Below, piece by piece: positions 1 to 64,000 of a DNA stretch of 64,000 nt. The stretch lies in assembly GCA_903789615.1 (NCBI GenBank), contig CAIFEV010000002.1:62001-126000 (forward strand), read 5' to 3'. Source of the DNA: an uncultured Lachnospiraceae bacterium (GTDB lineage Bacteria; Bacillota; Clostridia; Lachnospirales; Lachnospiraceae). A model generated the notes under the pieces. It was not told where the DNA came from and did not search any database. It saw only the letters and a list, made by a program, of their open reading frames with translations. Position 1 is the first letter of the stretch, and each line of letters starts with the position of its first letter. The translations under genes and the position numbers were made by a program.

Positions 1-159
1 GACTGCCTGCTTGCCGTCGGCGGGGACGGAGACCCGATCAAAATCCATTTCCACACGGATGAGCCCTGGAAAGTGCTCGAGTACTGCCGCAGCCTCGGTG
101 AAATTTACGACATCGTCGTCGAGGACATGGTGAGACAGTCCAAAGGCCTTCACGGCTGA
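1..159 (+). CDS. C-terminal fragment of a DAK-phosphatase/DegV-type (FakA-like) protein, truncated by window start
   Basis: Open frame from base 1 to TGA at 157-159: ...GGDGDPIKIHFHTDEPWKVLEYCRSLGEIYDIVVEDMVRQSKGLHG; resembles the 'K.H.HT..P..vL......G.i..i..eNM..Q' end of YloV/FakA-type proteins. Confidence 0.6.
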   Translation, partial: DCLLAVGGDGDPIKIHFHTDEPWKVLEYCRSLGEIYDIVVEDMVRQSKGLHG

Positions 160-182
160 AATACTGCTTCCTGCTGTTTTTT

Positions 183-229
183 CCGCTGCCCTGATGCACG
201 TGTTTTTCTTTCGTGCATCAGGGCAGCGG
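183..229. terminator. Bidirectional rho-independent terminator between convergent genes
   Basis: Perfect 18-bp arms CCGCTGCCCTGATGCACG / CGTGCATCAGGGCAGCGG, 11-nt loop, T-rich on both sides. Confidence 0.85.
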
Positions 230-254
230 AGCTTTTTGCATGTACCGGTTCCTT

Positions 255-746
255 TTACACCGCGTGGTAGAAAAGAAGAATATCCTCATAGGATCCGTCC
301 GGCATATGGAATCCCTCCGGCACAACGCCGATCCTCTTGAACCCAAGGCGTTCATACAGATGGATGGCATGGGTGTTGGCGGCTACGACCGCATTGAACT
401 GCAGGATCCGGAATCCGTTCTCACGGGCTTTTACCAGGCAGTCCTTCACCAGCTTTTCCCCGATATGTTCTCCGCGGATATCCCTTCGCACCGCGTAAGA
501 GGCATTACAGATATGCCCGCAGCGCCCGACATTATTCGGGTGAAGAATGTACATCCCGACAATATCTCCGCTGTCGTTGTCCCCGGCAACACCGGTATAC
601 GTCTGCTGGCTGAAAAATGCATTCGCATTCTCTTCTGTAAGAGGTTCCATCTGCGGAAAGGCCACTCCGTCCTCCACAACCTGGTTCCATATCTTCATCA
701 CCGCATCCGCATCGGCTTTTGTATATTCTCTGATCTTAATATCCAT
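255..746 (-). CDS. GNAT family N-acetyltransferase
   Basis: 163 aa; IREYTKADADAVMKIWNQVV... HAIHLYERLGFKRIGVVPEGF GNAT signature. Confidence 0.85.
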   Translation of the reverse strand: MDIKIREYTKADADAVMKIWNQVVEDGVAFPQMEPLTEENANAFFSQQTYTGVAGDNDSGDIVGMYILHPNNVGRCGHICNASYAVRRDIRGEHIGEKLVKDCLVKARENGFRILQFNAVVAANTHAIHLYERLGFKRIGVVPEGFHMPDGSYEDILLFYHAV

Positions 747-761
747 AATCTGCCTTCAAAA

Positions 762-1130
762 TCACCGCTGAATCTCATAACCGGCTTTGCTTAGCACATC
801 AAGCGCTTTTTCAAAGTTCTCTTCTTTCGTCAGAATATAATCTGTATTGTATGTTGAGACAGCAAAAATTCCTATTTTATTCTCAGCAAGAAGTCCTGAT
901 ATCTCTGACAATATACCGATCAGCGAAAAGTCCAGAGCCCCTTCAATTCTGAATGCCTTCCATCCGTCATCGCGAATCATAGCGTTAGAAGGCACATCCT
1001 CTACGCGGCACACCAGCGAATTTTCTTCATCCGTTTTCCCAATAAAAGAAAACGGTGCATTGAGATCCACTTGTGAATAATCTGCAACTTTGCAAACCGA
1101 AAAGACCGCGTCAATTATCTTTAGTTTCAT
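762..1130 (-). CDS. ACT domain-containing protein
   Basis: 122 aa; FRIEGALDFSLIGILSEISGLLAENKIGIFAVSTYNTDYILTKEENFEKALDVL is typical of ACT_7-like proteins. Confidence 0.7.
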   Translation of the reverse strand: MKLKIIDAVFSVCKVADYSQVDLNAPFSFIGKTDEENSLVCRVEDVPSNAMIRDDGWKAFRIEGALDFSLIGILSEISGLLAENKIGIFAVSTYNTDYILTKEENFEKALDVLSKAGYEIQR

Positions 1131-1264
1131 TGTCGCCTCCTGTTATTCTTGATTTATCATATGCCATTTTGCCGGTAAAAAGAAGTATCCGTACTATCTC
1201 TCCGGCGATCATCGGCAACGCGGATCAAATCAGCCAGATTTTTTTTCAGGGGCCGGGTCAAAAA

Positions 1265-1294
1265 AAGAACCGCTGCATTTTCACAGCGGTTCTT
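1265..1294 (-). terminator. Rho-independent terminator downstream of radical SAM gene
   Basis: Perfect 11-bp arms AAGAACCGCTG/CAGCGGTTCTT with T-run on minus strand. Confidence 0.8.
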
Positions 1295-1334
1295 CCCTTG
1301 GTTCTTATACAGTTCCCTTACCACAGGCGGCAGA

Positions 1335-2801
1335 TTACTTTTCCGCCTCTTCCGGTTTCTCGAATGCCGCGAGTTCCGGATGCTCACGATGAAGCTTCGT
1401 GTAGTTCTCATACGTCGGCTTCTTGTGCGTCTCGCCCGCCCAGATCTCTGCTGCCATCGGCTTCCACTTCTCGGCGTAATCGTCGCACTTCTCACAGAGT
1501 TCCTCAACGGACTCCGGAGCTTCCTCATTGGTCTGGTGCGCGCCGGACTCCTTCACCATCTTGCGAAGCAGCTGCGGGTTCTCAAGCATCGGGCACGGAC
1601 GCAGATGGTTGCGGTTGAACGGCTGGCCCTCGTGGTACTCCATGAACAGCGGGCTCTGCAGAATCTCCAGGACGCTCTTGTCGTGGATGTTCGCGTTCGA
1701 GAAATGAATGAACACGCACGGCTCCGCGTCACCGCTGGAATTGATATGGAAATAGTTTCTTCCTCCGGCAATGCATCCGCCGACGTACTCGCCGTCGTTC
1801 TGGAAATCCATCGGATAGAACTGGATATCGCTCTTGTTGCTGCGGATGTAGCGGATGCGGTCGATCATGTACTTTCTCTGCTCCGGAGACGGCATCAGAG
1901 ACGGCACGGCGTTCTGGCCGACCGGCATGTAGTGGAAATAGAAACCGAACTTCGCGCCCTTTTCCTCCAGCAGATGGAAGAAGTCGTCGCTCGTGACAGC
2001 CTCGATGTTCTTGCTCGTATAGCAGATGGAGGTTCCGAACAGAATGCCGTATTTCTTCAGCAGATCCATCGCATGCATAACCGCTGCGTAGTGCCCTTCG
2101 CCGCGGCGCGCGTCGTTTGTATCCGGCGTACCCTCGATGGAAAGGAAGAACGTCATGTTGCCGAGACGCACCAGTTCCTTGCAGAGATCCTCGTCGATCA
2201 GCGTCGAGTTGGAAAATGCGGCGAAATAGCAATCATGATGCTTCTCAATGAGACGCAGCACATCCTTCTTGCGCACCATCGGCTCGCCGCCCGTCATCAG
2301 ATACAGGTAGACACCAAGCTTCTTGCCTTCGGTGACGATCTTGTCCATGTCCTCGAAGGTCAGGTTGTTCTTGTGGCCGTATGTGCCGGACCAGCAGCCA
2401 ACGCAGTGCATGTTGCAGGCGGAGGTCGGATCGAACAGAATCAGCCACGGAATATTGCAGTTGTACTTCTCGCGGTTCTCGCGGATGGTCTTTGTTCCGC
2501 GAAGAAATGCCTCATAGCCGAGGTTCAGAAGGGTCATCTTTGCGAAGTTCGGATTGATCTCATCAATCGTCTTGTTGATGAACTTCATCCAGCGGTTGTC
2601 CGGATCCTGAATGGCAGCCTTTACCTTCGCAACCTTCTCCGGTGTAAACGCCTTGCCGAAAAACTTCTGTGCAAGACCGACCATGCTCATATATGTTTTG
2701 GTTCTGTCTTCGGAATTCTTAAGATTCTTGATAAGCCCGTCTATCATCACGCCCACAGCCTGTCTCTCGGCGGCGTGCTTGACTTCTGCAATTGATGGCA
2801 T
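1335..2801 (-). CDS. Radical SAM protein with SPASM-like C-terminal Cys motifs
   Basis: 488 aa; CNMHCVGCW (CxxxCxxC), MTGGEP, later GGCIAGGRNYFHINSSGDAEPCVF and C-terminal CEKC. Confidence 0.9.
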   Translation of the reverse strand: MPSIAEVKHAAERQAVGVMIDGLIKNLKNSEDRTKTYMSMVGLAQKFFGKAFTPEKVAKVKAAIQDPDNRWMKFINKTIDEINPNFAKMTLLNLGYEAFLRGTKTIRENREKYNCNIPWLILFDPTSACNMHCVGCWSGTYGHKNNLTFEDMDKIVTEGKKLGVYLYLMTGGEPMVRKKDVLRLIEKHHDCYFAAFSNSTLIDEDLCKELVRLGNMTFFLSIEGTPDTNDARRGEGHYAAVMHAMDLLKKYGILFGTSICYTSKNIEAVTSDDFFHLLEEKGAKFGFYFHYMPVGQNAVPSLMPSPEQRKYMIDRIRYIRSNKSDIQFYPMDFQNDGEYVGGCIAGGRNYFHINSSGDAEPCVFIHFSNANIHDKSVLEILQSPLFMEYHEGQPFNRNHLRPCPMLENPQLLRKMVKESGAHQTNEEAPESVEELCEKCDDYAEKWKPMAAEIWAGETHKKPTYENYTKLHREHPELAAFEKPEEAEK

Positions 2802-2903
2802 GTTATCCCTCCGTATAGATTAATCATCCAGTACTTTAGCACAGATGCTCACTTTTTGTCATTATACATATTCCCGGAATTGTCCTCGGACAGGAACAAA
2901 TAG

Positions 2904-2931
2904 GCCGCCGCGTCATAAAGAGCGCGGCGGC
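2904..2931. terminator. Hairpin terminator
   Basis: GCCGCCGCG / CGCGGCGGC followed by TTTT on plus strand; intergenic. Confidence 0.6.
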
Positions 2932-2976
2932 TTTTCATATTCCCTGATGTCCTTCTTACTTTGTATCTTTTCCCGC

Positions 2977-4170
2977 TTAAAACGTCCCGTTCAGGTAGTC
3001 GATCGCGTACGCGGCATAGGTTTCGGCCGCGATCACAACGGCATCCTCGTCGATGTCGAAGTGGGAATCGTGATGTGCGCAGGTAGTGTCCGGCTTCTCT
3101 TCATTTCTCGTGCCGACGTAGGCGTAGCACCCCGGGACGCGCAGATTGTACTCGGCGAAATCGTCTCCGCCCAGCGACGGTCTGCGGTCCGTGACGACGT
3201 TCTCCTGTCCGATGAGATGAGCAAGTGTAGCCTGAACTTCTTTTGTTGACTCCGGATCGTTGATGAGCGGTGAAGTGTTGTCCTCAAACTTGATCTCGGC
3301 CTTGCCGCCGTAAACTGCGGCGACTTTCTCGGCCAGGTCTGTCAGCATCCGGCGGACTTTTTTGCGGGTTTCCTGGCTGAACACGCGGATGGTACCCTCG
3401 ATGTCGGCCTTCTCGGCCACCACATTATAGGCGTTTCCGGCCGTGATCTTGCCGATGCCCACCAGAACATTTTCCATGGGGTCGGTGCGGCGGGTGATGA
3501 GCGCCTGCGCCGCCACGACAATCTGTGCGGCGATATAGGCAGCATCGACGCCAATCTGCGGCGTAGACACGTGAACGCCCTTGCCGGTCACATGGATGTT
3601 GAACCAGTCCACGGAGGCGTTGTTGGGACCGGGAACCGCGGCAACCTTGCCGACCGGGATGTCCGATGCGGCATGCAGGCCGAAGCTGCGGTCACATCCG
3701 TCGATATCGCCCTCACCCACGATAATGTGAGCACCGTACCCGATCTCCTCGCCCGGCTGGAACGTGACACGAACCGTGCCGCCGAAGCTGTCGCGGTTTT
3801 TCACGAGAAGCCGGCACGCTTCGATGAGCGCGGAGCAGTGCATGTCGTGGCCGCAGGCATGCATGACGCCCGCATTCTGTGACTTGTAGGCACACTCGTG
3901 CATCTCCTGAACCGGCAGCGCGTCGATGTCCGCGCGCAGCACAATGGTTTTGTCTCCCGGCAGACTTCCTTTAATTTCTGTCAGCACACCGGTTTTTGCG
4001 ATCCGTTTTGTCGTCAGTCCGAGCTTGTGGAGTTCTTCCTCGATTTTTTCCTGCGTGTGGAACTCCTTTGCGGAAAGTTCCGGATGCATGTGGAAAAACT
4101 TACGAAGACCGACCGCGTAGTCGCGGTCGTCTTCTGCCTGCTGACGAATTATCTCATCCGTCCTGCTCAT
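2977..4170 (-). CDS. M20 family metallopeptidase/amidohydrolase
   Basis: 397 aa; GVMHACGHDMHCSALI, FQPGEEIGYGA, SLGGDDFAEY, CAHHDSHFDIDE. Confidence 0.92.
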   Translation of the reverse strand: MSRTDEIIRQQAEDDRDYAVGLRKFFHMHPELSAKEFHTQEKIEEELHKLGLTTKRIAKTGVLTEIKGSLPGDKTIVLRADIDALPVQEMHECAYKSQNAGVMHACGHDMHCSALIEACRLLVKNRDSFGGTVRVTFQPGEEIGYGAHIIVGEGDIDGCDRSFGLHAASDIPVGKVAAVPGPNNASVDWFNIHVTGKGVHVSTPQIGVDAAYIAAQIVVAAQALITRRTDPMENVLVGIGKITAGNAYNVVAEKADIEGTIRVFSQETRKKVRRMLTDLAEKVAAVYGGKAEIKFEDNTSPLINDPESTKEVQATLAHLIGQENVVTDRRPSLGGDDFAEYNLRVPGCYAYVGTRNEEKPDTTCAHHDSHFDIDEDAVVIAAETYAAYAIDYLNGTF

Positions 4171-4176
4171 ATTGTT

Positions 4177-5151
4177 TTAAGCCTTCTTTCCTGCCAGAGT
4201 CTTGAGATCGTCAAGGCTCGATACTTTGTGCGAATACAGGGAGAGCGGTGCCATCAGCGTGTCGCCGATGGATTCGATCGCGTAGCCCTGGGTCTTCACT
4301 TCATTGTCCAGATATGCCTTGTGCTGGAAGGAGTTCAGATCGATTTCGCCTGAGTTCAGCGCTTCATTCGGAAGATTGTACGCATCGAACTCAACCAGCT
4401 CGATGTAGATGTTGGCATTTTCGTCATCAAGAACCTTCTGAACTGCTTTCCAGTGATCGTTGGAAGAACCGCACACGCCGACCTTCACAACGGTCTTGCC
4501 GCTCTTGTCGGACTGGTAAGCGTCAACCTCCGCGGTGTTGTCTTCCTGCTTGGAGGAATCATATGCGGAGAAGGACGGGATGAATGCCTCGCTGTACTTC
4601 GCGACGATGTAGTCGCCGACATACTGGCTCTGGAAGGCCTCAACGACCTTCTTGTATGTCTCGTTGTTCTTGTCGGCCGAACGCGCCACGATGACGTTTA
4701 CATACGGATTCTCAGCGCTGCCGGAGTCCTGCTTCTCGACGATCAGAGCATCCTTACTCGGAACCAGCCCCTGCGGGATTGCATACGTTCCGTTGATGAC
4801 ACATGCGCCGTAGTCATCCAGTGTGGACGGAAGAGTGTTGGCCTGAGCCGGAACAACTTCAATGTTGTACAGGTACTTTGTGATATCCTTCGTCTCCGGT
4901 GTGTAGCCGGCCGCCGGATCTACCTCGATGAATCCCGCTGCCTCGAGCAGCTTAATGGCACGTCCGCCGTTGGTCGCGTCGTCCGGTATTCCGATCTTGA
5001 CTGCTTCACCGCTGGATTTTGCAGCTGCCTTGTTTGTGGCCGCAGCCGATGTCGTGCTGCCTGCTGCACCTGTGCTGCCGCACCCTGCCAGAACACCTGC
5101 TGAAAGAATGGCAGCTGCCGCCGCCGATGCAAATCTGTTGAAATTCCTCAT
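4177..5151 (-). CDS. metQ: MetQ/NlpA-family substrate-binding lipoprotein with circularly permuted domain order
   Basis: 324 aa; lipobox LSAGVLAGC; then canonical C-terminal half (VKIGIPDDATNGGRAIKLLEAAGFI...LDDYGACVINGTYAIPQGLVPSKDAL...NPYVNVIVARSADKNNETYKKVVEAFQS) precedes canonical N-terminal half (VVKVGVCGSSNDHWKAVQKVL...LVEFDAYNLPNEALNSGEIDLNSFQHKAYLDNEVKTQGY...APLSLYSHKVSSLDDLKTLAGKKA). Adjacent to metI/metN. Confidence 0.88.
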   Translation of the reverse strand: MRNFNRFASAAAAAILSAGVLAGCGSTGAAGSTTSAAATNKAAAKSSGEAVKIGIPDDATNGGRAIKLLEAAGFIEVDPAAGYTPETKDITKYLYNIEVVPAQANTLPSTLDDYGACVINGTYAIPQGLVPSKDALIVEKQDSGSAENPYVNVIVARSADKNNETYKKVVEAFQSQYVGDYIVAKYSEAFIPSFSAYDSSKQEDNTAEVDAYQSDKSGKTVVKVGVCGSSNDHWKAVQKVLDDENANIYIELVEFDAYNLPNEALNSGEIDLNSFQHKAYLDNEVKTQGYAIESIGDTLMAPLSLYSHKVSSLDDLKTLAGKKA

Positions 5152-5217
5152 TTTGTTTCCTCCCTTTCTTCCCGGCCGAAATCTTTAAGAGCCGGCCGGC
5201 GCCCTCCTCTAAAAAAA

Positions 5218-5922
5218 TCAGAGTGTTACCTTTTTTGCGAATATTTTCCGATTCGTCGTCCTCCTCGCCAGCAGGTTCCCGACTGTCTGCAGAACCGTGA
5301 CGAAGATCAGAAGAATCACTACGCACACATTGACCACATCCTGGTGGTGCAGGTTCTGGCCGTAGTTGATGGCGAAGCTGCCGATACCGCCGGCACCGAC
5401 CGCACCCGCCATCGTGGTGAGTCCGACGATGCTGATCGACGTGATTGTGATCGCTCTCCAGAGATCCGGAACGGCCTCGGCCAGATACACGCGGAAGATG
5501 ATGTCCGGAACGGAGCATCCCATCGCGCGTGCGGCTTCGATCTTTCCCGGATCGACGCTTGCCAGAACCGACTCAACCTGTCTCGTGAAGAACGGCGTCG
5601 CGCCGAATACCAGAGGCACGATGGCGCCCGTCACGCCAATTGACGTCCCGACAAGAAGTCTTGTGAACGGGATCAGGAAGATCAGCAGAATGACAAAGGG
5701 GATCGCCCGGAAGAAGTTCGTGACAACCGTCACGATGTAGTAGACCGCCTTGTTCGGGGCGATGCCGTCGCTCTTTGTGACGATGAGCAGGATCCCGAAG
5801 AAGAATCCGAAGATCAGAGTGAAGATTCCGGAGATCAGAAACATCTGGAGTGTCGCGGCGACAGCAGTCTGAAGTTTGTCCGTGTACTCCATCACATTGG
5901 GCATGAGTGCCTGAAGATTCAT
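5218..5922 (-). CDS. metI: Methionine-type ABC transporter permease MetI
   Basis: 234 aa; RAIPFVILL, EAARAMGCS, GAVGAGGIGSFAINYGQ. Confidence 0.92.
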   Translation of the reverse strand: MNLQALMPNVMEYTDKLQTAVAATLQMFLISGIFTLIFGFFFGILLIVTKSDGIAPNKAVYYIVTVVTNFFRAIPFVILLIFLIPFTRLLVGTSIGVTGAIVPLVFGATPFFTRQVESVLASVDPGKIEAARAMGCSVPDIIFRVYLAEAVPDLWRAITITSISIVGLTTMAGAVGAGGIGSFAINYGQNLHHQDVVNVCVVILLIFVTVLQTVGNLLARRTTNRKIFAKKVTL

Positions 5923-7040
5923 TGCTCTTCCTCCTTTCTCACATCCTCATCGGTGACTTCCTCGACCCTTACACCGCTGTCCTTAAGTATTTTCACCGCG
6001 GCGGCCGTCTGTTCCTTTGTGCCCTTGATCATGACGATCATGCTGCCGAGAGGCTTTTCCTCGAGAAGATCGATATTAGCCAGAACGATGTTGACCCGGC
6101 AGCCCGTCTTTTTGGCAGTTTCCGTGATAAGCGCCTCATCGGCACACGGCCCGGCAAAGACAAGCCGCACCAGCACATCGCCGGGTTCTGTTTTTTTCAC
6201 AAGCGGCGAGCCGCCTGCAAAGAGCTTGTCAATCCGTTTGAGTCCGCTGGAGCTCTCGACGAAGCTCGTCGCGATGTCGGACTTCGGAAGATTGAAGACG
6301 TCGTAGACATGACCGGTTTCGACGATTTCACCATTTTCCATGACGGCGACTTCGTTGCAGATTTCCTTGATGACGGCCATCTCGTGCGTGATAAGGACGA
6401 TGGTCAGCCCCAGCTTGCGGTTCAGCTCCTTCAGGAGCTTCAGAATCGACTCGGTGACGTCCGGATCCAGCGCGCTCGTCGCCTCATCCGACAGCAGAAT
6501 CTTCGGATCATTGGCGAGTGCTCTCGCGATCGCGACTCTCTGCTTCTGTCCGCCGGAAAGCTCGCCCGGATACGAGTTTGCCTTCTCGGTGAGCCCGACC
6601 ATCTTGAGCAGCTGCGCGACCTTCGCGCGGATTTCTTCCTTTGACTTGCCGCTCTTCTTCAGCGGAAACGCGACGTTGTCATACACCGTGCTGCGGTCGA
6701 GCAGATTGAAATGCTGGAAGATCATGCCGATGCTCTTTCGGAGATTCTGCAGATCCTTTTCGGTCAGAGGCCGCTTTCCGCTTCCGTCTGCCGGCTCAAA
6801 ATCCGCCCTTTTCTTCCCCGGTTCCATCGTCACGGTGCCAAATCCGTCGATTGTAAGAGTTCCGCTCTCCGGCATCTCGAGCAGGTTGATGCAGCGCACC
6901 AGCGTCGACTTTCCGGCGCCCGAGTACCCGATCACCCCGTAGATCTCGCCCTCCCCGATGGAAAGCGTCGCATTTTTCACCGCATGGACTGTCGCATCCT
7001 TCGTGACAAATGTTTTGTTGATGTTCTTTAATTCAATCAT
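5919..7040 (-). CDS. metN: Methionine-type ABC transporter ATP-binding protein MetN with C-terminal NIL domain
   Basis: 373 aa; Walker A GYSGAGKST, LSGGQKQRVAIARAL; C-terminal NIL-like extension. Confidence 0.93.
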   Translation of the reverse strand: MIELKNINKTFVTKDATVHAVKNATLSIGEGEIYGVIGYSGAGKSTLVRCINLLEMPESGTLTIDGFGTVTMEPGKKRADFEPADGSGKRPLTEKDLQNLRKSIGMIFQHFNLLDRSTVYDNVAFPLKKSGKSKEEIRAKVAQLLKMVGLTEKANSYPGELSGGQKQRVAIARALANDPKILLSDEATSALDPDVTESILKLLKELNRKLGLTIVLITHEMAVIKEICNEVAVMENGEIVETGHVYDVFNLPKSDIATSFVESSSGLKRIDKLFAGGSPLVKKTEPGDVLVRLVFAGPCADEALITETAKKTGCRVNIVLANIDLLEEKPLGSMIVMIKGTKEQTAAAVKILKDSGVRVEEVTDEDVRKEEEQ

Positions 7041-7212
7041 GTAAGAATCGGACCTTTCTTATCCCTGCGGATGTTCCTTATACTACCATCCCGGTTTTCA
7101 CTTGTGAAATTCCAAAAAACAGGTGCCCGCTATAGCCGCGCTCTATATCTGATACCGGCAAAAGCGGGGCTTCGCTAAAAGTCCCGGATGCCCGTTACTT
7201 CGCATGGCAGAG

Positions 7213-7264
7213 AAAAAGCCCTGAGGGCGGCGGATTCCTGATGAACCCGGCCGGCCTTCAGGGC
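7213..7264 (-). terminator. Probable tuf terminator
   Basis: Minus-strand GCCCTGAAGGC...GCCCTCAGGGC followed by TTTTTCTCT. Confidence 0.7.
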
Positions 7265-7305
7265 CACCTGTGAAACTCGTATTGACTTTACGTTCCCGAT
7301 CCGAA

Positions 7306-8499
7306 TTACTCGATGATCTTCGCAACGGCACCGGAGCCGACTGTTCTGCCGCCCTCACGGATGGCGAAACGAAGTCCCTGCTCCATGGCAACCTTGTGGA
7401 TCAGCTCAACGGTCATCTCAACGTTATCGCCAGGCATGCACATCTCTACGCCGTCCGGAAGGTTGATAACGCCGGTAACGTCCGTTGTTCTGAAGTAGAA
7501 CTGCGGTCTGTAGTTGTTGAAGAACGGTGTATGACGGCCGCCTTCGTCCTTGGTCAGTACGTAAACCTGAGCGGTAAACTTGTGATGCGGAGTTACAGAA
7601 CCCGGCTTCGCAAGTACCTGACCTCTCTCAACGCCGTCCTTGTCAACGCCGCGGAGAAGTACACCGATGTTATCGCCCGGGATAGCCTCATCAAGAGTCT
7701 TGCGGAACATCTCAAGGGATGTAACGACAACCTTCTTGACCTCGTCGGTGATACCAACGATTTCAACTTCATCAGCAGGATGAAGAACACCACGCTCTAC
7801 ACGGCCGGTAGCAACCGTACCACGGCCAGTGATGGTGAATACGTCCTCAACCGGCATAAGGAACGGCTTCTCGGTATCTCTTACCGGGTCCGGAACGTAC
7901 TCGTCGATGGTGTGCATGAGTTCAAGAACGGCATCGCCCCACTTGCCCTTCGGATCCTCAAGAGCCTTCAGAGCCGAACCACGGATGATCGGGGTGTCAT
8001 CGCCCGGATAACCGTACTCATTCAGAAGCTCACGAACCTCCATCTCAACGAGGTCGATAAGCTCTTCATCGTCAACCATATCGCACTTGTTCAGGAATAC
8101 TACGATGTACGGAACACCTACCTGACGGGCAAGCAGGATGTGCTCACGGGTCTGTGCCATAACACCATCGGTAGCTGCTACTACAAGAATAGCGGCATCC
8201 ATCTGAGCGGCACCGGTGATCATGTTCTTTACGTAGTCAGCATGTCCGGGGCAGTCAACGTGTGCGTAATGTCTCTTCTCCGTCTCGTACTCAACGTGTG
8301 CGGTGGAAATTGTGATTCCACGTGCCTTCTCTTCCGGTGCTTTATCGATCTGATCGAATGCCTCTGCATGTCCCAGACCAAGTCTCTCAGCCAGAACAGT
8401 AGTGATAGCTGCCGTCAGTGTTGTCTTACCATGGTCAACGTGTCCGATGGTACCGATATTAACATGCGGCTTGTTTCTGACGAACTTTTCCTTTGCCAT
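7306..8499 (-). CDS. tuf: Elongation factor Tu
   Basis: 397 aa; [33 protein letters not shown]..., full-length EF-Tu. Confidence 0.99.
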
Positions 8500-8606
8500 T
8501 GCTGTTAATCCTCCTTGTGATTACTCATAAAAGCAAATGAGTGCCGACATTTCGGCTTCTGTCCGCTGCGTAAACAGCCTGCAGCCGGACAGTAATATTG
8601 AATTAT

Positions 8607-8635
8607 ATTATATTAAACTTAATGCCATTTTTCAA
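8607..8635 (-). promoter_or_regulatory. Predicted sigmaA promoter for tuf
   Basis: Minus strand TTGAAA-N17-TATAAT in the fusA-tuf intergenic region. Confidence 0.65.
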
Positions 8636-8659
8636 CAAGTTCTCGCAAAATATGCGGGA

Positions 8660-10780
8660 TTACTTGCCGCCATGCTCAGCGATGATCTTATCCTGAACAT
8701 TCTTCGGGGCGATCTGGTACTTCTCGAAGAACATCGAGTAGTTTCCGCGTCCCTGTGTCTTGGAGCGCAGGTCTGTCGCATAGCCGAACATCTCTGCGAG
8801 CGGTACGTAGGCCTTGACCATCTTGCCGCCGCCGATGTCTTCCATGCCTTCGATCTGACCGCGGCGTGCGTTCAGGTCGCCGATGACATCGCCCATGTAC
8901 TCCTCCGGCATCGTTACTTCGACGCGCATGATCGGCTCAAGAATAGCCGGCTGCGCCTTGCTCATGGCATCCTTGAACGCCATGGAGCCTGCGATGTGGA
9001 ATGCCATCTCGGAAGAGTCGACTTCATGATAGGAGCCGTCCCATACAGTCGCGTGTACGCCGAGTACCGGGAATCCGGCGAGAACACCGGACTGAGCGGC
9101 CTCTTCGATACCTTCGCCGACTGCCGGGATGTATTCCTTCGGGATCGCACCGCCGGATACCGCGTTGTCGAACTTGAACGTCTGCTCGCGGTTCGGATCC
9201 ATCGGCTCGAACTTAACCTTACAATGACCGTACTGACCGCGGCCGCCGGACTGCTTCGCGTACTTGGAGTCAACATCCACAGCCTTTGTGAAGCACTCTT
9301 TGTAAGCTACCTGCGGAGCACCTACGGAAGCGTCAACGTGGAACTCACGTCTCATACGCTCTACGATGATGTCCAGATGCAGCTCGCCCATGCCGGCGAT
9401 AATGGTCTGACCGGTCTCCGCGTTCGTGTGAACACGGAACGTCGGGTCTTCCTCGGCCAGCTTCTGAAGCGCCTCGCCCATCTTAACCTGGTCGTTCTTC
9501 GTCTTCGGCTCAACCGCAACCTCGATAACCGGCTCCGGGAACTCCATGGACTCCAGAACTACCGGATGCTCCTCATCGCACAGCGTATCACCTGTTGTCG
9601 TGTTCTTCAGGCCCACGATGGCGATGATGTCGCCCGAGTACGCCTTCTGAAGCTCGGCTCTGTGGTTTGCGTGCATGAGAAGGATACGGCCTACACGTTC
9701 CTTCTTGTCCTTTGTGGAGTTGAGAACGTAGGATCCTGCATCAACCGTTCCGCGGTAAACACGGGCAAATGCCAGCTTGCCGACGAACGGGTCTGTCATG
9801 ATCTTGAAAGCAAGTGCCGCGAACGGACCGTCATCGACAGACTCTACCTTGACTTCGTTGCCGTTCAGGTCCTTGCCTTCTGCCGGCGGAATGTCGATCG
9901 GGGACGGAAGATACTCGATAACACCGTCGAGAAGCTTCTGAACGCCCTTGTTCTTGTATGCTGTGCCGCAGAATACCGGGATCGCCGTGCCAGCGATGGT
10001 CGCCTTGCGGAGTGCCGCCTTCATCTCATCGATAGACGGCTCTTCGCCCTCGAGATACTTCTCCATGAGGTTCTCATCAAAGTCGCAGCACTGCTCAACG
10101 AGCTTTGTATGATACTCATCGGCCTGATCCTTGAGATCGTCCGGGATATCCGTAACTTCGATGGAGTCTCCCTTGTCGTTCTCATAGAGATATGCCTTCA
10201 TCTCGAACAGATCGACGATGCCCTTGAAGTAGTCTTCCTTGCCGATCGGGATCTGCACGATAACCGGGTTCTTGCCCAGCTTTGTGACAAGCTGCTTGGT
10301 GGAGCCGAAGAAATCGGCGCCCAGCTTATCCATCTTGTTCATGAATGCAAGACGCGGAACGTTGTACTTGTCAGCCTGACGCCATACGTTCTCAGACTGC
10401 GGCTCAACGCCGTTCTTCGCATCGAATACACCGACAGCACCGTCGAGAACACGAAGAGATCTCTCAACCTCCACCGTGAAGTCAACGTGTCCCGGGGTAT
10501 CGATGATGTTGATACGGTTCTCAAGCGCGCCCGGCACATTCTTGTTGTACGCCTGTCTGGTCCAGTGGCATGTGGTAGCGGCGGAGGTGATGGTAATACC
10601 TCTCTCCTGCTCCTCTTCCATCCAGTCCATGGTAGCGGTACCGTCATGGGTATCACCAATCTTGTAGTTGATACCAGTGTAATACAGAATACGCTCCGTC
10701 AGTGTCGTCTTGCCGGCATCGATGTGAGCCATGATTCCGATATTTCTGGTTCGCTCAAGCGGATACTCTCTCCCTGCCAT
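8660..10780 (-). CDS. fusA: Elongation factor G
   Basis: 706 aa; [33 protein letters not shown]... full-length EF-G. Confidence 0.99.
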
Positions 10781-10810
10781 TATTTTCCTCCTGTCTGCGA
10801 AACGGACGAT

Positions 10811-11284
10811 TTAAAATCTGCTGTAATGAGCAAATGCCTTGTTTGCCTCGGCCATCTTGTCCATATCTTCCCTGCGCTTGATCGAAGCACCGGTATTGTT
10901 CGCAGCGTCGAGGATTTCGTTGGCAAGTCTTTCTTCCATCGTCTTCTCGCCTCTCTGGCGGGAGAATGTTGTGAGCCAGCGAAGAGCAAGCGTCTGCTTT
11001 CTCGGGCCCTCGATCTTGTTCGGTACCTGATAGGTGGCACCGCCGACACGCTTTGCCTTTACTTCGACCTCAGGCTGGATGTTGGCAAGAGCCTCTTTGA
11101 AGACTTCAAGTGCATCTTTGCCCGACTTGGAAGCGATCTGATTGAAAGCTCCGTATACGATCTTCTGCGCTGTCGACTTCTTGCCGTCAAGCATGATGTT
11201 GTTGACGAGCTTGGTCACAACGACATCGCCGTACACCGGATCCGGTAAAACCGCTCTTTTGGGAGCATTTCCTTTACGTGACAC
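10811..11284 (-). CDS. rpsG: 30S ribosomal protein S7 (GTG start)
   Basis: (V/M)[46 protein letters not shown]...; GTG at 11284 preceded by TAAGGAGGG. The supplied ORF start at 11437 is too far upstream. Confidence 0.96.
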
Positions 11285-11509
11285 GGGTCTTCCCTCCTTA
11301 ATAATAATTAATTCATCGGTACTCACAAAACTGATTTTGTGTGCGTGCACGAAAGGTCGATCTGCGGCCACTGATCTTCCATCCCGGCACTCGTTTCTGT
11401 TTCCGAATTGTGATTTGAGCCGTCCGGCCGGTCCCATGTGCCGGCAGAACGCGGCGTCTTTCCGCCTGTTCTTTGAAAACTCTTTTGTATAAAGTAAGAA
11501 GAAAACGGA

Positions 11510-11926
11510 TTACTTCTTCTTCGGACGCTTTGCACCGTACTTGGAACGGGCCTGCATGCGGTTTGCAACACCGGCCGTATCAAGCGTGCCGCGGATGATG
11601 TGGTAACGGGTACCCGGAAGATCCTTTACACGTCCGCCGCGGACAAGAACAACAGAGTGCTCCTGCAGATTGTGTCCCTCACCCGGAATATAAGACGTAA
11701 CTTCGATGCCGTTGGAAAGACGAACTCTGGCGATCTTTCTGAGTGCCGAATTCGGCTTCTTCGGTGTAGCCGTCTTAACCGCGGTGCAGACGCCTCTCTT
11801 CTGCGGGGAAGCTACGCTCACCTGTCTCTTCTCAAGAGAATTGAATCCCTTCAGAAGTGCCGGGGAGTTGCTTTTCTTAGCCGCTGTATGTCTGCCCTGT
11901 TTTACTAACTGGTTAAATGTTGGCAT
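11510..11926 (-). CDS. rpsL: 30S ribosomal protein S12
   Basis: 138 aa; [12 protein letters not shown]...[62 protein letters not shown]. Confidence 0.99.
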
Positions 11927-12058
11927 TCACTTCACCTCCCTGATGGAATGTGGCCGCTGTAAAACGAAACAAAGTGCGCGGCTTGATAAAGTCACGCACT
12001 TTGAAAGTATACCCTGTTTCGGGAGCATTTGTCAATGGCAAATGTCCCCGGTTTGTCC

Positions 12059-15796
<3,738 letters not shown>

Positions 15797-15927
15797 TTAT
15801 TTTTCTCCGTTCCTGCAGGTTAGACATACACTTGTTACTGTTTCAGGAAACCTCCCCGGTCTCTTCTGAAGGAAGAGGCCGCAGAGGTCATATTCCGGAC
15901 TCAATCGTACTTTCCGGAACGGATTAT

Positions 15928-18900
15928 TTATTCATCGCCATCCGGCGTGTCTTCTACAGAACCGCCCACGAAATCGTCGTCATCGTCATCGTACAGATCC
16001 GTATCAGACGGCTCCTGCGGTGCCGGAGCCTCATCGATTCCACCCTCGGCATTGAGCTCGCCGACCGATACGCCGTCTTTCAGGTCGCTTGCGTCGATGC
16101 GGTTCTCGCCCGAACGTCTGTCTTCCGAGAAGATCTTGTTGTACGAAGTGTTCTCGTACTGGTCGCTCTCGAGCATCTTGACTTCGTTGTTGTTCTTGTC
16201 GAGGATGCGCACATCCAGTGCCAGTGCCTGGAGTTCCTTGATGAGTACCTTGAAGGACTCCGGAATACCCGGCTCCGGAATGTTCTCGCCCTTGACGATC
16301 GCCTCGTAGGTCTTTACACGGCCGACGATATCGTCGGACTTCACCGTCATGATCTCTTCCAGCGTGTAGGCAGCGCCGTATGCTTCCAGCGCCCATACTT
16401 CCATCTCTCCGAAACGCTGGCCGCCGAACTGCGCCTTGCCTCCCAGCGGCTGCTGGGTAACCAGGGAGTACGGGCCGGTGGAACGGGCATGGATCTTGTC
16501 GTCCACCAGATGGTGCAGCTTCAGGTAGTGCATGAAGCCGATGGTCGTGCGTCCGTCGAAGCACTCGCCGGAACGGCCGTCGCGCAGCTGCACGGTGCCG
16601 TCCTCATTGATCGGAACGCCCTTCCACGCCTCGCGGTGTGCCTTGTGCGTCTCCAGATATTCAAATACAACGTCGGAAAGCTTGTCCTTGTACTTCTTCG
16701 TGAAGTCTTCCCAGGTGTCGTTGGCGTAGCTGTTGGCCATCTTCAGCAGATCGCGGATATCACGCTCGCTGGCGCCGTCGAAGATCGGGGACGACACGTT
16801 GAAGCCCAGGATCTTTGCCGCCAGGGAGAGGTGAATCTCCAGGACCTGTCCGATGTTCATACGGGACGGCACGCCCAGCGGGTTCAGTACGATGTCAAGC
16901 GGACGGCCGTTCGGCAGGAACGGCATATCCTCAACCGGCAGGATGCGGGAAACAACACCCTTGTTGCCGTGACGTCCGGCCATCTTGTCGCCGACGGAGA
17001 TCTTTCTCTTCTGCGCTACGAATACGGTCACCGACTGGTTCACGCCGGCCGGCAGCGGAGAATTCTTCTCGGATCTGGAGTACTGCTTCACATCCACGAC
17101 AATGCCGTACGCGCCATGCGGCAGGCGCAGGGACGTATCTCTAACATCCTTTGCCTTGTCGGAGAACACGGCCTGCAGGAGCTTCTGCTCCGGTGTGAGC
17201 TCCGTCTCGCCCTTCGGCGTAACCCTGCCGACCAGAATATCTCCCGCGCGCACCTCGGCGCCGATGCGGACAATACCGTTTTCATCGAGGTTGCGCAGTT
17301 CGGACTCGGATACATCGATATCGTTGGTGATCTCATCCGGTCCCAGTTTGGTCTCTCTCGCGTCGCAGGTGTACTCCTCGATGTGGATCGACGTGTACAC
17401 GTCGTCGCGCACCAGTCTCTCGGAGAGCAGAACCGCGTCCTCGTAGTTGTAGCCTTCCCAGGTCATGAAGCCGATCAGCGGGTTCTTGCCCAGCGCGATC
17501 TCGCCGTTGCTCGTGGACGGACCGTCCGCGATCACATCGCCCTTCTTCACGTCATCGCCCTTGAATACGATCGGGCGCTGATTGTAGCAGTTGCTGGCGT
17601 TTGTCCGCATGAACTTGTACAGCTTGTACTCGTGCTCATTGCCGTCGTTGTCCACGATGACGATGCGGTTGCTCTCGGACGACTTGACTACGCCGTCCTC
17701 TTTCGCGACCACGCACACGCCCGAGTCAACGGCCGCCTTGTGCTCGATGCCCGTCGCAATGACCGGCGCCTCGGTTGTCAGAAGCGGCACGGCCTGACGC
17801 TGCATGTTGGAGCCCATCAGGGCGCGGTTCGCGTCATCGTTCTGCAGGAACGGAACCATGGACGTCGCCACGGAGAATACCATCCGCGGGGATACGTCCA
17901 TCAGGTCGATCATGCGCTTGTCGTACGCAGCCGTCTCTTCTCTGTAACGGCCGGATACGGTATTGGTCAGGAAATGGCCGTCGTCGTCAATCTTTGCGTT
18001 GGCCTGTGCCACATGATAATCATCTTCCTCGTCCGCGGAGAAATAGCGCACCTCGTCGGTAACCCTCGGATTCTCCGGATCGGACTTGTCGACCAGGCGG
18101 TATGGCGCCTCGATGAAGCCGTAGCGGTTGATCTTTGCGTAGCACGCCAGCGAGTTGATAAGACCGATGTTCGGGCCTTCCGGTGTCTCTACCGGGCACA
18201 TTCTTCCGTAGTGGGTGTAGTGTACGTCGCGGACCTCGAATCCGGCACGGTCTCTGGACAGACCGCCCGGGCCCAGGGCGGACAGACGTCTCTTGTGCGT
18301 CAGCTCGGAGAGCGGGTTGTTCTGGTCCATGAACTGCGACAGCTGGGAGCCGCCGAAGAACTCACGGAATACACCGGTCACCGGCTTCGGATTGATGAGC
18401 GATCTCGGAGTCATGGACGAGGTGTCCGCCGTGGACATTCTCTCCTTGACCACACGCTCCATACGCGTCATGCCGACGCGGAACTGGTTCTCCAGAAGCT
18501 CGCCCACGCAGCGGATCCGGCGGTTGCCCAGATGATCGATGTCATCCTTGTAGCCGACGCCGTACTCCAGATGCATGTTGTAGTTGACCGACGCCAGGAT
18601 GTCCTCCGGCGTGATGTGCTTCGGGATCAGCTCGTTGATGTCCTTGTGGATTGCCTTCAGCAGGTCCTCGCGGGTCTCAAACTCACCCTCGCTGTTCCTG
18701 CGGATGAACTCCATGAGCTTCGGATAGTACACGCGCGGCTCGTCGACGCCGACCAGCGACTTCTCCTCGTCGGTCAGCGGAAGGTACTGGTCGATCGCAA
18801 CCATCATGTTGGAGAGAACCTTCACATGGCGCTTCTCAACCGTGCCGCCGTTGTGCCACTCCACCTCAAGCATCACGCTCGGAATGGCGGCATCCTGAAT

Positions 18901-19863
18901 CTCATCCGCCTTCTCGCGCGTCAGCGTCTCGCCGGCTCTGGCGATCACAACGCCGTCTGCGTCCACCACATCCTCTGCCAGAACCTGGCCCGCAATGCGG
19001 CGGCGGAAGCTAAGCTTCTTATTATACTGGAAGCGGCCAACATGCGCGAGGTCATACCGTCTCTGGTCAAACAGCATGCCGTCGATCAGACGCTTCGCCT
19101 GATCATAGTCAAGCGGCTCGCCCGGACGCAGCTTCTTGTAGAGCTCGAGAACGGCGGTCTTCTCGGAGTTGGACGGATCCTTCTCCATCGTCGCCTTCAG
19201 CTTCGGCTCGTCACCGAATGTCTCCAGAATCTCCTGGTTGGTCTCAAGTCCCAGAATCCGCAGCAGAACCGTAACCGGAACCTTCTTGTTCCGGTCTACC
19301 TTCGCGTAGAAGCAGTTGTTGCTGTCCGTCTCGTACTCGATCCACGCACCGCGGTTCGGGATAACCGTGCAGCTGTACAGATTGACCTTGCCGTACTTGT
19401 CCTTCTGAATATCATAATAAATGCCCGGAGAACGGACCAGCTGGCTGACGATGACACGCTCCGCGCCATTGATGACAAATGTACCCGTTTCCGTCATCAT
19501 CGGCATATCGCAGAGGTATACGTCCTCGTCCACGATCTCGCCGGTATCCTTCTTCTCCAGTCTCGCCTTGATGTACAGAGGAATGGAATACGTCAGATCC
19601 CGGTCCCTGCACTCGTCGATGTCATATGCTTTCTTATCGTCTCTCAGCTTGAACTCGTCAAACCACAGCTCCAGGTTGCCATTGTAGTCCTGGATGGGAG
19701 ACATATCGTGGAGTACTTCCTGAATGCCTTCTGTAATAAAGGAATCGAACGACTGTTTCTGGACCTCAATCAGATTCGGCATATCCAGAATGTTCTTCTG
19801 ATGCTGGAAGCTCATACGGACCGTCTTGCCGAACTTTTGAGGATGCATCGTGCTTTTATCCAT
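15928..19863 (-). CDS. rpoB: DNA-directed RNA polymerase subunit beta
   Basis: 1311 aa; [47 protein letters not shown]. Confidence 0.99.
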
Positions 19864-20090
19864 GGACGTTTTCCACCTCTCACTATATTCTTATGAAACA
19901 ACAGACAGGTCCGCAATATAAAAAAGGCCTGCCATACCACAGTGACGCATTGTCCATAATATCACCCGGCCAGAACGCTGTCAATAAACATTTGAGAAAT
20001 ATTCAGCCGGCCTCATATTTTCACGTACCGTTTCTTGTGCTATGATTGTACCGTTTTTACCACAGTTTGCAAACCTGTGAGGCATTTCCG

Positions 20091-22268
20091 ATGAAAAATG
20101 TATCCGCTCCCGCGCGGCGCCTTATCCGCGCCGCCGTTCTCATTCTGACCGCCGTCGTGCCGGCCTGCGCCTACGCATACCTCCACAGCCGCGTCATCGT
20201 CTCCTCGGACACGACCACCACGCTTCCAATGGCATCCGATATTCTCGCGGGCAATGTCTGGCTGAAAAACTGGATTCTCGGGAGCAACAACTTCTACTTC
20301 ACGGAAATCCTCGTCTACTGCCTCGGCCGCCTTGCGGGGCTGTCCTTTTGCACTCTCATCGTCTGGATTCCGTCCCTTGCGCTCGGCCTGACCTTCAGTC
20401 TGCTCCTCGCCTTTCTTCTCCCCGAACTTGCGCGGTACAAACGAGTTTTTTCCTATATTATATTCGCTCTGCTCTTCGTCTCCGTTCTGATCGTGGTCCC
20501 GTATCAGAGTTCCTATACGCTCCTGAATGCAAATTCTCACAACAACCTCTACGCAGGGGTCGCCCTCTGCCTTCTTCTCGTCTCCGTCTTCCTGTCCGGC
20601 AGGTTCTGGGCGCTTCCCATTCTCATTCTTCTTGGATCGCTCCTCTGCTTTTCCGAGAGCGTGACCGTCATGGTCCTGGTCGGCCCTCTGGTTCTCTTCG
20701 GTATGCTTCACGCTCTTTGCACAAAACAGCGCCGTCCGCTTCTTCTCACGCTCTCCGGCGCCCTGATGTACGCCGGCGGGAAGGGAATCTCCGATCTGTT
20801 TTCGCACATGGGCGGCCTCGTGACCCGCGGTCTTCCCATGCACCTTCTGGCACCTTCGGCCATACCCGGCCGCATTCCGGACTGGGCCGATCAGTTTGGT
20901 GTTCTGCTTGACGCACCGCTCGTCTCCTCGCCTGTCACGGTGCACACAACATTTGTCAGATTCCTGGCCCTGCTGTACGCAGGTGCCCTCGCGCATGGCA
21001 TTGTCTGCTTCTTCCGGCTTTCCTGGCAGCGCCAGCTGCTGCTCATCGCCGTACTGAACATCGGCGGCTGCCTTTTCACCGATGTGGCAATCACGCACCG
21101 CTACATCGTCCCGGCCTTCTACTTCGGCTTCCTGCTGCTCTTTCTGTTCATCTGCGACGCGGTGGAGCAGCTTGCCTCCCGTGCTGTCTTCCTGCCGTCA
21201 CCGGAAACGCCTGCCCGGGCACAGGGCGCCCCCGCAGAAAGACATCTCTCATCCTGGCGCGCTGCCGCCGGCCTGCTTGTGTCCTTCTCTCTGGTCACCT
21301 CTGTCTTTTTCGGAGCTGACAAATGGGCAGAATTTGCCACGCAACCGGTCTTCGGAAGCGATGAGCAGCGTCTGGCGGACTTTATCGCAGAGCGGAGTCT
21401 GGGCGACGGCTATGCAAATTTCTGGAACGCCTCCGTCACAGCCTATTATGCGGATTTTGATTTTCAGGTTTACCCCGTGTACACCGGCACCGGGAGCGGC
21501 ACGTTCATCGCCTACCCTGAGCTCATCCGCCGGGACTGGTATGCGGAGCGCGGCATCCACTATTTTGTTCTGCACGAGGGGGAAGACAGCGACGAAATCC
21601 GGCAGCAGGTCCTCGCGATTGCCGGTGAGCCGGACATCACCTGGTATCTGGACGGCTATGAGCTTCTCTGGTATGACAGCGATCTGTCCGACCATCTTGG
21701 CAACGGGCTTTACGACAATGTCCTGACAGCAGATGAGCTCATTCCCACGGCGGATACCGGTGCGTACGAAGAATCGGAAGGTGAAGCTGGCCAGACAGAT
21801 GCTGGAACGCACGAAGAGGAGGCAGATGAAGAAAACCGGCCGGATGCCGGGATGCATGAAGAGAAGGCAGGTGAAGAGATCCGGCCGGATGCCGGGATGC
21901 AAAGTTCCAGCTGGATTCTCCCGGACGGCGGCAGCGTTTTTGCAAACGGCCTGTCGCTTGCTCCCGGTACCTGGCGCCTCACGTTTTACGGAGACCATCT
22001 GAAGAACACCTCGATATCCGTTACATCCGACAAGCTCGGAACACTCGGGACACTTGAAGCAGCCTCTGCGGACGGGAAAACGCCGCATGAAAGCGAAAAT
22101 GAAACATCCGGCAGCAGAGCGTCTGACACCGCTCCGGATTCCGAAAGCCTCAGCCTGACCATCACCCTGCCAGAAGCTGTCGAGGATATCACAATAACCG
22201 TGAAAAACACTGTCGGTCCAGGCGGAGCTGATATCCGTCTGAACCGGATAACAACAGAAAACCTTTAA
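20091..22268 (+). CDS. Large polytopic membrane protein of unknown function with C-terminal extracytoplasmic region
   Basis: ~725 aa from MKNVSAPARRLIRAAVLILTAVV; multiple hydrophobic segments; acidic tandem repeats near C-terminus; no GT signature confidently recognised. Confidence 0.75.
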   Translation: MKNVSAPARRLIRAAVLILTAVVPACAYAYLHSRVIVSSDTTTTLPMASDILAGNVWLKNWILGSNNFYFTEILVYCLGRLAGLSFCTLIVWIPSLALGLTFSLLLAFLLPELARYKRVFSYIIFALLFVSVLIVVPYQSSYTLLNANSHNNLYAGVALCLLLVSVFLSGRFWALPILILLGSLLCFSESVTVMVLVGPLVLFGMLHALCTKQRRPLLLTLSGALMYAGGKGISDLFSHMGGLVTRGLPMHLLAPSAIPGRIPDWADQFGVLLDAPLVSSPVTVHTTFVRFLALLYAGALAHGIVCFFRLSWQRQLLLIAVLNIGGCLFTDVAITHRYIVPAFYFGFLLLFLFICDAVEQLASRAVFLPSPETPARAQGAPAERHLSSWRAAAGLLVSFSLVTSVFFGADKWAEFATQPVFGSDEQRLADFIAERSLGDGYANFWNASVTAYYADFDFQVYPVYTGTGSGTFIAYPELIRRDWYAERGIHYFVLHEGEDSDEIRQQVLAIAGEPDITWYLDGYELLWYDSDLSDHLGNGLYDNVLTADELIPTADTGAYEESEGEAGQTDAGTHEEEADEENRPDAGMHEEKAGEEIRPDAGMQSSSWILPDGGSVFANGLSLAPGTWRLTFYGDHLKNTSISVTSDKLGTLGTLEAASADGKTPHESENETSGSRASDTAPDSESLSLTITLPEAVEDITITVKNTVGPGGADIRLNRITTENL

Positions 22269-22399
22269 ACATCCGCTGCAGGCCGGCAGGTTCCATGACA
22301 GGCGCAATTCCCCGGGAACCGGGATTTCAGCGGAAGGCAGGCCGCAGCTATCCCGAAATCCGGGGATTTCAGCGAAAGACAGGTCCGGATTTGATTCCC

Positions 22400-22787
22400 G
22401 ATGACAGGTCACTCTCACCTGTCATCGAAAAATGATGTTTCTTCCTGTTCCCGATGCCACAGAAGACTGGTTTCCGGTTATCCTTCATCGGAACAATCAT
22501 CAGAAGCTTATTTTGATGACAATTATCCCCTCTTCCAGGCAGTCACATCATCGGAATTTCGCTTATTCATTAAGTATTGATGACGGACTCCCGGATTTAA
22601 GGCTTTTAAATCATCAGAAATCACCGCTTTTTGCAAATTTCGATGACAGCCGAAATTTCCGAAGGCAAAAACATCATCTAAAAGCAGTTTTCAATTAGAA
22701 CCCGATGACAGCCAGAATATCATCTAAAGGTAGTTCATCAGCAAAAATTCCGATGACCACCCTCTCTTTCAGCGCCGACGAATCATC
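22400..22787. repeat. Non-coding array of inverted GATGA...TCATC units, ~63-bp period
   Basis: GATGA(C) at 22400, 22453 (GATGCC), 22515, 22579, 22642, 22704, 22752; TCATC at 22422, 22485, 22548, 22611, 22674, 22735, 22783. First five TCATC exactly 63 bp apart; GATG-to-TCATC offset is 31-32 nt in six of seven units. Confidence 0.8.
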
Positions 22788-22811
22788 GATACGGATGTAT
22801 CGTCTGAATTT

Positions 22812-23462
22812 TCACTGCTTCAGCCGGCATCCGACCACCCGCGGATGTTCGGATACCGTATCCACGACCAGCTCCAGATCAAAAACGTATTTTCCGTCTC
22901 CTGTCTGATTGTGATTCTTGAATGCCGCCAGTTCCTCACCGCTCCCGGAAAAAGCGACGGTATAGATGTAATGATTCCCGTTCACATCCGTGAAGCGCAC
23001 CGTGTCGCCCGCCGCCATCTGTGTCAGCATTGAGAATTGTTCCGGCAGATCCGTCCCCTGAATAACAAGAAAAGACTCCGACTTTGTTTCGGAGTCTTCT
23101 CCATATGTGCGAAGACAAGGCATGTTCCCTGTCTTCTCATCCATACCGCCTACCGGCCAGGAACGGTTAAGGCTTTCAATATCCAGAATTCCGGCACAGT
23201 TGATGCCTTCGATTTGCATCACCGGCAGCGGCCCGCTCAGCTCCTGCGGGGTCATCCGCTCAGAGGCTGCTCCGGCTTCCTTCGGGATTGCCTCTGTGAG
23301 ATTTATGAGAATTTCCGTGAGTCGGTCCGATGCGCGTTTCCTGTCAAGCATCCATCTTCCTAAAACTGCTGCTGCCGCAAGAATTGCTGCGAGGCCTGCT
23401 ATCAACAGCAGCCTGCCTGCCCGTCTTGTGCCTTCCCGTCTTGTACTGCTTTGTTCTCTCAA
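22812..23462 (-). CDS. Sortase-fold protein lacking catalytic His and Cys (pseudo-sortase), membrane-anchored
   Basis: 216 aa; N-terminal TM; GILDIESLNRSWPV..., SFLVIQGTDLPEQFSMLTQMAAGDTVRFTDVNGNHYIYTV, FDLELVVDTVSEHPRVVGCRLK follows sortase layout, with GHN->GTD and TCT->VDT. Confidence 0.72.
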   Translation of the reverse strand: MREQSSTRREGTRRAGRLLLIAGLAAILAAAAVLGRWMLDRKRASDRLTEILINLTEAIPKEAGAASERMTPQELSGPLPVMQIEGINCAGILDIESLNRSWPVGGMDEKTGNMPCLRTYGEDSETKSESFLVIQGTDLPEQFSMLTQMAAGDTVRFTDVNGNHYIYTVAFSGSGEELAAFKNHNQTGDGKYVFDLELVVDTVSEHPRVVGCRLKQ

Positions 23463-23472
23463 AATCTTTTCC

Positions 23473-24531
23473 TTACCGACGGGCCATACGCCATCCGATG
23501 GTCACCAGCGCAAGACCACTGACACACATCAGGAAAAGCCATCCGAAAATCCGGCTGTGGTCACCCGTTGAAACTGTACCGCCGTTGCCGGTTGTCCTCT
23601 GCTGCTGTGCCGCAGGCGTAACCTGTTCTGTTCCGTAAGTAACCTCCTGTCCGGGCGTCGGACCCCCGCCGGACGTCTGCCCGGCGCTCGTCGTCTGCTC
23701 CGGTGTCTGCGACTGTGTCTCCCGCTGTCTGGTATTAGTTATCTGAAATGTCGTTCCATCCGACGATGTCTTCACCGTGTATCCCGCCGGGATGTTGTCC
23801 TCTTTCACAAGGAAAACACCGCTCTCCGCTTCCCAGGAATAGCTCCAGTTATTGTCCGCATTCAGGCTCACTGTCTGATAAACCGCACCGTCCTTGAGAA
23901 TCGTCACGGCAATTTCAGACGGCCGGTCCGCCTTCTCATCTCCCTGCCACAGCTTCTGTACCCGGTAGGAAGTTTTCTCCGGTCCCGGCTTGCTCATGGC
24001 TTTGACATGCAGCGTTACATCTTTTACATACTCACCGTCCTTAAAATCATACGGTAGAGACTGAAGCTGTGCTCCGACTGTATAATCGCTTTTAGCCGGA
24101 GCATCCCATAAAATCAGATACAGACCGGATGGAATGTCGGATAACCTTGCACTCCCGTCCTGTATAACCGTCTGAATGTCTGCCGCTTTTCCATCAGCCC
24201 GCACATAGGCTTCAAGAGTCTGAGCGCCTCCCTCCAGTTTTCCGCTGTCCGACCCGTCAAAGTCCGCACCGCCCAGATATCCTGCGTACGTTCCGCTCAG
24301 CGTATACTGCCCTTCCGGAGAAAAGTCTGCCACCTTGTACAGCCTGACTTGTGTTCCGTTCAGGCTCTCCTGGTCAGACAGAATAGTCAGGCTCACCTGA
24401 GACTGTAAAGTATTTCCCTCAGAGGCCAGAACCGGCAGCACCGATGCCAGAAGCAGGCACAGAACAAGGCTGCACGAAAGGAAACAGTCTCTCCAAAATT
24501 TAGTCTTTTTCTGACGGATCCTTCCCTTCAT
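23473..24531 (-). CDS. Minor/anchor pilin with Cna-B-like domain and non-canonical sorting signal (VSTGD)
   Basis: MKGRIRQKKTKFWRDCFLSCSLVLCLLLASVLPVLASEG signal peptide; VQKLWQGDEKADRPSEIAVTILKDGAVYQTVSLNADNNWSYSWE Cna-B-like; VSTGDHSRIFGWLFLMCVSGLALVTIGWRMARR. Confidence 0.82.
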   Translation of the reverse strand: MKGRIRQKKTKFWRDCFLSCSLVLCLLLASVLPVLASEGNTLQSQVSLTILSDQESLNGTQVRLYKVADFSPEGQYTLSGTYAGYLGGADFDGSDSGKLEGGAQTLEAYVRADGKAADIQTVIQDGSARLSDIPSGLYLILWDAPAKSDYTVGAQLQSLPYDFKDGEYVKDVTLHVKAMSKPGPEKTSYRVQKLWQGDEKADRPSEIAVTILKDGAVYQTVSLNADNNWSYSWEAESGVFLVKEDNIPAGYTVKTSSDGTTFQITNTRQRETQSQTPEQTTSAGQTSGGGPTPGQEVTYGTEQVTPAAQQQRTTGNGGTVSTGDHSRIFGWLFLMCVSGLALVTIGWRMARR

Positions 24532-25417
24532 ATTTTTTCTTCCCCCTCGGTATTTCAGTGTATAGTTTCCGCTTTTTCCGCCGCCCCGCAAACGCGGATA
24601 TAACCATGCGGGCAGCAATCAGAAGCGCCATGCCAACCATGAGAAATGGCATGATAAAATACGGTTCCAACCTCAGCGCATCCGCCGTTACAGCTCCCTT
24701 TGCCGGTACCGTGCCAGTTCGGTGTCCCCGCACAAGAAGACGGTGCGTGTTAAGGCCATAGGGTGTGCAGGTGACCAGAGTACAAAGATCCTCCTCCGGA
24801 TTCATGGCAAGATCGTCCAGCTCATCCGGCAGCACCACTTTGATCTGATCCACCTCGTATGTCAGTGTCTGATCGAGTACCTGAAGATAAAAGACATCAC
24901 CCTTCTTCAGCTTATCGATATCATTGAACAGTCTGGCGGACGGAAGCCCTGTATGACCGGATATTGCGCAATGAGTTCCCATTCCGCCAACCGGGAGCGA
25001 GCTTCCCTCGATGTGGCCAATGGCAATCTGAAGCACAGTACTCTCGGTGCCGTGATAGATCGGAAGATCCACATGGATGGACGGGATCTGGACATATCCC
25101 ATAATCCCCGTTCCGGTCACATCCAGAATCTGGCGGTAATATGCATCATCCTCCTCATCCGGCACAAAGCGGCTGCCATCATCCGGGAGTTCCTCGTTGT
25201 ACCGGACCGCCTCATCCCACATGTTCTTATACCGCTCCGGTGTCAGATCTGCAACCTGCTCCACATAGCCTGCGATAGCCCGTGTCTGATGCATACGATT
25301 CCACCAGTCCGAAACACCCGGATATGCCATCAGGGCGATCCCTGTGACCAGTATCCCCACGATTGCTATGCCGGCAAGCCGCGAAGTGATCCCTCTTTTC
25401 TTTGTTTTCTGGTTCAT
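24500..25417 (-). CDS. Class C (pilus) sortase
   Basis: 305 aa; AISGHTGLPSARLFNDIDKLKKGDVF, TLVTCTPYGLNTHRLLVRGHR; catalytic His/Cys/Arg intact. Confidence 0.93.
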   Translation of the reverse strand: MNQKTKKRGITSRLAGIAIVGILVTGIALMAYPGVSDWWNRMHQTRAIAGYVEQVADLTPERYKNMWDEAVRYNEELPDDGSRFVPDEEDDAYYRQILDVTGTGIMGYVQIPSIHVDLPIYHGTESTVLQIAIGHIEGSSLPVGGMGTHCAISGHTGLPSARLFNDIDKLKKGDVFYLQVLDQTLTYEVDQIKVVLPDELDDLAMNPEEDLCTLVTCTPYGLNTHRLLVRGHRTGTVPAKGAVTADALRLEPYFIMPFLMVGMALLIAARMVISAFAGRRKKRKLYTEIPRGKKKYEGKDPSEKD

Positions 25418-25527
25418 CGTGCCCTAAAAGAATTCCTTCCTGCTGCCATGAACCGGGCAGAACCGCTGACTAAGCAACTCCGCTTCTTTCAGCGGCTCTG
25501 CCTGATTAACAACCGGGAATCGCCGTC

Positions 25528-25580
25528 AGCCCGGGGAAAAGCCCCGGGCCGCGGCTGCATTCCTCATGCAGGTTCAAAAT
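25528..25580. repeat. 53-bp direct repeat, copy 1 (flanks IS element)
   Basis: AGCCCGGGGAAAAGCCCCGGGCCGCGGCTGCATTCCTCATGCAGGTTCAAAAT, identical to 27813-27865, directly abutting the IS end. Confidence 0.95.
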
Positions 25581-25606
25581 CCGGTTTTAAACACTTTGAA
25601 ATGCCA

Positions 25607-25648
25607 AGGAGGCAGAAAACGTTGGAAAATCAACGCTTTCTGCCTCCT
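25607..25648 (-). terminator. Terminator-like hairpin at transposase 3' side of the IS
   Basis: AGGAGGCAGAAA...TTTCTGCCTCCT perfect 12-bp arms with inner CGTTG/CAACG. Confidence 0.65.
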
Positions 25649-25698
25649 TATCTGTCCTTCAAAATGTTGTATGTGGAGGGCTTTTGAATTTTCGCAAT

Positions 25699-27669
25699 TT
25701 AAAAACTTCTCGACAATTTATTTAATGTTTTCGGATAATATCGCTTGTGATTTAGCCCACCATTGAACGTTTCCTCCAACGCTGTCAGCGTGGTACAGCC
25801 TCCGTATAATGAAATGTAATATTGATCCTCTACATTTCCGACGATCATATGGTTTAATGTCTCTATAATATCCTGCGTCGTGCAATGATAGCGGCTTTGA
25901 TTAACTTTGATCTCAAGAAGCCTATAGATGAGAAGCGCGGTGTAACATATCATAAAATGTGAAATTATGTGCTCGTGCTTTCTATGATAAATCGGTCGAG
26001 CTTCAAAATTTGTTTTCATGATCCTAAAGCATTCTTCAATTTTGTTGCGTGTTTCGCTGATAGAGACTATTTCAAGTACATCTGTAAGATCAGGCTTCGA
26101 TTTTAGCGGATTATCCGGTGCACTTATCATATCTATTTGCAAATTTGTGGCGAGAGCATAAAACCCATCATACTTTTCCTCCTCCGCGATGCGGTCTGTA
26201 TCAATAGAGTATGACACCTGCACTTCCCCACCATCTTTTGCGGTAGTTGTTTTCTTTATGAATCGCTTTGCGTCATTCTGGCTTTTCTTCAGTTCATCCG
26301 GATCACATTTTCTGATGAGATTCTTGGCACGTTCCACCTGACGATTCCGGATATACCTTTGGTATTCCATATATTTTCGTGAGAATCTGATTATTATTTT
26401 CTGCTTAAGAGTGCCCTTAACTTTTACACTCTTTGTTTTTCCGTTCTTGCATATCTTTGTTTCTGTGAGTCCAAGATCAATAAGGCTATCAGCGTCAATT
26501 ACTTTATACGCCATCGAATTATAATATCTAAGATTATCTTTATCATTCTTATCAAATGTTTTTAGAAATTCTATTGATATGGGATCACTTTGAACAATTG
26601 TTCTTCCATCTTTATCTTTCTTACCATCGTTATCGGATGTTGGAATCCAATAATCGCAATCATTGAATACAGAATTCTGCATAACTTCTGACATTTTCTT
26701 AATTGACTGAGTGACAATAAAGCACCTTCCGCCCATGGAATTGAACTGTCTAATCCATGTCGACCCAAGTCCACCATCTGCAACATATATGAAAGAACCG
26801 TTATTATCATGATCAGCATCTCTGAACATTTTGATCAGTTCTTTTTCCAAAGGAATAGCGGTAACCTGTTCATTTGTATTTCCTGGATGAATGCACATTG
26901 ACATTGGAATGCCTTGATTATCCATAAATAATCCCATTTCTACAATCGGGTTGGGACGGTTTTCTTTCGACTTTCCGTACTCGCGCAGTCCTTTTATTTC
27001 CTCTCCGGTTACTTCATCAACATAATTATCATCATTTGTCTCAGTCTCACAGTAATAATTTGTACAGTCGTAATAGCAACGAGATGTATCTCTCTTAACG
27101 ATGTTGTTACTGTACTTAAAAAGCCAACTGATGTATTCGGCGTAATTGTCCTCAAGGATATCCATGGTCCGCATAATATGCTGATACTCGAAATCTGGCT
27201 CCTCGTAATACCAGTCCTTATTTTGCCATGTATAGAGCTTGGATCCAGGCCTCAATATACGGTCATAAACAAGGAATCTGTTAACACGGTCGATATCAAA
27301 TGTGATCTTATTGCCGTTGCAAGCATTTTTGAAGAATTCATTGATGCTTAGCTGGCGATATATATGCTGAAGATAAAAATAGCCGACATTTCTTGTGTAT
27401 AAAGGTGCAATCGATTTTTCTGTGTTGCTTTGAATCAATTCATTGAAATCAAGATGAAGGTCTATGCTTTGCAGACCGCTCTTCTCCTTTTCGTTCATTA
27501 GACGGACTTGCTCTTTTGCATAGGATAATGGATCATCTGTGATTTTTAGTAATTCTGAATGCTTTCCAATAATCTTTACATTTTTACAGGTTACTTTAGA
27601 ACCATTCCGGTAACCTTTTTGAATATAGTAGGTAGGATCCTTCAGTCTCTTGTCAAAGTATAGTTTCAT
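25699..27669 (-). CDS. IS1634/IS4-type DDE transposase
   Basis: ~656 aa from MKLYFDKRLKDPTYYIQKGYRNGSKVTCKNVKIIGKHSELLKITDDPLSYAKE; NKIEECFRIMKTNFEARPIYHRKHEHIISHFMICYTALLIYRLLE. Confidence 0.9.
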   Translation of the reverse strand: MKLYFDKRLKDPTYYIQKGYRNGSKVTCKNVKIIGKHSELLKITDDPLSYAKEQVRLMNEKEKSGLQSIDLHLDFNELIQSNTEKSIAPLYTRNVGYFYLQHIYRQLSINEFFKNACNGNKITFDIDRVNRFLVYDRILRPGSKLYTWQNKDWYYEEPDFEYQHIMRTMDILEDNYAEYISWLFKYSNNIVKRDTSRCYYDCTNYYCETETNDDNYVDEVTGEEIKGLREYGKSKENRPNPIVEMGLFMDNQGIPMSMCIHPGNTNEQVTAIPLEKELIKMFRDADHDNNGSFIYVADGGLGSTWIRQFNSMGGRCFIVTQSIKKMSEVMQNSVFNDCDYWIPTSDNDGKKDKDGRTIVQSDPISIEFLKTFDKNDKDNLRYYNSMAYKVIDADSLIDLGLTETKICKNGKTKSVKVKGTLKQKIIIRFSRKYMEYQRYIRNRQVERAKNLIRKCDPDELKKSQNDAKRFIKKTTTAKDGGEVQVSYSIDTDRIAEEEKYDGFYALATNLQIDMISAPDNPLKSKPDLTDVLEIVSISETRNKIEECFRIMKTNFEARPIYHRKHEHIISHFMICYTALLIYRLLEIKVNQSRYHCTTQDIIETLNHMIVGNVEDQYYISLYGGCTTLTALEETFNGGLNHKRYYPKTLNKLSRSF

Positions 27670-27812
27670 AAACGAAGTATAACACATGCGCCCTAGACAT
27701 ACAACACATACAACATAATAATCACAGAAATTTGACAGCCAAGAATGGCTCAACCACAACAAAAAAGAGAAGCCGAAGCCTCCCAAAAATGTGCCCAACT
27801 GTTTAAGACCCG

Positions 27813-27865
27813 AGCCCGGGGAAAAGCCCCGGGCCGCGGCTGCATTCCTCATGCAGGTTCAAAAT
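27813..27865. repeat. 53-bp direct repeat, copy 2
   Basis: Identical to 25528-25580. Confidence 0.95.
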
Positions 27866-27884
27866 ATACGTTGAGAACCGTCCG

Positions 27885-29449
27885 TCATGCCCGTCCCGCC
27901 ATCTTCTTCCTGTATACCAGGAGTGCAATGGCTGCTGCGACAAGAATAGCACCTGCTGCATAGAAGATTCTCGTGCCGATGCCGCCGGTGGACGGAAGAA
28001 CCGTTCCTTTCTTGTTTTCAATCTCCGTCGTGATCGTACCGTCCTGCGGAGAAACCGTAGCCTCGTAACGCCCCAGCTTCACAACAGCACTCTTGTCTGA
28101 AGTTCCCATCAGCTTGAGGAGAGCCGGATTATCGGACTGCTCGTCATGAGAAGCACTGATCTCGAAGTCTATGTCTTCGATCTTGTTATACCCTTCCGGA
28201 GCCGATGTCTCAGACAGCCGGTAAACTCCGTCATCGAGTCCCTTGAATTCGAACGTTGTTGTATCACCTGCTTCAATTGTCTTTACAGTCTGGTACGTGC
28301 CATCTTGTCCCTTCTTGGAAAGGGTGAACGCCGCGCCTGCAAGCGGCTTTTTATCCGGATCGACCTTATTCACGATTGTCTCGTAGGTAAATACGATAAC
28401 CTTGTCATCCGGTGTTCTTCCCGTTTTTGTTGTATCATACGGATTGTTTGAAAACTCCACATGGCTCATATTGGGATTGCCGGCGCGCCGATCACGGCAT
28501 TGTCATTGAGCTTTGCCGTGTACTCAACCCGGATGACGGAATTTGCCGTCACAGATTTAATCGATTTCAAATCATCAAACTGAATTTCAAACGTGCAGCT
28601 ATCTCCCGGCTTCTCCACAACTGTATATCCGGTCGTGATCGGTTCTGTAGCTGCATCTATGTAGACCTTAACGGAATCTTTGTTAAATGTCAGTCCCGGG
28701 CTTTCAACATCATGGAACACAAATTTATACGTGCTGTAATCACCATAATCCGGTGCCACCTGCCCGACAAGCTCGAACGGAACATCATCTCCGATATCCC
28801 AGTCCGCGGCGTCCTGCCAGCCAGTCATTTCCTGGTCCTTGGAATCATTGATATCCTTTACCTTCTTGTAAGAAGTCGTCGACGAACTCTTGGCTTTGAC
28901 TTCCACATCAGCACCGGCCACCTTCAGTATATACTTTGAAAAAGTATCGCCTTTCAGATCTTTCGAAACATCTTTAATCAGATAGTATCCGTCGCCAAGT
29001 CCCGAGATAGTTGCCGTTTTTGTTTTATCATCCGCCACAGATGTTCCTGACGTTTGATTAAGGTGATTTGCGGCGGCAATGGCAAATGTCTCTGCATCCC
29101 CCGGATTCGAGGAAGATGAAAGAATATCCGCCACATCGCTGGCAGATTTTGCGTTCCCGAAGGTAGAAGGATAGGTTTTCGCCAGTGTCGCCAGCAGATC
29201 ATCGCCATTTACACCCGTACCCCAGGTAATGTTTGACAAAACGCCATCTTTATCTCCTTGACTGTACGTACCAGAAAAAATCTGATACACCTCGTAGGTA
29301 TGGACTTGTGTGCCGTCATCGCTCGGCTTGATTGTAATGGTATGGCCCGTCGATGCATCAGCACGGACTGTGCCGGCCATTCCAACGCTCATTGTAAGAG
29401 CCACCGCAAGTGCGGCCAGAATGCTGATAAGCTTGTGAATTCGCTTCAT
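27885..29449 (-). pseudogene. Backbone (major) pilin, LPSTGG, split by an apparent 1-nt frameshift near 28479-28490
   Basis: N-part 29449..28466 ends ...VEYTAKLNDNAVIGAPAIPI*; C-part 28469..27885 starts MSHVEFSNNPYDTTKTGRTPDDKVIVFTYETIVNKVD...VLPSTGGIGTRIFYAAGAILVAAAIALLVYRKK. Adding one base in GGCGCGCCGGC restores ..IGAAGNPNMSHVEFSNNP.., the expected continuous pilin. Confidence 0.87.
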
Positions 29450-29591
29450 AAACTTAAGCTCCTTTCAAATTGTTTTCCCTGTTTCATCATCAAATGCCGC
29501 AATCTGGTTCATTGCAGCGGGCGGGAGCCGGCCATTTTCATCCCCTGCCGGCGATACCGCCTCTCATACTTCTCATGAATCAAATCTGTCC

Positions 29592-32500
29592 TTACGTTAA
29601 TCCGCTGCCCCCTCCTTTGAAATCTGATCCCTGTCTCCTTTTCTGAAGCAATGTAATATACAGGAAAGCCGCTGCGATGACAAGCATGGCACCGGTTCCG
29701 ATATACCGGTAAGTCCCCGGACCGCCGGATTCCGGAAGAACATATTCCTTCGGCGTATCACGTTTCGTATTCGTGATAATGATCTGCCCCGACTGAATGC
29801 CGTCATTGTTCACATACGACACCGTATAATCACCCGCTATGTCTTTTCCGCTCTGCGTAACGGCAGTTTCCTTCACCGTGTAGTAATACGCATTTCCGTC
29901 AGCGTCCTTCTGGTCCAGATTATCCCACACATACGACAGACGCCCCGTGGAAGAATCCCGGATCAGCGTCACCGGATCCCCGACTGCTGTCTGATTGGCC
30001 GCCCTGTTCGGAGCCTTTGTATAGTCAACTATTGGAGTCAACGCATTATAGGGCTTAACCTGAATCGTAATATTCAAATCGGAATTTACGCTATGAATTG
30101 TATACGAATAGTTTGCACTATCATCAACTGACATGGGGTACTTTTCGCCGCCATACTCCACATACAGGACATTTTTATTATCTTCCCATTCATTAAATCT
30201 TATACTTATCGGTGTACCGTCTTTCACAATAAAACTGTTCTCAATTTTATTATAAGGTGACTGCGTGCTCACCACTGTTATGTTCACCTTATGCCCGTCC
30301 GGAAGCAGATTCTGCCGGTACAGCTGCGCCTTCACCTGTACATCCGCCGGCGCTTCCGTCTCACTGCCGTCCGAATTCGTCCAAACCTTCTGTACACCGA
30401 CACGGGTATAGGTATTCCGGATGTAGAAAATACCGCCCGCGTGGCTGAAAAATGTTATAGCATTCTGCGATACACCGGCATTCCCGGCGCCTGAATTGGA
30501 AAAGGCCGTATCCTCTGTACTCGCCGTCGCACGCCAGATCATATAGTATGGTGTCGTGTCCAGTTTGTAACCGTCCAGCGCCTTCGTCTCGGTGATCCGA
30601 TACAAAATATCCTCTGTCAGATCTTTGATATCGCCGTACATCCTCCAGACAATCTTGCCTTCCGAATCGGTCGTGAGTGTCGATTTTGTTACGGTCCAAC
30701 TGTTGGATGCCTTGTCAAACTGTTCAAGTTTGAACTGCGTCCCAGGCAGCGGAATCTGGTTGTTTCGGCTGTCGACCTTGTACAGCGTGATCTGTGAGCG
30801 GTGCGCGTGCGCCGAGGATGACTGTGCATTCAGGCTCATCTCCTGTTTGCTGCTCCAGTTTCCGTTGAGACTTACCGCATTGGAAATCTGCTTTCCATCT
30901 GCAAAGGAATCATCCAGATTGTACTCGTACACCAGGACCATCGCCTTGCTGTCCGGAATCGTCATCTTTATCGTTGCATTCGCTGTGTCATAATCCAGCG
31001 TATACGATGTACTTGCCAGCGGACTTCCAATATGATTTTCCGTATCCGGGTCATAGTTACACAATTTCAGTGAGCTGATGTCAAGACTCGGATTTAAGCC
31101 AGATGCCCCGGACAAGGTGTCTGTGAGGGTGAGTGTGGAGGAGTCTTCATCCAGATCAACGGCGCCCGGATTAATAAGCACTGTGTAGCGGACGCGGCTC
31201 GTCGGGTTCCCGTCTGAGTCCTTAAGCTGTTCCCCGCTCTTAATAACCCGCTCCCGTTCCCGTTTCACTTTCGTTTCCGTGCTGGAGGAATTTCCTGCCC
31301 ATGAGGCCTTATTCACATACGTCTGCACGGTTTTAGCCTGGTCATTCCATGCAGGATCTTCTGCAAGAGAAATACTGTAGGAAACGGCAACCCTCTCATA
31401 CCCGCTCACAAACGTATAATTCGGAATAGTAATGGTCAGCGTGGCCGTTCCGTCCTCATTCGGACTTGTTACAGCCTGCGGTTTGGATGTGCTGTTAAAA
31501 TCGGTTCCTCGATCGTTAGTGTTGCGGTTCCAACTGCCGAAATTAAACTCTGCTTTCACCGATCCATCAACCAGTGAAGTGCCTGCCGGCAGCACATCGG
31601 TTATCGTAATGGTCCCGTTGTCCGCTTCGGTTGTGTTGAGCATCAGACGATAATTCAGAATTCCTTTGATGTCATCGTAATTTACCGTGCTGCTGCCGGG
31701 GCCGAATATATCCGTTCCATATTCATTCTTCTGATACACCTGTTTTTCAAACCGGTTCGGCCTGGTATAGGTGTATTCCGCCTGTGAGGTTTTGTCAAAG
31801 GCAGAACCGGTATTCACGGCTTTCAGACTCTGACCGCCCTGCAGCCCGGAGATGTCAATGGCCGTTGTGTAGTCCTGATCCGTGATCAGCTGCCTTGCTT
31901 CAAAGGTTGTGTTGTCTTTTGTAGCAACCTCCACAACAAATTTGTCGATATGCGTGTCGGCATCGGATGCCTGCACTTCCCTGTCTCCGGCATAGTAATG
32001 CACTTTCAGTCGGATATTTCCTGACTCACTGCTTCCGGAATACTGATAACTTGTCTTGTCGTCAACAATCAGCTTCAGGTGGCCCTTGAGCTGACCATCG
32101 AGTCCGGCAGCCGTCGCGTACTGCGTAATCCCGGGAAGAACATTTCCATCCGAATCGGTCACTTCGGTTCCAATCGTATCGGTGTATGTAAAGGACTTCA
32201 GTTCCCCGGCCGGTGGAGTGACCGTGAATTTCCACTTCGGATACAGCATACCGTTTGTGATCCCGGAAGTGTCTGCCCCGTCATTTGTCTTGGAGACAGC
32301 CGCCTCTCTGTACGTTCCATTCACGACGCCCGTTGAAGTGCCTATCGTGTTCGTACCGTCTTTCACCGTAACGGTATTGCTTTTTGTAAAAGATTCTCCC
32401 GGAGTCCCGCCAGTCACCTTTGTGGCATACTGGATACGATACACTCCTTTGGGATCGCGGGATCCGATGTAATCGGCTATCTTTACATCAAGCTGCTTTT

Positions 32501-34766
32501 TGCCGATAAGACTCGATATTTTAGCAATCTCCTGCCAGTTTTCGTCCTTAATGACAACATCGCCGACAATCTCATCCGGCGTCGCATCCGCAATCGTCCA
32601 TTTGCTGACATCCGCCGTTTTGTCTTCATTCAGCCTGATCGTCCAGTTGATTACATTGTTCTGCGGATCATAACTGCCCTCTTTCTGTGCGGCAGGATGC
32701 ATCTCTTTTGTATACGAACCGCCGCTCTCATTATTACCGCTCCGGGAAGAAGCTGTATTGGCAACCTTCGCATACTGATTACCGTCTGCGGCCCCGATCT
32801 CCGCCGAGTATGTCACGACATACTTTTCTCCGGCTGCAAGCTTTGGAAGACCATCGATCGTGAACTTGGAGGATGTGCCGCTTCCCGCCGTCGTGAGCTT
32901 GTACTGCCCGGCAGATATATTTGTTTTTGTATTTCCGTCCGATGATATCTTTACAACCCGGATGCTGTCCGTCTTATATGAAAATACAGCATTGGAGCTG
33001 TTATACGGATCAACTGCATCGTGAATTGTAACCGTTCCTTCCGTACCTTTTGTTGTCGATGTCGTGACGGTATAGTTCATCCTCCGGCCATCAGAAGAAA
33101 GGGAACCGGTCTTGGCCGTGCTGATATCATACTTTGACTCCTGAGGTTTGAGGACTGTGATGGTCGAGCCAGAATTCCCGAACGAGATTTTCTGTTTCTC
33201 TTCACCGGATGTATTGTGCAGCGTCGATTGGAACTGGACATCGCCTTCAAAAGCATCCCCGTTCATTTCTTTGTCGAAATCCAGCGTAATTGTACCATCG
33301 TCTTTGATCGTATAGATTCCGATCTCCGAATCATCGGAAGGTTTTCTGATACTTCCCGATTCACCTCCCTTCATTACTGTCACGCCCTGCGGGAGCTTGT
33401 ATGTAATCGTATGATTGTCTTCTGTGATAATACCGTTTGGGATGGAATAATTGATCGTAATCCGCGCAGTGTCACCATCGGCAAATTCAGTCGCCGGTAT
33501 CCACTGCCCGTCTCTCAGCTTTTCCGCAACCACGCCGTTCTCTTTATTTATATATTGCTCCAGATCGTATTTATTGTCATCTGTCACCTGCACAGCAATC
33601 GCATCGCCGTTGTCCCGTGTCAGCGTCAGCGTTTCCGTCGTGGAAAATGGCTGTTTTGCGCACAGTTCCCAGTCGTCTCCCTGTTTTGTGACATTCACAA
33701 GCGCCGGATCTGAAAAACGGACTTCCCGGATATCGCCGGCGCTCAGGAGATCTCCTTCACTGTTCTTTGCAATCTTCAAATCAGAAAGCAGCGAAGAGAG
33801 CATCACTGCGCTGTCACCCGGAAGAACATATTCCTGCGGGCCATAATGAAAGCGGACCGTATAGACAATCGCATATACCGAAAATGCATCCGACGAAAAA
33901 ACAACCTCATCATCCGCCGGCTTGCGTGTGAGCTCCTCATCAGAAAGCTTTTCTACTGTCTCCGTCTTTCCGTCATCGCGGAAATGTACGATCTTCGGAT
34001 CTCCTTCCGCATCTGAAAGTCCGGCGCAGCTCATGCTGACGGTAACCGGTTTCGCCGGTTCAATCTCCTGTCCGTTTGTATCTGTGAACGTAATTTCAAC
34101 TGCGTTCTTTTTTACAATTTTTGTGGTATTGGCAGCGTCAGTCGCGCTCTGACCAGCCTCCAGACCGGAAGCATTTTCTGCCTGGGAAAGAATACTGCCG
34201 TCTTCTACGGCTTTCACCTTCATGGTTGTTCCTGCCGGAAATGCACCCTCGGGCGCCTCTGCCAGAACCGTGATAGGATTTTCTGTGTCTTCTGTCTGGC
34301 CGGAAAAAGAAGCTGCCGGCATGCTCTCTGGTCGGGACGCCGGTGACGTGACAGAAGCCAGCTCCTGAGTCCGTCCCACCTGTTCTGCTACAGCTATCTG
34401 AGAATCCTTCTCGCTGCCGGCAGCCGGCTGAACCGGAATCAGGCCCGGTGTCGACGGCTCTGCGTTTGTGCCGCTTGTGGTCCCAGCAATTGCAGCCGAT
34501 TGGTTTTCACATCCGGACGCAAGAGACGCACCGCCGCTGCTGCCAGCATCCGCTCCGCCTGCAAGGCTCACGGCTGCTGCTGTCGAACCGGCCGCTGGCC
34601 CGAATGTACTGACAGAACTTCCGGGAACCGACGTAAAAGCAACAGACAGACACAAAATCACGGCAGCCGCTGCACTGAGAAACTGCCCTGATCTTCTGCC
34701 TGTCTGTTGCAAGCCGCTCCTATTATTCACAGAACCGGTCTTATGCCTGTTACGAAAAAACCACAT
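29592..34766 (-). CDS. Large multidomain LPxTG-type adhesin / pilus tip protein (LPESGG)
   Basis: 1724 aa; signal peptide, repeated beta-rich domains, SpaA/Cna-B-like domains (VDSRNNQIPLPGTQFKLEQ..., VQKVWTNSDGSETEAPADVQVKAQLYR), YVLPESGGPGTYRYIGTGAMLVIAAAFLYITLLQKRRQ. Confidence 0.88.
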   Translation of the reverse strand: MWFFRNRHKTGSVNNRSGLQQTGRRSGQFLSAAAAVILCLSVAFTSVPGSSVSTFGPAAGSTAAAVSLAGGADAGSSGGASLASGCENQSAAIAGTTSGTNAEPSTPGLIPVQPAAGSEKDSQIAVAEQVGRTQELASVTSPASRPESMPAASFSGQTEDTENPITVLAEAPEGAFPAGTTMKVKAVEDGSILSQAENASGLEAGQSATDAANTTKIVKKNAVEITFTDTNGQEIEPAKPVTVSMSCAGLSDAEGDPKIVHFRDDGKTETVEKLSDEELTRKPADDEVVFSSDAFSVYAIVYTVRFHYGPQEYVLPGDSAVMLSSLLSDLKIAKNSEGDLLSAGDIREVRFSDPALVNVTKQGDDWELCAKQPFSTTETLTLTRDNGDAIAVQVTDDNKYDLEQYINKENGVVAEKLRDGQWIPATEFADGDTARITINYSIPNGIITEDNHTITYKLPQGVTVMKGGESGSIRKPSDDSEIGIYTIKDDGTITLDFDKEMNGDAFEGDVQFQSTLHNTSGEEKQKISFGNSGSTITVLKPQESKYDISTAKTGSLSSDGRRMNYTVTTSTTKGTEGTVTIHDAVDPYNSSNAVFSYKTDSIRVVKISSDGNTKTNISAGQYKLTTAGSGTSSKFTIDGLPKLAAGEKYVVTYSAEIGAADGNQYAKVANTASSRSGNNESGGSYTKEMHPAAQKEGSYDPQNNVINWTIRLNEDKTADVSKWTIADATPDEIVGDVVIKDENWQEIAKISSLIGKKQLDVKIADYIGSRDPKGVYRIQYATKVTGGTPGESFTKSNTVTVKDGTNTIGTSTGVVNGTYREAAVSKTNDGADTSGITNGMLYPKWKFTVTPPAGELKSFTYTDTIGTEVTDSDGNVLPGITQYATAAGLDGQLKGHLKLIVDDKTSYQYSGSSESGNIRLKVHYYAGDREVQASDADTHIDKFVVEVATKDNTTFEARQLITDQDYTTAIDISGLQGGQSLKAVNTGSAFDKTSQAEYTYTRPNRFEKQVYQKNEYGTDIFGPGSSTVNYDDIKGILNYRLMLNTTEADNGTITITDVLPAGTSLVDGSVKAEFNFGSWNRNTNDRGTDFNSTSKPQAVTSPNEDGTATLTITIPNYTFVSGYERVAVSYSISLAEDPAWNDQAKTVQTYVNKASWAGNSSSTETKVKRERERVIKSGEQLKDSDGNPTSRVRYTVLINPGAVDLDEDSSTLTLTDTLSGASGLNPSLDISSLKLCNYDPDTENHIGSPLASTSYTLDYDTANATIKMTIPDSKAMVLVYEYNLDDSFADGKQISNAVSLNGNWSSKQEMSLNAQSSSAHAHRSQITLYKVDSRNNQIPLPGTQFKLEQFDKASNSWTVTKSTLTTDSEGKIVWRMYGDIKDLTEDILYRITETKALDGYKLDTTPYYMIWRATASTEDTAFSNSGAGNAGVSQNAITFFSHAGGIFYIRNTYTRVGVQKVWTNSDGSETEAPADVQVKAQLYRQNLLPDGHKVNITVVSTQSPYNKIENSFIVKDGTPISIRFNEWEDNKNVLYVEYGGEKYPMSVDDSANYSYTIHSVNSDLNITIQVKPYNALTPIVDYTKAPNRAANQTAVGDPVTLIRDSSTGRLSYVWDNLDQKDADGNAYYYTVKETAVTQSGKDIAGDYTVSYVNNDGIQSGQIIITNTKRDTPKEYVLPESGGPGTYRYIGTGAMLVIAAAFLYITLLQKRRQGSDFKGGGSGLT

Positions 34767-34849
34767 ACTTCATTCCCCCTGAATCCTGTATGTCAGCGTC
34801 TGCCTTCCGACGCGGCAGATGGTTCTTCCTTCTATATAATAGTTAACGA

Positions 34850-35404
34850 TTACCGGATCCCGCCAAACCGCGTGAGCGGCCAGACCCGGAATCGAATTTT
34901 TCCTTCCACGCTGCTGGCAGGAATACAGCCGATTTCCTCTGCCCTGGAATCCATTCCATTTTCACGGTTGTCGGCAAGTACAAATACCGTTCCCTCCGGT
35001 ACCGTAAGCGGAAAAGCCGTTGTATTTCTTCCGCTCCCGGAGCCTGCCACGTAAGGCTCCGGGAGCTGTGCTCCGTTCACGGTAACGTTACCAGAATCAT
35101 CGATATTAACTTCATCGCCTTCCTGTGCGATGACACGGCGAATCAAAAGTTTGCTGTTATACGTAAGAGCTGCAACATCTCCCTGCTTTGGCACCGGATC
35201 CCGGGCAGCAACTACGATATCTCCATCCGAAAGTGTCGGACTCATGACACTCCCATACACTCTGTACACGGGATGAGTGAGCAACGTAATTGCAGCTACT
35301 GCAATACAGAAAATACCAATCCAGAAAATCAGCCGTCCTGCCTTTCCGGCTCTGGAATATCTCATTCCTTCCTCTTCTGGTTTCCCTTCATTCTGCATAA
35401 CCAT
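34850..35404 (-). CDS. Type I signal-peptidase-like protein with substituted catalytic residues (SipA-like pilus factor candidate)
   Basis: 184 aa; TM helix, VYGSVMSPTLSDGDIV (canonical GSSMxPTL), LLIRRVIAQEGDEVNI (canonical IKRVIGLPGD), LADNRENGMDSR box retained. Confidence 0.85.
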   Translation of the reverse strand: MVMQNEGKPEEEGMRYSRAGKAGRLIFWIGIFCIAVAAITLLTHPVYRVYGSVMSPTLSDGDIVVAARDPVPKQGDVAALTYNSKLLIRRVIAQEGDEVNIDDSGNVTVNGAQLPEPYVAGSGSGRNTTAFPLTVPEGTVFVLADNRENGMDSRAEEIGCIPASSVEGKIRFRVWPLTRFGGIR

Positions 35405-35667
35405 CGGTGGTCTAGCCCGAAATTTCAGTTCGCATTTACCTGTTTCTCATTTATCTTTAGAGTATCCCCCCGCCGATTAATTTTCAAGGCCAAAACAGTT
35501 GATAATTTTAAATATTAAAATAAGCTGACATCACTAAAATCCCATTTCTATGCGTATTTCCTGCATGACGGGTCTTATCGCCTGATGAAACTTGTCAATA
35601 TTTTCACATCTTTATTAATTTTTTACCATATCGTGAGAACTTTTATCTGTGAAAAAAAGTGCACCGC

Positions 35668-37017
35668 TCACCCTATCCGATACTCCCCTTCCCGGCAGTA
35701 TACATCGGTCAGGAAGAACTCACGCATCACGCGGATCAGGTACTCTGTGTCCTTCACACCGGCCGTCTCATACGGCGAGTGCATGGCCAGCTGCGGCAGG
35801 CCGATGTCCACCGTGTTCATGGAAACGTGAGACGTGGAGATATTCCCCAGCGTTGATCCGCCCGGGACATCCGAGTTGTTGTAGAATGTCTGGCACGGGA
35901 CGTCTGCCTTCCGGCAGATGCGGCGGAAGATGGCGGCCGCCACCGCGTCGGTGGTGTACTTCTGGTTGGCCGAGAACTTTACAACCGGGCCTGCATTCAT
36001 GACCGGCCGGTTCACAAGGTCCGCCTTGTCCGGATGAAGCGGATGCACGGCGTGCGCATTGTCAGCGGACACCATGAACCCGGTTCCCGTCATGCGGCGG
36101 TAGTCCTCTTCCGTGAGTCCCAGCGCAAAGACGATGCGGCGCAGCACGTCCTCCAGAAATGTGGAATCTGCTCCCTGTTTTGTGCGGCTCCCGACTTCTT
36201 CGTTGTCAAATATTGCGCACACATTTACAGCGCTTCCCGGACGGTTCTTTGCTGCAGACGGTACAGACACGTTTCCTGCTGCCCGGATGAGGCCCTGCAT
36301 GCATCCGAAAGCGCTCTGCAGATCGTCCAGCCTGCCGGAGGCGATGTATTCCCGGTTTGCGCCCCAGATTCTGCCCGGCACGCGGTTGTAAAGAAAGAGA
36401 TCCGCAGCCTCGATTTTGTCCTCGTCCACACCGACAGCCTCCGCCTCCAGGCGCGCGAGCGCCCCTTCGGACGTCTCATCGCCAAACAGCACCATCATGT
36501 CATTCTGTACAGAGAAGGCATACCCGTCGTTTACCTTCCGGTTCATGTGAATCGCCAGGTTCGGGATCATGCAGAGGTCCCGGTCAAAGTTCACCAGCCG
36601 GCTCTCCAGTCCCTCATCTGTGTCCACGATGACGCGCCCCGCAATCGAGAGCGGCCGGTCCAGCCACGGCGAGAGAATGGCGCCGCCGTACAGCTCTGCG
36701 TTCAGCTCCACATAGTGCCCGGCCTTTCCGACTTCCGGGCTGTCCTTCAGGCGGAAGGTCGGTGAGTCGCTGTGCGCCGCCGCGATCTGAAAGTGATCCG
36801 GACGCTCCGGGAGCGTGAAGGCGATGATGGCCGACTGGTTGCGCGTCACAAAGTATTTACCGCCCGGCAGGATCTCCCAGCGTCCGCACTCTTCCAGGCG
36901 GCTGAATCCCGCCTTTGTGAGCATATCGCCAAAATTCCTCACCACATGAAACACCGACGGACTTGCCTCGATAAACTTCAGAAGGTCCCCTGATGTCTTT
37001 TCAAAATCCTGCTGCAT
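35668..37017 (-). CDS. M18 family aminopeptidase
   Basis: From MQQDFEKTSGDLLKFIEASPSVFHVV; AAAHSDSPTFRLK, FDNEEVGSRTKQGADSTFLE, SADNAHAVHP, GSTLGNISTSHVSMNTVDIGLPQLAMHSPYET. Confidence 0.94.
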   Translation of the reverse strand: MQQDFEKTSGDLLKFIEASPSVFHVVRNFGDMLTKAGFSRLEECGRWEILPGGKYFVTRNQSAIIAFTLPERPDHFQIAAAHSDSPTFRLKDSPEVGKAGHYVELNAELYGGAILSPWLDRPLSIAGRVIVDTDEGLESRLVNFDRDLCMIPNLAIHMNRKVNDGYAFSVQNDMMVLFGDETSEGALARLEAEAVGVDEDKIEAADLFLYNRVPGRIWGANREYIASGRLDDLQSAFGCMQGLIRAAGNVSVPSAAKNRPGSAVNVCAIFDNEEVGSRTKQGADSTFLEDVLRRIVFALGLTEEDYRRMTGTGFMVSADNAHAVHPLHPDKADLVNRPVMNAGPVVKFSANQKYTTDAVAAAIFRRICRKADVPCQTFYNNSDVPGGSTLGNISTSHVSMNTVDIGLPQLAMHSPYETAGVKDTEYLIRVMREFFLTDVYCREGEYRIG

Positions 37018-37193
37018 ACCGCCCACCTTTCCTGAATTCATAAAATATCCTGTCTTCCATGCTGCACTGGATACACTATAGCACGGAAGAAGGCGAAGGG
37101 AATCATGCTTTCCCTGGTTCCCGGAGGGTTTTTTGAACATTTCCGGATTTGAGGGATGGGATTTGGATATTCCTCAGTCCCCCGGGAGTGAAA

Positions 37194-37293
37194 TGCAACG
37201 AAAAAGACAAGATTCTTTGATTTCCGTTGCAATTTTCACCCGATTTTGGACAGGCGTGCAACGAAATTAACCTTTCTTATGATTCTCGTTGCA
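37194..37293. repeat. Two inverted-repeat-bounded units TGCAACGAAA...CGTTGCA, 63-bp period
   Basis: 37194-37231 TGCAACGAAAAAGACAAGATTCTTTGATTTCCGTTGCA; 37257-37293 TGCAACGAAATTAACCTTTCTTATGATTCTCGTTGCA. Confidence 0.85.
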
Positions 37294-37315
37294 GCCATTT
37301 CTCTGGAAGCCACCA

Positions 37316-37357
37316 CGCCCCTCCGGGCGGGCTAATGTTTCCCGTACCGGAGGGGCG
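37316..37357 (-). terminator. Hairpin downstream of isomerase copy 1
   Basis: Perfect 11-bp arms CGCCCCTCCGG/CCGGAGGGGCG; no strong T-run. Confidence 0.5.
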
Positions 37358-37377
37358 CCTCACGTTTCTCTCAGAAA

Positions 37378-38139
37378 TCAGTATCCGAGTTTCTTCAGAT
37401 TCTCAAGACTTGTCTTCATCGCCGTAAACGGGCTGCCCTCGCAGACATCCTGTTCAACGAGCGCGTACTTGCAGTCGGTCTTCTCAAGCTCTGCCATGAT
37501 TGCCGCAAAGTCGATGTTGCCTTCCATTACCGGCGCCATGACTTCTGTGTGGTCCTTCGTGACCTTGCGGTCCTTCAGGTGCACGCACGGGATGCGGCCT
37601 GAGCACTTGCGGATCCAGGCAAGCGGGTCGACGCCGGCCGTCGCGAGCCAGTACGTGTCAAGTGTCACGCCAAGCTCGTCCGGCGCGAAGCCGTCAAGCA
37701 GGTAGTCGAGCAGATACTTTCCATCCGCCTTGAAGAAATCCAGGTCGTGGTTGTGATACATGAACAGCATCCCTGCGTCGCGGATCATGTCAAGCGGTCC
37801 CCTGAAGTCCTCCACAAAATAGCGGATCCACTCCGGATCCTGATATTTGGCCGGCATCGAGCCGAGGCCGATGTATTTACAGCCCATCACCTCGTGGTCG
37901 TGGATCAGGTTCTCCGTGTCGTGCAGAATCCGGTCCACCGGGCTGTGCGTCAAAACGATGCGGATTCCGTACTTGTCGCAGACCTCGCGCGCGACCTTTG
38001 GCGTCACCGACGCGCCGATGGCCGAGAGCTGAACGGTCTTGTAGCCGATGGCCGCAACCTTGCTGATCGTGCGCTCAAAGTCCTTCGGTGTCTGCGTAAA
38101 ATCACGCAGCGTAAAGAGCTGGGCTCCAACTTCTACCAT
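37378..38139 (-). CDS. Sugar phosphate isomerase/epimerase-type TIM-barrel protein, copy 1
   Basis: 253 aa; xylose-isomerase-like layout (MFMYHNHDLDFF, GVTLDTYWLATAGVDP, EGNIDFAAIMAEL); near-identical to 49682-50449. Confidence 0.88.
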   Translation of the reverse strand: MVEVGAQLFTLRDFTQTPKDFERTISKVAAIGYKTVQLSAIGASVTPKVAREVCDKYGIRIVLTHSPVDRILHDTENLIHDHEVMGCKYIGLGSMPAKYQDPEWIRYFVEDFRGPLDMIRDAGMLFMYHNHDLDFFKADGKYLLDYLLDGFAPDELGVTLDTYWLATAGVDPLAWIRKCSGRIPCVHLKDRKVTKDHTEVMAPVMEGNIDFAAIMAELEKTDCKYALVEQDVCEGSPFTAMKTSLENLKKLGY

Positions 38140-38230
38140 AATCTGATTTCCTCCTGTTTAAAACTGTCTTTAAGTTTTGCTTCTGCTGCCGGTATCCCCG
38201 GCCTGTCTGACCAGTGTTATCCTTACCTTC

Positions 38231-40303
38231 TTATCTCCGGATATCCCCTTCAATCTTACTGTAGTCAATCACCGTCTCACTCCCGTCCGTCATGACCAGC
38301 GTCACCGGACCGTACCCGCCGCAGCGCTGCGGATCCGTATAGCGGATTTCTTTCACCGGGAACAGCTCGTCGTCTGTGAAGTCGGTGAGATCTCCCTTCG
38401 TAATCGTCTGGGAGATGAGGATGCATTTGTCATATCCGTACTGCTTCTGCCGGACGGTCTTTGCGTAGATGACTATTGACTTTTCGGAATCCGGGTTGGT
38501 GCCGGTGCTGCTGTACGTATCCAGTTCGCTCCAGCCGTCAAAGATGGTCATCGCGAGCTGGCGCGCATGGCCTGTATGGTCGTGTCCCTTGAGAACGATC
38601 GCGCGGAATGTCAGGTCTTTGCACCGCTTTTCGCGGCGGATGATCTGCGTGCCGTTGTCCGGGAATCCAAACGACCCGAGGGTGAGCGCCCACGGCCGCT
38701 GGTAGGTGCGGTAGCGGTCGGCGCGGATGAGGCCATACGGCACGGTGAAATCTGCCAGGTCAAGAGCGGTCTTCCAGCACAGCTCGCCGCGGTTGCTGTA
38801 GTCAAAGTAGGCCCGGCGGTAGAGGACGCCTTCCTCCTGTCCGTGCCAGAAGACGGCGTTTGTGCGCTTCACCTTGTCAAATGTCAGATCGTGCAGCACA
38901 TACTGCTGCGACTCGATGTCCGGCTGTGTGGATGCCTCCCACGGGAACTTTGTGGAGTACACGAGCTTTCCGTAGTTCCACATGCCGTGGATGTTGTCCT
39001 CGTCCGTCACCACCTTGCCGGTGCGCATCTCGGTCGTACCGTTGGCGGCGTGGTTGGCGATGGCAAGCGCCGGACCATTTAACACCGTGAGCGTCACATC
39101 CTTTTCTCCCATCTTCTCCCAGACGCCGTTCTCTTCCTTGGCCGTCCAGAACGGGTCGTCCTCCGGCAGGTCCAGGCAGAAGAACGCCTTGCCCATCCAG
39201 TACGGCGACTCCGCGCAGGAGTACCCCTGCACCAGCGGCAGGAACGAACGGTAAAAGCCGAGCGTCGGAACACCCGGCGTGCTTTCATCTGCGCTCCACA
39301 GGAAGTCGTCGCGCTCAAGGAACTGCAGAAGCGATCCCGAAGCAATCCGGCGCGCAAGACCCGGATTTACCGATGCGTGTTTCAGCAGGCGGTTCATGGG
39401 GAACGCACTCGTCGCGGCGAACCGGTAGATGCAGCTGCGTCCCCACATGTTCGTGAAGCCGTCCGCGTCGAAATTGCGGTCGTACGTCTGCATCAGCCGG
39501 TTCTGGTTTTCCTCAAACCGCGCGGCGATGTACGGCTCCTCTTTGTAGCCGTACCAGTTGTTCCAGATGACCGTGTACACGTTGAACGCCCAGCAGGAAT
39601 AGTAGTCAAACCCGAAACCGTCGCGGTACCACCCGTCGCCGCAGTAGTAGCTGAGAATCGCGCAGGCGTGATCCCGCATCTTGTCCGCGTCAATCGGATA
39701 CCCGTACTTGTACAGGAATGCGTAGTCCAGCATGTTGAAGAGCCGCCAGTTCTGCGGAACCGTGTTGCCTCCCGCGTAGTCCGTGAGGAACTTCGCGATG
39801 ATGTCCTTTTCTTCCTTCGTGTATGTGTCCCAGATCTGCTCGTGGCACTCGTCCAGACAGATGACCAGTGCGCAGGTCTCCACCGTCTGCTGATAACAGG
39901 CGATCGGATCCGTCCCGCCGTACTCCCGGTCCATGTCCGAGTAGTAGCGCACAAAGTTCGGGTCGCCCGGCGTCACGCTCTTTAAAATCTGCTTCTTATA
40001 GTAGTCACGCAGCTTAATGCCGCCGATTTCAATGTCCGGGTTGTCTTTGATGAGCGGCGCCGCGATGAAAAATGTACGCGTAATCCCCTCAAAATACTCC
40101 GCCTGCACTTTCCAGGCCGGCGTGTTTTTATTCGGATAGGTTACCTCCGTCTCATAGCGCGGAACCACACACGGTGAATCCTCTGACGGCAGGTTGCAGA
40201 ACACCCCCTCAAGCATGTAAACGCCCGCCTCGATCCAGGACTTTCTCGTCATGCCGGTGTAGGGACTGAGCGTAAAATCCAGATTCTTCGGTTCAAACTT
40301 CAT
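38231..40303 (-). CDS. DUF2264 domain-containing protein (putative uronate-active glycoside hydrolase)
   Basis: 690 aa; LSPYTGMTRKSWIEAGVYMLEGVFCNLPSEDSP...DYAGGNTVPQNWRLFNMLDYAFL...YCGDGWYRDGFGFDYYSCWAFNVY. Confidence 0.85.
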   Translation of the reverse strand: MKFEPKNLDFTLSPYTGMTRKSWIEAGVYMLEGVFCNLPSEDSPCVVPRYETEVTYPNKNTPAWKVQAEYFEGITRTFFIAAPLIKDNPDIEIGGIKLRDYYKKQILKSVTPGDPNFVRYYSDMDREYGGTDPIACYQQTVETCALVICLDECHEQIWDTYTKEEKDIIAKFLTDYAGGNTVPQNWRLFNMLDYAFLYKYGYPIDADKMRDHACAILSYYCGDGWYRDGFGFDYYSCWAFNVYTVIWNNWYGYKEEPYIAARFEENQNRLMQTYDRNFDADGFTNMWGRSCIYRFAATSAFPMNRLLKHASVNPGLARRIASGSLLQFLERDDFLWSADESTPGVPTLGFYRSFLPLVQGYSCAESPYWMGKAFFCLDLPEDDPFWTAKEENGVWEKMGEKDVTLTVLNGPALAIANHAANGTTEMRTGKVVTDEDNIHGMWNYGKLVYSTKFPWEASTQPDIESQQYVLHDLTFDKVKRTNAVFWHGQEEGVLYRRAYFDYSNRGELCWKTALDLADFTVPYGLIRADRYRTYQRPWALTLGSFGFPDNGTQIIRREKRCKDLTFRAIVLKGHDHTGHARQLAMTIFDGWSELDTYSSTGTNPDSEKSIVIYAKTVRQKQYGYDKCILISQTITKGDLTDFTDDELFPVKEIRYTDPQRCGGYGPVTLVMTDGSETVIDYSKIEGDIRR

Positions 40304-40309
40304 GACTTT

Positions 40310-42007
40310 TCACTCCTCAAAATAATTTCCGATACGCTTGTAGATCTTCTTTACACTCTCATACGCGAGCTTGCGGCGGCGGTACTCGTCGACGATACCC
40401 TTGTTGTTCATCGTTCGCGGCCGGTTCGAAAACCACTCGCGGCTGACGCGCACATCGGCGAACTGCCAGATGAACACGCCGCTGATGCCCTTCGTCCCGA
40501 AGACCGCCCGAAGCTGATGATCCAGCACCTCCGCCTGATAGTCTTCCGTCCACGGATCCAGACTCTGAGAGCGGAAGCCGTAGATGCCGCCCGCTCCGAT
40601 CTCCGTGATAAGAAAAGGTTTCCCGGCACCCTTCGTCTCATTCTGCACCCAGTCGTAATTCTCCTTCACCCACTCCTGCGCCGTCTTGTCCTGCACATAC
40701 CACTCCGGATACAGGTTATAGGAGACGATATCCGGCAGATCCAGGCAGATGTCCTTAAAGAACTTGCAGCTGGCGGACGAAACCGGGCGCGAGGCGTCCA
40801 TCTCCCGCAGGATGCCGTACTGCTTCGCATAACACTCGCGGCCGTACTTCGTCTCGCTCGCGCACTCGTTCAGAATGCCCCAGACGAAGATGGAAGGATG
40901 GCTGATGTGCGCGTCCACCATCTCCCGGGTCACGGCCTCTTCCTGCGGCTCGAAGTTCGGATTTCTCATCTGCTCTTCCGAAAGCCCCCGCGCGTGATTC
41001 TCCTCCCACACAAGGATTCCCTGCTCGTCGCACAGGTCAAGGAACCGCTCGTCGTTCGGATAGTGCGTGGTGCGGACCGCGTTGCCGCCGAGGTCTTTGA
41101 TAATCGCAAGGTCTCCCTGCAGAACCGCCAGCGGCAGGGCGCATCCGAACAACGGATGGTCCTCATGCCGGCAGAATCCCTTGATGCGAAGCTTCCGGCC
41201 GTTTAACAGGATGTCCTGCCCCTGTATACGGATCTCACGGAACCCCGTCCGCTCAATCAGGTCATCGATCGCTTCGGTCCCGCCCTGCTCCCCGCTCTTT
41301 GCGAGGACCGCGTGCACGCAGTAAAGTTTGGGATGCTCCGGCGCCCACTCCGTCACGCCTTCTGCCGAAATCGTCACATCCGCGTCAGCGCGACCGTCCG
41401 CGTCCGTCGTCACCTCGGTATCCACCGAACCGACACCAGGCACCTGCACAAGAAGGGTGAAGTCTTCGCCCACCTCAAACGAGCGGACCCTTACATCCGC
41501 GTGCAGCTTCCACCCGTCTTCCGTTTTCTCCGGCACGGCGTGAAGAGAATCAATCCACGCGCCGTCAAGCTTCTCCAGACTCACGCCGCGGTTGATGCCG
41601 CCGTAGGTCATGTAGTCATTGGGCACATGCAGCGCGCTTTTTTTACTGAACCGGTTGTCGACCGTCACCTTCAGGTGATGCGTGCCGGGCTTCAATCCCC
41701 GCGCGATGCAGGTAAAAGGTGTGAAGGCGTTGTAGTGCTCACCCAGGAGCTCTCCGTCCACATACACGCGGCCGGTGTGGCTCACTCCCTCAAACGCCAG
41801 GCGGAGGTCCCCCTCCGCCTCAAAGTCTCTTTCAAAATCTCCCTCGCCGCGGTACGACTCAAATCCCGGAATCGTCTCCCAGCAGCACGGAACAACCACC
41901 GGGTACGACTGTCCCGCGTTTTCCCCTGAAAGCGGCGTGAATGTCCAGCCGCTGCCGGACAGATCCTGCGTCCTGCGGACGGCGTGTGTGGCAAATGTGC
42001 GGATCAT
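40310..42007 (-). CDS. Glycoside hydrolase family 2 (beta-glucuronidase/galactosidase-like)
   Basis: From MIRTFATHAVRRTQDLSGSGWTF; GFCRHEDHPLFG, TTHYPNDERFLDLCDEQGILVWEE, WGILNECASE, PFLITEIGAGGIYGFRS. Confidence 0.92.
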   Translation of the reverse strand: MIRTFATHAVRRTQDLSGSGWTFTPLSGENAGQSYPVVVPCCWETIPGFESYRGEGDFERDFEAEGDLRLAFEGVSHTGRVYVDGELLGEHYNAFTPFTCIARGLKPGTHHLKVTVDNRFSKKSALHVPNDYMTYGGINRGVSLEKLDGAWIDSLHAVPEKTEDGWKLHADVRVRSFEVGEDFTLLVQVPGVGSVDTEVTTDADGRADADVTISAEGVTEWAPEHPKLYCVHAVLAKSGEQGGTEAIDDLIERTGFREIRIQGQDILLNGRKLRIKGFCRHEDHPLFGCALPLAVLQGDLAIIKDLGGNAVRTTHYPNDERFLDLCDEQGILVWEENHARGLSEEQMRNPNFEPQEEAVTREMVDAHISHPSIFVWGILNECASETKYGRECYAKQYGILREMDASRPVSSASCKFFKDICLDLPDIVSYNLYPEWYVQDKTAQEWVKENYDWVQNETKGAGKPFLITEIGAGGIYGFRSQSLDPWTEDYQAEVLDHQLRAVFGTKGISGVFIWQFADVRVSREWFSNRPRTMNNKGIVDEYRRRKLAYESVKKIYKRIGNYFEE

Positions 42008-42098
42008 AGTATGCAATATTCCTTTCATTACACGAAGGAGTCCGGAAGAAACGGCACGGGGCCGATATTCTCCCGGATACTCCCATTTGTCATATACT

Positions 42099-42926
42099 TT
42101 ATCCCTTGATACCGGCTGCCGCAATGCCCTGCACAAAGTACCTCTGGAGGAAGATGAAAAGTACGAAGACAGGGATGAGAGAGACGGTGGCGGCTGCCAT
42201 GATGAGCGCATAGTTGGATGAATACTGCGTATTGAACATACGGAGCATCAGCTGCACAGTCTTCTTGTTGGAAGAGGACAGGTAGATGAGCGGTCCCATG
42301 AAGTCGTTCCACTCGAACACGAAGCCCTGGATGATAAGCGTCGCGACGGCCGCTTTGGACAGCGGAAGCATGATCTTGGCCCAGATGCCGTATTCACTGA
42401 GCCCGTCGATGCGGGCGGCCTCCAGAAGTTCGTTTGGTATGCCGATGTAGAACTGCCGCATCAGGAACACGCCGGTTGCCGTGAAGGACTGCATCAGAAT
42501 CAGTCCGACAAGCGAATCCGTAAGCCCCATGTTCTTGATCATGATGAACTGCGGAACCATGTATACCTGCCACGGAATCGCGATCGTCATAACATAGCAG
42601 AGGAATATGGTGTCGCGGCCCTTGAACGTCAGCTTGGCAAATGCATACGCCGCAAAGCTGGACGTGATAACCTGCAGGGCAGTCGCAACAACCGTGATGA
42701 CAATGGTATTGCGGAAGCCGATCAGAAGCGGAACTTTTTTCCAGATCTTGACGTAATTGGACCACTTCGGATTGGTTGGAATCCACTGAATCGGGAACGC
42801 GAACACGTCCTTCTCCGCCTTCAGTGAAGCGGAGATCATCCAGGCGAACGGCACCAGCATTCCGATGGCGAGGAGGATCAGGACAATATAGAGAATAATC
42901 TTTCCGATAATTTGTTTCTTTGTCAT
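42099..42926 (-). CDS. Carbohydrate ABC transporter permease (CUT1, MalG-type)
   Basis: MTKKQIIGKIILYIVLILLAIGMLVPFAWMISASLK; EAARIDGLSEYGIWAKIMLPLSKAAVATL. Confidence 0.93.
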   Translation of the reverse strand: MTKKQIIGKIILYIVLILLAIGMLVPFAWMISASLKAEKDVFAFPIQWIPTNPKWSNYVKIWKKVPLLIGFRNTIVITVVATALQVITSSFAAYAFAKLTFKGRDTIFLCYVMTIAIPWQVYMVPQFIMIKNMGLTDSLVGLILMQSFTATGVFLMRQFYIGIPNELLEAARIDGLSEYGIWAKIMLPLSKAAVATLIIQGFVFEWNDFMGPLIYLSSSNKKTVQLMLRMFNTQYSSNYALIMAAATVSLIPVFVLFIFLQRYFVQGIAAAGIKG

Positions 42927-42939
42927 GATGCACCTCGAA

Positions 42940-43881
42940 TTATAAGTAATCCGTGAAGCGCTTCTCAACGCGGAACTGGATGAGTGTCACGCAAGCGACG
43001 ATAACGAAGAGCACCATGGCCACGGCGCTGGCGTATCCGAACTTTCCGCTGACAAATGCGCTGTTATAGATGTGATAAGCCAGGACCTTGGTTGCCTCAC
43101 CGGGGCCGCCCTGCGTCGTGATATACATGATGTCATACGACTTGAAGGTAGCGACAATCAGCATCATCAAATTGAAGAACGTCGTCGGTGTTATGCATGG
43201 CCAGGTCACATGGAGGAACTGCTGCCATTTGTTGGCACCGTCGAGAGCTGCCGCCTCATAGAGTTCCGGGTTTACTCCCTGCAGTCCTGCGAGATATACG
43301 ATCATGTAGTATCCCATACCCTTCCAGACGGTCAGACCGATAATTGTCGGCATAGCCCAGGTCTGGGATGCCGCCCAGCGGGGCGGATTAGCGATGCCAA
43401 GAGCCATCAGGATGCTGTTTATCGGCCCCTTGTCCGGGTTGAACAGCGCCATCCACACGACGGCCACAGCGACCAGAGACGCGACATATGGGAAGAAGAA
43501 TACGGAGCGGAAGAATGTCCGGCCTTTAATCGGCTTGTTCACCAGAATCGCGAGGAGCAGGGCGATGAAAAGTGTAACCGGTACCGTCACAACCGTGTAG
43601 TACAGAGTATTCTTCAGTGAAATCCAGAAGCTCTTGTCCTGGGTGAACATCTGGATGAAATTATCGAGCCCGACGAATTTGATTCCGGTATTTCCCGCAC
43701 CCCAGTCACAGAGGCTGAGCACAAGAGAAAACGCAATCGGAACAAATGTGAAAACCATGAATCCGATCAGGTTGGGAAGCAGAAACGAGTACGCTATCAG
43801 TGTGCGGTGCCTCTGCAGTGATCCCTTCTTCTTCGGAGCGGCAGCGGCGGCTGCCTTTGCGCTTGTATCGCTCATAATCAC
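42940..43881 (-). CDS. Carbohydrate ABC transporter permease (CUT1, MalF-type)
   Basis: 313 aa; YEAAALDGANKWQQFLHVTWPCITPTTFF. Confidence 0.93.
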   Translation of the reverse strand: MIMSDTSAKAAAAAAPKKKGSLQRHRTLIAYSFLLPNLIGFMVFTFVPIAFSLVLSLCDWGAGNTGIKFVGLDNFIQMFTQDKSFWISLKNTLYYTVVTVPVTLFIALLLAILVNKPIKGRTFFRSVFFFPYVASLVAVAVVWMALFNPDKGPINSILMALGIANPPRWAASQTWAMPTIIGLTVWKGMGYYMIVYLAGLQGVNPELYEAAALDGANKWQQFLHVTWPCITPTTFFNLMMLIVATFKSYDIMYITTQGGPGEATKVLAYHIYNSAFVSGKFGYASAVAMVLFVIVACVTLIQFRVEKRFTDYL

Positions 43882-43898
43882 TCTCTTTTCTTAAAAGA

Positions 43899-43938
43899 AT
43901 TCCCACCATACCTGCTGCCGGCATGGTACGGTGGGAAT
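43899..43938 (-). promoter_or_regulatory. Strong intercistronic hairpin after SBP gene
   Basis: ATTCCCACCATACC...GGTACGGTGGGAAT (13/14 pairing), T-run on minus strand. Confidence 0.7.
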
Positions 43939-43978
43939 ATACATGTAACTCAGAACAGATGATACTCTTTGTTCCGGC

Positions 43979-45273
43979 TTACTTAAGCGCGCTCACGCGG
44001 CTCTTCAGATTGGCAATACCCTGCTCCGCTGTCTCGGTTCCGGTCATGATAGCGCTGTGCTCTTCCTGGAAGATCTGGTCGATGTCTCCGCCGTTCTTGT
44101 CCATCGGGAATTCGATGATGTACTTGTCGATGTTGATGTACTTGGAGAGGCCTTCCGGCGCATACTCGTTGGTGTTGTGCAGGTTATCAAAGATCTCATT
44201 GATCTTGTCGGAGCTGTAGCCCGGAAGAACACCGGTTCCTGCGAGAACTTCTGCGCCTTCCTCACCGCAGATGTACTTGATGAAGGTCCATGCAGCTTCC
44301 GGATTCTTGCCGTAAGCGCCCATCGTAACCGGTGTCACGCCGCCGACGGCTGCCTTGTTGTCTGTTCCGGCATCACTCGGAAGCGAGCACACGCCCCAGT
44401 TAAAGTCTGCATTCTCAACGAGCATGTTGATGAACCATGTGCCCATCTGCATCATCGCAACAGACTGGTTGTAGAATACGCCGCTGTAATGGATGTTCGA
44501 CGCCTTCAGAGAGCCGTAATCCATGACATAGCCCTTGCTCTGCATGTCAAGAATCGTGTTGTAGGCGCTCAGAAGCGAATCATAGGTGTCCGGCTTTGTC
44601 TCATCAAATGTCCCGTCGCGTCTTGCATACATGTAGGCATTGGACGGCCAGGTATGAATGTGTGCGCCGTAAACCTTGTCGTTGCCCTCGCCCTTCGTCA
44701 TCTTCGCTGCCAGCTCTTCATACTGGGCAAGCGTCATGCCGTCCTTCGGATACTCGACGCCCGCAGCGTCAAACAAATCCTTGTTGTAGTACAGAAGGTT
44801 GTTGTCCTTGCGGAACGGAACACCGTATGTCTTGCCGTCAACCGAAAGAGAATCAATGAGTCCGGAATACGCATTCTTGTTGAAATCACTGTCACCGTTC
44901 ATGTACTCGTCAAGAGGCTTCAGATGGCCCTGTGAAATCAAGGTGGACATTGTCGGAAGATCCTTGATGAATACAACATCATAGTCCTCATTGCCTGCAA
45001 GCTGTGTCTTGATGGATGTGATGTACTCATCCGCCGAGAACTCGACCGGCTCGATCTTGATATCCGGATACTTTTTCTGGAATGCCTCAAAGATCGTCTT
45101 GTAATATTCGCTGTTGGAGTAGTCCCAGAGTGCGACGCGGATGGTTCCGCTGCCTTTGTGGTGCTTCCTCCTGCCGCACCGGTTGTTGTTGTGCCGGATG
45201 AACTTCCGCATCCGGCCATGGATGCTGCCATCAGTGCTGTCAGAACGGCAGCTGTCACTTTCTTTGCTCTCAT
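43979..45273 (-). pseudogene. Sugar ABC transporter substrate-binding lipoprotein, apparent 1-nt frameshift after the signal peptide (~45143-45153)
   Basis: Signal peptide MRAKKVTAAVLTALMAASMAGCGSSSGTTTTGAAGGSTTKA starts at 45273 in one frame; mature GSGTIRVALWDYSNSEYYKTIFEAFQKKYPDIKIEPVEF... lies in another. One extra base in GCAGCGGAACC joins them. Confidence 0.87.
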
Positions 45274-45322
45274 GTAAATTCCTCCTTTATATCCTGACCC
45301 TGCGCTTGAAGCGCAGTAATTC

Positions 45323-46486
45323 TTACCAGATGAAAAGTTCCGTACCACAGAGCTTGTAAACTGCTTCGATGAAATAGTAGTCACCGTAGATGATCGTGAA
45401 ATCGTGTTCCTTGTCGTGATAGGCCGCAGTGCACTTTTCCAGCAGTTCATCTCTTGTTTCATCCCAGCAGCACCGCTTCGCGTCAAGCGTCTTTAAAAGT
45501 GCCAGAGCCTCGTCAAGATACTTCTTCGCTCTCGCCGCGTCATCCTCACACTTAGCCAGCTCAATCAGTCCGCACGCCGTGATCGCAGCCGCCGTGGAAT
45601 CTTCCCACGGAATGTCCTCCGGCTGGCAGTAGTCGACCGGCACAAGACTACTCTCAGGTATCACGGAAAGAACATAGTCCGCAATGCGCTCCGCCGTCTT
45701 CCGGTACGCTTCCCGGCCACTGTGCAGAAAACTCAGCGTGAATCCGTAGATTCCCCAGCTCTGTCCCCGCGTCCACGAGGAATCCGGCGACAGCCCCTGC
45801 CCATCGACAGCCCCCAGCACCTCGCCGGTGTTTATGTCAAAGTTCACAATGTGATTTACCGAACCGTCTTCCCTGACAAATGCCTTCATCGCCGTTTCCG
45901 CATGTGCCATGGCGATCTGTGCGAATCTCGGATCCTCTGTCACACTGCTCGCCCAGTACAGAAGCGGAAGGTTCATCATGCAGTCGATGATCGCATACCC
46001 CCGTCTGTCCCGGTCATCGAAAGCATTCCAGGCCCGGATGAAGCGCCCGGCCAGATTGAACCGTCCCGCCATATTGGCTGCCGCCAGCAGTGCCCGGTTT
46101 TCCGACTCCGGATTCTTTTCTACCCTCCAGTGCGCCACCGACGTGGGAAGCCACCGGAATCCGCTGTCATGATCCATCACGGCATAATTCATGAGAACCG
46201 GGTCAAGCTTCTTCTCGACTTTCAAAGCTTCTTCCCGGTAGAGTTCCTCTCCGGAAGTATGGTACAGCTGCCAGAGGATACCGCCCCAGAATCCATTGGT
46301 CCACCAGCCGATTTTCTCCGGGGAAGAGCAGTCATCAAAAACGCCGTCCTGCGTCTGATACGGAATCTTATCTCTCGAGCGGCCGACAACCTGCTTCATC
46401 TTTCCGGCAATTTTACCGGAAACTCCTGCAGCCCACTCTCTGTCAGAAGCATCCAGCATTGTCTGAATATTCATGCTTTCACACAT
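45323..46486 (-). CDS. Glycoside hydrolase family 88 (unsaturated glucuronyl hydrolase-like), A
   Basis: 387 aa; WWTNGFWGGILWQLYHTSGEELYR, MDHDSGFRWLPTSVAHWR, WTRGQSWGIYGFTLSFLHSGREAYRKTAE, WEDSTAAAITACGL. Confidence 0.92.
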   Translation of the reverse strand: MCESMNIQTMLDASDREWAAGVSGKIAGKMKQVVGRSRDKIPYQTQDGVFDDCSSPEKIGWWTNGFWGGILWQLYHTSGEELYREEALKVEKKLDPVLMNYAVMDHDSGFRWLPTSVAHWRVEKNPESENRALLAAANMAGRFNLAGRFIRAWNAFDDRDRRGYAIIDCMMNLPLLYWASSVTEDPRFAQIAMAHAETAMKAFVREDGSVNHIVNFDINTGEVLGAVDGQGLSPDSSWTRGQSWGIYGFTLSFLHSGREAYRKTAERIADYVLSVIPESSLVPVDYCQPEDIPWEDSTAAAITACGLIELAKCEDDAARAKKYLDEALALLKTLDAKRCCWDETRDELLEKCTAAYHDKEHDFTIIYGDYYFIEAVYKLCGTELFIW

Positions 46487-46601
46487 TCCTCTCTGTGAGG
46501 TGCCATTTCTTTATGATGGTGTTATTATAATTTCGTAACTTTTTTGTGAAAATACACTTTTCCATTCAGTTCATGGAAATTTTTTAGGTAATTCTGCACA
46601 T

Positions 46602-48356
46602 ATGGCACAAATAAAGAAAAAACGCATCCTGCAAAAAATGAAGACACTGCGGGGAAGACTGATGCTTATTTCGCTGGCATTTGCCCTCCTCACCTCTCTG
46701 ACAGCCGCGGTCTGTGCCTCAGGCCTGTCCCAGCACTATCTGCGCAGCGAACAGCGGCGTGCCGCCCAGGCCAGCCTGGATCTGCTTTCCGCCGACCTTG
46801 AAAATGATCTTTCCATGATAGGCAGTCTGGTCGGATGGATACAGACCGACATAACGGTCAATTCCTGTCTGCGGCAGCTGAATTACCCGATGTCCCGCAA
46901 TTCCAGTACTGTCAGCCGCCTCCGGTATCAGTCCTTTGACAGACTGAGCAGCGAGGTCAGCAATACCATTCACACCTACACGGTCCAGCGCGTGCTCATC
47001 TCCTGTCTGGATGGTTCTTCCTTCATACAGTACGCACCACTTCCCAGTATTTACCGGAATTCTCTGCAGGATGCTTTAACTATCGTGAATGAACCCTATT
47101 TTCCGAACTGGAGTAACAAGCAGGATGTTGTCTGGTGCGGTCTGAGAGATGACCCTTTCACAGCGCCAGGCGAAACCTCTTCAAAGGTATTTATTCTGAT
47201 GGTACCGATCGACAGTCTGACGTCCTCTTCTCTTGTCGGATGGGCGTATATCGCCATCACGCCGGATTTCCTGAGCAGTCGTCTGAAAGCCGCCGCTGCC
47301 AGTTCAGAGCTTTCTGCTTATGTTACATTCAACGATACAAATGAAACTTTCCGGTATCAAAACAGCGCCTATTCAGCGTCTTCTCTTCCGGAAAACGCTT
47401 ATAGTGCGACCCTTTCCAACGGATGGGTGATCTCCATTCTGCCGTCTGATGCCAATCTGATGCGCTCACAGATGAGCTATCTCTGGCTGATCCTGTTGAT
47501 TTTTCTTGCAGTATTTGTCACCGGTATCCTGCTGCTGCCGCAGCTGAATCACATGATTGCGGAGCCGGTCCACCAGCTGATACACCGTCTTGAGCGGATC
47601 AGTCTGGGTGACTTCTCACGCGATGAACAGATCGAATGGAACGACGAACTGGGCGACATCGGCCGCGGCATCAATACGCTGGCGGACCGCGTTCAGAAGC
47701 TCATGGACAAGAAAGTGCAGGATGAAAAGGCCAAGCAGGAGCTGCAGTACCAGATTCTGCAGTCGCAGATCAACCCACACTTTATGTATAACACGCTGAA
47801 CACGATCAAATGGATGGCCACCATTCAGGGCGCCGACGGCATTGCCGACGTCAGCACATCGCTCTCCCGCCTCCTCAAGAACGTGGCACACGGTGAGAGT
47901 ATCATTCCGCTCCGGCAGGAGCTGTCTCTGGTGGACGACTACTTCAAGATCATGCAGTACCGATACGGAGGCAATATTCAGTTGAAGAAGGAAATTCAGG
48001 ATGAATCCCTTCTTGCCTGTTCCGTACCGCGTTTTCTGCTTCAGCCCATCGTGGAAAATGCGATCTTTCACGGCATTGAGCCAAAGGGAAAAGGCACCAT
48101 CACAATTGTCATCTCCCGCGTCGGCAATGACTTGTCCGCCTCTGTCACCGATGACGGGGTCGGCATGAGTGAGGAGGATATTCAGAACGTGCTGAGTGGT
48201 CAGGCGGACGACCCGCACGAATTTTCCCGGCACATCGGGATCTCCAACGTAAATCAGAGGGTAAAGCTCAACTACGGACAGCAGTACGGACTGACCATCA
48301 CCAGCAAGCCGGGGAAATTCACCTGCATGCACTTCCGGCTGCCCATCAAGCCATAA
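46602..48356 (+). CDS. Sensor histidine kinase (YesM/LytS-type)
   Basis: 584 aa; two TMs, HAMP, LQYQILQSQINPHFMYNTLNTIKWMA, PRFLLQPIVENAIFHGIEPKGKG, HIGISNVNQRVKLNYG. Confidence 0.95.
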   Translation: MAQIKKKRILQKMKTLRGRLMLISLAFALLTSLTAAVCASGLSQHYLRSEQRRAAQASLDLLSADLENDLSMIGSLVGWIQTDITVNSCLRQLNYPMSRNSSTVSRLRYQSFDRLSSEVSNTIHTYTVQRVLISCLDGSSFIQYAPLPSIYRNSLQDALTIVNEPYFPNWSNKQDVVWCGLRDDPFTAPGETSSKVFILMVPIDSLTSSSLVGWAYIAITPDFLSSRLKAAAASSELSAYVTFNDTNETFRYQNSAYSASSLPENAYSATLSNGWVISILPSDANLMRSQMSYLWLILLIFLAVFVTGILLLPQLNHMIAEPVHQLIHRLERISLGDFSRDEQIEWNDELGDIGRGINTLADRVQKLMDKKVQDEKAKQELQYQILQSQINPHFMYNTLNTIKWMATIQGADGIADVSTSLSRLLKNVAHGESIIPLRQELSLVDDYFKIMQYRYGGNIQLKKEIQDESLLACSVPRFLLQPIVENAIFHGIEPKGKGTITIVISRVGNDLSASVTDDGVGMSEEDIQNVLSGQADDPHEFSRHIGISNVNQRVKLNYGQQYGLTITSKPGKFTCMHFRLPIKP

Positions 48357-48389
48357 GCCATAATACGAAAGAATACCGAGGTATATCTC

Positions 48390-49679
48390 ATGTACAATAT
48401 TCTGGTAGTTGATGATGAACCGCTCGCACAAGTAGGCATAAAATCGATGCTTCAGCGTTTTTTTGCCGGCGAGACACAGGAAATACGGGTGGCGGCAAAC
48501 GGTAAAGAAGCTCTTTCCATTCTGGAAGAACAGCCTGCTGACATTGTGATCGCCGATATCAAAATGCCGGTCATGGACGGACTGGAGCTACTGCAGGAAT
48601 CCCGCCGGCGCTTCGGTGATCTGCCGGTTTTCATCATGCTCACGGCTTATGAAGATTTCGAGATGGCGCGCCTGGCCTTGAAAGAACAGGCGATCGATTA
48701 CATCGTCAAAATCGAACTGAACCGTCAGGCTCTGGAAAGCGCTCTGACCAAGGCCTTCACGGCAGTAGATCAGATCCGCAAAAACCGCAGCGGTTCGGAT
48801 GTCCCTGTCTCGTCCTCCAGGCAGAACTTTCAGCAGCAGTTCCTTCTGCGCCTTTTCAACAGACAGATATCCGACCGCGAAGCCGCCGTCCGCCGTGCCA
48901 GAGAACTTGGCATAAGCCTGGATTATGACCGCTACATCGTGGCCTTCGGAGAAATTCAGCCGACGGTTCCCGGTTCTCAAAGCGGAGTATCGGATGACTA
49001 TCTTACGCTGTACACGTCCTGCATCAACATGACTCTTGAGATCATCCGACGTACCGTTTATGCGCAGAGCATCTCCATCGACATCAGCCATCTGGCACTT
49101 CTCTTCTCTTTCACCTCCGCCCGCTCCGTCGCCGACACGCTGTCTGAAATCGAGTCCGCTCTGTCCACCGCACATGACATGATCCACAACTATTTCAGCG
49201 CCTCCATCAACTTCGGAATCGGAACCGCGGTAAATGACTGCATGAATATCCCGGACTCCTTCGATGAATCCCGGAAAGCCTGCGCTCAGGCTGACGACCT
49301 CCAGCCCGTGCTGCGCTACAGCCGTCTGGCAGAATCCAACCGGAACGCCGGGAAAGACCGCCTGATAAAAGATGTTCAGGATTATATCGACAGTCACATC
49401 GCGGACAAACTCACCCTCAGCGAGGTCGCCGAGCAGTTCGGCCTCTCCGCCTCCTACTTTTCCGTTCTCTTCAAGCAGCAGACCGGCGTGGGTTTCTCCG
49501 ATTATGTGACGACACAGCGCATCGAAAAAGCCAAGCAGCTCCTGCTCTCCGGAGATGTAAAAATCTACGAAGCCGCCGAAGCGCTTGGCTTTGAGTCCGC
49601 CTTTTACTTTTCAAAAGTATTCAAGAAAAAAGAAGGGTGTTCGCCGAAAGAATTCATACAGAGCAAGACGGAATCCTGA
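48390..49679 (+). CDS. AraC-type response regulator (YesN-like)
   Basis: 429 aa; MYNILVVDDEPLAQVGIKSML...VIADIKMPVMDGLELL; C-terminal HTH_18. Confidence 0.95.
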   Translation: MYNILVVDDEPLAQVGIKSMLQRFFAGETQEIRVAANGKEALSILEEQPADIVIADIKMPVMDGLELLQESRRRFGDLPVFIMLTAYEDFEMARLALKEQAIDYIVKIELNRQALESALTKAFTAVDQIRKNRSGSDVPVSSSRQNFQQQFLLRLFNRQISDREAAVRRARELGISLDYDRYIVAFGEIQPTVPGSQSGVSDDYLTLYTSCINMTLEIIRRTVYAQSISIDISHLALLFSFTSARSVADTLSEIESALSTAHDMIHNYFSASINFGIGTAVNDCMNIPDSFDESRKACAQADDLQPVLRYSRLAESNRNAGKDRLIKDVQDYIDSHIADKLTLSEVAEQFGLSASYFSVLFKQQTGVGFSDYVTTQRIEKAKQLLLSGDVKIYEAAEALGFESAFYFSKVFKKKEGCSPKEFIQSKTES

Positions 49680-49681
49680 AC

Positions 49682-50449
49682 TTACATTCCATACCCTATG
49701 CTCTTCAGATTCTCCAAGCTCATCTTCATCGCCGTAAACGGGCTGCCCTCGCAGACATCCTGCTCGACGAGCGCGTACTTGCAGTCGGTCTTCTCAAGCT
49801 CTGCCATGATCGCCGCAAAGTCGATGTTGCCTTCCATTACCGGTGCCATGACTTCTGTGTGGTCCTTCGTGACCTTGCGGTCCTTCAGGTGCACGCACGG
49901 GATGCGGCCTGAGCACTTGCGGATCCAGGCAAGCGGGTCGACGCCGGCCGTCGCGAGCCAGTACGTGTCAAGTGTCACGCCAAGCTCGTCCGGCGCGAAG
50001 CCGTCAAGCAGGTAGTCGAGCAGATACTTTCCATCCGCCTTGAAGAAATCCAGGTCGTGGTTGTGATACATGAACAGCATCCCTGCGTCGCGGATCATGT
50101 CAAGCGGTCCCCTGAAGTCCTCCACAAAATAGCGGATCCACTCCGGATCCTGATATTTGGCCGGCATCGAGCCGAGGCCGATGTATTTACAGCCCATCAC
50201 CTCGTGGTCGTGGATCAGGTTCTCCGTGTCGTGCAGAATCCGGTCCACCGGGCTGTGCGTCAAAACGATGCGGATTCCGTACTTGTCGCAGACCTCGCGC
50301 GCGACCTTTGGCGTCACCGACGCGCCGATGGCCGAGAGCTGAACGGTCTTGTAGCCGATGGCCGCAACCTTGCTGATCGTGCGCTCAAAGTCCTTTGGTG
50401 TCTGCGTGAAATCACGCAGCGTAAAGAGCTGGGCTCCAACTTCTACCAT
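49682..50449 (-). CDS. Sugar phosphate isomerase/epimerase-type TIM-barrel protein, copy 2
   Basis: 255 aa; protein identical to copy 1 except the last residues (KTSLENLKKLGY vs KMSLENLKSIGYGM). Confidence 0.88.
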   Translation of the reverse strand: MVEVGAQLFTLRDFTQTPKDFERTISKVAAIGYKTVQLSAIGASVTPKVAREVCDKYGIRIVLTHSPVDRILHDTENLIHDHEVMGCKYIGLGSMPAKYQDPEWIRYFVEDFRGPLDMIRDAGMLFMYHNHDLDFFKADGKYLLDYLLDGFAPDELGVTLDTYWLATAGVDPLAWIRKCSGRIPCVHLKDRKVTKDHTEVMAPVMEGNIDFAAIMAELEKTDCKYALVEQDVCEGSPFTAMKMSLENLKSIGYGM

Positions 50450-50486
50450 TTTATTATCTCCTAATCATTCATTTTCCACACTGCCG

Positions 50487-51668
50487 TCACCAGATAAACT
50501 GTTCTGTGCCCGTCAGCTTCCAGATCGCCTCAATGAAATAGTAGTCGCCATAGATGATGGTGAACTCGTGCTCTTTGTCGTGATACGCCGCCGTGCACTT
50601 CTCAATCAGCTCATCATCCTCCGGGTCCGCATCAAAGAAGTTGTCATACAGTGCCTTCAGCATCTTCAGCGCCGCATCCCGGTAATCCTGCGCGAGCTTC
50701 TGTCTCTCATTCTCATCCTTATCTGAATCCTTCTCAACCTGTTCTGCCAGTGTGAGCAGTCCGCACGAAGCGATTGCGGCGGCTGTCGAGTCGACATAGT
50801 TGGGCTCGCCCTGCGGCACGCGGAAATCCGTCAGGATAATACCGTCATCCGGGATATTGCTCAGAAAATACGCCGCCACCTTCTCGGCCGTGCGCAGATA
50901 CCGCGGTGCTCCGGTGTGCAGGAAGCTGAGCGTAAAGCCGTACAGGGCCCACGCCTGGCCTCTGGTCCAGGAAGAGCCGACACCGTATCCCTGTCCGCCG
51001 TAATCTCTGACGTACTCACCGGTACACGGGTCAAACTCACAGATATGTCTTGCCGAACCGTCTTCCCGGATGAAATTCCTCATCGCCGTGTCAGCATGCC
51101 GCATGGCCGTGTTCTTAAACCGGGGGTCTTTCAGTTCATCCGAAGCCCAGTACAGAAGCGGAAGGTTCATCATGCAGTCGATGATCGCCCATCCGGTCGT
51201 GTCACCGCCCCAGGCGCTGGTTCCGTTCCAGGCGCGGATGAATCCCTGTCCGGCCGGATTGAACCGTCCCGCCAGGTTGCCGGCCGCCAGAAGGCCGCGG
51301 TTCCTCGCAGCCCGGTTCCCCGTCATCCGGTAATCCGCCACCGCTGTCGGAAGCCAGGTAAAGCCGCTGTCATGGCTCAGCGCGTCCGCATTGAACAGCT
51401 GCTGATCCTGTTTTTTCTCAAGCTCTTCCGCCTCACTGCGGTACAGCGGATCTTCCGTCGCCTTGTAAAGCTGCCACAATATCCCGCCCCAGAAGCCGTT
51501 GGTCCACCACGCGATCTGATCGGGGCCGGACCTGTCGTCGAAACGGTGATTGTGCGTTGTGTAGGGAACTTTCCCCCGGTTCCGGGTTACTACTGTCTTT
51601 TCTTTCTCCAGAATGCTCTTTTTCGCATCGTCGATCCACGAGAGATCCATCTGTTCACTCCTTTTCAC
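50487..51668 (-). CDS. Glycoside hydrolase family 88, B
   Basis: 393 aa; WWTNGFWGGILWQLYKATEDPLYR, LSHDSGFTWLPTAVADYR, WTRGQAWALYGFTLSFLHTGAPRYLRTAEKVAAYF. Confidence 0.92.
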   Translation of the reverse strand: MKRSEQMDLSWIDDAKKSILEKEKTVVTRNRGKVPYTTHNHRFDDRSGPDQIAWWTNGFWGGILWQLYKATEDPLYRSEAEELEKKQDQQLFNADALSHDSGFTWLPTAVADYRMTGNRAARNRGLLAAGNLAGRFNPAGQGFIRAWNGTSAWGGDTTGWAIIDCMMNLPLLYWASDELKDPRFKNTAMRHADTAMRNFIREDGSARHICEFDPCTGEYVRDYGGQGYGVGSSWTRGQAWALYGFTLSFLHTGAPRYLRTAEKVAAYFLSNIPDDGIILTDFRVPQGEPNYVDSTAAAIASCGLLTLAEQVEKDSDKDENERQKLAQDYRDAALKMLKALYDNFFDADPEDDELIEKCTAAYHDKEHEFTIIYGDYYFIEAIWKLTGTEQFIW

Positions 51669-51672
51669 AGGT

Positions 51673-52584
51673 TTACTCTTTCACGGCGCCGACCATGATT
51701 CCCTTGACGAAGTACTTCTGCAGGAACGGATATACACACAGCACCGGAACCGTCGTGAGGATAATCGTCGAGTACTTGATCGTATCCGCAAACATATCGA
51801 CCTGATCCGTGTCAGCGCCGGCCGAATTCAGCAGGTTCGAATTCGCGATCAGAATCGAGCGCATGATGTTCTGAATCGGAAGTCTGTCGTTGTCCTTGAT
51901 GTAGATGGAAGCATTGAACCATGCATTCCAGTGTCCTACGCCGTAGTACAGCAGCAGAACCGCCAGTGTCGGCTTGATCAGCGGCATGATGATTTTAAAC
52001 ACGATCTTCAGGTCATTCGCACCGTCCAGATATGCTGATTCTACCAGAGAGTGCGGAATTCCTTCAATAGCCGTCCGGCAGATAATCGTATCGAATACAC
52101 TCAGCGCCCCCGGCAGGATCAGCGACCACAGACTGTTGTACAGCCCAAGGCTCCGTACGTTCAGATAGTTCGGAATCATGCCGGCGTTGAAGAACATTGT
52201 GATCATGATCATGATGACAAATGGCTTCTTCAGCATCACGTTTTTGGAGGCCCAGAAATATCCGGCAAAAATCGTCAGCAGCATGTTGATCGGCAGCGAT
52301 ACCAGAAGCACGATCAGGGTGTTGGCATATCCGGAGATCAGCAGCGGATGCGTGAACGCAAGCATATAGGAGCCGGCTGTAAATCCGTGCGGCCACAGAA
52401 TAGTGCCAGGATGCGCGCTCACATATGCGTTGTTCGAGAAAGAAGCGCACAGGATATACCACATCGGGTACAGCGTCACCACGCACAGGAACAGCATGAT
52501 GAACACATTGACAACGTCAAAGGTCCGGCTCCCGGCGGATTCATGAATCTGGTGGTTGTTGTTTTTATTCTTGTTCTTAGCCAT
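51673..52584 (-). CDS. Carbohydrate ABC transporter permease (LplC/YtcP-type)
   Basis: 303 aa; VESAYLDGANDLKIVFKIIMPLIKPTLAVLLLYYGVGHWNAWFNASIYI. Confidence 0.93.
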   Translation of the reverse strand: MAKNKNKNNNHQIHESAGSRTFDVVNVFIMLFLCVVTLYPMWYILCASFSNNAYVSAHPGTILWPHGFTAGSYMLAFTHPLLISGYANTLIVLLVSLPINMLLTIFAGYFWASKNVMLKKPFVIMIMITMFFNAGMIPNYLNVRSLGLYNSLWSLILPGALSVFDTIICRTAIEGIPHSLVESAYLDGANDLKIVFKIIMPLIKPTLAVLLLYYGVGHWNAWFNASIYIKDNDRLPIQNIMRSILIANSNLLNSAGADTDQVDMFADTIKYSTIILTTVPVLCVYPFLQKYFVKGIMVGAVKE

Positions 52585-52599
52585 TTTCCATCCCTCCCG

Positions 52600-53568
52600 T
52601 CAGAACAGACTCGACTCGGTCGTCTTCTTGCTCAGCCAGTTTGTGAACAGAAGGAACACGACGTTGATCAGGGAGTTGAAAAGGCCGATCGCCGTCGCCT
52701 TGGAATACAGCGGCATACCGCTGGTCGGGAAGGACAGGCGGTAGATATAGGTCGAGATTACATCCGAAACGTTATAAATGGACGGATTGTAGAGAAGAAG
52801 GATCTTCTCATATCCGATATTTACAATATTACCCATTCGAAGAATGAACATTACCACGATCGTCGGCATCAGCCCCGGAAGGGTGACATGCGTCATCAGC
52901 TGCCAGCGGTTTGCGCCGTCGACCTTGGCCGCCTCGTAGAGCTGCTGATCGATGGACGTGAGCGCAGCCAGGTAGATAATGGAGTTCCACCCGATTCCCT
53001 GCCAGATGTCCGACAGCACATAGATCAGCGGAAAGTAGGCACCGTTCATCAAATAGTTCTGTCCGGTCCCGCCGAATGCCTCAACAATCGTGCTGAAGAG
53101 ACCGTTCTGCTGGCAGAAGATTTTGATGATCGAGCACATTACGACCATCGAGATGAAGTACGGCATGTAGGTGATCGTCTGGACCACCCGTTTGAATTTG
53201 TTGCTTTTGATTTCGTTCAGCAGGAGCGCCAGAATGATCGGTGCCGGGAAGCCGAACAGAATCGTCAGGCCGCTCAGAACAAAGGTATTCTTGATCAGGC
53301 GCCAGAAATACGGGTCTTCAAAGAAATTCTGAAACCAGTAATACCACGGTGATACCCACGGAGAACCGTCAATGCCCCGTGTCAGTTTATAGTTCTTGAA
53401 TGCGATGACCAGGCCGTACATCGGCTTATAGCAGAACAGGATCAGATATATCACGACCGGAAGGATCATGATGTACTTCCATTTGTTCATGCTCCAGTCT
53501 TTCGCAAGCCGGTAACTCAGGGACTTCCTGTCCGCCGGCTGTGCTTTGCTTTTCGTACTTTTTTTCAT
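52600..53568 (-). CDS. Carbohydrate ABC transporter permease (LplB/YteP-type)
   Basis: 322 aa; LYEAAKVDGANRWQLMTHVTLPGLMPTIVVMFILRMGNIVNIGYEKILLLYNPSIYNVSDVISTYIYR. Confidence 0.93.
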   Translation of the reverse strand: MKKSTKSKAQPADRKSLSYRLAKDWSMNKWKYIMILPVVIYLILFCYKPMYGLVIAFKNYKLTRGIDGSPWVSPWYYWFQNFFEDPYFWRLIKNTFVLSGLTILFGFPAPIILALLLNEIKSNKFKRVVQTITYMPYFISMVVMCSIIKIFCQQNGLFSTIVEAFGGTGQNYLMNGAYFPLIYVLSDIWQGIGWNSIIYLAALTSIDQQLYEAAKVDGANRWQLMTHVTLPGLMPTIVVMFILRMGNIVNIGYEKILLLYNPSIYNVSDVISTYIYRLSFPTSGMPLYSKATAIGLFNSLINVVFLLFTNWLSKKTTESSLF

Positions 53569-53647
53569 ACGTTACCCCCGGAATTCTCTAAGAAGATAGT
53601 CCGTCATTGTCCGTGTACCGGGCCGGTTCACCATATTGTTCAAAAGA

Positions 53648-53690
53648 GGGAGCGGGAAATCCGGACCTCCCGGTCCGGATTCCTGCTCCC
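53648..53690 (-). promoter_or_regulatory. Strong intercistronic hairpin after SBP gene
   Basis: GGGAGCGGGAAATCCGGACC tccc GGTCCGGATTCCTGCTCCC, near-perfect. Confidence 0.72.
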
Positions 53691-53722
53691 CGAAAAGTGA
53701 ATCCGCAAATCCCGGAGAGAAC

Positions 53723-55426
53723 TTATCTCTTCTCGTAGCGGTCGTAGCAGGCCTGACGGATCTCCAGAATTCTGCTGAGATTATGCGTCTCAAGTCCGTC
53801 TGTGAACGCCTTCCACTGCGCATCGTCGTTGATGTTCTTGGCACCGGTCAGGAATGCCGCATATGCCTCATCCACATAGGTCGGGAGGTCTGTTGAGATC
53901 GTATCCAGCTCATCGGCCTCCGCCGTGGTGAACGTAATGCCTACCGGCCACTTCCATTCCTTGGTCACGGCATCATTTTTCTTCATGTCATCCGGGTATA
54001 CATAGTACCAGGTGTTGTTTGCCTCAATGGCAACCTTGGAGTTCTTCTGATACAGCAGGTTGGTCGCCTGAATATCCGGACCGCTCCAGGTAGCGCCGTT
54101 GTACTTGGTCATCGGATCCGTATCGGTATCATTGGTCACCAGTTCTGTGAACTTCGGCTTGCCGTCATCGCCATATTCCCAGGAAACGCCCTCTACGCCG
54201 TAGTTCCAGTACAGGAAGCCCTCATCAGAATAAGCGTAGTTCAGAAGCTGAAGCGCTGTCTTCATGGTTTCTTCATCCGCTGTCTTGGTGATGACCGTGG
54301 TCTGCGTTCCGATGCCGGGGCCTCCGAATACGCAGCTGAGTGTGCCGTCATTGCCGGTAACCTGCGGCATGCCTACCCACTCACAGGTCTCGCCGTTGGC
54401 CGCCGCCTCTTTCATCCACACGTTCAGCTGTCCCATGGATGTGTAGGAAAGTCCGGTCGAATTGTTGTGAACCTTGGACTTGATCGTCGTGTCATCCTCT
54501 GACAGGAAGTCCTGATCGATGAGGCCTTCATCCCAGAGCTTGTTCAGCCAGGACAGATAATTGCGCCATTCGGTCTGCGCCATGGCGAACTGCACCTTGC
54601 CGTCCTTGATGTAATACCCCCAGGTTCCGTCAACCTTGTCGTTTCCGTAGGCTCCGAAAGCTCCTGCAAGTCCCATCGTCTCCCAGCGGTTCTTGATCGG
54701 GGCATCAAATGTGGCGCCGTACTTTTCCTTGAACACCTTCAGAACATTCTCGACATCATCGATCGTCTTCGGCATCTCAAGTCCGCACTCGTCGAGCCAG
54801 TCCTTGCGGATAACCGGTCCCTGATACGAGTCATTCCAGCCTCCGTCCTCGCGGAAGAAGCCGAATGTGTAATAGCGGCCGTCATCGGTCTTCATCGCCT
54901 TGTCATAATCCGGATTGGACTGCAGCCATTTCCAGTAATCCGGCGCATATTCCTGCAGATACGGCGTCAGATCCCAGATGATCTCGTCATCCAGATACTG
55001 TGTGGCATTGTTCATGAAGTATCCGGTCATGATGTTCGGCATACTCTGCGGATCTGCCAGAATCGTACTCGTGTACGAGTTTGCGTCCGCACCGGTTGTC
55101 GGGAAGCTCCAGTCGATCTGCACGCCGGTCTGCTTGATCAGTCCGGTGTGGAACGGGGATTCCGACGCATCCTTAAAAGACGTGTGCGGAACCGGTCCGT
55201 CCTGAATATACCAGCTCACTTTTTTTGCATTGGTGAGCGGATAGGTGATTGTTCCGGTTGTCCCGGATGAAGCTGCCGCACCGGACGCCTGCGTTGTCGT
55301 TGCGGAAGCGGCTCCGGATGATCCTCCGGACTCCATGTTTACTTTCTCCGTATTGCACCCGGCGAGCGCTGACGCGCCCAGAGCTCCCATCAGTGCAATG
55401 GCAGAGATGCGTTTCATTACCTGCAT
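53723..55426 (-). CDS. Extracellular substrate-binding lipoprotein (LipO/YtcQ-type)
   Basis: 567 aa; lipobox GASALAGC; followed by LplB/LplC-type permeases. Confidence 0.92.
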   Translation of the reverse strand: MQVMKRISAIALMGALGASALAGCNTEKVNMESGGSSGAASATTTQASGAAASSGTTGTITYPLTNAKKVSWYIQDGPVPHTSFKDASESPFHTGLIKQTGVQIDWSFPTTGADANSYTSTILADPQSMPNIMTGYFMNNATQYLDDEIIWDLTPYLQEYAPDYWKWLQSNPDYDKAMKTDDGRYYTFGFFREDGGWNDSYQGPVIRKDWLDECGLEMPKTIDDVENVLKVFKEKYGATFDAPIKNRWETMGLAGAFGAYGNDKVDGTWGYYIKDGKVQFAMAQTEWRNYLSWLNKLWDEGLIDQDFLSEDDTTIKSKVHNNSTGLSYTSMGQLNVWMKEAAANGETCEWVGMPQVTGNDGTLSCVFGGPGIGTQTTVITKTADEETMKTALQLLNYAYSDEGFLYWNYGVEGVSWEYGDDGKPKFTELVTNDTDTDPMTKYNGATWSGPDIQATNLLYQKNSKVAIEANNTWYYVYPDDMKKNDAVTKEWKWPVGITFTTAEADELDTISTDLPTYVDEAYAAFLTGAKNINDDAQWKAFTDGLETHNLSRILEIRQACYDRYEKR

Positions 55427-55710
55427 ACATTTTCCTCCTTCTCATGTATACAAAATATATCTGTTTAACAGCTTTTCATCCGACCGGTCCGGCTTCCCCT
55501 GAAAACAAATCCATCCGGATCCTTTCAGATTGTGTTCTGCCTCACGCCCATCAATCTGTGAGCAGTATAAATGATTTTTGTGCAATTTCAAGTATTTTAA
55601 GGCTGTTTGGCGCCGTTTTTAGTATGTTTTTAACAATTCAACATGTTTTTGAGAAATTGCACATATGCTTTCTGGCCGCAGGTTCTGAAGAATGCTTCTT
55701 CCGGACAGAA

Positions 55711-55911
55711 CAGACCGGCATGGGTTTCCTGGATTACATAACGCCCCGGCGCATCGAAAAAGCCAAGCAGCTCCTGCTCTCCGGAGATGTGAAAATCTAC
55801 GAAGCCGCCGAAGCGCTTGGCTTTGAGTCCGCCTTTTACTTTTCAAAAGTATTCAAGAAAAAAGAAGGGTGCTCGCCGAAAGAATTCATACAGTGTAAAA
55901 CGGAGCACTAA
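55711..55911 (+). pseudogene. Truncated AraC-family (HTH_18) remnant matching the 3' end of 48390-49679
   Basis: TGMGFLDYITPRRIEKAKQLLLSGDVKIYEAAEALGFESAFYFSKVFKKKEGCSPKEFIQCKTEH vs TGVGFSDYVTTQRIEKAKQLLLSGDVKIYEAAEALGFESAFYFSKVFKKKEGCSPKEFIQSKTES; near-identical DNA. Confidence 0.9.
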
Positions 55912-57901
55912 GCAGCTGCTTCTTAGCATCTTCAGCATCTGCAAACGGTCCGGGAATGACGTGTATCCCGCGATGATCTCCAAAATAGTCATAATTGAAA
56001 GTGATCGGAGTACCGTCCGGATTCTCGAAAGCCTGCGTCGGTTCAAACGCCTTGCCGAGTGTGGCGGTATCGATCATGTCAGTGCTAAAGCCGTCAAGAT
56101 ACTCGTAAAGATTTGTGTCGAGCATGTAGCGGCCGTCCGTTTCCACAAGCCGGACCCTTACACTGTGATTATCATCGACGAGATTGTGCTTTTCCTTCTT
56201 CCAGGCCTTTGCGCCATTAAAATAAGCATTGCCGCTGCACCATATCGGCAGATGGCCGAAATGGGCAGACTCGAGCCTGGCCATGTTCGGAATCTCCTGT
56301 TCCATGTCAAACTGGGCAATCCACTCATCATAAGTCGGATACTCATCCCAGACATGCGTTCCAACTTCACGGTTGTCAGTCTGAACCTTGTCCGGATCCG
56401 AGTCACTGCGAAGTATGAACGGCTCCGGGGAATATTTCTGGACGAAGATGTTGTTGTAGAAGCGGTCGTCACCATGCAGAATGGTCATAAAGCCCTGAAC
56501 CTCGGTGCGGTGCGGCATATGATACGGCGTATAGCGCCATCCGGTCCCTTCACCGACGCAGGTCAGCGCGCCACAGATAAGGTTGTGCACCATCGCGACA
56601 CCTTCCGTGGCGATACGAAGCGACACATCCGAGAGAAGGATGTTGTTGTCAATCAGAGTCGGGCCGTGTCCGACTTCCACAAAGATATCCTGACTGCACA
56701 TACCACCCGTCAGAGCCCTGGCAAATGCCGGACGCTGATTATCATGCAGCAGATTCTGCGTAATCCTTGTCCCCTGTGCTTCCCAATCCGTCCAGATCCC
56801 CATCGTGCAGTGATGGATATGGTTCCGCCGCATAATGACATCGATGGCAGCATGCATCTTGATGCCGGCGATTTCCGCGCCGCCAAGCTCCATCATATTG
56901 TTGATATGGTGAATATGATTGTCCTCGATGATACTGAAGACGCCGCCCATACGCCCGATGATGCCGCCCTGCTCACAATCGTGGATGTTGTTTCGGCGGA
57001 TGATGTGGCTTCCGACTTTCTCCTTCAGCCAGCCGTGATACTGTCCGCGGCAGACCGCATCGCGCTCCATCTGCGTCGGGCTCTTCACATGATGAACCGT
57101 GAAGAAGTTATCATTGTCCGCATCATAGTACTTTCCCAGGGATATGCCGGCGCACTTGCTGCCCCAGATTTCGCAGTCCTCAATGATCCATCCTTTTGAC
57201 CAGTGCGGGCCGATCATACCGTCCTGATAAGCAGCCGGCGGCGCCCAGGTCGTTGCCGCTTTATTGATATCAAAGCCGCTTACAGTGATATAGCCGATGC
57301 CGTTTTTCTGCGGCATAAAACACTCGCGTCGGACGGTAATCTCGACGTTCTCCTTCACAGGATCTGCGCCCTGGAAATTGGCGTAAATAACAGTCTCATT
57401 CTTCTCTATGTCCTGCTCCGTGAACCATTTGCGTTTTGAAGCTTCCGGATTCCACGAGCACTCATAGATCTCTCCTCTGATGCACGCCTCGAGCGAGGAC
57501 ACCTCATAGAGTGCCTGATCGTTCAGCCAGACACAGCCGGTGTGCTTGTCACGTTTTGCAAAATACCAGTCACCGAAGACGTACGTGGTGTAAGGATTGT
57601 ATTCGCCGAATACACCGTTCGGAATACGGGTGACCCAGACATCTCCTGTATAAGGCTCCCAGTCCTTCACCTCTTCCGCGCCGGTGATCTTTGCGCCCAG
57701 AGGCTTTATACTCCGGTACGTGATGCGGGCATCTTCCGTGCCCGCATGGACCGGTTCAACATTCTCGCGATACGTGCCCGGGGCGACAAGGACCTCATCG
57801 CCCGGAACTGCAGCCTTTGCCGCGTCGCTGATGCGCCGGAACGGCATCTCCTTCGATCCGTTTCCGTCGCATTCCGCACTGACGTTTACATAAATTATCA
57901 T
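55886..57901 (-). CDS. Right-handed parallel beta-helix protein (putative carbohydrate-active), no signal peptide
   Basis: From MIIYVNVSAECDGNGSKEMPFRRISDAAKAAVPGDEVLVAPGTYRE; parallel-helix repeats (HIIRRNNIHDCEQGGIIGRMGGVFSIIEDNHIHHINN). Confidence 0.85.
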   Translation of the reverse strand: MIIYVNVSAECDGNGSKEMPFRRISDAAKAAVPGDEVLVAPGTYRENVEPVHAGTEDARITYRSIKPLGAKITGAEEVKDWEPYTGDVWVTRIPNGVFGEYNPYTTYVFGDWYFAKRDKHTGCVWLNDQALYEVSSLEACIRGEIYECSWNPEASKRKWFTEQDIEKNETVIYANFQGADPVKENVEITVRRECFMPQKNGIGYITVSGFDINKAATTWAPPAAYQDGMIGPHWSKGWIIEDCEIWGSKCAGISLGKYYDADNDNFFTVHHVKSPTQMERDAVCRGQYHGWLKEKVGSHIIRRNNIHDCEQGGIIGRMGGVFSIIEDNHIHHINNMMELGGAEIAGIKMHAAIDVIMRRNHIHHCTMGIWTDWEAQGTRITQNLLHDNQRPAFARALTGGMCSQDIFVEVGHGPTLIDNNILLSDVSLRIATEGVAMVHNLICGALTCVGEGTGWRYTPYHMPHRTEVQGFMTILHGDDRFYNNIFVQKYSPEPFILRSDSDPDKVQTDNREVGTHVWDEYPTYDEWIAQFDMEQEIPNMARLESAHFGHLPIWCSGNAYFNGAKAWKKEKHNLVDDNHSVRVRLVETDGRYMLDTNLYEYLDGFSTDMIDTATLGKAFEPTQAFENPDGTPITFNYDYFGDHRGIHVIPGPFADAEDAKKQLLSAPFYTV

Positions 57902-57921
57902 CAGGAATTCTCCATTCCTTT

Positions 57922-58665
57922 TCAACTGTGTTCCCGCAGAAAATCCGTGACCGCCTCCGTCACCATCGGAAGATGATACGTGTAGCAGTGGTCATCGTCA
58001 GGGATCGTCACAAGCTTCGCGTTTTCATAAAGCTGTGCCGCTCTGACGGCATACTCATACGGAACAGCTTCATCCCTGTCCCCCTGCACGATCAGCACAG
58101 GACCATGATAGCGGCGGATTTCATCCTCAACGTGTATCGTCTGGGCCACTCTCGCATAATTGCCGTCAAGAATCACGTCTCCCCGCCTCAACTCATCCGG
58201 TATGTGCGCAGGATCAAAGGTGGCTCCCAGAACTTCCCCGCTTCGGGCAAGATCCGGTATCATCCATGCCGGTGAGAGCGGAAGCACCGCTTTAAAATCA
58301 TCAGGGCACATGCCGGCAATCAGCATGGTCAGAAGTCCGCCCTGCGAATGTCCGCAGAGATAAAGATCCGTCGCAAAGTCCAGATTTCTTGCATACTTCA
58401 CCACCGCAAGGGCATTTCCGACCCATTTGTACAGTGTGTGATTCCGGAATTCTCCGCCGCTCTTCCCGTGGCCGTACATTTCAACACGCAGAACAGCGAT
58501 ACCGACGGAATTGACAGCTTCCTGCACCGCAACAATGTGCCGCTCCTCCATATGACCTGTAAATCCATGAATCAGGATCATCAAAGGACATTTGTCTCTG
58601 CCTTCCGGCATGTCAAGCTTTGCGTGCAGCCGGATTCCATCATCTTCGATGTAAAATTCTTCCAT
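57922..58665 (-). CDS. Alpha/beta hydrolase
   Basis: MEEFYIEDDGIRLHAKLDMPEGRDKCPLMILIHGFTGHMEE; GHSQGG nucleophile elbow. Confidence 0.9.
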   Translation of the reverse strand: MEEFYIEDDGIRLHAKLDMPEGRDKCPLMILIHGFTGHMEERHIVAVQEAVNSVGIAVLRVEMYGHGKSGGEFRNHTLYKWVGNALAVVKYARNLDFATDLYLCGHSQGGLLTMLIAGMCPDDFKAVLPLSPAWMIPDLARSGEVLGATFDPAHIPDELRRGDVILDGNYARVAQTIHVEDEIRRYHGPVLIVQGDRDEAVPYEYAVRAAQLYENAKLVTIPDDDHCYTYHLPMVTEAVTDFLREHS

Positions 58666-58726
58666 ATGGTTTTCGCACTTCCGCTGCCCGGACACCGTAT
58701 CTTCCGCACAGGCTTTTAGACGCTTA

Positions 58727-59815
58727 TTATACCATCAACGTCAGATTTTTCGCCATCATCTCCGCCTTCACGGACAGCTCCGCCGCCTTGAAGGCGTGGT
58801 CCTGGCTCATTGCCGTTTCGGTGCGGTTGAGGCAGTCCAGGATAAGCTGTCCGAAGTACGGATAGCCGACCTTCCCGTCGACCTCAAAGTGCTGCTCGCC
58901 GTCCTTATTGACCAGGAATACATGATTTCCTGTCTTCTGCGCAGCCACGTTCACATATTTGCGCAGCTCAATGTACCCGTCCGTCCCGATGATAAATGTC
59001 CGCCCGTCGCCCCAGGTGCTTAAGCCATCCGGCGTGAACCAGTCCACCCGGAAGTGCTGCGTCGCCCCGTTGTCACCGACCAGCACCGCATCGCCGAAAT
59101 CCTCCAGTCCCGGGTGATCCGGATGATTGTAATTCCCGACTTCACTGTACTGGACATTGGCATCTTTTACATGACAGTAATACAGGAACTGCTCAATCTG
59201 GTGGCTGCCGATGTCGCAGAGAATTCCGCCGTACTTCTCTTTCTCAAAGAACCAGTCCGGCCGGCTCTTCGGATCTCCGATGCGGTGCGGCCCGAAGCCG
59301 TCCACGTGAATCGGCCGGCCGATTGCGCCCTCGTCGATCAGATACCCGGCATAAACCGCTGCCTCGACATGAATCCGCTCACTGTAGTAGACCATGTACT
59401 TGCGGCCGGTCTTTTTCACCATCTCCTTTGCCGCCTGCAGCTGCGAAAGCGTCGTGAGCGGCGCCTTGTCGGTAAAATAGTCCTTGCCCGCCGCCATGGC
59501 GCGCAGGCCCAGCGCACAGCGCTCGCTCGTCACATGCGCGCCGGCCACCAGCTTCACCTCCGGGTCCTCAAAGACTTCTTCCTCACTGCGGGCCGCCTTT
59601 GCCCCCGGAAAAGCCTTCTGAAAAGCCTTGACCTTCTCCGGATCCGGGTCGTAGACCCACTTCACTTCCGCTCCGGCCTCCGTAAGCCCGTTGCACATGC
59701 CGTATATGTGGCCGTGGTCCAGGTGCATGGCTGCGATTTTAAATTCGCCCGGTCCGACGACCGGCTTTGGTTTTCCCTTCGGCGCATAGTTCATGCCGTC
59801 ACTTTTGCCGCTCAT
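58727..59815 (-). CDS. Gfo/Idh/MocA family oxidoreductase, A
   Basis: 362 aa; DYFTDKAPLTTLSQLQAAKEMVKKTGRKYMVYYSERIHVEAA, GGILCDIGSHQIEQFLYY. Confidence 0.88.
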   Translation of the reverse strand: MSGKSDGMNYAPKGKPKPVVGPGEFKIAAMHLDHGHIYGMCNGLTEAGAEVKWVYDPDPEKVKAFQKAFPGAKAARSEEEVFEDPEVKLVAGAHVTSERCALGLRAMAAGKDYFTDKAPLTTLSQLQAAKEMVKKTGRKYMVYYSERIHVEAAVYAGYLIDEGAIGRPIHVDGFGPHRIGDPKSRPDWFFEKEKYGGILCDIGSHQIEQFLYYCHVKDANVQYSEVGNYNHPDHPGLEDFGDAVLVGDNGATQHFRVDWFTPDGLSTWGDGRTFIIGTDGYIELRKYVNVAAQKTGNHVFLVNKDGEQHFEVDGKVGYPYFGQLILDCLNRTETAMSQDHAFKAAELSVKAEMMAKNLTLMV

Positions 59816-59837
59816 ATTTTCGTTTCAGCCCTTTCTC

Positions 59838-61007
59838 TCAGCTCTTGTAATTTCCGACCGTTATGTCAGACGGAGCGAAATTTTCCACAAATGCCGTTTT
59901 CTTATTAAAATGGACCGCATTTTTCTGAATGCCGTCTTCGGTATAATATTCATCCTCTTTCGTGATTGGAAGAGATACCGTCTTCTTCTGAAATCCCGCT
60001 TTGTAGATGGCTGTGATCAGTTCAACGGTCTTCCGTCCGTCTTCGCCGGTGATCATCGGGCGCTTCCCTGTCTCCAGTGCCGTCAGGAAATTGTCGATCT
60101 CCCCGGTGTGGCCTTCATACTTCAGATCCGGAAGGCTGTTGTAATACTCTGTGATCCTGTCCATCAGTTCCTTATTATGTCCTTCAACCGGGAACCCATT
60201 GGGCTGGGTTATTTCTGCCACACAGGAAAACGGAGCGGCAATCTTTGCATTCTCGCACTGCAGCGTCAGTCCCTGTTCCTCGCCGTGATGAACAACCGAA
60301 CTGGTCACCTCCGCTATGGAACCGTCCCTGTAGCGGCACAGGGCAAAGGAAACGTCCTCGCACTCGGAATTATTATGCATGACATTGGCCAGCATTGAGC
60401 AGACCTCTGTCGGAAGCTCCCCCTGAATCCAGTTCAGCATATCGATATGGTGCACCGCATGATTAAGTGTCGGTCCGCCGCCTTCCCTCTCCCAGGTTCC
60501 GCGCCACCACAGATCATAATAGCAGAGTCCGCGCCACCACAGCGAATCAATGTGTGCCACTCTCAGTTTCCCGGCCAGTCCGCTGTCCAGCGTCTGCTTC
60601 AGTTTGTAAATGCTGTTGCGGAACCGGTTCTGGGCGATCACTCCCATCGTGACATGATTGCGTTTTTCAGCCGCAAGCATCGCGTCACACTCCCGCAGGC
60701 TCGGCGCCATCGGTTTTTCAACCAGCACATTCTTCCCCGCGTTCATCGAGTTGATCGCAATCTCTGCATGGACAGACGGCGGCGTGCAGACGTGCACAAG
60801 ATCAATCTGAATTCCGGAAGCAAGCATTTTCCGGTGATCGTCAAAAACGACCGCATCCTTCAGGCCATACTTCTCTTTGATGGCCTCGGCCTTTTCCGGA
60901 TAAATGTCGCACAGTGCCACGATCTTCACCCTGTCAGGGAACGTCAGAAGTCCCTGAATGTGCATATTTGAAATATTTCCCGTTCCGACGATTGCTGCGC
61001 GGATCAT
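59838..61007 (-). CDS. Gfo/Idh/MocA family oxidoreductase, B
   Basis: 389 aa; IRAAIVGTGNISNMHIQGL, GKNVLVEKPMAPSLRECDAMLAA, GGPTLNHAVHHIDMLNWIQGE. Confidence 0.94.
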   Translation of the reverse strand: MIRAAIVGTGNISNMHIQGLLTFPDRVKIVALCDIYPEKAEAIKEKYGLKDAVVFDDHRKMLASGIQIDLVHVCTPPSVHAEIAINSMNAGKNVLVEKPMAPSLRECDAMLAAEKRNHVTMGVIAQNRFRNSIYKLKQTLDSGLAGKLRVAHIDSLWWRGLCYYDLWWRGTWEREGGGPTLNHAVHHIDMLNWIQGELPTEVCSMLANVMHNNSECEDVSFALCRYRDGSIAEVTSSVVHHGEEQGLTLQCENAKIAAPFSCVAEITQPNGFPVEGHNKELMDRITEYYNSLPDLKYEGHTGEIDNFLTALETGKRPMITGEDGRKTVELITAIYKAGFQKKTVSLPITKEDEYYTEDGIQKNAVHFNKKTAFVENFAPSDITVGNYKS

Positions 61008-61044
61008 TCCAATCCTCTATTCTCCCTCCTGTTTCAAGGTAAAA

Positions 61045-61081
61045 GGGGACAGACCGCGCAGGAGGGTGCGGACCTGTCCCC
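61045..61081 (-). terminator. Hairpin/terminator after SBP gene
   Basis: GGGGACAG/CTGTCCCC arms; minus strand followed by TTTTACC. Confidence 0.65.
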
Positions 61082-61100
61082 GGATGATAGTCAGACCTTT

Positions 61101-62765
61101 TTACCTGGCGTTTTTGTAGTACTCTTCTCTCTCGGTGATAATCTTATCCATACCGGTGTTTTTCAGTGTGTCCATGTACTCCTGCCATGTTGCATCGAAA
61201 TCCGCCTCCGGGCAGGTAACCGTCGAAACTTCATACTGATTCTTGGCAAGATTCAGGTCTGTGATAAGTTCCGGCGTAGAGGGCGACGTATAGGTCCCGT
61301 AGTGCGCCTGTTCTCCCGCTTCCGAATCCTCATAGCTCTTGATGATCAGGTCCGAATACTGCGGCTGCTCGGTTGCGGTTGTCTTGTTGAAATCTTCTTC
61401 AGAGCTGAAATATCCCTGGTTGCCGGTAATGAAGAGGTCGGTGCGGATCCAGTCCTTATCGGTTGCATTGTACTGAGCATCCTTAACCGCCGGCACGCCG
61501 TCCTTCATCTCATAGTGCTCGCCTTCATAACCATGGTAAATGACGAAACCGCCTTCCTTCGAGCACATCCAGTCCATATAGGTAACCGCTGCCTCAACCG
61601 TCTCTTCGCTGGCTGTTTTCGGAACGAAGCAGATCAGGCCGCCCTTGGAATAGCCGATTGTGTGGACCTTGCCGTCATTCACATTCTTAAGGCCCGGAAT
61701 TGAAGTCAGTTCGGCCGTCGGAATATTTTCCTGCAGAGTCTTGAGCAGTGAACCGTGCAGAACATCAATGCCGTAGTTCACGTTATCCTCAAAGCATCCG
61801 AGCTGACCGTTTACAATGTAGCTCTTATACTGGTCTTCTCCGGTTGAAGCGGCACCAACGCCCTTCATTGTGTAATATTCCGAATGCATCGTCCCGGCAT
61901 TGTACGCCTTGTTCAGCCACCGGAACATTTCCTTCATGCCCGGATCATAGTAATCCCAGATAACATCCTCTGTGAACGCCACCTGACTTTTCAGAGGATC
62001 GTCCAGCACCTGGCTGTAGGCCATTCGCAGGCTCTGGGTCATGCAAGGCCACAGCCCGATCGGATTGGACACACCTCCCGGGTTTTTCTGTACAAACTGC
62101 TGCGCAGCATTCAGAAGTTCATCCGGTGTTTCCGGAACGGAAAGGCCGAGATCATCCAGCCAGTCCTTGCGGATATAAATATTGTCCTCCGCCGTTGTCG
62201 CTCTCTTTGCCACAACGCCATACAGCCGGTTATTCGTATTTCTGCCGATATTTAACACATCATCGCCCAGATAAGCCTTCAGATTCTTCGCCTGATCTTC
62301 TCCGTCGATGAAATCGGTCAGATCCCATGTGCCGCCCTGATCAAAATAACTCTCGGCATAGGAATAGGTGTACGTGAGCATGATGTCCGCCGCTGTCTGG
62401 GATGCCATCATGGTCTGCATTTTTGTAACTTCATCTGATCTCGGAACCGGCACGAACTCCAGGTTGATACCAACCTTCTTCATGGCGTCCTGACAATACT
62501 TGGTCCAGCGGTTATCTGTGATTGTCGAACCGGCCGGCGCATTGCTGCGGTCGAAAAGTTCAACCTTCAGCGTCACGTTGTTAAACTGTTTGCTGCCGTA
62601 TGTTGTCTGATACTTCGAGTTTCCGCCTGAGGCGGCCGTTCCCGTTGTGCCTGCCCCTGATCCGGATGATGCTGACGGAGTGCCCGTTCCTCCTCCGCAG
62701 CCGGCAAGAAGTGTTCCCGCCAGAACAGAGGCCATCGCCAGAGATGCTGCCTTTCGTATTCTCAT
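61101..62765 (-). CDS. Extracellular substrate-binding lipoprotein (LipO-type)
   Basis: 554 aa; lipobox LAGTLLAGC; DAMKKVGINLEFVPVPRSDEVTKMQTMMASQTAADIMLTYTYSYAESYFDQG. Confidence 0.92.
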   Translation of the reverse strand: MRIRKAASLAMASVLAGTLLAGCGGGTGTPSASSGSGAGTTGTAASGGNSKYQTTYGSKQFNNVTLKVELFDRSNAPAGSTITDNRWTKYCQDAMKKVGINLEFVPVPRSDEVTKMQTMMASQTAADIMLTYTYSYAESYFDQGGTWDLTDFIDGEDQAKNLKAYLGDDVLNIGRNTNNRLYGVVAKRATTAEDNIYIRKDWLDDLGLSVPETPDELLNAAQQFVQKNPGGVSNPIGLWPCMTQSLRMAYSQVLDDPLKSQVAFTEDVIWDYYDPGMKEMFRWLNKAYNAGTMHSEYYTMKGVGAASTGEDQYKSYIVNGQLGCFEDNVNYGIDVLHGSLLKTLQENIPTAELTSIPGLKNVNDGKVHTIGYSKGGLICFVPKTASEETVEAAVTYMDWMCSKEGGFVIYHGYEGEHYEMKDGVPAVKDAQYNATDKDWIRTDLFITGNQGYFSSEEDFNKTTATEQPQYSDLIIKSYEDSEAGEQAHYGTYTSPSTPELITDLNLAKNQYEVSTVTCPEADFDATWQEYMDTLKNTGMDKIITEREEYYKNAR

Positions 62766-62834
62766 GTTTTCTCCTCCTTTTAATTTAAGAGTTCACGCTC
62801 CTCTTTTAATTTTCCTGATTGAAGTTCAGAAAAG

Positions 62835-63731
62835 TCAGCCCTTGACAGAGCCGGCCATAACGCCCTTAACGAAGTATTTCTGCAGCCACGGATATACAAG
62901 CAGGATCGGAACAGTTGATACGACTACCGTCGCCATCTTCAGAGACTGTGTCATCACCTGTGTGCCAATTCCCTCGGCATTTGCTCCCGCGCTGTTCAGT
63001 TCACCGGCAAACAGCAGGTTTCTGAGCCTCAGCTGCAGGGTGAATTTTTCCGGAGTGATGATGTAAATCAGGGCGTTAAAGTAATCATTCCAGTAATTGA
63101 CGGCGTAGAAAAGTCCGATGGTCGCAATGATCGGAAGCGACAGGGGGATGATGATTTTTATCAGAATCTGCATTTCTGATGCGCCGTCAATTTTGGCCGC
63201 CTCTTCCAGATCAAACGGAAGTCCCATGATAAATGTTCTCATCACGATGAAGTTGTAAACGCTGACCGCCACCGGCAGAAACAGCGATGCCAGGGAATCA
63301 TAAAGTCCAACTCCTTTGACAACAAGGAATGTCGGAATCATACCGCCGGTCACATACATCGTGAACAGCATGAAGGTGGACATGATTCTTTTTCCGGGAA
63401 GATTCGGTCTGGACAGAACGTAGGCCGCTACCGTCGTGAGTGTCAGGCTCAGCGCCGTGCCGACAAGTGTTACGATAATGGTCGTACGCATCGACAGCCA
63501 TATGGATGCCTTCCCCAGAATTTCCTTATAAGCGGAAACCGTAAAATCGATCGGAAAGAATGTGACCTTGTTGGAAAGCACTGCATTATATCCGCTGAAT
63601 GAATACGCAACCACATTAAGGAACGGGTAAAGACATATCAGTGCAATCAGCGTGATCAACGTGTAATTGATAACGGATCCGGGCGTTACTTTTCTGATTT
63701 TATGAAGCTTCTCTTCTTTTTGCTTAGCCAT
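62835..63731 (-). CDS. Carbohydrate ABC transporter permease (LplC-type)
   Basis: From MAKQKEEKLHKIRKVTPGSVINYTLITLIALICLYPFLNVVAYSFSGYNAV; EEAAKIDGASEMQILIKIIIPLSLPIIATIGLFYAVNYWNDYFNALIYI. Confidence 0.93.
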   Translation of the reverse strand: MAKQKEEKLHKIRKVTPGSVINYTLITLIALICLYPFLNVVAYSFSGYNAVLSNKVTFFPIDFTVSAYKEILGKASIWLSMRTTIIVTLVGTALSLTLTTVAAYVLSRPNLPGKRIMSTFMLFTMYVTGGMIPTFLVVKGVGLYDSLASLFLPVAVSVYNFIVMRTFIMGLPFDLEEAAKIDGASEMQILIKIIIPLSLPIIATIGLFYAVNYWNDYFNALIYIITPEKFTLQLRLRNLLFAGELNSAGANAEGIGTQVMTQSLKMATVVVSTVPILLVYPWLQKYFVKGVMAGSVKG

Positions 63732-63744
63732 ATGCACACCTTTC

Positions 63745-64000
63745 TCAGATAATTCCATGTTCGCCCATAGCTTTGGCAATCCGGTCTGCCGCCAGCAGAA
63801 TGATGATATTAATAGCCGACTGGAAAAGACCGATTGCGGTGGATTCAGAATACTGAGCCTGCTGAATACCCAGCTGATAGGTGTAGGTACTGATTACATT
63901 CGATACATCCTGCACCTTGCTGTTCCCGAGCAGAAGCGGGGCGTCCAGTCCGATGGACATCATGCTGGAAATGGAAAGGATAAGCATCGTCACGATAACC
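63745..64000 (-). CDS. Carbohydrate ABC transporter permease (LplB-type), truncated by window end
   Basis: C-terminal part ...LLGNSKVQDVSNVISTYTYQLGIQQAQYSESTAIGLFQSAINIIILLAADRIAKAMGEHGII. Confidence 0.85.
   Translation of the reverse strand, partial: VIVTMLILSISSMMSIGLDAPLLLGNSKVQDVSNVISTYTYQLGIQQAQYSESTAIGLFQSAINIIILLAADRIAKAMGEHGII

Follow-up and report, generated by a model that had tools for sequence, protein, structure and literature searches.

The open reading frame (ORF) at positions 4177-5151, minus strand, of the window, that is, of the whole 64,000-nucleotide stretch of contig CAIFEV010000002.1 from an uncultured Lachnospiraceae bacterium analysed here, encodes a MetQ/NlpA lipoprotein of 324 amino acids (aa) whose chain is circularly permuted. 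Judging from sequence and gene context, this protein, named here metQ-CP1, very probably functions as the methionine-binding lipoprotein in a MetNIQ importer, and belongs to a family whose chain would have been re-cut at least four times. The group names CP1, CP2, A and B were coined in the present analysis.

The permuted order is directly visible in comparisons with ordinary MetQ, whose C-terminal part is resembled by aa 49-195 and whose N-terminal part is resembled by aa 217-317. In a phmmer comparison with PDB chains, the window protein matched E. coli MetQ (4yah) with a whole-protein E-value of 1.3e-43 in two blocks of reversed order, query residues 213-317 corresponding to 25-128 and query residues 52-178 to 132-255 (i-Evalue 1.7e-20 for each block). 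The profile PF03180 (Lipoprotein_9) was likewise matched in two stretches (E 2.4e-60), the best one placing aa 52-194 on profile positions 99-236 and the other one, in the scan of the own genome, reaching profile positions 1-96; both halves of the profile are present, in the order C then N instead of N then C. A sequence-only reading of this DNA had described the halves as swapped, and the reversed blocks bear this out, no collinear match to ordinary MetQ having been obtained. The scores against the NCBIfam models of MetQ lie under the respective cut-offs (175 bits against 374 for PRK11063, and 156 bits against 228.85 for TIGR00363), as expected when a permuted sequence is compared with a collinear model; such family models therefore under-score permuted proteins. 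Since both halves resemble one protein and occur once each, in swapped order and with the old termini joined, and no hydrophobic signal segment is present in the 22-aa linker between them (aa 196-217), the ORF is a circular permutant and not a simple tandem fusion, as the same reading had also held.

The identification of metQ-CP1 rests on its ORF, PF03180, phmmer and the order found among relatives, and its parts, all on the minus strand, can be followed along the chain. A lipoprotein signal peptide (aa 1-23) and a lipidated Cys24 are predicted at 5080-5151 from the sequence, with an intact LAGC lipobox at aa 21-24, just as had been claimed; residues 1-38 are disordered in the AF2 model. Lobe 2 (aa 49-157; 4681-5007) comprises the canonical C-terminal part up to YVNVIVAR and carries R64, N120 and N152, its extent being given by phmmer and the lobes being assigned by the residues described for the meningococcal protein (PMC6739813). 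It is followed by the canonical C-terminal tail helices (aa 158-195; 4567-4680), placed by phmmer, the order in relatives and the AF2 model, and by the 22-aa linker bridging the old C-terminus to the old N-terminus (4501-4566), delimited by the alignment of relatives. The core of lobe 1 (aa 218-317; 4201-4500), recognized by phmmer and its contact residues Y258, F275, H277 and Y280, corresponds to the canonical N-terminal part, and the chain ends in a new C-terminus, TLAGKKA (aa 318-324; 4180-4200), located at the cut first hinge crossover according to its sequence and to the relatives. The permutation point thus lies inside the motif SLDDLK...IAIPND (hinge 1), where it had previously been put. 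The AF2 model of the window protein shows a pLDDT of 85 and a pTM of 0.78, with the core above 90. Known NlpA structures are aligned to this model by Foldseek over approximately one lobe (84-139 columns, rmsd 1.4-3.0), which is what a permutation predicts because this aligner is sequential.

Judging from the type II fold, the C-terminal tail helices of canonical MetQ would return to lobe 1. The permuted protein would be exported and lipidated as usual, its chain running from lobe 2, where R64, N120 and N152 would bind carboxylate and amine, through the tail helices and the bridge into lobe 1, whose four contact residues would form the thioether pocket. From the same fold, it would follow that of the two places where the ancestral chain crosses between the lobes, only one remains covalent, the membrane tether would now be situated next to the hinge and lobe 2, and the folded chain would form the same Venus-flytrap cleft and hand methionine to MetNI.

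Methionine is held in N. meningitidis MetQ by R156, N213 and N238 from one lobe and by Y81, F98, H100 and Y103 from the other (PMC6739813), whose equivalents in the window protein are R64, N120 and N152, and Y258, F275, H277 and Y280, respectively. These seven residues are invariant in 29/29 CP1-A, 3/3 CP2 and 18/18 CP1-B proteins. The window metQ is under purifying selection (dN/dS 0.046-0.084, with 93% identity for two relatives of the same genus), and the genome (2.45 Mb, 99.6% complete, in 21 contigs) has no other NlpA gene; a pseudogene or relic is ruled out by both observations. The gene is situated between metI, encoding the permease (5218-5922; NF008049, E 3.1e-56), and the gene for an M20-family amidohydrolase or peptidase (2977-4170; profile match and relatives' operons), a conserved downstream partner of the operon, while metN, encoding the ATPase with its NIL domain, lies at 5919-7040 (TIGR02314, E 5e-110). 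All of them are on the minus strand, giving the operon order metN-metI-metQ-M20, with metN and metI upstream and in the same orientation, in agreement with the metNI neighbours named before. This metN-metI-metQ(-M20) setting is conserved among family-A loci, and the amidohydrolase adjoins metNIQ in operons of both permuted and canonical type. Furthermore, six CP1-A relatives have a T-box leader upstream of the operon, its specifier apparently being GAAC-AUG-G, which is read as methionine, and two of the six leaders reach the Rfam gathering score; no T-box or SAM riboswitch was detected upstream of the window operon, and no riboswitch was found in family-B loci. Purifying selection, invariant ligand residues and the methionine T-boxes of relatives further support the function that had been suggested from lipobox and neighbours.

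NlpA proteins vary in ligand, and in most family-A operons, those of canonical Spirochaetaceae among them, metQ is followed by the M20 gene, whose conservation suggests uptake of a methionine derivative and its subsequent deacylation. It could thus be proposed that the permuted protein binds N-acyl-methionine, a methionine dipeptide or a sulfur compound, which would be cleaved by the M20 enzyme after import. We regard this as unlikely, given that all seven methionine-contact residues are invariant and that six relatives carry methionine-specifier T-boxes, although a methionine precursor would fit the latter too. Methionine itself is the ligand we prefer.

The order of the window protein is not restricted to this genome. 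With each species represented by one genome, a scan gave 39 relatives, approximately 28 of which are collinear with the window protein and hence show the swapped order, and other NlpA-family proteins of this kind are present in many independent genomes, including that of the cultured Holdemanella porci (L053). The linker measures 22-23 aa in all CP1-A proteins except one (25 aa). When 200 genomes from the phylum were surveyed at family level, a split reversed match was seen, among the matches listed, only in the window genome and in one B genome, so the trait is uncommon. Given the draft state of the window genome and the many MAGs among the relatives, it has to be considered whether two half-genes were joined by an error of assembly or binning; the probability of such an artefact is negligible, since order, breakpoint and the near-constant linker are common to dozens of independent assemblies, the same order is found in the isolate genomes L053 and L151 (see below), and metQ is under purifying selection, with low dN/dS, and we consider the artefact ruled out. 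Besides, the lipobox Cys is absent in many family-A permuted MetQ proteins (L036, L037, L040, L042, L043, L045, L049, L050 and L066), whose signal peptides end in AFA/ASA-like residues; these proteins may be secreted or remain uncleaved.

A second and distant clade with the same C-N order, clade B, was recognized in a scan of Clostridia. Its proteins (18 family-B rows of C-N order) are approximately 32-36% identical to the window protein, possess a bridge of 15 aa as against 22-23 aa in CP1-A, and are encoded in the operon order metQ-metN-metI; the B query is 60-71% identical to many canonical N lobes and 34% identical to the window protein. A protein whose annotation says simply MetQ, WP_212820853.1 (L151) of the cultured strain Vescimonas fastidiosa MM35, has a confirmed C-N order and 31% identity to the window protein, and appears to belong to clade B, the trees having been computed without it. 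Clades A and B are far apart in trees of re-ordered lobes. The cut lies at almost the same motif in both, which would suit a single permutation with diverged copies spread by horizontal transfer, but this is highly improbable: A and B as one clade are rejected by AU tests (p 7e-65; 8e-5 with the canonical sister described below included), p-values which, like the other AU p-values given here, are somewhat weakened because the tested clades were named after the first tree, the metN+metI tree being an independent data set. The identities of 65-71% between the B query and many canonical N lobes, against 34% to the window protein, and the different linker lengths and operon orders point the same way, and a single origin of all permuted forms is ruled out by the AU tests.

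A third order, CP2, is found in three family-A loci (L059, L062 and L064), in which the signal peptide is followed by the C-terminal tail, the N part and the rest of the C part; here the chain is cut at the second crossover between the lobes. CP2 as one clade is rejected both for metQ (AU p 4e-4) and for metN+metI (2e-58), and a single event is ruled out on the two gene sets; as the CP2 sequences do not form one clade on either tree, this order arose on two occasions, the simplest starting point being the C-N order. At least four events are thus counted, namely a change from canonical to C-N order in clade A, another one in clade B, and two independent CP2 changes, so that the NlpA/MetQ chain appears to have been re-cut at hinge-proximal points with all methionine-contact residues kept.

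Family A also contains five relatives of canonical order, four from Spirochaetaceae and one from Acholeplasmatales, the latter having its MetQ fused to MetI. Alone among 76 canonical proteins, these five carry an insert of 12-16 aa at the joint of the N and C parts, together with a C-terminal tail of 22-25 aa, as long as the permuted linker (22-23 aa); the joint insert is 0 in 71/71 of the other canonical proteins, and their tails do not exceed 7 aa bar one low-complexity exception. On the simplest reading, tail and hinge insertion would be older than the permutation and would have turned into the bridge and the new chain ends, an argument of length and position, because no sequence homology between the sister-group tail and the permuted linker is detectable (P 0.18-0.86). 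The five canonical proteins are sister of the permuted clade in the metN+metI tree (93/89) and nested inside it in the metQ tree (96/95), and neither AU test decides. The latter placement, as well as the occurrence of inserts at both junctions in these five proteins alone, would fit their being re-permuted descendants of a C-N ancestor. Such a reversion is nevertheless doubtful in view of the sister position on metN+metI, which is compatible with metQ too (AU p 0.46), and of tail and linker not being detectably homologous.

The C-N order probably goes back to a tandem duplication of metQ, after which the C-terminal tail of copy 1 would have been fused in frame to the mature N-terminus of copy 2 and the outer halves lost. 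Tandem in-frame metQ pairs with one stop between them exist in three genomes (L100, L143 and L144), and three consecutive canonical metQ genes stand in tandem in a fourth (L147, 1413-3992), which provides the raw material for such a route. The pairs show the step to be possible; they belong to other NlpA lineages and hence are no proof that it took place in family A.

Circular permutation of binding proteins is already known. Compared with MetQ/NlpA (PF03180; E. coli 4yah, N. meningitidis 6CVA/3IR1), the window protein has in common the sequence of both halves, the lipobox, the seven methionine-contact residues and the metNI operon partners, and differs in its swapped halves, its termini at the first hinge crossover and its 22-aa bridge. 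The glucose-binding protein Tp0684/MglB-2 of T. pallidum, a natural circular permutant, has been called "Type Ic", a type also described in Spirochaetes and Gram-positive gut bacteria (PMC4990184). Like the window protein, for which function is predicted, it is an anchored, permuted binding protein of an ABC importer, functional in its case; it differs in its type I fold, its sugar ligand, a permutation confined to the N-lobe, the addition of a fourth hinge crossing, and 13% identity between the moved part and its counterpart (PMC4990184). The window protein falls outside "Type Ic" by its NlpA family, whole-lobe swap and methionine residues. Natural circular permutants were also recognized with CPSARST among binding proteins for glycine betaine, such as OpuAC and ProX, and for molybdate (PMC2395249). 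These share the two-lobed build of the window protein, and structures of OpuAC are among the top Foldseek matches of the window model. Those proteins bind other ligands, share less than 24% sequence identity and were found by structure (PMC2395249), whereas permuted MetQ proteins are similar enough in sequence for events within a single gene family to be put in order. Searches of an open-access library yielded no account of a permuted MetQ or NlpA protein.

It is rare for circular permutations to combine high sequence similarity with several independent cases, a close relative left unpermuted and partner genes that are known; here, both the order and the route of change therefore become readable from sequence. 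With both hinge crossovers cut, at least four events, and a sister group carrying hinge insertion and tail, we consider it rather likely that NlpA/MetQ represents a natural, repeated permutation experiment. If so, the route would be a stepwise one, with tail and hinge insertion preceding tandem duplication and fusion, and one covalent hinge strand would suffice for a Venus-flytrap importer protein. Apparently, the break lies at one hinge crossing in the C-N order and at the other in CP2, allowing a direct test of how many covalent hinge strands are needed, and of the position of the lipid tether with respect to MetNI docking.

Several longer NlpA ORFs were also encountered. Those of 550-580 aa were considered as duplication intermediates and ruled out, being fusions with other binding proteins: the lipoproteins at L026 (1495-3207), L145 (1949-3688), L146 (1370-3100) and L148 (1505-3163) combine, in one chain, a canonical NlpA domain with a binding protein for amino acids that by eye resembles GlnH. 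At L149 (3-1709), one ORF encodes an NlpA domain and, after it, a binding protein which by eye is SsuA/TauA-like, and in an Acholeplasmatales locus (L068, 4167-5852) the MetI permease is fused to MetQ in one ORF of 562 aa.
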